Assembly (NCBI GenBank): GCA_913053235.1
Contig: CAJXFT010000016.1
Coordinates: 1 to 32,273 of the forward strand
DNA: 32,273 nucleotides
Direction of reading: 5' to 3'
From: an uncultured Alphaproteobacteria bacterium
GTDB lineage: Bacteria > Pseudomonadota > Alphaproteobacteria > UBA828
The translations under genes were made by a program, and so were the position numbers. The notes beneath the pieces were generated by a model, which saw nothing but the letters and a program-made list of their open reading frames with translations, did not search any database and was not told where the DNA came from. Shown one piece after another: positions 1 through 32,273 of this stretch (positions within the stretch are counted from its first letter, which is position 1; the number at the start of each line of letters is the position of its first letter).

Positions 1-94
1 AGTGATGATCTACAATCTGCTCCGAACTGAAGGTTATCTGGGAAATGTCGGATAAGGGAACAATGCGGCGCTCGAATATCACCGCTTCTTGGTA

Positions 95-760
95 TTAATT
101 GACGGCGCTCTCACCGCGCGCCTCGACCTGGGCACGCAATTCTTCGAGAAAGCCGTCCATTCCCTTGCGTTTGATCACCGAGGCGAATTCGACGCGATGG
201 GTGTGCAGCATGCTGATGCCCTCGACATTCACGTCGACCACTCTGTAGCCGCCATCGATCACGCGCACGCGATAATCGACGCCAACCGGATCACCGCCCG
301 ACGGCCTGAGAATATGGGTGCGCACGATGGTGTCACCGTCGATATCCGACTCGACGGTCTGCAGGATTTCGAAGATTTCGCCGTTATACGAATCAAAACG
401 GCTGGCATAGACGCGGACGATAAAGTCGACGAACACATCATCATAGGCTTGGCGCTGCGCTTCCGTGGCGCGTTTCCAATAACGCCCCAGAACAAAGCGG
501 CTGATCGTCTTTATGTGAAAGCCCTCGACGAGGATGTTGCGGAACGCCGATTCACGCTCGGCAAAAGTGGTGTTCTCCTTATCGCCCAACACGCTGACGG
601 CGCGCTCGCCAAGGCTGCGGATGAATTCACCGGCGTCGCTGTTCTCGGCGCTCATCGAAACGTTGGCGGCGGAAATGGTGAACAGCAACAGCGCCAGCAG
701 GGCGATGATTCGACGACGTCCGGCCACACTTCGACGCGCCACGATGCCTATTATTTTCAT
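95..760 (-). CDS. mlaC: MlaC/Ttg2D-like phospholipid-binding ABC transporter auxiliary protein
   Basis: 221-aa ORF with N-terminal signal-like hydrophobic segment; MlaC-type body (FAERESAFRNILVEGFHIKTISRFVLGRYWKRATEAQRQAYDDVFVDFI...). ATGA overlap with the upstream mlaA gene. Confidence 0.88.
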   Translation of the reverse strand: MKIIGIVARRSVAGRRRIIALLALLLFTISAANVSMSAENSDAGEFIRSLGERAVSVLGDKENTTFAERESAFRNILVEGFHIKTISRFVLGRYWKRATEAQRQAYDDVFVDFIVRVYASRFDSYNGEIFEILQTVESDIDGDTIVRTHILRPSGGDPVGVDYRVRVIDGGYRVVDVNVEGISMLHTHRVEFASVIKRKGMDGFLEELRAQVEARGESAVN

Positions 761-1587
761 TCTTCACTCTCTTCGCCGGTAGCCGAAGCCTGGTCAAATT
801 CCTCGTCCGAGAATTCTTCCAACGTGATACTGGGTATAGGCAGGGGCGGTGGCAGTTCGCCGTTGCGAATTTCATTCGACCGGTGCTGGCGGTAGAGCTC
901 GCGCATGGCGGCATAGAAATCGATCGAGGTCTCTTCCAGGGTCTCCAAATCGTCAATATGCAGGGCGCGCTGATCGATGCCGCGGGCAATGAAGCGCTGA
1001 TATCTCTCATGATCGCGCAAGGCCTTGGTGAAGGGATCGAGGACCCAATCCACACCCATGCCCACGGCGTCGCGCGGATTGGAGGGGCCGAACAGAGGCA
1101 GCACCAGATAAGGCCCCTCGCCGACACCCCAAACACCCAATGTCTGGCCAAAATCTTCATCCGTCCGGCTCAGGCCGATGCCCGCGGCAACATCGAAAAA
1201 ACCGGCCAGGCCGATGGTCGAATTGAAGGCGAAGCGCAGCATCGAGGTGGCGGCGCGCTCCAATTCCCACTGCAACAGGGCGTTGGCGAAGTTGACCGGC
1301 TCACCCAAATTGTTGAGCGCGTCATTGACCCGGTCGCGGCCCCATTGCGGCACCACGCCGACATATATCTCGGCCAGCGGTTTAAGCAACACGCCATCGA
1401 CGGTTTGATTGATGGCGAAGGTGACCCGATTGATGTCTTCAAACGGATCGTTCACCGAATATTCTTCGTCATCATATTCGCCGGGCGGCGGCGTCGACGA
1501 GCAACCGGCGGCAATGCCGACCACCACCATCAGGGCCAGCATTTGCGCCAGACGTCTCCATGCTCCAGATGCCGCCCAAAAGCTCAA
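757..1587 (-). CDS. mlaA: MlaA/VacJ family outer-membrane lipoprotein
   Basis: Lipobox (VVGIAAGC), then VNDPFEDINRVTFAINQTVDGVLLKPLAEIY...GPYLVLPLFGPSNPRDAVG, typical of VacJ/MlaA. Likely TTG start at 1587 with upstream GAGG; in-frame ATG alternative at 1542. Confidence 0.92.
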   Translation of the reverse strand: MSFWAASGAWRRLAQMLALMVVVGIAAGCSSTPPPGEYDDEEYSVNDPFEDINRVTFAINQTVDGVLLKPLAEIYVGVVPQWGRDRVNDALNNLGEPVNFANALLQWELERAATSMLRFAFNSTIGLAGFFDVAAGIGLSRTDEDFGQTLGVWGVGEGPYLVLPLFGPSNPRDAVGMGVDWVLDPFTKALRDHERYQRFIARGIDQRALHIDDLETLEETSIDFYAAMRELYRQHRSNEIRNGELPPPLPIPSITLEEFSDEEFDQASATGEESEE

Positions 1588-1619
1588 ATGCCCGTCCTCG
1601 AATTCACAACCTTGCCCAT

Positions 1620-1646
1620 CACCGATTCCACCGATTCCTATGATTC
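1620..1646. repeat. 9-bp tandem repeat carrying three GATTC (GANTC) sites upstream of mlaA
   Basis: CACCGATTC CACCGATTC CTATGATTC, with GATTC at 1624, 1633 and 1642. Confidence 0.7.
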
Positions 1647-2157
1647 TTATCCGGCACGCATTACGTCGGCATTAACGGTAACGCAGTTTTTACCCAGATG
1701 ATTGATTTTTAGCAATCCCGTGATTTTAGCAACAGTCAGAGAGTAGCGAATTCATCGATGAGGCCCAAGACGAATATCCCAATCCCAGGCCCGCACGATT
1801 CTCCAATTCAGTCCGTAACCCCGTCAGCTAATTAACATATCCCAAATCAAGACACCAGCACCACAATATGCGAATCCCGCCCGCAACCGACTGGGCGGAC
1901 CGCGATGTAACATTTATGCTACAGGTTCGGTTAACGCGGCATCAATTTTCTAGGTTCACCGGGTTGAGATTCGCCGCAATCCGAGGAAAATACAGCTAAC
2001 TAATTGATAAACAATAATAATATTGTTGACGAAAATAAATGTCACAGATCGCGGCAAATCGAATCGGAAAATGCCGCGTGCGATGGCGCGGAATGTCTTT
2101 GACGGCACGGTTCTCGCTCGTTGGCGCCGGGCGTCGTGATGGCCGGCGCGCGGGCGA

Positions 2158-4194
2158 TTATTCTTCGCCTTCCTTCGCCGCCGCCAGCACATCGTCGGCG
2201 AGGCGGCCGGTCAATTCCTGCAAATGATCGAACTCGAATTCAAAACTGCCGACTCCGAGGCTTAAGGATCGCAATTCGATGATCAGGTCATGCATCTCGG
2301 CCTGCGGCATTTGGAAGGTGGTCTCGTCCCAGCCGGTCCAGCCTTCCTTGGCGGAAAATCCCAGCACTTGGCCCCGGCGTCCGGTAATCAGGCGCTGGAC
2401 GTTGGGCGTGAAATCGCTCGGCGCCGAAATCTTGACCTCGTAAATCGGCTCCAACAGAACCGGGCTGCATTTCGGCATGCCTTCCGACATCGCCATGCGG
2501 CCGGCCGTCTTGAACGCCTGCTCCGAACTGTCGACGGCGTGATGCTTGCCGTCGGTGAGCGTCACGGAAACATCGACCACGGGAAATCCGAGCGGCCCTT
2601 TGATCAAATATTCCAGAACTCCGTTTTGCACCGCCGGGATGTATTGCTTGGGCACCGAGCCGCCGACGACCGTGTTTTCGAATTCGAACCCGGCGCCGCG
2701 CGGCAGCGGTTTGATGTCGATGTGAACGTCGCCGAACTGGCCGTGCCCGCCGGACTGCTTCTTGAAACGCGAATGCTGCGATACCGGTTTGCGAATGGCT
2801 TCCTTATACGCCACTTTCGGAATCTCGGTGGCCAGCCCAACGCCGTATTTTTCCTTCAGGCGGTCGAGCGCGACACGCAAATGCATTTCTCCTTGCCCCC
2901 AAAGGACGCTGTCATTGGTGTCCTTGACGAGCTTGAAAACCACCGAGGGGTCTTCCTGGCGTAACTTGGCGATGGCGCCGGAAAGCTTGACCTCGTCCTC
3001 GCGCTTGCTGGCGTGAACCGCAAAGGAATAGACCGGCGGCAATTCGGGGGCGAACGGCAGGGCTTCGCCGACCGGCGTATCCTGCGGCGAGATCGTCGCG
3101 CCGGTTGTGATTTCGCTGAGCCGCCCGAGCCCGACAATTTCACCGGCGCCGGCCTTGGCGAGCTTGTTCTGCTGCTGGCCGAGCAGCGAGAACATGCCGG
3201 CAATGCGCTCTCCGCCATCGAGGACCGTGCCGTCGGCAAACTCACCGCGCCAGATTCGCGCCAGCGATATTTTGCCGCCATGCGGCGAAATATAGGTTTT
3301 GATGATCTGCCCGAGCGGCTCCGCGGCCGCCATGTCGATACCCTTGAGGCGCGCCACCGAGCTGCCGTCCGGGCCGATCGATATGATCGCCTGCAGCAAA
3401 CGGCGCACGCCCCAATCCTTTTCCGCGGCGCCCATGAACACCGGCGCCACATTCGCCTCAGCCAAGGTCGCGCGGAGAAACTCAGAGACCTCCTCCTCGC
3501 TCGGAATCTTGTCCTCGAGCAAATTCTCCAACAGCGAATCGTCGAAATCGGCCAGACTTTCGAGCAGTTGGGTGCGCGCTTCTTCCTGGCGCGACGATAC
3601 GCTGTCCGGTGTGCCGATCTTCCCCGACACCTGATTGTCGGCATATTGATAGGCATTTCCGGTGATCAGATCGACATAGCCGCCGACCGAATCGCCCTCC
3701 CGTATCGCCACTTGGCAGGGCACCAGCGGAGTCTCGGAAACGGTGCTCAGCGCCTCGATCAGCTGCGCCACCCTTACCGTCGATTCATCGATCTTATTGG
3801 CGAATACCGCATGCGGTATCTTGTTCTGGCCGAGAAATTTGAACAGCCGGCCCATCGTCCAAATTCGATCGATATCCGGTTCGCAGACGACGATGGCGAG
3901 ATCGACGCCCATCAGCGCATTGAACGTCTCCTGGGAAAACTCCACCGAGCCCGGACAATCGAGTATCGTCACATGCGTGCCGCCATGATCGAAAGTCGCG
4001 GTATTGACTTCGACCCCGGATGTGCGCGCCCGCGCCTCCGGCGACGCGTCGCCGACGCTGTTGCCGTCGCGCACGCTGCCGCGCCGGCCGATGGCGCCGG
4101 AGACGAACAGCATGCTTTCGAGAAGCGTCGTCTTGCCGCTCGTATAGGGGCCCACGAGAGCCACACTGCGCGGCCCGCCAGCTACATCGCTCAT
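2158..4194 (-). CDS. Elongation factor G-like translational GTPase (EF-G2-type paralogue)
   Basis: 678 aa; P-loop GPYTSGKTT, DCPG, NKID and EF-G domain IV/V signatures (GGHGQFGDVHIDIKPLPRGAGFEFENTVVGGSVPKQYIPAVQNG). SD-like AGGGAG 6-7 nt before the ATG. Confidence 0.9.
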   Translation of the reverse strand: MSDVAGGPRSVALVGPYTSGKTTLLESMLFVSGAIGRRGSVRDGNSVGDASPEARARTSGVEVNTATFDHGGTHVTILDCPGSVEFSQETFNALMGVDLAIVVCEPDIDRIWTMGRLFKFLGQNKIPHAVFANKIDESTVRVAQLIEALSTVSETPLVPCQVAIREGDSVGGYVDLITGNAYQYADNQVSGKIGTPDSVSSRQEEARTQLLESLADFDDSLLENLLEDKIPSEEEVSEFLRATLAEANVAPVFMGAAEKDWGVRRLLQAIISIGPDGSSVARLKGIDMAAAEPLGQIIKTYISPHGGKISLARIWRGEFADGTVLDGGERIAGMFSLLGQQQNKLAKAGAGEIVGLGRLSEITTGATISPQDTPVGEALPFAPELPPVYSFAVHASKREDEVKLSGAIAKLRQEDPSVVFKLVKDTNDSVLWGQGEMHLRVALDRLKEKYGVGLATEIPKVAYKEAIRKPVSQHSRFKKQSGGHGQFGDVHIDIKPLPRGAGFEFENTVVGGSVPKQYIPAVQNGVLEYLIKGPLGFPVVDVSVTLTDGKHHAVDSSEQAFKTAGRMAMSEGMPKCSPVLLEPIYEVKISAPSDFTPNVQRLITGRRGQVLGFSAKEGWTGWDETTFQMPQAEMHDLIIELRSLSLGVGSFEFEFDHLQELTGRLADDVLAAAKEGEE

Positions 4195-4210
4195 AATATC
4201 TCCCTTGTTC

Positions 4211-4233
4211 AGCGCCCGTCTTTCGCGGGCGCT
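4211..4233. other. 8-bp perfect hairpin in the 5' leader of the EF-G-like gene
   Basis: AGCGCCCG (4211-4218), 7-nt loop TCTTTCG, CGGGCGCT (4226-4233), just upstream of the minus-strand SD. Confidence 0.5.
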
Positions 4234-4446
4234 TGGACTCGATGTTCCTTGAATTTCCGTTTCGAACGGCCGCTGAAAGCGTCACCGCCATGTCGCGCGG
4301 CGGATGGTTCCAGCACTCTGCCCTTATTGCAACAGAGATTGCCGCATCTCGCAATTCCGGCTTTTGATCGGCGCCCTCCGCTCTCGGCACTGGCGCCGGG
4401 AGAGGCGGCGGATTATCTTGCTCGCATATCAGCCGAGGAATGGTCG

Positions 4447-5193
4447 ATGAGCATTTGGGGCAAAATAATCGGCGGCGCCGCGGGCTTTGCGCTGGGCGGG
4501 CCGATCGGCGCGCTGGTCGGCGTCGCGGCCGGTCATTTCGTCGATCGGGCGAGCATGCGCGGGCGCCAGGTGGGCGGCTCGGCGGCGCCCGGAATCGAGA
4601 CCAAGCGCCAGGTCTTCGCCGTCGCCCTGATCGTGCTGTGCGCCAAAATGGCCAAGGCCGACGGCCAGGTCACGCGCGACGAGATCGACGCCTTCAAACG
4701 CATCTTCCGCGTGCCCGAGCGCGAAATGGAGCAGGTCGGCCAGATCTTCAACGAGGCGCGCCGCGAATCGACCGGCTTCGAGCCCTATGCCGAGCAGGTC
4801 ATGGAGATATTTCCGCATAACCACCATGTGCGCGAGGAATTGCTCGCCGCACTGTTCCACATCGCCCAGGCCGACGGCGTGATTCACGAGGGCGAGCTCG
4901 CCTATCTCAAAAGCGTCGCCCGCATCTTCCAATTCAACGAACGCGATTTCGAGCGCATATTCTCGCGCCATATCGGCTCCGACGATGCCGACCCGTATGA
5001 AATTCTGGGCGTCGAGCGCGACGCCGAGGACGCCGAGATCAAGCGCGCCTACCACGATTTGATACGCGAGAACCACCCCGACCGGCTGATGGCCGAAGGC
5101 CTGCCGCAGGAGATGATCGACGTGGCGAACGAGAAAGTGGCGTTTATCAACGACGCCTATGACCGCATCGAAAAGCTGCGCGGCATGAAATGA
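4447..5193 (+). CDS. djlA: DjlA-like co-chaperone: N-terminal membrane segment, TerB-like domain, C-terminal DnaJ domain
   Basis: In-frame ATG at 4447 within the long ORF 3013-5193, after GAGGAA. MSIWGKIIGGAAGFALGGPIGALVG..., TerB-like middle, C-terminal DPYEILGVERDAEDAEIKRAYHDLIRENHPD (HPD motif). The 3013-4446 part is shadow ORF antisense to the EF-G-like gene. Confidence 0.87.
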   Translation: MSIWGKIIGGAAGFALGGPIGALVGVAAGHFVDRASMRGRQVGGSAAPGIETKRQVFAVALIVLCAKMAKADGQVTRDEIDAFKRIFRVPEREMEQVGQIFNEARRESTGFEPYAEQVMEIFPHNHHVREELLAALFHIAQADGVIHEGELAYLKSVARIFQFNERDFERIFSRHIGSDDADPYEILGVERDAEDAEIKRAYHDLIRENHPDRLMAEGLPQEMIDVANEKVAFINDAYDRIEKLRGMK

Positions 5194-5236
5194 TTCGAGC
5201 CGCGCCGGGGGCGCCGGGGGCGCCGGGCGGCGCCGA

Positions 5237-6139
5237 ATGACGCCGCTCCATATCCTGCTCGGTATCGCATTGGCGATGCTGTGGGGCTTCGGGTTCGTGA
5301 CCGGCAAATACGCCGCCAGTCACATGGAACCGCTGTTTTTCCTGGCCCTTCGCTTTATCGCCGTATCCTTGATACTGGTCTGGTTCGTACGCCTGCCGCG
5401 CGGCCACATAAAGGCCGTCATGCTGTTCGCCCTGAGCATGGGCGCCGGGCATTTCGGCCTCTTCTATATCGCCCTCGGCATGGGCGTCGAGGCCTCGACA
5501 GCGGCCATCATCTGGCAGACCCAGGTTCCCATGACAGTGGTTCTGGCCGCCCTCCTGTTGGGCGACCGTCCCGGCTGGATCGGCTTTTTCGGCATCGTCA
5601 TCGCGTTTAGCGGCGTGCTGGTGCTGGTCGGCGAGCCGCGCCATTTCGGCAACGGCCTGGCCATCGGTCTGGCGCTGGCGTCATGCGTCATGTGGGCGAT
5701 CGCCAATATCCAGGCCAAGAAGTTGACCGATGTCGAGCCGCTGGCGCTCAACGCCTGGATGTCGGTGTGCTCGGCGATCATGCTGCTCATCTGCTCGCTC
5801 ATTCTCGAGCGCGGACAATTGGACAGTTTTCTGGTCGCCGACTGGCGCCTGCATGGCTCGCTCATCTATCAGGTCGTGCCTTCGACCGTGGTCGCCTATT
5901 GGATCTGGTATTTCCTGCTCAGCCGGCACCCGGTATCGCGGGTCAGCGGATTCATGCTGCTGGTGCCGTTCTTCGGCGTGCTCGCGGGAATCTTCGCCCT
6001 CGGCGAGCCGATGACCTGGCCGACGGCGCTGGGCGGCGTGGTGACCCTGATCGGGGTGTCGATGATCGTCCTCTCCAGGCGGCCATCCGACGGCGGCGCC
6101 GAAAAGAACGCCCGCGCGCCGGCGCAAAAGCCGGGTTAA
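5237..6139 (+). CDS. EamA/DMT family membrane permease
   Basis: 300-aa polytopic protein with two-repeat EamA organisation (ALAMLWGFGFVTGKYAAS... and ...SRVSGFMLLVPFFGVLAGIFALGEPMTWPTALGGVVTLIGV). Confidence 0.88.
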   Translation: MTPLHILLGIALAMLWGFGFVTGKYAASHMEPLFFLALRFIAVSLILVWFVRLPRGHIKAVMLFALSMGAGHFGLFYIALGMGVEASTAAIIWQTQVPMTVVLAALLLGDRPGWIGFFGIVIAFSGVLVLVGEPRHFGNGLAIGLALASCVMWAIANIQAKKLTDVEPLALNAWMSVCSAIMLLICSLILERGQLDSFLVADWRLHGSLIYQVVPSTVVAYWIWYFLLSRHPVSRVSGFMLLVPFFGVLAGIFALGEPMTWPTALGGVVTLIGVSMIVLSRRPSDGGAEKNARAPAQKPG

Positions 6140-6149
6140 AATACATCCC

Positions 6150-6902
6150 ATGGCGATAACCTTCACGGCCTGGCCGAGCCCCAATCAGGACGCGCGCCCC
6201 GAGGCGGCGGGCGGCATCGATATATTGGTGCTGCATTATACCGGCATGGCCAGCGCCGGCGCGGCGCTCGAGCGCATGCGCGATCCGGCCGCCAAGGTCA
6301 GCGCCCATTGGTGCATCGACGAAGACGGGCAGATCTACCGCCTGGTGCCGGAGAACATGCGCGCCTGGCATGCCGGCTTGAGCTATTGGCGCCGCAAACA
6401 TCTGGTGAACGACATTTCGATCGGCGTCGAGCTGGTCAATCCGGGCCACGAATTCGGCTACCGGCCGTTTCCGCGCGCCCAGATGGATGCCCTGATCGCG
6501 CTCGCCGGCGATATATTGTCGCGCCACGAAATTGCCGCCGCCGATGTGCTCGGCCATTCCGATGTCGCGCCGCTGCGCAAGCAGGACCCCGGCGAATTGT
6601 TCGACTGGGCCCGCCTGGCGCGCCACGGCATCGGCGTCTGGCCGCAGGCGGCCGGCGAGCCCGAGCAACAGGCGCCGGCGCTCGGCATCGGCGACGCCGG
6701 CGCGGAAGTGCGTGCGTTGCAGGAAAATCTCTTCGATTTCGGCTATGGCCTTAGCAGCGACGGCCACTACGGCGAGGAAAGCGAGGCCATCGTGCGGGCG
6801 TTTCAGCGCCATTTCCGCCAGGCCCGTGTCGACGGCGTCGCCGACGGCGCGACGCGGGCGATTCTCGAGCATCTGCTGGCGCAAACCGGCCGCGCCGCTT
6901 GA
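6150..6902 (+). CDS. N-acetylmuramoyl-L-alanine amidase (amidase_2/AmpD-like) with C-terminal peptidoglycan-binding domain
   Basis: LVLHYTGMASAGAALERMRDPAAKVSAHWCIDEDGQIYRLVPENMRAWHAG ... VLGHSDVAPLRKQDPGELFDW; C-terminal VRALQENLFDFGYGLSSDGHYGEESEAIVRAFQRHFR. No obvious signal peptide. Confidence 0.92.
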   Translation: MAITFTAWPSPNQDARPEAAGGIDILVLHYTGMASAGAALERMRDPAAKVSAHWCIDEDGQIYRLVPENMRAWHAGLSYWRRKHLVNDISIGVELVNPGHEFGYRPFPRAQMDALIALAGDILSRHEIAAADVLGHSDVAPLRKQDPGELFDWARLARHGIGVWPQAAGEPEQQAPALGIGDAGAEVRALQENLFDFGYGLSSDGHYGEESEAIVRAFQRHFRQARVDGVADGATRAILEHLLAQTGRAA

Positions 6903-6924
6903 CCGCACCGCCAAGCGGTATAAT
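6896..6924 (+). promoter_or_regulatory. Probable rnpB promoter overlapping the 3' end of the amidase CDS
   Basis: Perfect TATAAT at 6919-6924, about 7 nt before the predicted rnpB 5' end. CTTGAC-like -35 at 6898-6903 is closely spaced (about 15 bp); an alternative CGCTTG at 6896-6901 gives 17 bp. Confidence 0.6.
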
Positions 6925-6933
6925 CTGAACATT

Positions 6934-7354
<421 letters not shown>

Positions 7355-7661
7355 GCTTTTCTCTCGATCAAACTCGGCCAATACCCGGCGTTATTTGAAA
7401 AATTAAGGAAACTGCTTGGAATTCCTACATATTGTGGGTAGCTACGAATGCATCACAATATACGGTATTTTATTGCATACCAGCACGCAAGCGCGTTTCG
7501 TGGCGAAACGGAACACAACGAGAACAATATTCATTTCCAGTTATTTGAAATTCGATAGCGGGCGGCAGGTATCCGATCCCTCCGCAAGCCATTTCGTTAA
7601 TAACATCCTGTCTGTTTGCATTAATTCCCGGGGCCAAACACTTGTTTTTATTTGAAATCAT

Positions 7662-7690
7662 TTGACGTCCAAACTTTCCCACGATATACC
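7662..7690 (+). promoter_or_regulatory. Probable dcw (mraZ) promoter
   Basis: TTGACG (7662-7667), exact 17-bp spacer, TATACC (7685-7690), about 95 nt upstream of the mraZ start. Confidence 0.6.
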
Positions 7691-7721
7691 ATGATGTCCC
7701 AAGTGCCTGGTTAGGCGTGGT
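7668..7721. promoter_or_regulatory. Candidate MraZ operator (10-bp-phased repeats)
   Basis: TCCA 7668, CCCA 7678, ACCA 7688, CCCA 7698 (TGGN on the minus strand), then TGGT 7708 and TGGT 7718 on the plus strand, all on one 10-bp phase and overlapping the promoter. Confidence 0.5.
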
Positions 7722-7786
7722 ATTCGCGTCGCCCACGGCTTTCAGACGATGCGCGCGGGACGGATGTTTATTTGGGGAGCGTGGAC

Positions 7787-8257
7787 TTGGCTTTATTTAC
7801 CGGCCATGTCGTCAACAAGGTGGACCGCAAGGGACGGGTGTCCGTTCCGGCGTCGTTCCGCAACGAACTCGCCAAACTGAGTTTCCCCGGCATCGTCGTC
7901 TTTCCCTCTCCCGAGGGCCTGCCCGCCATCGATGGCGCCGGCATCGATTGGCTGGAAAATCTGAGCGCCAATTTCGGCACCGCAAATCCTTTCGCGCCCA
8001 AACTGCGCCAGGCCCGGATGGCGCTGTTCGGCCAAGTCGAGCGGCTCGGCTTCGACCCGGAGGGCCGCGTCATCCTCACCCGCGGGCTCATGGAACAGGC
8101 CAATATCAGCGACAGCGCCGCCTTTATCGGCATGGGCGAAACGTTCCAGATTTGGCAGCCGGAGGCCGGCGCATCGGTGCTCGGCGACGCCATCGCCGGC
8201 GCCCCGGCCGAGTTCGAAGCGATGGCGCAAAACGGCTCGTCGGAGGGTGATTCGTGA
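7787..8257 (+). CDS. mraZ: Transcriptional regulator MraZ
   Basis: MALFTGHVVNKVDRKGRVSVPASFR is the MraZ N-terminus. GGGGAG (7774-7779) sits 7 nt before TTG 7787, preferred over GTG 7781 or TTG 7772. Confidence 0.94.
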   Translation: MALFTGHVVNKVDRKGRVSVPASFRNELAKLSFPGIVVFPSPEGLPAIDGAGIDWLENLSANFGTANPFAPKLRQARMALFGQVERLGFDPEGRVILTRGLMEQANISDSAAFIGMGETFQIWQPEAGASVLGDAIAGAPAEFEAMAQNGSSEGDS

Positions 8258-9261
8258 TGGCCAGCGGTTCTTCATCGCGTCGGGCCGGGGCCGCCACGGG
8301 CGGTCACACACCGGTCATGCTGGCCGAGGTCTTGGAGACGCTGGCGCCGCGCGACGGCGCCGTCTATGTCGATTCCACCTTCGGCGGCGGCGGCTACAGC
8401 CGCGGCCTCCTGGAGGCGGCGGCGTGCCGCGTCTGCGCCATCGACCGCGACCCGGCGGCGATCGAGACGGGTGCGGCGCTGGCCCAGCGCTATCCCGGCC
8501 GCGTGACGCTGATCCAGGGCCGCTTCGGCGAGATGCAACAATTGCTGGCGCCGCACGGCATTCGCGAGGTCGACGGCATCGCCTTCGATCTCGGCGTTTC
8601 CTCAGCCCAGCTTGACGATGCGGCGCGCGGTTTTTCGTTCCGCTACGACGCCGCCCTCGACATGCGCATGGGCAGCGGCGGGCCGAGCGCCGAAGAGGTG
8701 ATCAACGGCGCGACGCAGGAAATGCTCGCCGATCTGATTTATGATTACGGCGAGGAGCGCCGCGCCCGCGCCATCGCCCGCGCCATCGTCGCGGCGCGCA
8801 CCGAGGCGCCGATCCGGCGCACCAGCCAGCTCGCCGACATCGTACGCGCCGTGGTGCGCCGCGGCGCCGGCGGCATCGACCCGGCGACGCGCACCTTTCA
8901 GGCGCTCCGCATCTACGTCAATGACGAGCTCGGCGAGCTCGATCTCGGTCTCGCCGCCAGCGAACGGATGCTGCGCCCGGGCGGCCGCCTCGCCGTGGTG
9001 TCCTTCCATTCGCTCGAGGATCGCCGCGTCAAGGCCTTCCTCAATCGGCGCGCCGGCGCCACACCGCGGCCGAGCCGCCATCTTCCCGAAGCGCTCGGCG
9101 ACGCCACAAAAATGCCGCAACCGAGTTTTAACCTGCTGCGCAAGCGGGCGCTGAAACCCGGCGCCGCCGAGCTGAGCGCCAACCCGCGTTCGCGCTCGGC
9201 ACGGCTGCGCGGCGGCGAACGCACCGGGGCGCCGGCCTGGCCCGAGGGCGCGGCGCCATGA
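8257..9261 (+). CDS. rsmH: 16S rRNA (cytosine(1402)-N(4))-methyltransferase RsmH (MraW)
   Basis: GGHTPVMLAEVLETLAPRDGAVYVDSTFGGGGYSRGLLEA; GIAFDLGVSSAQLDDAARGFSFRYDAALDMRM. ATG 8257 overlaps the mraZ stop by one base (TGATG). Confidence 0.96.
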   Translation: MASGSSSRRAGAATGGHTPVMLAEVLETLAPRDGAVYVDSTFGGGGYSRGLLEAAACRVCAIDRDPAAIETGAALAQRYPGRVTLIQGRFGEMQQLLAPHGIREVDGIAFDLGVSSAQLDDAARGFSFRYDAALDMRMGSGGPSAEEVINGATQEMLADLIYDYGEERRARAIARAIVAARTEAPIRRTSQLADIVRAVVRRGAGGIDPATRTFQALRIYVNDELGELDLGLAASERMLRPGGRLAVVSFHSLEDRRVKAFLNRRAGATPRPSRHLPEALGDATKMPQPSFNLLRKRALKPGAAELSANPRSRSARLRGGERTGAPAWPEGAAP

Positions 9262-9548
9262 TTAGGCCCGACCTCATTCTGTGGATCGGCCTGCCGGCCA
9301 TCGTCACCATCGCGCTGCTCCTCATCAGCTATCAGGTTCAGCGCCTCGAGAACGAGTTGGACCGGCTGGAGCGCGCGGCGATCGCGCAACAGGAAGAGAT
9401 ACATGTGCTGAACGCCGAATGGAGTTTTCTCAACCGCCCCGAACGGCTGGCCCGCCTGGCCGAGCGCCATTTGCAGCTCGCCCCCGTGGCGCCCAGGCAG
9501 ATGATTTCCTTTACCGACGAACCCCCGTTTCAAGGCCTGGAAGAATGA
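9258..9548 (+). CDS. ftsL: Cell division protein FtsL
   Basis: Small bitopic protein with TM (LILWIGLPAIVTIALLLISYQ), coiled coil and EWSFLNRPERLARLAERHLQL between rsmH and ftsI; ATGA overlaps both sides. Confidence 0.88.
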   Translation: MIRPDLILWIGLPAIVTIALLLISYQVQRLENELDRLERAAIAQQEEIHVLNAEWSFLNRPERLARLAERHLQLAPVAPRQMISFTDEPPFQGLEE

Positions 9549-11302
9549 GCGAATTATCGGTCCGAGCCTGGCGCGATGCCGCCGGGGAAATGAGCCGCAA
9601 TGGCGGCATCGAGAAACTCAGCGCCCGCGACGCCCGCCGGCCGCTGGAGACGGCGCGCACCCGCCTGCTCGTCGCCGGCGCCATATTCGCGCTGTGTTTT
9701 GCCATTCTAGGCGGCCGCCTGGTTCAGCTTTCGCTGCTCGGCGATGGCACCGACATGGCGCGCACCGCCCAGCACGGGAGCGCGCTTTTGACGCTTCAGC
9801 GCGCCGACATCCTCGACCGCAACGGCGCCCTCCTGGCCACCAACCTGCCCTCCCAGTCGCTCTATGTGGACCCCACTCTGGTGCTCGATGCCGTGGAAGC
9901 GGCGCGCAAGATCCACGGCGTTCTGCCCGAGCTGTCGCGCCAGGAGATCACCGACAAGGCCAGCGCCACGGGAAGTTTCCGCTGGATCCGGCGCAATCTC
10001 ACGCCCGAGCAATATTATGCCGTCAACCGCCTCGGCCTGCCCGGCTTCGGCTTCCGGCGCGAGGAACGGCGCGTCTATCCGCATGGCTCGCTGTTCGTTC
10101 ATACGCTCGGTTTCGCCGGCATCGACAATAGCGGCCTGGCCGGGCTGGAAGCCGCCCGCGACAGCGATTTGAAAAGCCTGGCGGCAAGCCATGGCGGCGC
10201 CATGATCACCTCGCTCGACAGCCGCGTTCAGCATATCGTCAATGGCGAACTGGCCGCCGCAATGGCCGAGTTCGACGCCAAGGGCGCCGCCGGCATCGTG
10301 CTCGACGTGCATAGCGGCGAGGTGCTGGCGCTTTCCAGCCTGCCCGACTTCAATCCCTATGACCTCAAATCCAGCAAGGCGGATCAGCGCTTCAACCGCG
10401 CCACGCTCGGCGTCTACGAGCTCGGCTCGACCTTCAAGGCCTTCACCACCGCCATGGCGCTCGAATATGGCGTCGTCGATCTGGGCGACCGCTATGACGC
10501 CACCGAGCCGCTCAAGGTCGCGCGCTTTGTCATCCGCGACGACCATCCGCAAAACCGCTGGCTCGATATCCCGGAAATCTTCATCCACTCATCGAATATC
10601 GGCGCCGCCCAGATGGCGCGCGACGTCGGCGCCGAACGGCAGAAGGAATTTCTCGGCCGTCTCGGGATGCTCTCGCAATTGCCTCTTGAGCTGGCCGAGA
10701 ACGGCCGCCCGCTGGCGCCGCGCCGGTGGCGTGAAATCAATGTCATGACCATCGGTTACGGCCACGGCATCGCGGTAACGCCGCTGCATCTGATCAACGG
10801 CTTCGCCACCCTGGTGAATGGCGGCATCATGCGCCCGCCGACATTGCTGCGCCGTGACGGCGCGGTGGCGGGGAAACGCGTGATGACGCGCGAAACCTCG
10901 GATGCGATGCGCGCCCTGATGCGCATGGTGGTCGAAGACGGCACCGGCAAGAAGGCCGAAGCCGCCGGCTATCTCGTCGGCGGCAAGACCGGCACGGCGG
11001 AAAAGGCGGTGCGCGGCGGCTACAAGAAAAACGCCCTGATCACCACTTTCGTCGGCGCCTTTCCCATGGATGCGCCGCGCTATGCCGTCTTGGTGATGCT
11101 CGACGAGCCGCATGGCAACAAAGCCACGCACGGCTTCGCCGCCGCCGGCTGGAATGCGGCGCCGGTGGTCAGCCGGATCGTTTCGCGAATCGCACCCATG
11201 CTGGGCGTCATGGCGCTGCTGCCGTCGGACGAAGATGAAGAAGACAGTGAACGCTTGTTGGTGCGGGCCGATGGAGAGGGCCGCCGATTTGCGTCTTTTT
11301 GA
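9545..11302 (+). CDS. ftsI: Penicillin-binding protein / peptidoglycan D,D-transpeptidase FtsI
   Basis: SxxK (STFK), SxN (SSN) and KTG (GGKTGTAEK) motifs; PBP dimerisation domain. ATG 9545 gives an ATGA overlap with ftsL. Confidence 0.96.
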   Translation: MSELSVRAWRDAAGEMSRNGGIEKLSARDARRPLETARTRLLVAGAIFALCFAILGGRLVQLSLLGDGTDMARTAQHGSALLTLQRADILDRNGALLATNLPSQSLYVDPTLVLDAVEAARKIHGVLPELSRQEITDKASATGSFRWIRRNLTPEQYYAVNRLGLPGFGFRREERRVYPHGSLFVHTLGFAGIDNSGLAGLEAARDSDLKSLAASHGGAMITSLDSRVQHIVNGELAAAMAEFDAKGAAGIVLDVHSGEVLALSSLPDFNPYDLKSSKADQRFNRATLGVYELGSTFKAFTTAMALEYGVVDLGDRYDATEPLKVARFVIRDDHPQNRWLDIPEIFIHSSNIGAAQMARDVGAERQKEFLGRLGMLSQLPLELAENGRPLAPRRWREINVMTIGYGHGIAVTPLHLINGFATLVNGGIMRPPTLLRRDGAVAGKRVMTRETSDAMRALMRMVVEDGTGKKAEAAGYLVGGKTGTAEKAVRGGYKKNALITTFVGAFPMDAPRYAVLVMLDEPHGNKATHGFAAAGWNAAPVVSRIVSRIAPMLGVMALLPSDEDEEDSERLLVRADGEGRRFASF

Positions 11303-12758
11303 ACTCAGGGATGAAGGCCGCGGGGCGCATGAGGGTAAGGATGTGGAGATAACCGGCCTGACATCGGATTCGCGCGAAGTCCGGCCGGGCTTTCTGTTCG
11401 CGGCGCTCGACGGCAGCCGCGCGCGCGGCGCCGATTTCATCCCCGAAGCTTTGCTGAACGGCGCCGCCGCCATCCTGGCGCCGCCGGGAACCAGCCTCGG
11501 CGAGGCGCCACCAGGCGCCGCGAGTCTGATTTCGGACGCTAACCCGCGCCGCCGTTTTGCCGAGATGGCGGCGCGCTTTTTTGTCCGCCAGCCGCGCACC
11601 ATCGCGGCCGTGACCGGCACCAACGGCAAGAGTTCGACCGTCACCTTCATCCGCGAACTGTGGCGCGCCGGCGGATCGAAGGCCGCCAGCCTCGGAAGCC
11701 TCGGCGTCGAAGGCGACGGTCCAGCCTCCGATGTCACCTTGACCACGCCCGATCCGGTGGTCCTGCATCGCACCCTGGCGGCGCTCGCCGAGGCCGGCGT
11801 GACGCGCTGCGCATTGGAGGCGTCGAGTCACGGCCTCGATCAATACCGCCTCGATGGCGTCCGCGTGACCGCTGCCGCGTTCCTCAACCTGACCCGCGAC
11901 CATCTCGACTATCACCGCGATCTGGAAAGTTACTTAGCCGCCAAGCAACGCTTGTTCGCCGACGTCATGGCGCCGGGCGGCGATGCGGTATTGAACGGTG
12001 AATCGCCCTACAGCCAGCGCATCGCCGAGATCTGCCGCGCCCGCGGCCACCATATTCTGCGCTTTGGCGGCGCCGACGCCGATATCCGGCTGATATCGCG
12101 CCGCGACGAGAATTTCGGCCAGCGCATCGAGCTCGAACTGCTCGGCACGGCCTATGATCTGTTCATCCCGCTGCCCGGCGCCTTTCAGGTGCAAAACATG
12201 ATGGCCGCCGCCGCGCTGGCCATCGCCACCGGCATGTCGGAGGATCAAGTGGCGGCCGCTCTGCCGCGCCTCGCCGGCGTCCGCGGGCGCCTCGAACTGG
12301 CCGCCCGCCTGCCCGGCGGCGCGCCGGTCTATGTCGATTACGCGCACACGCCCGACGCCTTGGAAGCCGCCCTCAATGGGCTGCGGCCCTATATCAGCGG
12401 CCGCCTCATCCTGTTGTTCGGCTGCGGCGGCGACCGCGATGCCGGCAAGCGCCCGCAAATGGGCGAAATCGCCGCCCGGCTGGCCGACATGGTGTTCGTC
12501 AGCGACGACAATCCGCGCTACGAGGATGCGGCGTCGATCCGCCACGAAATCATTGCCGCCTGCCCGGATGCCATTGAAATTTCCGGGCGCGGCGAGGCGA
12601 TCGCCGCCGCCATCGCCGAGCTGCGCCAGCATGACCTGCTGTTGATCGCCGGCAAGGGCCACGAGCAGGGCCAAAGCATCGCCGAGCGCTGGGTACCCTT
12701 CGATGACGGCGAAATGGCGCGCCGCGCCGTCATGGCGCATGCGCGGATGCCGTCATGA
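11271..12758 (+). CDS. murE: UDP-N-acetylmuramoyl-L-alanyl-D-glutamate--2,6-diaminopimelate ligase MurE
   Basis: VTGTNGKSSTVTF; SSHGLDQYRLDGV; DNPRYED motif consistent with meso-DAP specificity. Likely ATG 11271, overlapping the ftsI end by 32 nt. Confidence 0.95.
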   Translation: MERAADLRLFELRDEGRGAHEGKDVEITGLTSDSREVRPGFLFAALDGSRARGADFIPEALLNGAAAILAPPGTSLGEAPPGAASLISDANPRRRFAEMAARFFVRQPRTIAAVTGTNGKSSTVTFIRELWRAGGSKAASLGSLGVEGDGPASDVTLTTPDPVVLHRTLAALAEAGVTRCALEASSHGLDQYRLDGVRVTAAAFLNLTRDHLDYHRDLESYLAAKQRLFADVMAPGGDAVLNGESPYSQRIAEICRARGHHILRFGGADADIRLISRRDENFGQRIELELLGTAYDLFIPLPGAFQVQNMMAAAALAIATGMSEDQVAAALPRLAGVRGRLELAARLPGGAPVYVDYAHTPDALEAALNGLRPYISGRLILLFGCGGDRDAGKRPQMGEIAARLADMVFVSDDNPRYEDAASIRHEIIAACPDAIEISGRGEAIAAAIAELRQHDLLLIAGKGHEQGQSIAERWVPFDDGEMARRAVMAHARMPS

Positions 12759-14203
12759 ATAAAAGCGTGAACATGACAGTGCCATTGTGGAGCGCCGCCG
12801 AGGCGGCCGATGCCACCGGCGGCGAGCAGCGCGGCGATTGGCGCGCCGACGGCGTCTCGATCGACAGCCGCACCCTGGCGCCGGGCGATTTGTTCGTCGC
12901 CCTCAAGGGCCCCAATCATGACGGCCATGACCATGTCGCCAAAGCGCTCGACGCCAGCGCCGCGGCGGCGATGGTCGAGCGCGCGCCGGATATCGAGAGC
13001 GCGCCGGCGCCGCTTCTGATCGTGCCCGACAGCCTCGAAGGCCTCGCCGCCCTGGCCCAGGCGGCACGGGCGCGCAGCACCGCGCGCATCATCGCCGTCA
13101 CCGGCAGCGTCGGCAAGACCGGAACCAAGGAATTGATCGCCCGGGCGCTGGCTACGGCGGGCCGCGTCTCGGTCAGCGCCGGCAATCTGAACAATTATAT
13201 CGGCGCGCCGTTGAGCCTGGCGCGGCTGCCGGCGGAGGCCGCGTTCGGCGTCTTCGAGCTGGGCATGAATCAGCCCGGAGAAATCGCGCCCCTTTCCCGC
13301 CTGGCGCGCCCGCATGTCGTGCTGGTGACCAATGTCGAGGCGGTCCATACCGAATTCTTCAGCCATGTCGACGCGGTGGCCGAGGCCAAGGCGGAAATCT
13401 TCGCCGGCCTCGAGCCGGGCGCCGTGGCGGTGCTCAATTGCGACAATAAATATTTCGAGTTCTTAAAGGCACGGGCGCGCGATGCCGGGGCGGCGCGCAT
13501 CATCGCCTTTGGCCGCGGCAAGGAAGCCGAGGCGCGCCTGCTCGCCTGGTCACCCGACCGCGAGGGCGGACAGGTTGAAGCGGAAATATGCGGCAGCCGC
13601 TGTTCATACCGCATTTCCCTGAGCGGCGAACATTGGGCGCTCAACAGCGTCGCCGCCCTCGCCACCGCCGTCGCGGCGGGAGCGCCGCTCGGCGCGGCGG
13701 CGGATTCCCTGATCGCGCAGCAGGCCCTGCCCGGCCGCGGCGCGCGCCACCGCCTCGCCGTGCCGGGCGGGCAGTTCGATTTGATCGACGAATCCTATAA
13801 CGCCAGCCCGGTCGCCGTCGGCGCCGCCATCGAATGCTTGAAGAATTTCCCGCCCGGCCCGGGCGCGCGCCGCATCGCGGTGCTCGGCGACATGCTCGAA
13901 CTCGGCGGCGGCGCGGCCGCGGCGCATGCCGCCCTTGCGCCGGCGCTGGAGGCAGCCGGGGTCGATCTGGTGTTTACCGTCGGGCCGCTGATGTCCCACC
14001 TCTTCGCCGCCCTGCCCAACTCGCTGCGGGCCGCTCAGGCGGACAGCGCCGCCGACCTGCTGCCGGCGCTGCGCGCGGCGCTCAGGCCCGGCGATGTGGT
14101 GCTCATCAAAGGCTCGCTCGGCATCAGGATGGGGCTTCTCGTCGATGCTCTCACCGATGACGGCGAAAGCGCGGCGCCGTCCGGTGCGCGGATGAGCGGC
14201 TAG
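12755..14203 (+). CDS. murF: UDP-N-acetylmuramoyl-tripeptide--D-alanyl-D-alanine ligase MurF
   Basis: [55 protein letters not shown]. Confidence 0.95.
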
Positions 14204-14211
14204 GGGGAGCG

Positions 14212-15300
14212 ATGCTTTATAATCTGCTGTTTCCGCTTTCCGATTCGATCGGTTTCTTCAATATTTTCCAGTATCTGACGTTCCGCGCCGGCGCCGCGAT
14301 CGTCACCGCCATATTGGTGAGTTTCCTCGTCGGTCCGGTGCTTATTCGCACGCTCCGCGCGCGCCAGGGCAAGGGCCAGCCGATCCGCGAGGACGGGCCG
14401 GAATCCCACCTCAAGACCAAGCAGGGCACGCCCACCATGGGTGGCTTTTTGATACTTCTCGGCGTTCTCGCCGGCACGCTTCTGTGGGCCGACCTCACCA
14501 ATGCCTATGTCTGGATTATCCTGTTCGTGACCATCGGTTTCGGCGCCGTCGGTTTCGTCGACGATCTGTTGAAGCTGCGCCGCCGCTCGAGCAAGGGCTT
14601 GCCGATGAAAATCAAATTTGTCGTCGAAATCGCCATCGCCGTGGTGGCCGGCCTGTGGATCATATCGGTTTCGGAGGAATCGCTCTCGCACGGCCTGGCG
14701 CTGCCCTTTGTCAAGGCCGTGCTCGTCGACCTCGGCTGGTTCTTCCTGCCGTTTGCCGCCATCGTCATGGTCGGCGCCTCCAACTCGGTCAATCTTACCG
14801 ACGGCCTGGATGGCCTGGCCATCGTGCCGATCATGATCGCGGCGATCACCTTTGCGCTGATCTGCTATGTCGTCGGCAACACCGTCTTCTCCGAATATCT
14901 CCAGGTCCATTACGTCGCCGGCGTCGGCGAGCTGGCGGTGTTTTGCGCCGCCATGGTCGGCACCGGGCTCGGCTTTCTGTGGTTCAACGCCCCGCCCGCC
15001 ATGGTCTTCATGGGCGATACCGGCTCGCTCTCGATGGGCGCGGCACTCGGCGCCGTGGCGGTCATGACCAAGCATGAACTGGTTCTGGTGATCGTCGGCG
15101 GCCTGTTCGTGCTGGAGACCATCTCCGTCATCGTCCAGGTCGCATCGTTCAAATTGACCGGCAACCGGGTGTTCCAGATGGCGCCGCTGCATCACCATTA
15201 TGAAAAAAAGGGCTACGCCGAATCGACCATCGTCATTCGCTTTTGGATCATCGCCGTGATCCTGGCGCTGGCCGGCCTGGCAACCCTTAAATTGAGGTAA
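14212..15300 (+). CDS. mraY: Phospho-N-acetylmuramoyl-pentapeptide-transferase MraY
   Basis: [58 protein letters not shown] before the ATG. Confidence 0.97.
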
Positions 15301-15304
15301 CAGG

Positions 15305-16690
15305 ATGATCGTAGGAACATCGCGTTTTGCCGGCACAGTCGTCGTTCTCGGGCTCGCAAGGAGCGGCCTGTCGGCGGCCCGCGCGCTGATGGCGAGCGGC
15401 AACACGGTGCTCGCCTGGGACGATACGCCGGAGCGTGTGAAGACGGCGGCGCGCGCCGGCATCCCGGTCCATTCCGGTGCCGACTTCGACTGGCGCCGCG
15501 TCGCCGCCCTGGTGCCCAGCCCCGGCATCCCGCTCGACCATCCGACCATCGTCTCGGCGCGCGCCGCGAGAATCGAAATCCTCGGCGATGTCGAGCTTCT
15601 CGGGCGCGCCATGGCGGAGCGTAAATTCGTCGGCATCACCGGCACCAACGGCAAATCCACAACCACGGCGCTGATCGGCCATATCCTCGAACATGACCGC
15701 CAAACCGTTCAGGTCGGCGGCAATCTGGGCACGCCGGCGCTCAGCCTGGAAGCGCTGTGGGCGGACGGCACCTACGTGCTGGAAATGTCGTCATTCCAAC
15801 TCGACCTGACCCGCGAAATGTCGTTCGACATCGCCGTTTTGCTCAACATCGCGCCCGATCATCTCGACCGCCACGGCAGTATGAACGCCTATGTCGCGGC
15901 CAAGCGCAAGATTTTCCGCTCGGGCAGATTGAAAACCGCCGTGGTCGGCATCGACGGGCCGGACAGCTTGCGCATCTACAACGAGCTGCGCCTGCGCGAC
16001 GGCCTCGACGTGGTGCCGGTGACCACCGGCCGCCGCCTGTTGGACGGCATCGCGGTAAATGGCGGCCTGCTTGAAGATCGCGGGCGGGCGATTTGCGATT
16101 TGGCGGCCGCCACGGCGCTGCCCGGCCGGCACAATTGGCAGAACGCCGCCGCCGCTTATGGCGCCGCGCGCGCCCTCGGTGTCAATGCCGAGACCATCGC
16201 CCGCGCCCTGCTCAATTTTCCCGGCCTGGCGCACCGTATGGAGCATATCGCCGCCATCGACGGCGTGCAGTTCATCAATGACTCGAAGGCGACCAACGGC
16301 GATGCCGCGGCGCGGGCGCTGGCTTGCTACAATCCGATCTACTGGATCGCCGGGGGGCGCGCCAAATCGAACGGGCTGAGCGCGCTCAGGCCATATTTTC
16401 AGCGCATCTCGCATGCCTTTTTGATCGGCGAGGCCGAGCAGACATTTGCCGCCGAGCTCGACGGGCGCGTCGACCATAGCCTGTGCCAAACGCTGGACAG
16501 CGCGCTCGATGCGGCGGCGGCACAGGCGCGCGCCGACGGCCGGCCGGGCGCGGTGGTGCTGTTTTCGCCGGCCTGCGCCTCGTTCGACCAATATGCCGAT
16601 TTCGAGGCGCGCGGCGAAGCCTTCCGCGAACTGGTTTACGAGCTGGAAAGGCGCCAATCCGAACAGGCGCGCAGGGCCTGGGCCGGATGA
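15305..16690 (+). CDS. murD: UDP-N-acetylmuramoyl-L-alanine--D-glutamate ligase MurD
   Basis: VLGLARSGLSAARAL; ITGTNGKSTTTALIGHIL; LNIAPDHLDRHGSMNAYVAAK; NDSKATN. Confidence 0.96.
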   Translation: MIVGTSRFAGTVVVLGLARSGLSAARALMASGNTVLAWDDTPERVKTAARAGIPVHSGADFDWRRVAALVPSPGIPLDHPTIVSARAARIEILGDVELLGRAMAERKFVGITGTNGKSTTTALIGHILEHDRQTVQVGGNLGTPALSLEALWADGTYVLEMSSFQLDLTREMSFDIAVLLNIAPDHLDRHGSMNAYVAAKRKIFRSGRLKTAVVGIDGPDSLRIYNELRLRDGLDVVPVTTGRRLLDGIAVNGGLLEDRGRAICDLAAATALPGRHNWQNAAAAYGAARALGVNAETIARALLNFPGLAHRMEHIAAIDGVQFINDSKATNGDAAARALACYNPIYWIAGGRAKSNGLSALRPYFQRISHAFLIGEAEQTFAAELDGRVDHSLCQTLDSALDAAAAQARADGRPGAVVLFSPACASFDQYADFEARGEAFRELVYELERRQSEQARRAWAG

Positions 16691-17814
16691 CCAGCTTCTC
16701 GCGCGCCGACCCCTCGATTCTGGGCCGCTGGTGGTGGACCCTGGATCGCTGGGCGTTGCTCGTCCTGACCCTCTTATTCGCGGTCGGCGCCATTCTCACC
16801 GTCGCCGCCAGCCCCGGCGCCGCCCAGCGCATCGGGCTGGAGCCGTTTTATTTCGTCCGCCATCAATTCGCCTTCATGGCGCCGGCGCTGCTGATCATGC
16901 TGGCGGTTTCGATGTTGTCGCCGCGCGGCGTCCGCCGCATGGCGGTGCTGATCCTCGCCGTCGGGCTGGTCTTTGTCGTGGCGACCCATTTCGCCGGGGT
17001 CGAGGCCAAAGGCGCCAGCCGCTGGCTGTCGCTCGGCGGTTTCACCTTCCAGCCGTCCGAATTCGTCAAGCCCTGTTTCGCCGTCGTCGCCGCCTGGATG
17101 TTCGCTGAATACCGCCAGTCGGAAAATTTCCCGGGCCGCGCCATCGCCAGTGCGCTGCTCCTCATCACCGTCGCACTGTTGCTGCTGCAACCCGATTTCG
17201 GCATGGCGGTGACGGTGACCGTGGTCTGGTTCGTGCAGTTTTTTCTCGCCGGCCTTTCGCTTTGGTGGGTCGGCCTTTCGCTGGCCCTGACGCTCGGCCT
17301 GGTGACGGCGGCCTACGGCATTTTTCCCCACGTCGCCAAGCGCATCGATCTTTTCATCGACCCCTCCTCGGGCGATTCCTATCAGGTGACGACCTCTCTC
17401 AAGGCCTTCCAGCAGGGCGGGTTGTTGGGAAAAGGCCCCGGCGAAGGCGTCGTCAAGGGATATCTGCCGGACGCCCATACCGATTTCATCTTTGCCGTCG
17501 CCGCCGAGGAGTTCGGCATGCTGGCGGCGCTGGCCATCGTCGGCCTGTTCTCTTTCGTCGTGCTGCGCGGCCTCGCGCGGGTGGTGCGCGAGGCGAATTT
17601 ATTCGTCCTCCTGGCGGTCGCCGGGCTGCTCACCCAGTTCGGCCTGCAGGCGCTGATCAATATGGGAGTCACCGTGCAACTGCTGCCGGCCAAGGGCATG
17701 ACGCTGCCCTTCGTCAGCTATGGCGGCTCGTCGCTGATCGCCAGCGCGCTCGGCATGGGCATGGTGCTGGCGCTGACCCGCAGCGGTTATCGGGGCGAGG
17801 CCTCGCAGGCATGA
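16687..17814 (+). CDS. ftsW: Lipid II polymerase / glycosyltransferase FtsW
   Basis: SEDS protein: KGASRWLSLGGFTFQPSEFVKP; DAHTDFIFAVAAEEFG; PFVSYGGSSLIASALGMGMVLAL. ATG 16687 overlaps the murD stop (ATGA). Confidence 0.96.
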   Translation: MTSFSRADPSILGRWWWTLDRWALLVLTLLFAVGAILTVAASPGAAQRIGLEPFYFVRHQFAFMAPALLIMLAVSMLSPRGVRRMAVLILAVGLVFVVATHFAGVEAKGASRWLSLGGFTFQPSEFVKPCFAVVAAWMFAEYRQSENFPGRAIASALLLITVALLLLQPDFGMAVTVTVVWFVQFFLAGLSLWWVGLSLALTLGLVTAAYGIFPHVAKRIDLFIDPSSGDSYQVTTSLKAFQQGGLLGKGPGEGVVKGYLPDAHTDFIFAVAAEEFGMLAALAIVGLFSFVVLRGLARVVREANLFVLLAVAGLLTQFGLQALINMGVTVQLLPAKGMTLPFVSYGGSSLIASALGMGMVLALTRSGYRGEASQA

Positions 17815-18959
17815 CCATGCGCACCCAGCAAGCACCCATCGTGCTCGCCGCCGGCGGCACCGGCGGCCATGTCTTCCCGGCCCAGGCGGTGGCATCGGTG
17901 CTCGAAGGGCGCGGCCGCCGCCTGGTGCTGATTACCGACAGCCGCGGCGTCGAATTTGGCGCCGCGCTGGCGCATATCGAAAGCCATAAGATTCGCGCCG
18001 GCACACCGCTGGCGCGCGGACCCATCGCGCGCGGCCTCGGCATCGTCAAACTGCTTGTCGGCGTGCGCGACGCGGCCCGCCTGTTGCGCCGCCTCGAGCC
18101 CGCCGCGGTCATCGGCTTCGGCGGCTACCCCTCGGTGCCGACCATGATCGCCGCCAGCCGCGCCGGTATGGCGACGGCGATTCACGAACAAAATGCGATA
18201 CTCGGGCGCGCCAACCGCCTGCTCGCCTCGCGCGTCCTCAGCATCGCCACCTCGTTCGAGCACACCGGCGGCATCTCGAAAGCCGACGGTTTCAAGGTCG
18301 CGGTTACCGGCAACCCGGTTCGCCCCGCCGTCGCGGCGCTGGCAACGGGCGCCTATCCGCTGCCGGATCATGACGGCCCGCTCCGCCTTCTCGTCATCGG
18401 CGGCAGTCAGGGCGCGCGTGTGTTCGCCGAGCTGGTGCCGGCTGCCCTGGCCAAGCTGGCGCCGCAAATTCGCTCTCGCCTGCGGGTCACGCAGCATTGC
18501 CGCAAGGAGGATTTGCAGCAGGTGCGCCAGCTTTATGCGGCGGGCGGCATCGAAGCGGACTGCGCCGCCTTCTTCGATGACCTGCCGGCGCGCCTGGAAA
18601 GCGCCCATCTGGTCGTCAGCCGCGCCGGCGCATCGACCGTGGCCGAGCTCGCGGCGGCCGGCCGGCCGGCCATCCTGGTGCCTTATCCATTCGCCACCGA
18701 TGACCATCAAAGCGCCAATTCGCGCGCCCTGGAAGCCGCCGGGGGCGCCATCATGCTGGCCGAATCGGAGACCGGCGCCGGGCGTCTGGCCGAATGTCTG
18801 AGCGGTTTTCTGGCTTCTCCCGAAGCCCTGGCGCGGGCCGCATCCGCCGCCGCCGGCATCGGCCGGCCGGACGCCGGCGAGGCGCTCGCCGATCTCGTCG
18901 AAAGCCTGATCCCGGCCAATGGCGATTCACTGAGCGCGGTGGGGAGGAAAGCGGCATGA
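17811..18959 (+). CDS. murG: UDP-N-acetylglucosamine--N-acetylmuramyl-(pentapeptide) pyrophosphoryl-undecaprenol GlcNAc transferase MurG
   Basis: [61 protein letters not shown] 17811 gives an ATGA overlap; 17817 is an alternative start. Confidence 0.96.
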
Positions 18960-20413
18960 AGGCGCTGCCCCTATCCATCGGCACCATTCATTTCGTCGGC
19001 ATCGGCGGCATCGGCATGAGCGGCATCGCCGAAGTGATGCGCAATCTGGGCTACGCCGTGCAGGGCAGCGATCTGTCGGAAAACGCCAATGTGCGGCGCC
19101 TCGGGGCGCTCGGCATCGATATCGCCATCGGCCATGATGCGTCGGCCATCGGCGACGCCCAGGTGGTGGTGATTTCCTCGGCCGTGAAAGAGGACAATGT
19201 CGAGGCGGCGGCGGCGCGCCAGCGCTTCATTCCGGTGGTTCGCCGGGCCGAAATGCTGGCCGAGCTGATGCGCCTCAAATGGTCCGTCGCGGTGGCCGGC
19301 ACGCATGGCAAGACCACCACCACTTCGATGATCGCCGCCATGCTCGACGGCGCCGGCCTCGATCCCACCGTGATCAATGGCGGCATCATCAATGCCTACG
19401 GCACCAATGCGCGCCTCGGCGCCGGCGACTGGATGGTGGTCGAGGCCGACGAGTCGGACGGCAGCTTCGTCAAACTGCCCGCCACGGTCGCCGTGGTGAC
19501 CAATATCGACCCCGAGCATATGGAATTTTACGGCGAATTCGACGCCGTTCGCGACGCCTATCGCACCTTCCTGGAGAACCTTCCCTTTTACGGTTTCGCC
19601 GCTTTGTGCCTCGATCATCCCGAGGTGCAGGCGCTGGTCGGGCGCATCTCCGACCGCCGCATCGTCACTTACGGCATGAGCCCGCAGGCCGAAATTCGCG
19701 CCTTCGACACGCGCTCCGACGCGCTCGGCTCGATATTCAACGTCGACATCTCGGATCGCTTGAGCGGCACCAGCCAAACGCTCGAAAATCTGCGCCTGCC
19801 GATGCTCGGCGCGCATAATGTGCAAAACGCCCTCGCCGCCATCGCCATCGCCCGCGAGATGAAAATTCCCGAGCAGACCATGCGCCGGGCGCTCAACGAT
19901 TTCGCCGGCGTCAAGCGGCGGTTCACCAAAACCGGCGTTACCGACGGCATCACCGTCATCGACGATTACGGCCACCATCCGGTGGAGATTTCCGCCGTGC
20001 TCAAATCCGCGCGCGATGCCTATGAGGGGCGCATCATCGCCGTCGTGCAGCCGCATCGCTTTACGCGCCTCAGGGATCTGTTCGAGGATTTTTGTTCCTG
20101 TTTCAACGATGCCGACGCGGTCATCGTGGCGCCGGTTCACGCCGCCGGGGAAGCGCCGATAGAGGGCTATGACCGCGACAGCCTGGTCGAGGGCTTGCGC
20201 GCGCGCGGCCACCGCCAGGTTACGGCGCTCGATGCGCCCGAGCAGCTCGCCGACATCATCGGTCCGCTCGCCGAGCCCGGCGATCTGGTGGTCTTCCTCG
20301 GCGCCGGCACGATCACCAATTGGGCCAATGACCTGCCCGAAGCGCTTGCCGTTTGGCGCCAGGCGCCGGCGCGGCGCGGCAACGGCCAAGTCAGCGGCGG
20401 GGGAGCGTCATGA
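18956..20413 (+). CDS. murC: UDP-N-acetylmuramate--L-alanine ligase MurC
   Basis: [64 protein letters not shown]. Confidence 0.97.
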
Positions 20414-21381
20414 TGGCGGCGGCGCGCCATGACCTGATGCAGCGCCTGCCCAAGGTGCGCGGCGAATACACCGCCGACGCGCCGCTGGCGCCGTTCGCCT
20501 GGCTGCGCGTCGGCGGCGCCGCGGAAATATTGTTCCGCCCGGCGGATGGCGTGGATCTGGCCGATTTTCTTGCCGCCAAGCCCGGCGATATCGCGGTTAC
20601 CCTGATCGGCTCGGGCTCCAACATATTGGTGCGCGACGGCGGCATCGCCGGCGTCGTGATCCGCCTCGGCGCCGCCTTCCGCGAGTGCCGCGTGGCGTGG
20701 CAAAACGACAGCGCGCATGTCCATGTCGGCGCCGGCGCCAGCGATATCAGCGTGGCGCGCCATTGCCGCGATGCCGGCGTCGCCGGGCTCGAATTCCTGA
20801 GCGGCGTCCCCGGCACCATCGGCGGCGCGCTACGCATGAACGCCGGCGCCTACGGGTGCGAGATGGCCGATGTGACGCTGGCGGCCGAGGCCCTCGACGC
20901 GGCGGGCGGGCGCCACCCCCTGGCGCCCCGCGATCTCGGCTTTGCCTACCGCCATTCGGCGGTGCCGGCGGATTTCATATTCCTCTCCGCCGTTCTCGAA
21001 GGCCGGCGCGACGAGCCGCCGGCGATCGCCGAGCGCATGGCCGAGATCGAAAGCAATCGCGAAGACAGCCAGCCCATACGCACCCGCACCGGCGGCAGCA
21101 CCTTCACCAACCCGCCCGGCGAAAAGGCCTGGCAATTGATCGAGCGCGCCGGCTGCCGCGGCCTCAGGCGCGGCGGCGCCATGGTGTCGGAGAAGCATTG
21201 CAATTTCCTGATCAACACCGGCGGCGCCAGCGCCGCCGATCTCGAAGGCCTGGGCGAGGAAATCCGGCGCCGCGTCAAGCGCGAGACCGGCGTTACCCTG
21301 GAATGGGAAATCCGGCGCCTCGGGCGCCACGCCGACGGTCAAACCATGCGCGCCGGCAACGGTCAGGACGGTGCGTCATGA
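20410..21381 (+). CDS. murB: UDP-N-acetylmuramate dehydrogenase MurB
   Basis: [81 protein letters not shown]. Confidence 0.96.
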
Positions 21382-22292
21382 GCCGCCATGTCGCGGTCAT
21401 CATGGGCGGCCCTTCGGTCGAGCGCGAAGTCTCGCTGGTGTCGGGCCGCGCGGTCGAGAAGGCCTTGTCCGAACTCGGCTACAACGTCACGCCGATCGAC
21501 GCCGACCGCACGCTGCCGGCGCGTATTCTCGACTGCAAACCGGATGTCGCCTTCAACGCCCTGCATGGCCGCCTCGGCGAGGATGGCTGCGTCCAGGGCC
21601 TGCTGGAGGTGCTCGGCATCCCCTACACCCATTCGGGCGTACTCGCCTCGGCCCTGGCCATGAACAAGCCGGCCGCCAAGAAGCTCTTTGCCGAGGCCGG
21701 GCTGACCTGCCCGGAAGGCCGGGTGATGAAACTCGAGGCGGTGCTGGCGGGCGAGGGGCTCAAACCGCCCTATGTCATCAAGCCGCTCAACGAGGGCTCC
21801 AGCGTCGGCGTTCATATCATTCTCAACGGCGACAACCATCAGCGCCTCGAGCGCGAGACCTGGCCCTTCGGCGATGACGTGCTGGTGGAAAAATACATCC
21901 CCGGGCGCGAGATCCAGGTCGCCGTCATGGGCGAGCGCGCCCTCGGCGCCATCGAAATCCGGCCGCGCGGGCGCTTCTACGACTATGAGACCAAATACAC
22001 CGACGGCAAGGCCGAGCATTTCATGCCGGCACCGATACATCCGCGCTGCTACGCCGAGGCGCTCGACATCGCGCTGTGCGCGCACCGCACGCTGGGCTGC
22101 CGCGGCGTCAGCCGGGCCGATCTGCGCTACGACGATGTCGCCGGCGAGCCCGGCACACTCTACCTGCTCGAAATCAACACCCAGCCCGGCATGACGCCGC
22201 TCTCGCTGGTGCCGGAAATTGCCGCCGACAACGGCATGGAATTCGCCGACCTGGTTGCCTGGATGGTGGAGAACGCATCATGCGACAACTGA
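21378..22292 (+). CDS. ddl: D-alanine--D-alanine ligase
   Basis: VAVIMGGPSVEREVSLVSG; GRLGEDGCVQGLLEVLGIPYTHSGVLASALAMNK; LLEINTQPGMTPLSLVPEIA. ATG 21378 overlaps the murB stop. Confidence 0.96.
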   Translation: MSRHVAVIMGGPSVEREVSLVSGRAVEKALSELGYNVTPIDADRTLPARILDCKPDVAFNALHGRLGEDGCVQGLLEVLGIPYTHSGVLASALAMNKPAAKKLFAEAGLTCPEGRVMKLEAVLAGEGLKPPYVIKPLNEGSSVGVHIILNGDNHQRLERETWPFGDDVLVEKYIPGREIQVAVMGERALGAIEIRPRGRFYDYETKYTDGKAEHFMPAPIHPRCYAEALDIALCAHRTLGCRGVSRADLRYDDVAGEPGTLYLLEINTQPGMTPLSLVPEIAADNGMEFADLVAWMVENASCDN

Positions 22293-23149
22293 GTTTCAAC
22301 GATCGCCTGGCGCCGCGCCGCGCCGCCGCCGCCGGCAAGCGGGTGGCGCGCCGTTCGCGCACCGCGTGGCTGCGCGTGATTCGCCGGCGCGCGCGCCTGC
22401 TCGGCGTCGCGGCGGCATTCACCGCCCTCGTCTCGGCGAGCTGCTGGTGGCTCTTGCAGCCCGGCCATGCCGAAGCGCTCGGCGCCAGCGCCCGGCACGC
22501 CTTCATGAGCGCCACCGCCGCGCTCGGCATGACCGTCGAGAATGTCTACAGCGCCGGCCACCGCGAGGCCAAACCGGCGGCCATTCTCGCCGCTCTCGAG
22601 ATCAACCGCGGCGATCCGATTCTCGCTTTCGCGCCCGAACAGGCGCGCGCCCGCCTGCTCGCCCTCGATTGGGTCGAAAGCGCCACCATAGAGCGCCGCC
22701 TGCCCGATACCATCCGCGTTGAAATCACCGAGCGCCGGCCCTTCGCCCTGTGGCAGCACGATCAGCGCATTCAAATGATCGACCGCCTCGGCACCGTCAT
22801 CAATGCCACCGACGTTCCGCGCTACGGCCATCTGCCGCTCATCGTCGGCGCCGGCGCGCCGAACCACGCGCCGGCCCTGTTCGACATCATGAGAGCCGAG
22901 CCGGCGATCCTGCGCCGCCTGGTCTCCGCCGTCTGGGTCGGGTCGCGGCGCTGGGATCTGCATTTCGCCAGCGGGCTGACCGTGCGCCTGCCCGAAACCG
23001 GCACCGCCCGGGCGTGGCAGAGATTGGCGCGCCTGCTGGGCGCCTACGATATGAGGCAACAACGCATCGTCTCGATTGACCTTCGCCTGCCCGACCGCGC
23101 CGTCTTCACCAAGCGGCCCGACGAGGCGATGGACGGCTCCTCGACATGA
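22280..23149 (+). CDS. ftsQ: Cell division protein FtsQ
   Basis: Basic N-terminus, one TM, POTRA/FtsQ region (ALDWVESATIERRLPDTIRVEITERRPFALWQHDQRIQMIDRLGTVI) between ddl and ftsA. Confidence 0.9.
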   Translation: MRQLSFNDRLAPRRAAAAGKRVARRSRTAWLRVIRRRARLLGVAAAFTALVSASCWWLLQPGHAEALGASARHAFMSATAALGMTVENVYSAGHREAKPAAILAALEINRGDPILAFAPEQARARLLALDWVESATIERRLPDTIRVEITERRPFALWQHDQRIQMIDRLGTVINATDVPRYGHLPLIVGAGAPNHAPALFDIMRAEPAILRRLVSAVWVGSRRWDLHFASGLTVRLPETGTARAWQRLARLLGAYDMRQQRIVSIDLRLPDRAVFTKRPDEAMDGSST

Positions 23150-23173
23150 GCACAAGGAAGGGATTTTGATATC

Positions 23174-24409
23174 GTGATCGCGGCGCTTGATGTTGGCACT
23201 TCCAAGGTCACCTGCTTTATCGCCGAGCGCGACAGCCAGGGTGAACTCGGCATCGTCGGCATCGGACAGGATACGGCCGAGGGGTTGAAGGCCGGCACCG
23301 TCACCGACATGGCGGCGGCCGTGCATTCCATCGGCACCGCCGTGCACCGTGCCGAGATCATGGCCGACAGGCGCGTGCACGAAATCTTCGTCAGCGTATC
23401 CGGCGGCGCGCCGCAATCCTCCTATGCCAACATATCGCTCGATGTTTCGGGGCGCCAAATCGGCAATACCGATATTCAGGCCGCCTTCGACGAGGCGCGC
23501 GCCGGCGGCGCCACCGAGGGCCGCGAAATCGTCCATGCGATCTCGACCGCCTACGATCTCGACGGCAGCCGCGGCATCCGCAATCCCAAGGGGATGTACG
23601 GCAACCGGCTAAGCGTGCAGCTGCATATGGTGAGCGTCGCGCATGGCGCCTTCCGCAATCTCCTGAGCTGCATATCGCGCTGCGATCTCGATCTGGTGGC
23701 GCCGGTAATCTCGGCCTATGCCTCGGGTCTCGCCTGTCTGGTCGAGGACGAAAAGGACCTCGGCGTCACGATCGTCGATATGGGCTGCGGCGGCACCGGG
23801 TTGGCGTCGTTTTGCGGCGGCGAATTGACCTGGACCGCGACGGTGCCGCTCGGCGGCGCCCATGTCACCAACGATATCGCGCACGGCCTGACGACGCCGG
23901 TGGCCAGCGCCGAGCATATGAAGCGGCTTTATGCCAGCGCCATCGGCGGCCCGGCCGACAACCGCGAAATGATCGAGGTGCCCGAGCTCGGCGAGCCGGA
24001 GCTGCTGGCGGCGCGGCAGATCCCGCGCTCGCTCTTAACCGGTATCGTGCGCCCCAGGTTGGAGGAGACCTTCGAGCTGGTGCGCGATTACATCGATTCC
24101 TCGGGCGCCACCGGTGCCTCGGCGCGCCGCATCGTCCTGACCGGCGGCGCCAGTCAATTGCAGGGCGTCGGCGATCTCGCCTCGGAGATTTTGGAAAAAC
24201 AGGTCCGCCTCGCCCAGCCGCTGCCCATCGAAGGCCTGGCCGAGGCTGTCGCCGGGCCCAATTGCGCGGCCTGCGCCGGGCTTCTGATCTACGCCGCGGA
24301 GCGCCATGACGATTCCCAGATTCGTCGGCATACGCGCGAACACACATCCCCGCAACCGGCCGAAAACGCTCTGGGGCGCATCGGCCAATGGCTGAGAGCG
24401 AATTTTTAA
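23174..24409 (+). CDS. ftsA: Cell division protein FtsA
   Basis: Actin-like fold motifs (AALDVGTSKVTCFIAERD, GVTIVDMGCGGTGLA) and C-terminal amphipathic helix GRIGQWLRANF. The open frame starts at GTG 23174; see the finding on the possible original ATG at 23146. Confidence 0.93.
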   Translation: MIAALDVGTSKVTCFIAERDSQGELGIVGIGQDTAEGLKAGTVTDMAAAVHSIGTAVHRAEIMADRRVHEIFVSVSGGAPQSSYANISLDVSGRQIGNTDIQAAFDEARAGGATEGREIVHAISTAYDLDGSRGIRNPKGMYGNRLSVQLHMVSVAHGAFRNLLSCISRCDLDLVAPVISAYASGLACLVEDEKDLGVTIVDMGCGGTGLASFCGGELTWTATVPLGGAHVTNDIAHGLTTPVASAEHMKRLYASAIGGPADNREMIEVPELGEPELLAARQIPRSLLTGIVRPRLEETFELVRDYIDSSGATGASARRIVLTGGASQLQGVGDLASEILEKQVRLAQPLPIEGLAEAVAGPNCAACAGLLIYAAERHDDSQIRRHTREHTSPQPAENALGRIGQWLRANF

Positions 24410-24418
24410 AGATGGACC

Positions 24419-24451
24419 GGCCCGGCGCCCACATCCCAGGCGCACCGGGCC
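24419..24451 (+). other. Hairpin in the ftsA-ftsZ intergenic region
   Basis: GGCCCGG-CGCC, 9-nt loop, GGCG-ca-CCGGGCC: 7+4 bp with a 2-nt bulge. No U-tract. Confidence 0.55.
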
Positions 24452-24507
24452 AAACCAAAAAGACGTAAGGGATTGACGTGAATCAACAAGCTGTTCTGGA
24501 GGACTAA

Positions 24508-26361
24508 ATGAGCATCGATTTTGCACCGCAGCAATGGGAAGAGACCAAACCCCGCATTACCGTTATCGGCGTCGGCGGCGCCGGCGGCAACGCCGTCAAC
24601 AACATGATCAATGGCGGATTGGAGGGTGTCGAATTCGTTGTCGCCAACACCGATTCGCAATCGCTTCAGCAATCCCTGTCGGAACAACGCATCCAACTTG
24701 GCGTCAATGTCACGCACGGCCTGGGCGCCGGCGCGCGGCCCGATATCGGGCGCGTCGCGGCCGAGGAGGCGCTCGACGATATTCAACAATATCTCGAAGC
24801 CAACAATATGGTGTTCATCGCCGCCGGCATGGGCGGCGGCACCGGCACCGGCGCCGCGCCGATCATCGCCCGCGCGGCGCGCGAGCAAGGCATCCTCACC
24901 GTCGGCGTGGTCACCAAGCCGTTCCAGTTCGAAGGCGTTCAGCGCATGCGCCTCGCCGAGGAGGGGCTGCGCGAGTTGCAGCAATATGTCGATACGCTGA
25001 TCGTCATCCCCAATCAAAACCTGTTCCGTGTCGCCAACGAGCACACCACCTTCGCGGCCGCCTTCAATCTCGCCGATGAAGTGCTCCATGCCGGCGTGCG
25101 CGGCGTCACCGATCTGATGGTGAGCCCCGGCCTGATCAATTTGGATTTCGCCGATATCCGCACCGTGATGGGCGAGATGGGCAAGGCGATGATGGGCACC
25201 GGCGAAGCGGAAGGCGAAAACCGCGCCATCGAGGCGGCCGAGGCGGCGATCAACAATCCGCTCCTCGACAATGCCTCCATCGAAGGCGCGCGCGGCGTCC
25301 TCATCAACGTGACCGGCGGCTCCGACGTCACCCTGATGGAGGTCGACGAAGCGGCCACGCGCATCTGCCAGGAAGTCGACACCGACGCCAACATCATCTT
25401 CGGCACCTCGATGTCGAGCGATCTTGAAGGGCAAATGCGGGTCGCCGTAATCGCCACCGGCATCGACGCCGATTTGGCGCTCGAGCCGGTGCCGGTGCCC
25501 TCGGACAAGGTGCATGTCCTCGGTATCAGCAACCGCAAGGGCGGCGACCGGCCGGCCTCGGGCGCCATGGGTGCGGCCGAACAAAGCGCGCCGGAAGCGA
25601 TGGTTGGCGAAACCGAAACGCCGCACCAGGATGGCGCGGCCGATATCGCCGCCGAGGCGGATGATGGCGGATCGGCCGATGCCGGCACCGCCGTCGCGCT
25701 CAACAGCGTCGAGCAGAGTTTCGAGAATGTCGAAGCGCCGGCGCAGCCGGGCGAAGCCGGGCAAGCCCCGGAACCGGTCCTGGTCGAAAATTCGCCGCCT
25801 GTGCGCAAGACCGTGTCGGCATCTACGTCGGGCGGTGTGCGGGCCAATGTCGTCACCCGCAAGGAACGGCCGGAAGCGGTCGCGCCGAGCCCCGTCGAGC
25901 CCACTACCGAGGCCAAGCCGGGCAACGCCGAAGTGCCGCCCGAAACCGCGCCCGCAGCGCCGGCCAAGGCCGATACCGTCAGCATCGGTTTCATCGCGTC
26001 ACCTCCCGTGACGCCGGGCCAGGAATCTGCGGCCGGGCTTGAGGAGACGGCCGATCCGTTCCGCGTGGCGAGCATGGAAAATGCCGGCAACAGCGGCAAG
26101 AAGCGCGGGCCGTCGCTGTTCGAGCGCATGACCGGAAGCGGCAGGGCGCGGCGGGAAACGGCGGACAAAAAGCCGGCACGTGGCGAAACCGCGCGCCAGC
26201 GGACGGCGCCACCGGCGGCGCAAAAACCGGCGCGCGAGGCCGCCGGCAAGGAACCGACCTTCGAAAACATTCCGCAAACCGCACAACCTATTGCGGATAT
26301 GAACTCGATAGAGGATGATCCGTTGGAGATTCCGGCTTTTCTACGGCGCCAAGCAAATTAG
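24508..26361 (+). CDS. ftsZ: Cell division protein FtsZ with extended C-terminal linker
   Basis: Tubulin signature [33 protein letters not shown]-terminal peptide [22 protein letters not shown] 7 nt from the ATG. Confidence 0.97.
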
Positions 26362-26427
26362 CCGCCAAAGCGCCCGAGAAACACGAGGAATTGGCCGTAA
26401 CATTTTGTAACAAAGAGTGATTTGAGT

Positions 26428-26461
26428 GCTTCGGAGGGGGCTGCTACAACCCCTCCGAAGC
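26428..26461 (+). other. 12-bp perfect stem hairpin in the ftsZ-lpxC gap
   Basis: GCTTCGGAGGGG (26428-26439), 10-nt loop, CCCCTCCGAAGC (26450-26461). No U-tract follows. Confidence 0.7.
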
Positions 26462-26523
26462 GACTCGGAGTCGGTGATTCGCATATTATGCCAGCACCGC
26501 CGGAGTTGCTTAGCGGCCGTGGA

Positions 26524-27471
26524 ATGGAAAGTTCGGTTTTGATCAGACAAATGCAACGCACCTTGAAAGCGCCGATACACTGCACCGGCGCCGGCCTTCA
26601 TAGCAACGCCAAGGTATCGATGACCCTCGGTCCGGCGGCGCCCGGCACGGGCGTAGTGTTTCGCCGCACGGATTTGGCGACGGATGCCGGAATTGAGGCG
26701 CATCACGACAATATCGTCGATTCGCGGCTGTGTACGACGATCGGCAACGGCAACGGGTTGTCGGTTGGCACGATCGAACATTTAATGGCGGCGTTCGCCG
26801 GTTGCGGCGTCGATAATGCCATCGTCGAATTGACCGGCGCCGAGGTTCCGATCATGGACGGCAGTGCGCGCGCCTTCGTCTTCCTGATCGAATGCGCCGG
26901 CATCGTCGAGCAAAATGCGCCGCGCCGCGCCATCCAGGTGCTCAAGGACATCTCCGTCGGCAATGAAAATCGCTGGGCTTCCATTTCGCCGGCGCAAAAT
27001 TTCTCGCTGCATTGTGAAATTGTCTTCGACCATCACGCCATAGGCGCGCAATCGTTCGACTATGATTCGCGGCTGTCCTCGTTCGAGGATGAACTCAGCA
27101 GTGCGCGTACCTTCTGCCTCGCCGCCGATGTCGAGGAAATGCGCGCCGCCGGGCTGGCGCTGGGCGGCTCGCTCGACAACGCCGTGGTCATCGGTGAGCA
27201 CGGTTTGCTGAATGACGAGGGCCTGCGTTTCGAGACCGAATTTGCCCGCCACAAGGCGCTCGATCTGATCGGCGATCTCAGCCTCGCCGGGGCGCCGCTG
27301 TTGGCCCATGTCGAGAGCCATTGCGCCGGACATGCGATGAACCATCAATTGCTCGATGCGCTGCTCGACGACGGGACGGCGTGGTGCTGGACCGATACCG
27401 ACGCGGACGGCGCCGAGCGCATGGATGCGGCGGTGCAGGTGCGTCTGGCGGTGGCGGCGGCCAGCACCTAA
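26524..27471 (+). CDS. lpxC: UDP-3-O-acyl-N-acetylglucosamine deacetylase LpxC
   Basis: QRTLKAPIHCTGAGLHSNAKVSMTL; TVGTIEHLMAAF-type segment; GAEVPIMDGSARAFVFLIE; HKALDLIGDLSLAG. Start 26524 or 26551 is more likely than the TTG-initiated extension at 26422. Confidence 0.94.
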   Translation: MESSVLIRQMQRTLKAPIHCTGAGLHSNAKVSMTLGPAAPGTGVVFRRTDLATDAGIEAHHDNIVDSRLCTTIGNGNGLSVGTIEHLMAAFAGCGVDNAIVELTGAEVPIMDGSARAFVFLIECAGIVEQNAPRRAIQVLKDISVGNENRWASISPAQNFSLHCEIVFDHHAIGAQSFDYDSRLSSFEDELSSARTFCLAADVEEMRAAGLALGGSLDNAVVIGEHGLLNDEGLRFETEFARHKALDLIGDLSLAGAPLLAHVESHCAGHAMNHQLLDALLDDGTAWCWTDTDADGAERMDAAVQVRLAVAAAST

Positions 27472-27588
27472 GCCTTATCTCACGCCCACCTGCTCGGGTT
27501 TTGCTGTAAGAAATTTTGGCGCGACATCCCTCCCCTCGCCGGCCGGGCATGATATAGTCGCGCCGATTCAAGCATCGAGTCCGGGACC

Positions 27589-28422
27589 ATGCCTCTCGCC
27601 TTAACCTATCGCCGCTCTTCAATTTTGCGCGCCCTCGCCTGCGCCCTCACCATGTCGGTGTTTCTCGCCGCCTGCGCGGATGACGAGGATGTTTACAACG
27701 AACAGCCCGTCGAAGACCTCTACAACGACGCCATGGACGAATTGCTGGACGGCTCCTATATCGACGCCGCCAAGGGGTTTGACGAGGTCGAACGCCAGCA
27801 TCCCTATTCGGTGTGGGCAACCCGGGCGCAAATCATGGCCGCCTATGCCTATTACGAAAACAATGATTACGACGAATCGATCATTTCCGCCGGCCGCTTC
27901 ATCAAACTGCACCCCGGTCACCGCGATGTCGCCTATGCCTATTACCTGAACGCCGTTTCCTATTACGAGCAGATTTCGGACGTCGCGCGCGATCAGCAAA
28001 TAACCGAGCTGGCGCTGCTGTCGCTTGAGGAATTGGTGCGCCGTTTTCCGGACTCGTCATATTCGCGTGACGCCCGCCTCAAGATAGATCTCACGCGCGA
28101 TCATCTGGCCGGCAAGGAAATGAGCATCGGCCGCTATTATTTGAAACGCACCAATTACGTCGCCGCGGTCAACCGCTTTCGCCGCGTGATCGAGCGTTTT
28201 CAAACCACCAGCCATGTGCCGGAAGCGCTGCACAGATTGGTGGAAGCCTATCTGGCGCTGGGTGTCGCGCATGAAGCCCAGGCGGCGGCGGCGGTGCTGG
28301 GACATAATTTCCCGGGCAGTGAGTGGTATATCGACAGCTATGCCCTGTTGGAAGGAGTCGATCTGCGCCCGGCCGCCGACGAAGATTCCTGGATCGGCCG
28401 CACCTTCGATTCGATTTTCTGA
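27589..28422 (+). CDS. bamD: Outer membrane protein assembly factor BamD (ComL)
   Basis: Lipobox FLAAC; TPR-like YNDAMDELLDGSYIDAAKGFDEVERQHPYSVWATRAQIMAAYAYYENNDYDESIISAGRFIKLHPGHRDVAYAYYLNAVSYYEQISDVARDQ. Confidence 0.94.
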   Translation: MPLALTYRRSSILRALACALTMSVFLAACADDEDVYNEQPVEDLYNDAMDELLDGSYIDAAKGFDEVERQHPYSVWATRAQIMAAYAYYENNDYDESIISAGRFIKLHPGHRDVAYAYYLNAVSYYEQISDVARDQQITELALLSLEELVRRFPDSSYSRDARLKIDLTRDHLAGKEMSIGRYYLKRTNYVAAVNRFRRVIERFQTTSHVPEALHRLVEAYLALGVAHEAQAAAAVLGHNFPGSEWYIDSYALLEGVDLRPAADEDSWIGRTFDSIF

Positions 28423-28455
28423 TTGGCTGTCACCGAGCAGCGGGGATAATGACCC

Positions 28456-32237
<3,782 letters not shown>

Positions 32238-32273
32238 TTAGAACCCATGCGCCCATTGGCGGCGGCCGATGGA

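Follow-up and report, generated by a model that had tools for sequence, protein, structure and literature searches.

The window, a stretch of 32,273 nucleotides, comes from contig 16 of a 3.92-Mb alphaproteobacterial draft genome (G000), whose congeneric relatives include the MAGs MarineAlpha10_Bin2 and Rhodospirillaceae SI073_bin108. Inspection of the gene order reveals an RNase P RNA, a 429-bp intergenic region (7358-7786), mraZ, rsmH, ftsL, a gene for a PBP2-type transpeptidase, murE and murF (Table 1). Locus L023 likewise has the 3' end of the RNase P RNA upstream of mraZ, and this arrangement may therefore be an old one. No terminator was found in the intergenic region 7358-7786, and the upstream RNase P RNA was the only known RNA family detected at the site.

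Table 1. Features of the mraZ locus, with positions in the window
Feature	Position	Strand	Remarks
RNase P RNA	6935-7357	+	Class A, 288.6 bits
-35 element TTGACG of the predicted mraZ/dcw promoter	7662..7667	+	TTGAC in box register class-wide
Candidate MraZ box 1	7668..7671	-	TCCA on +, TGGA on -; CCA invariant in six congeners, CCCA in three
Candidate MraZ box 2	7678..7681	-	CCCA on +, TGGG on -; conserved in genus and class
-10 element TATACC	7685..7690	+	17-bp spacer; class consensus TGnTATCCC
Candidate MraZ box 3	7688..7691	-	ACCA on +, TGGT on -; partly overlaps the -10 element
Predicted dcw operon transcription start	7696..7698	+	Placed from the -10 position
Candidate MraZ box 4	7698..7701	-	CCCA on +, TGGG on -; invariant in genus; at the predicted transcription start
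mraZ	7787..8257	+	TTG start, 156 aa; PF02381 above cut-off, NCBIfam MraZ models best
rsmH (mraW)	8257..9261	+	TIGR00006, 286 bits; next dcw gene, putative target
ftsL, PBP2-type transpeptidase (ftsI), murE, murF	9258..14203	+	Remaining dcw genes in the window, putative targets

MraZ is among the most broadly conserved bacterial regulators and governs the essential division and cell-wall cluster. Two Pfam stretches of PF02381 are present in the protein encoded here, one above the cut-off (23.5 bits) and one below it (21.4 bits); its scores fall under the NCBIfam equivalog cut-offs, though MraZ models are the best matches. Each half contains one DxxxR motif; D13xKGR17 and D90xxGR94 are both unchanged across 14 homologues, that of E. 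coli among them. The two MraZ domains with DxxxR motifs that characterize the family are in place. PDB entries 9sx6, 9sz7, 9qlg, 9r4j and 9qlr represent MraZ structures. The TTG start is backed by a common N-terminus (MALF) and by its presence at this position in all six congeneric species (the window at 7787 and L004-L008); several related genera use GTG, and a weak start codon may hold the repressor at a low level.

The earlier note had described a promoter of the form TTGACG-N17-TATACC upstream of mraZ, with four CCA boxes and two TGGT elements overlaid on or following it, and every one of these coordinates proved exact. The TGGT elements lie on the plus strand at 7708 and 7718, in 10-bp phase with the boxes. 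The longest same-strand run of 10-bp-phased CCA in the intergenic region (7358-7786) comprises four repeats. Across 20,000 dinucleotide-preserving shuffles of this region, the longest CCA or TGG run was three (56 times) and a run of four never arose, and periods of 6-9 and 11-15 in the native region gave no CCA run above one. The 3.92-Mb genome contains a single match to the pattern CCAN7CCAN7CCAN7CCA, which spans 7669-7701. A reversed control pattern gave 1+1 matches (one per strand) over the whole genome, which places the bare pattern near chance genome-wide, such that the weight of the argument is carried by location and conservation. As the pattern of four CCA has no second site, the idea of a larger set of MraZ targets in this genome was discarded.

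Conservation within the genus was assessed from an alignment of six congeneric species. In the block spanning 7661-7702, 34 of 42 positions are invariant, against 18/49 in the upstream flank and 19/50 and 12/34 in the downstream flanks (35-38%). Identity to this genome is 86-98% across the congeners in the block and 52-84% in the flanks. All six species keep the CCA of boxes 1-4 without change, so the part of the earlier note that expected phased trinucleotides to persist in relatives stands for these boxes. It does not stand for either TGGT. The note had spoken of an array of mixed orientation, in which one MraZ assembly would occupy the four inverted boxes together with the direct elements at 7708 and 7718. 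The exact 10-bp phase of the 4-mers and retention of the TGG at 7708 in four of the six congeners speak for such an operator, but TGA replaces this TGG in the other two, and the TGG at 7718 is found in this genome alone, the five other congeners having TCG or CCG. More distant relatives lack a TGG array at the positions of 7708 and 7718, and the direct orientation never amounts to a full array in the alphaproteobacterial genomes tested. A mixed operator is therefore unlikely. On conservation among congeners, the two TGGT elements were rejected as true boxes; they are probably chance occurrences, and the operator orientation is accordingly inverted rather than mixed.

To place this orientation in a wider context, mraZ upstream regions were collected from ~115 alphaproteobacterial families and closer relatives, and compared with 27 Pseudomonadota from outside the class plus E. 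coli K-12 (n = 28). The score of a region was its best value within 300 bp for four CCCA separated by a constant step (maximum 16), with at least 14/16 taken as a full array; homology was used to place the mraZ start codons, which at some loci may be a few codons off. At a step of 10, 89 of 117 alphaproteobacterial genomes reached at least 14 with CCCA on the coding strand and 0 with TGGG. At other steps only 0-1 of the 117 did so, and shuffles gave 0.0017 and 0. With a further order added, CCCA scored better than TGGG in 131/139 alphaproteobacterial genomes, with 101 full CCCA arrays and 0 full TGGG arrays, whereas coding-strand TGGG was the better in 28/28 of the comparison set including E. 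coli (at least 14 in 15 of them); since the surveyed genomes are related, these counts do not represent independent events, and the inversion may be a single one. The earlier note had left room for the inverted orientation to be a feature of the lineage, and the survey bears this out.

Eight of the 139 alphaproteobacterial loci break the orientation rule, several of them having no clear array. One alphaproteobacterium (L123/L154, G033) combines a very divergent MraZ (31% identity) with three direct, E. coli-like boxes of TGGG type 176 bp upstream of mraZ, and perhaps owes this exception to a transferred gene. Two further loci, L164 and L176, encode divergent MraZ proteins and show CCCG- or CCCC-like upstream repeats (e.g. 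TTCCCGTGATTTCCCC in L176), a possible sign of altered box specificity.

When 40 genomes of relatives were searched with CCCATN5CCCATN5CCCA, 20 of them gave a total of 29 matches. Of these matches, 27 sit immediately before mraZ, and the other two resemble unrelated tandem repeats (GGTGG/CCAG-type). The reversed control gave one match over the same 40 genomes, and no convincing second site was found in any of the 40 genomes without a match at the mraZ location. The array therefore belongs to mraZ and marks essentially one target.

Alignment of the alphaproteobacterial regions shows how boxes and promoter fit together. The alphaproteobacterial consensus is TTGACGCCCATnnnnTCCCATGnTATCCCATnnnnTCCCA, with boxes locked onto the -35 element, the spacer, the -10 element and the start, and the consensus of 83 TTGAC-aligned promoters reads [CCCA]TTGACGCCCATAAATTCCCATGATATCCCATnnnnTCCCA. 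Where an array has a TTGAC nearby, this is in register with the boxes (3 or 4 mod 10) in 78/85 cases. TAT falls at +23 (17-bp spacer) in 50/83 aligned promoters and at +24 in 18/83; in a set of 69 promoters, it lies 23 or 24 bp past the first T of TTGAC (17- or 18-bp spacer) in 51/69 and 18/69, respectively. Within the latter set TTGACG is the commonest -35 form (37/69), the -10 element reads TATCCC in 64 and TATACC in four, and 63 carry TGnTATCCC, an extended -10 ending in the first three bases of a box. A strict sigma-70 promoter scan of the intergenic region gave no match, and TTGACG/TATACC is not a strict sigma-70 promoter. By its sequence, the -10 element (TATACC/TATCCC) is a poor sigma-70 hexamer, and the TTGACG and TATACC hexamers are part of a predicted promoter conserved class-wide. 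Four of the six congeners, this genome included, show TG to CG and TATCCC to TATACC in the -10 region, but they probably form one clade and count as a single case. In the window at 7682-7690, the TG of the extended -10 and the first base of box 3 co-vary, with CGATATACC in L004, L005 and L007 versus TGATATCCC in L006 and L008. A possible reading is a trade-off in which the promoter gives up its extended -10 and gains an improved hexamer, while box 3 is weakened.

Because boxes 1 and 3 overlap the hexamers, one might ask whether the core promoter (TTGAC, TAT) alone accounts for the conservation, leaving the CCCA repeats as a by-product. We regard this as very unlikely. Boxes also occupy the spacer, where the CC is 86-91% conserved among the aligned alphaproteobacterial promoters, as well as +1 and, in many alphaproteobacterial genomes, positions upstream of the -35 element. 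Of 101 full arrays, 47 have four boxes and 36 have five, the maximum being seven, and 49/101 have five to seven. Promoters do not require CCCA at 10-bp steps. It is scarcely credible that the boxes instead serve another dcw regulator such as the response regulators NtrX or CenR, which in R. sphaeroides have both been mapped to the region ahead of mraZ (PMC7240162; PMC9275681), given that 7358-7786 contains no NtrX motif (GCA-N9-TGC), that a TGGG core at 10-bp steps is that of MraZ, and that the array is found with mraZ and almost nowhere else. Nor were CtrA (TTAA-N7-TTAA) or GANTC sites found in 7358-7786.

A hairpin at the 5' end of the RNA, pairing box 4 (GUCCCA) with a downstream TGGGAC, was also tried and rejected: it is suggestive in genus and family, but the class-wide pairing of the last box was reached by 10/100 shuffles, and folding of the leader was no better than that of shuffles (z 0.55, -0.24, 0.51). 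The TGGGAC itself, here CGGGAC at 7755-7760, lies ~30 nt upstream of the mraZ start codon, is conserved in the family (L004-L012, L016) and is complementary to box 4 (GTCCCA). It could represent a stem in the 5' messenger RNA or an extra MraZ half-site.

MraZ boxes at the E. coli mraZ promoter were reportedly described by Eraso and colleagues in 2014. In the E. coli sequence (NC_000913), GTGGGAAATTGTGGGGCAAAGTGGGAATAAGGGGTG stands on the coding strand after TTGACA...TAAACT. The array described here shares with it the TGGG core, the 10-bp period, three to four boxes, a position directly upstream of mraZ and one array per operon. The two differ in that the E. coli boxes follow the -10 element and belong to the coding strand, while here they run over the template strand from -35 to +1. 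The base preceding TGGG also differs, being A in 77% of alphaproteobacterial boxes and G in 75% of the others, which makes the box itself slightly different between the groups. In Burkholderia cenocepacia, the MraZ site consists of four repeats of period 10 (7 nt plus a 3-nt spacer), a 10-bp-phased GTGGG upstream of mraZ, and EMSA supports binding of MraZ to the promoter fragment (PMC7761207). The number of repeats, the period and the (here predicted) overlap with the transcription start are common to both systems, but the B. cenocepacia repeats are in the GTG orientation and, like those of E. coli, downstream of the -10. For Mollicutes, the account in PMC8475190 gives AAAGTG[T/G] direct repeats in the mraZ promoter (citing Fisunov et al. 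2016), repression of the cluster by MraZ and, for Mycoplasma genitalium, a sole target. According to this account, a direct repeat array in the mraZ promoter and essentially one target, as in M. genitalium, are shared features, and the core differs in being GTG without GGG. Rhodobacter sphaeroides also has a dcw control region of alphaproteobacterial type, in which UpsM forms a 268-nt leader upstream of mraZ with an sRNA, a terminator and no near mraZ promoter (PMC5089854). This contrasts with the predicted leader of ~90 nt here and an intergenic region in which no terminator was seen. Because R. sphaeroides mraZ lacks a nearby promoter (PMC5089854), the arrangement described here is not universal in Alphaproteobacteria.

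Taken as an MraZ operator, the array presents TGGG-type repeats (TGGG, TGGT, TGGG and TGGA on the minus strand) with a 10-bp period, here and class-wide, at the promoter of mraZ, the first dcw gene, and is conserved between species. Unlike those of E. coli and Burkholderia, which follow the -10 on the coding strand, the boxes occupy the template strand from -35 to +1. A coding-strand position is a trait of the described examples and is unnecessary for operator function, for which reason we term the array a variant. The earlier note's reading of the site as the MraZ box is upheld by an array that overlies the mraZ promoter, is phased and conserved, stands in register with TTGAC/TAT and is near-exclusive to mraZ, and by the conserved DxxxR motifs of the MraZ protein. 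On this evidence the four boxes very probably form an MraZ operator on the mraZ promoter, through which the dcw operon would be autorepressed by promoter occlusion. Judged from sequence comparison, the predicted operator is a class-wide, strand-inverted and promoter-overlapping variant of the known one.

We infer MraZ binding, the transcription start and repression by occlusion as follows. With one TGGG-type box in each helical turn, the four boxes of the template strand face the same side of the duplex from the -35 element through the spacer and the -10 element to the predicted start. MraZ, which the leading gene of the operon encodes, would bind them through several subunits of its ring, the bound ring would exclude RNA polymerase from the promoter, and the operon would thereby curb its own expression. 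Because one helix face is covered with TGGG on either strand, inversion need not harm an occluding repressor; the inversion is consistent with simple occlusion without proving it. We lean towards the broader view that in Alphaproteobacteria the MraZ operator was flipped to the other strand and merged with the core promoter, with every promoter element boxed, whereas in other Pseudomonadota it has stayed on the coding strand, past the -10 element. On this view strand would not matter to MraZ control, and the step blocked would be polymerase binding instead of escape.

In the open-access literature searched, MraZ sites come from gamma- and betaproteobacteria and Mollicutes, to which the present consensus adds Alphaproteobacteria. 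A limited search of this literature found no description of inverted MraZ boxes in the class, and an earlier one is possible. The predicted operator would have one regulator served by opposite operator strands at different places relative to the promoter, and the alphaproteobacterial consensus provides a ready test system, for example in Caulobacter. When a single genome is annotated, the consensus allows a repeat that was no more than suggestive to be called an operator with confidence. Upstream of the operator, an ACTTG at ~7642-7646, 10-25 bp upstream of the -35 element and followed by an A+T-rich stretch, is conserved in the family (L004-L015, L017, L020-L022); it may be an UP-like element, the site of a regulator or part of a second promoter.
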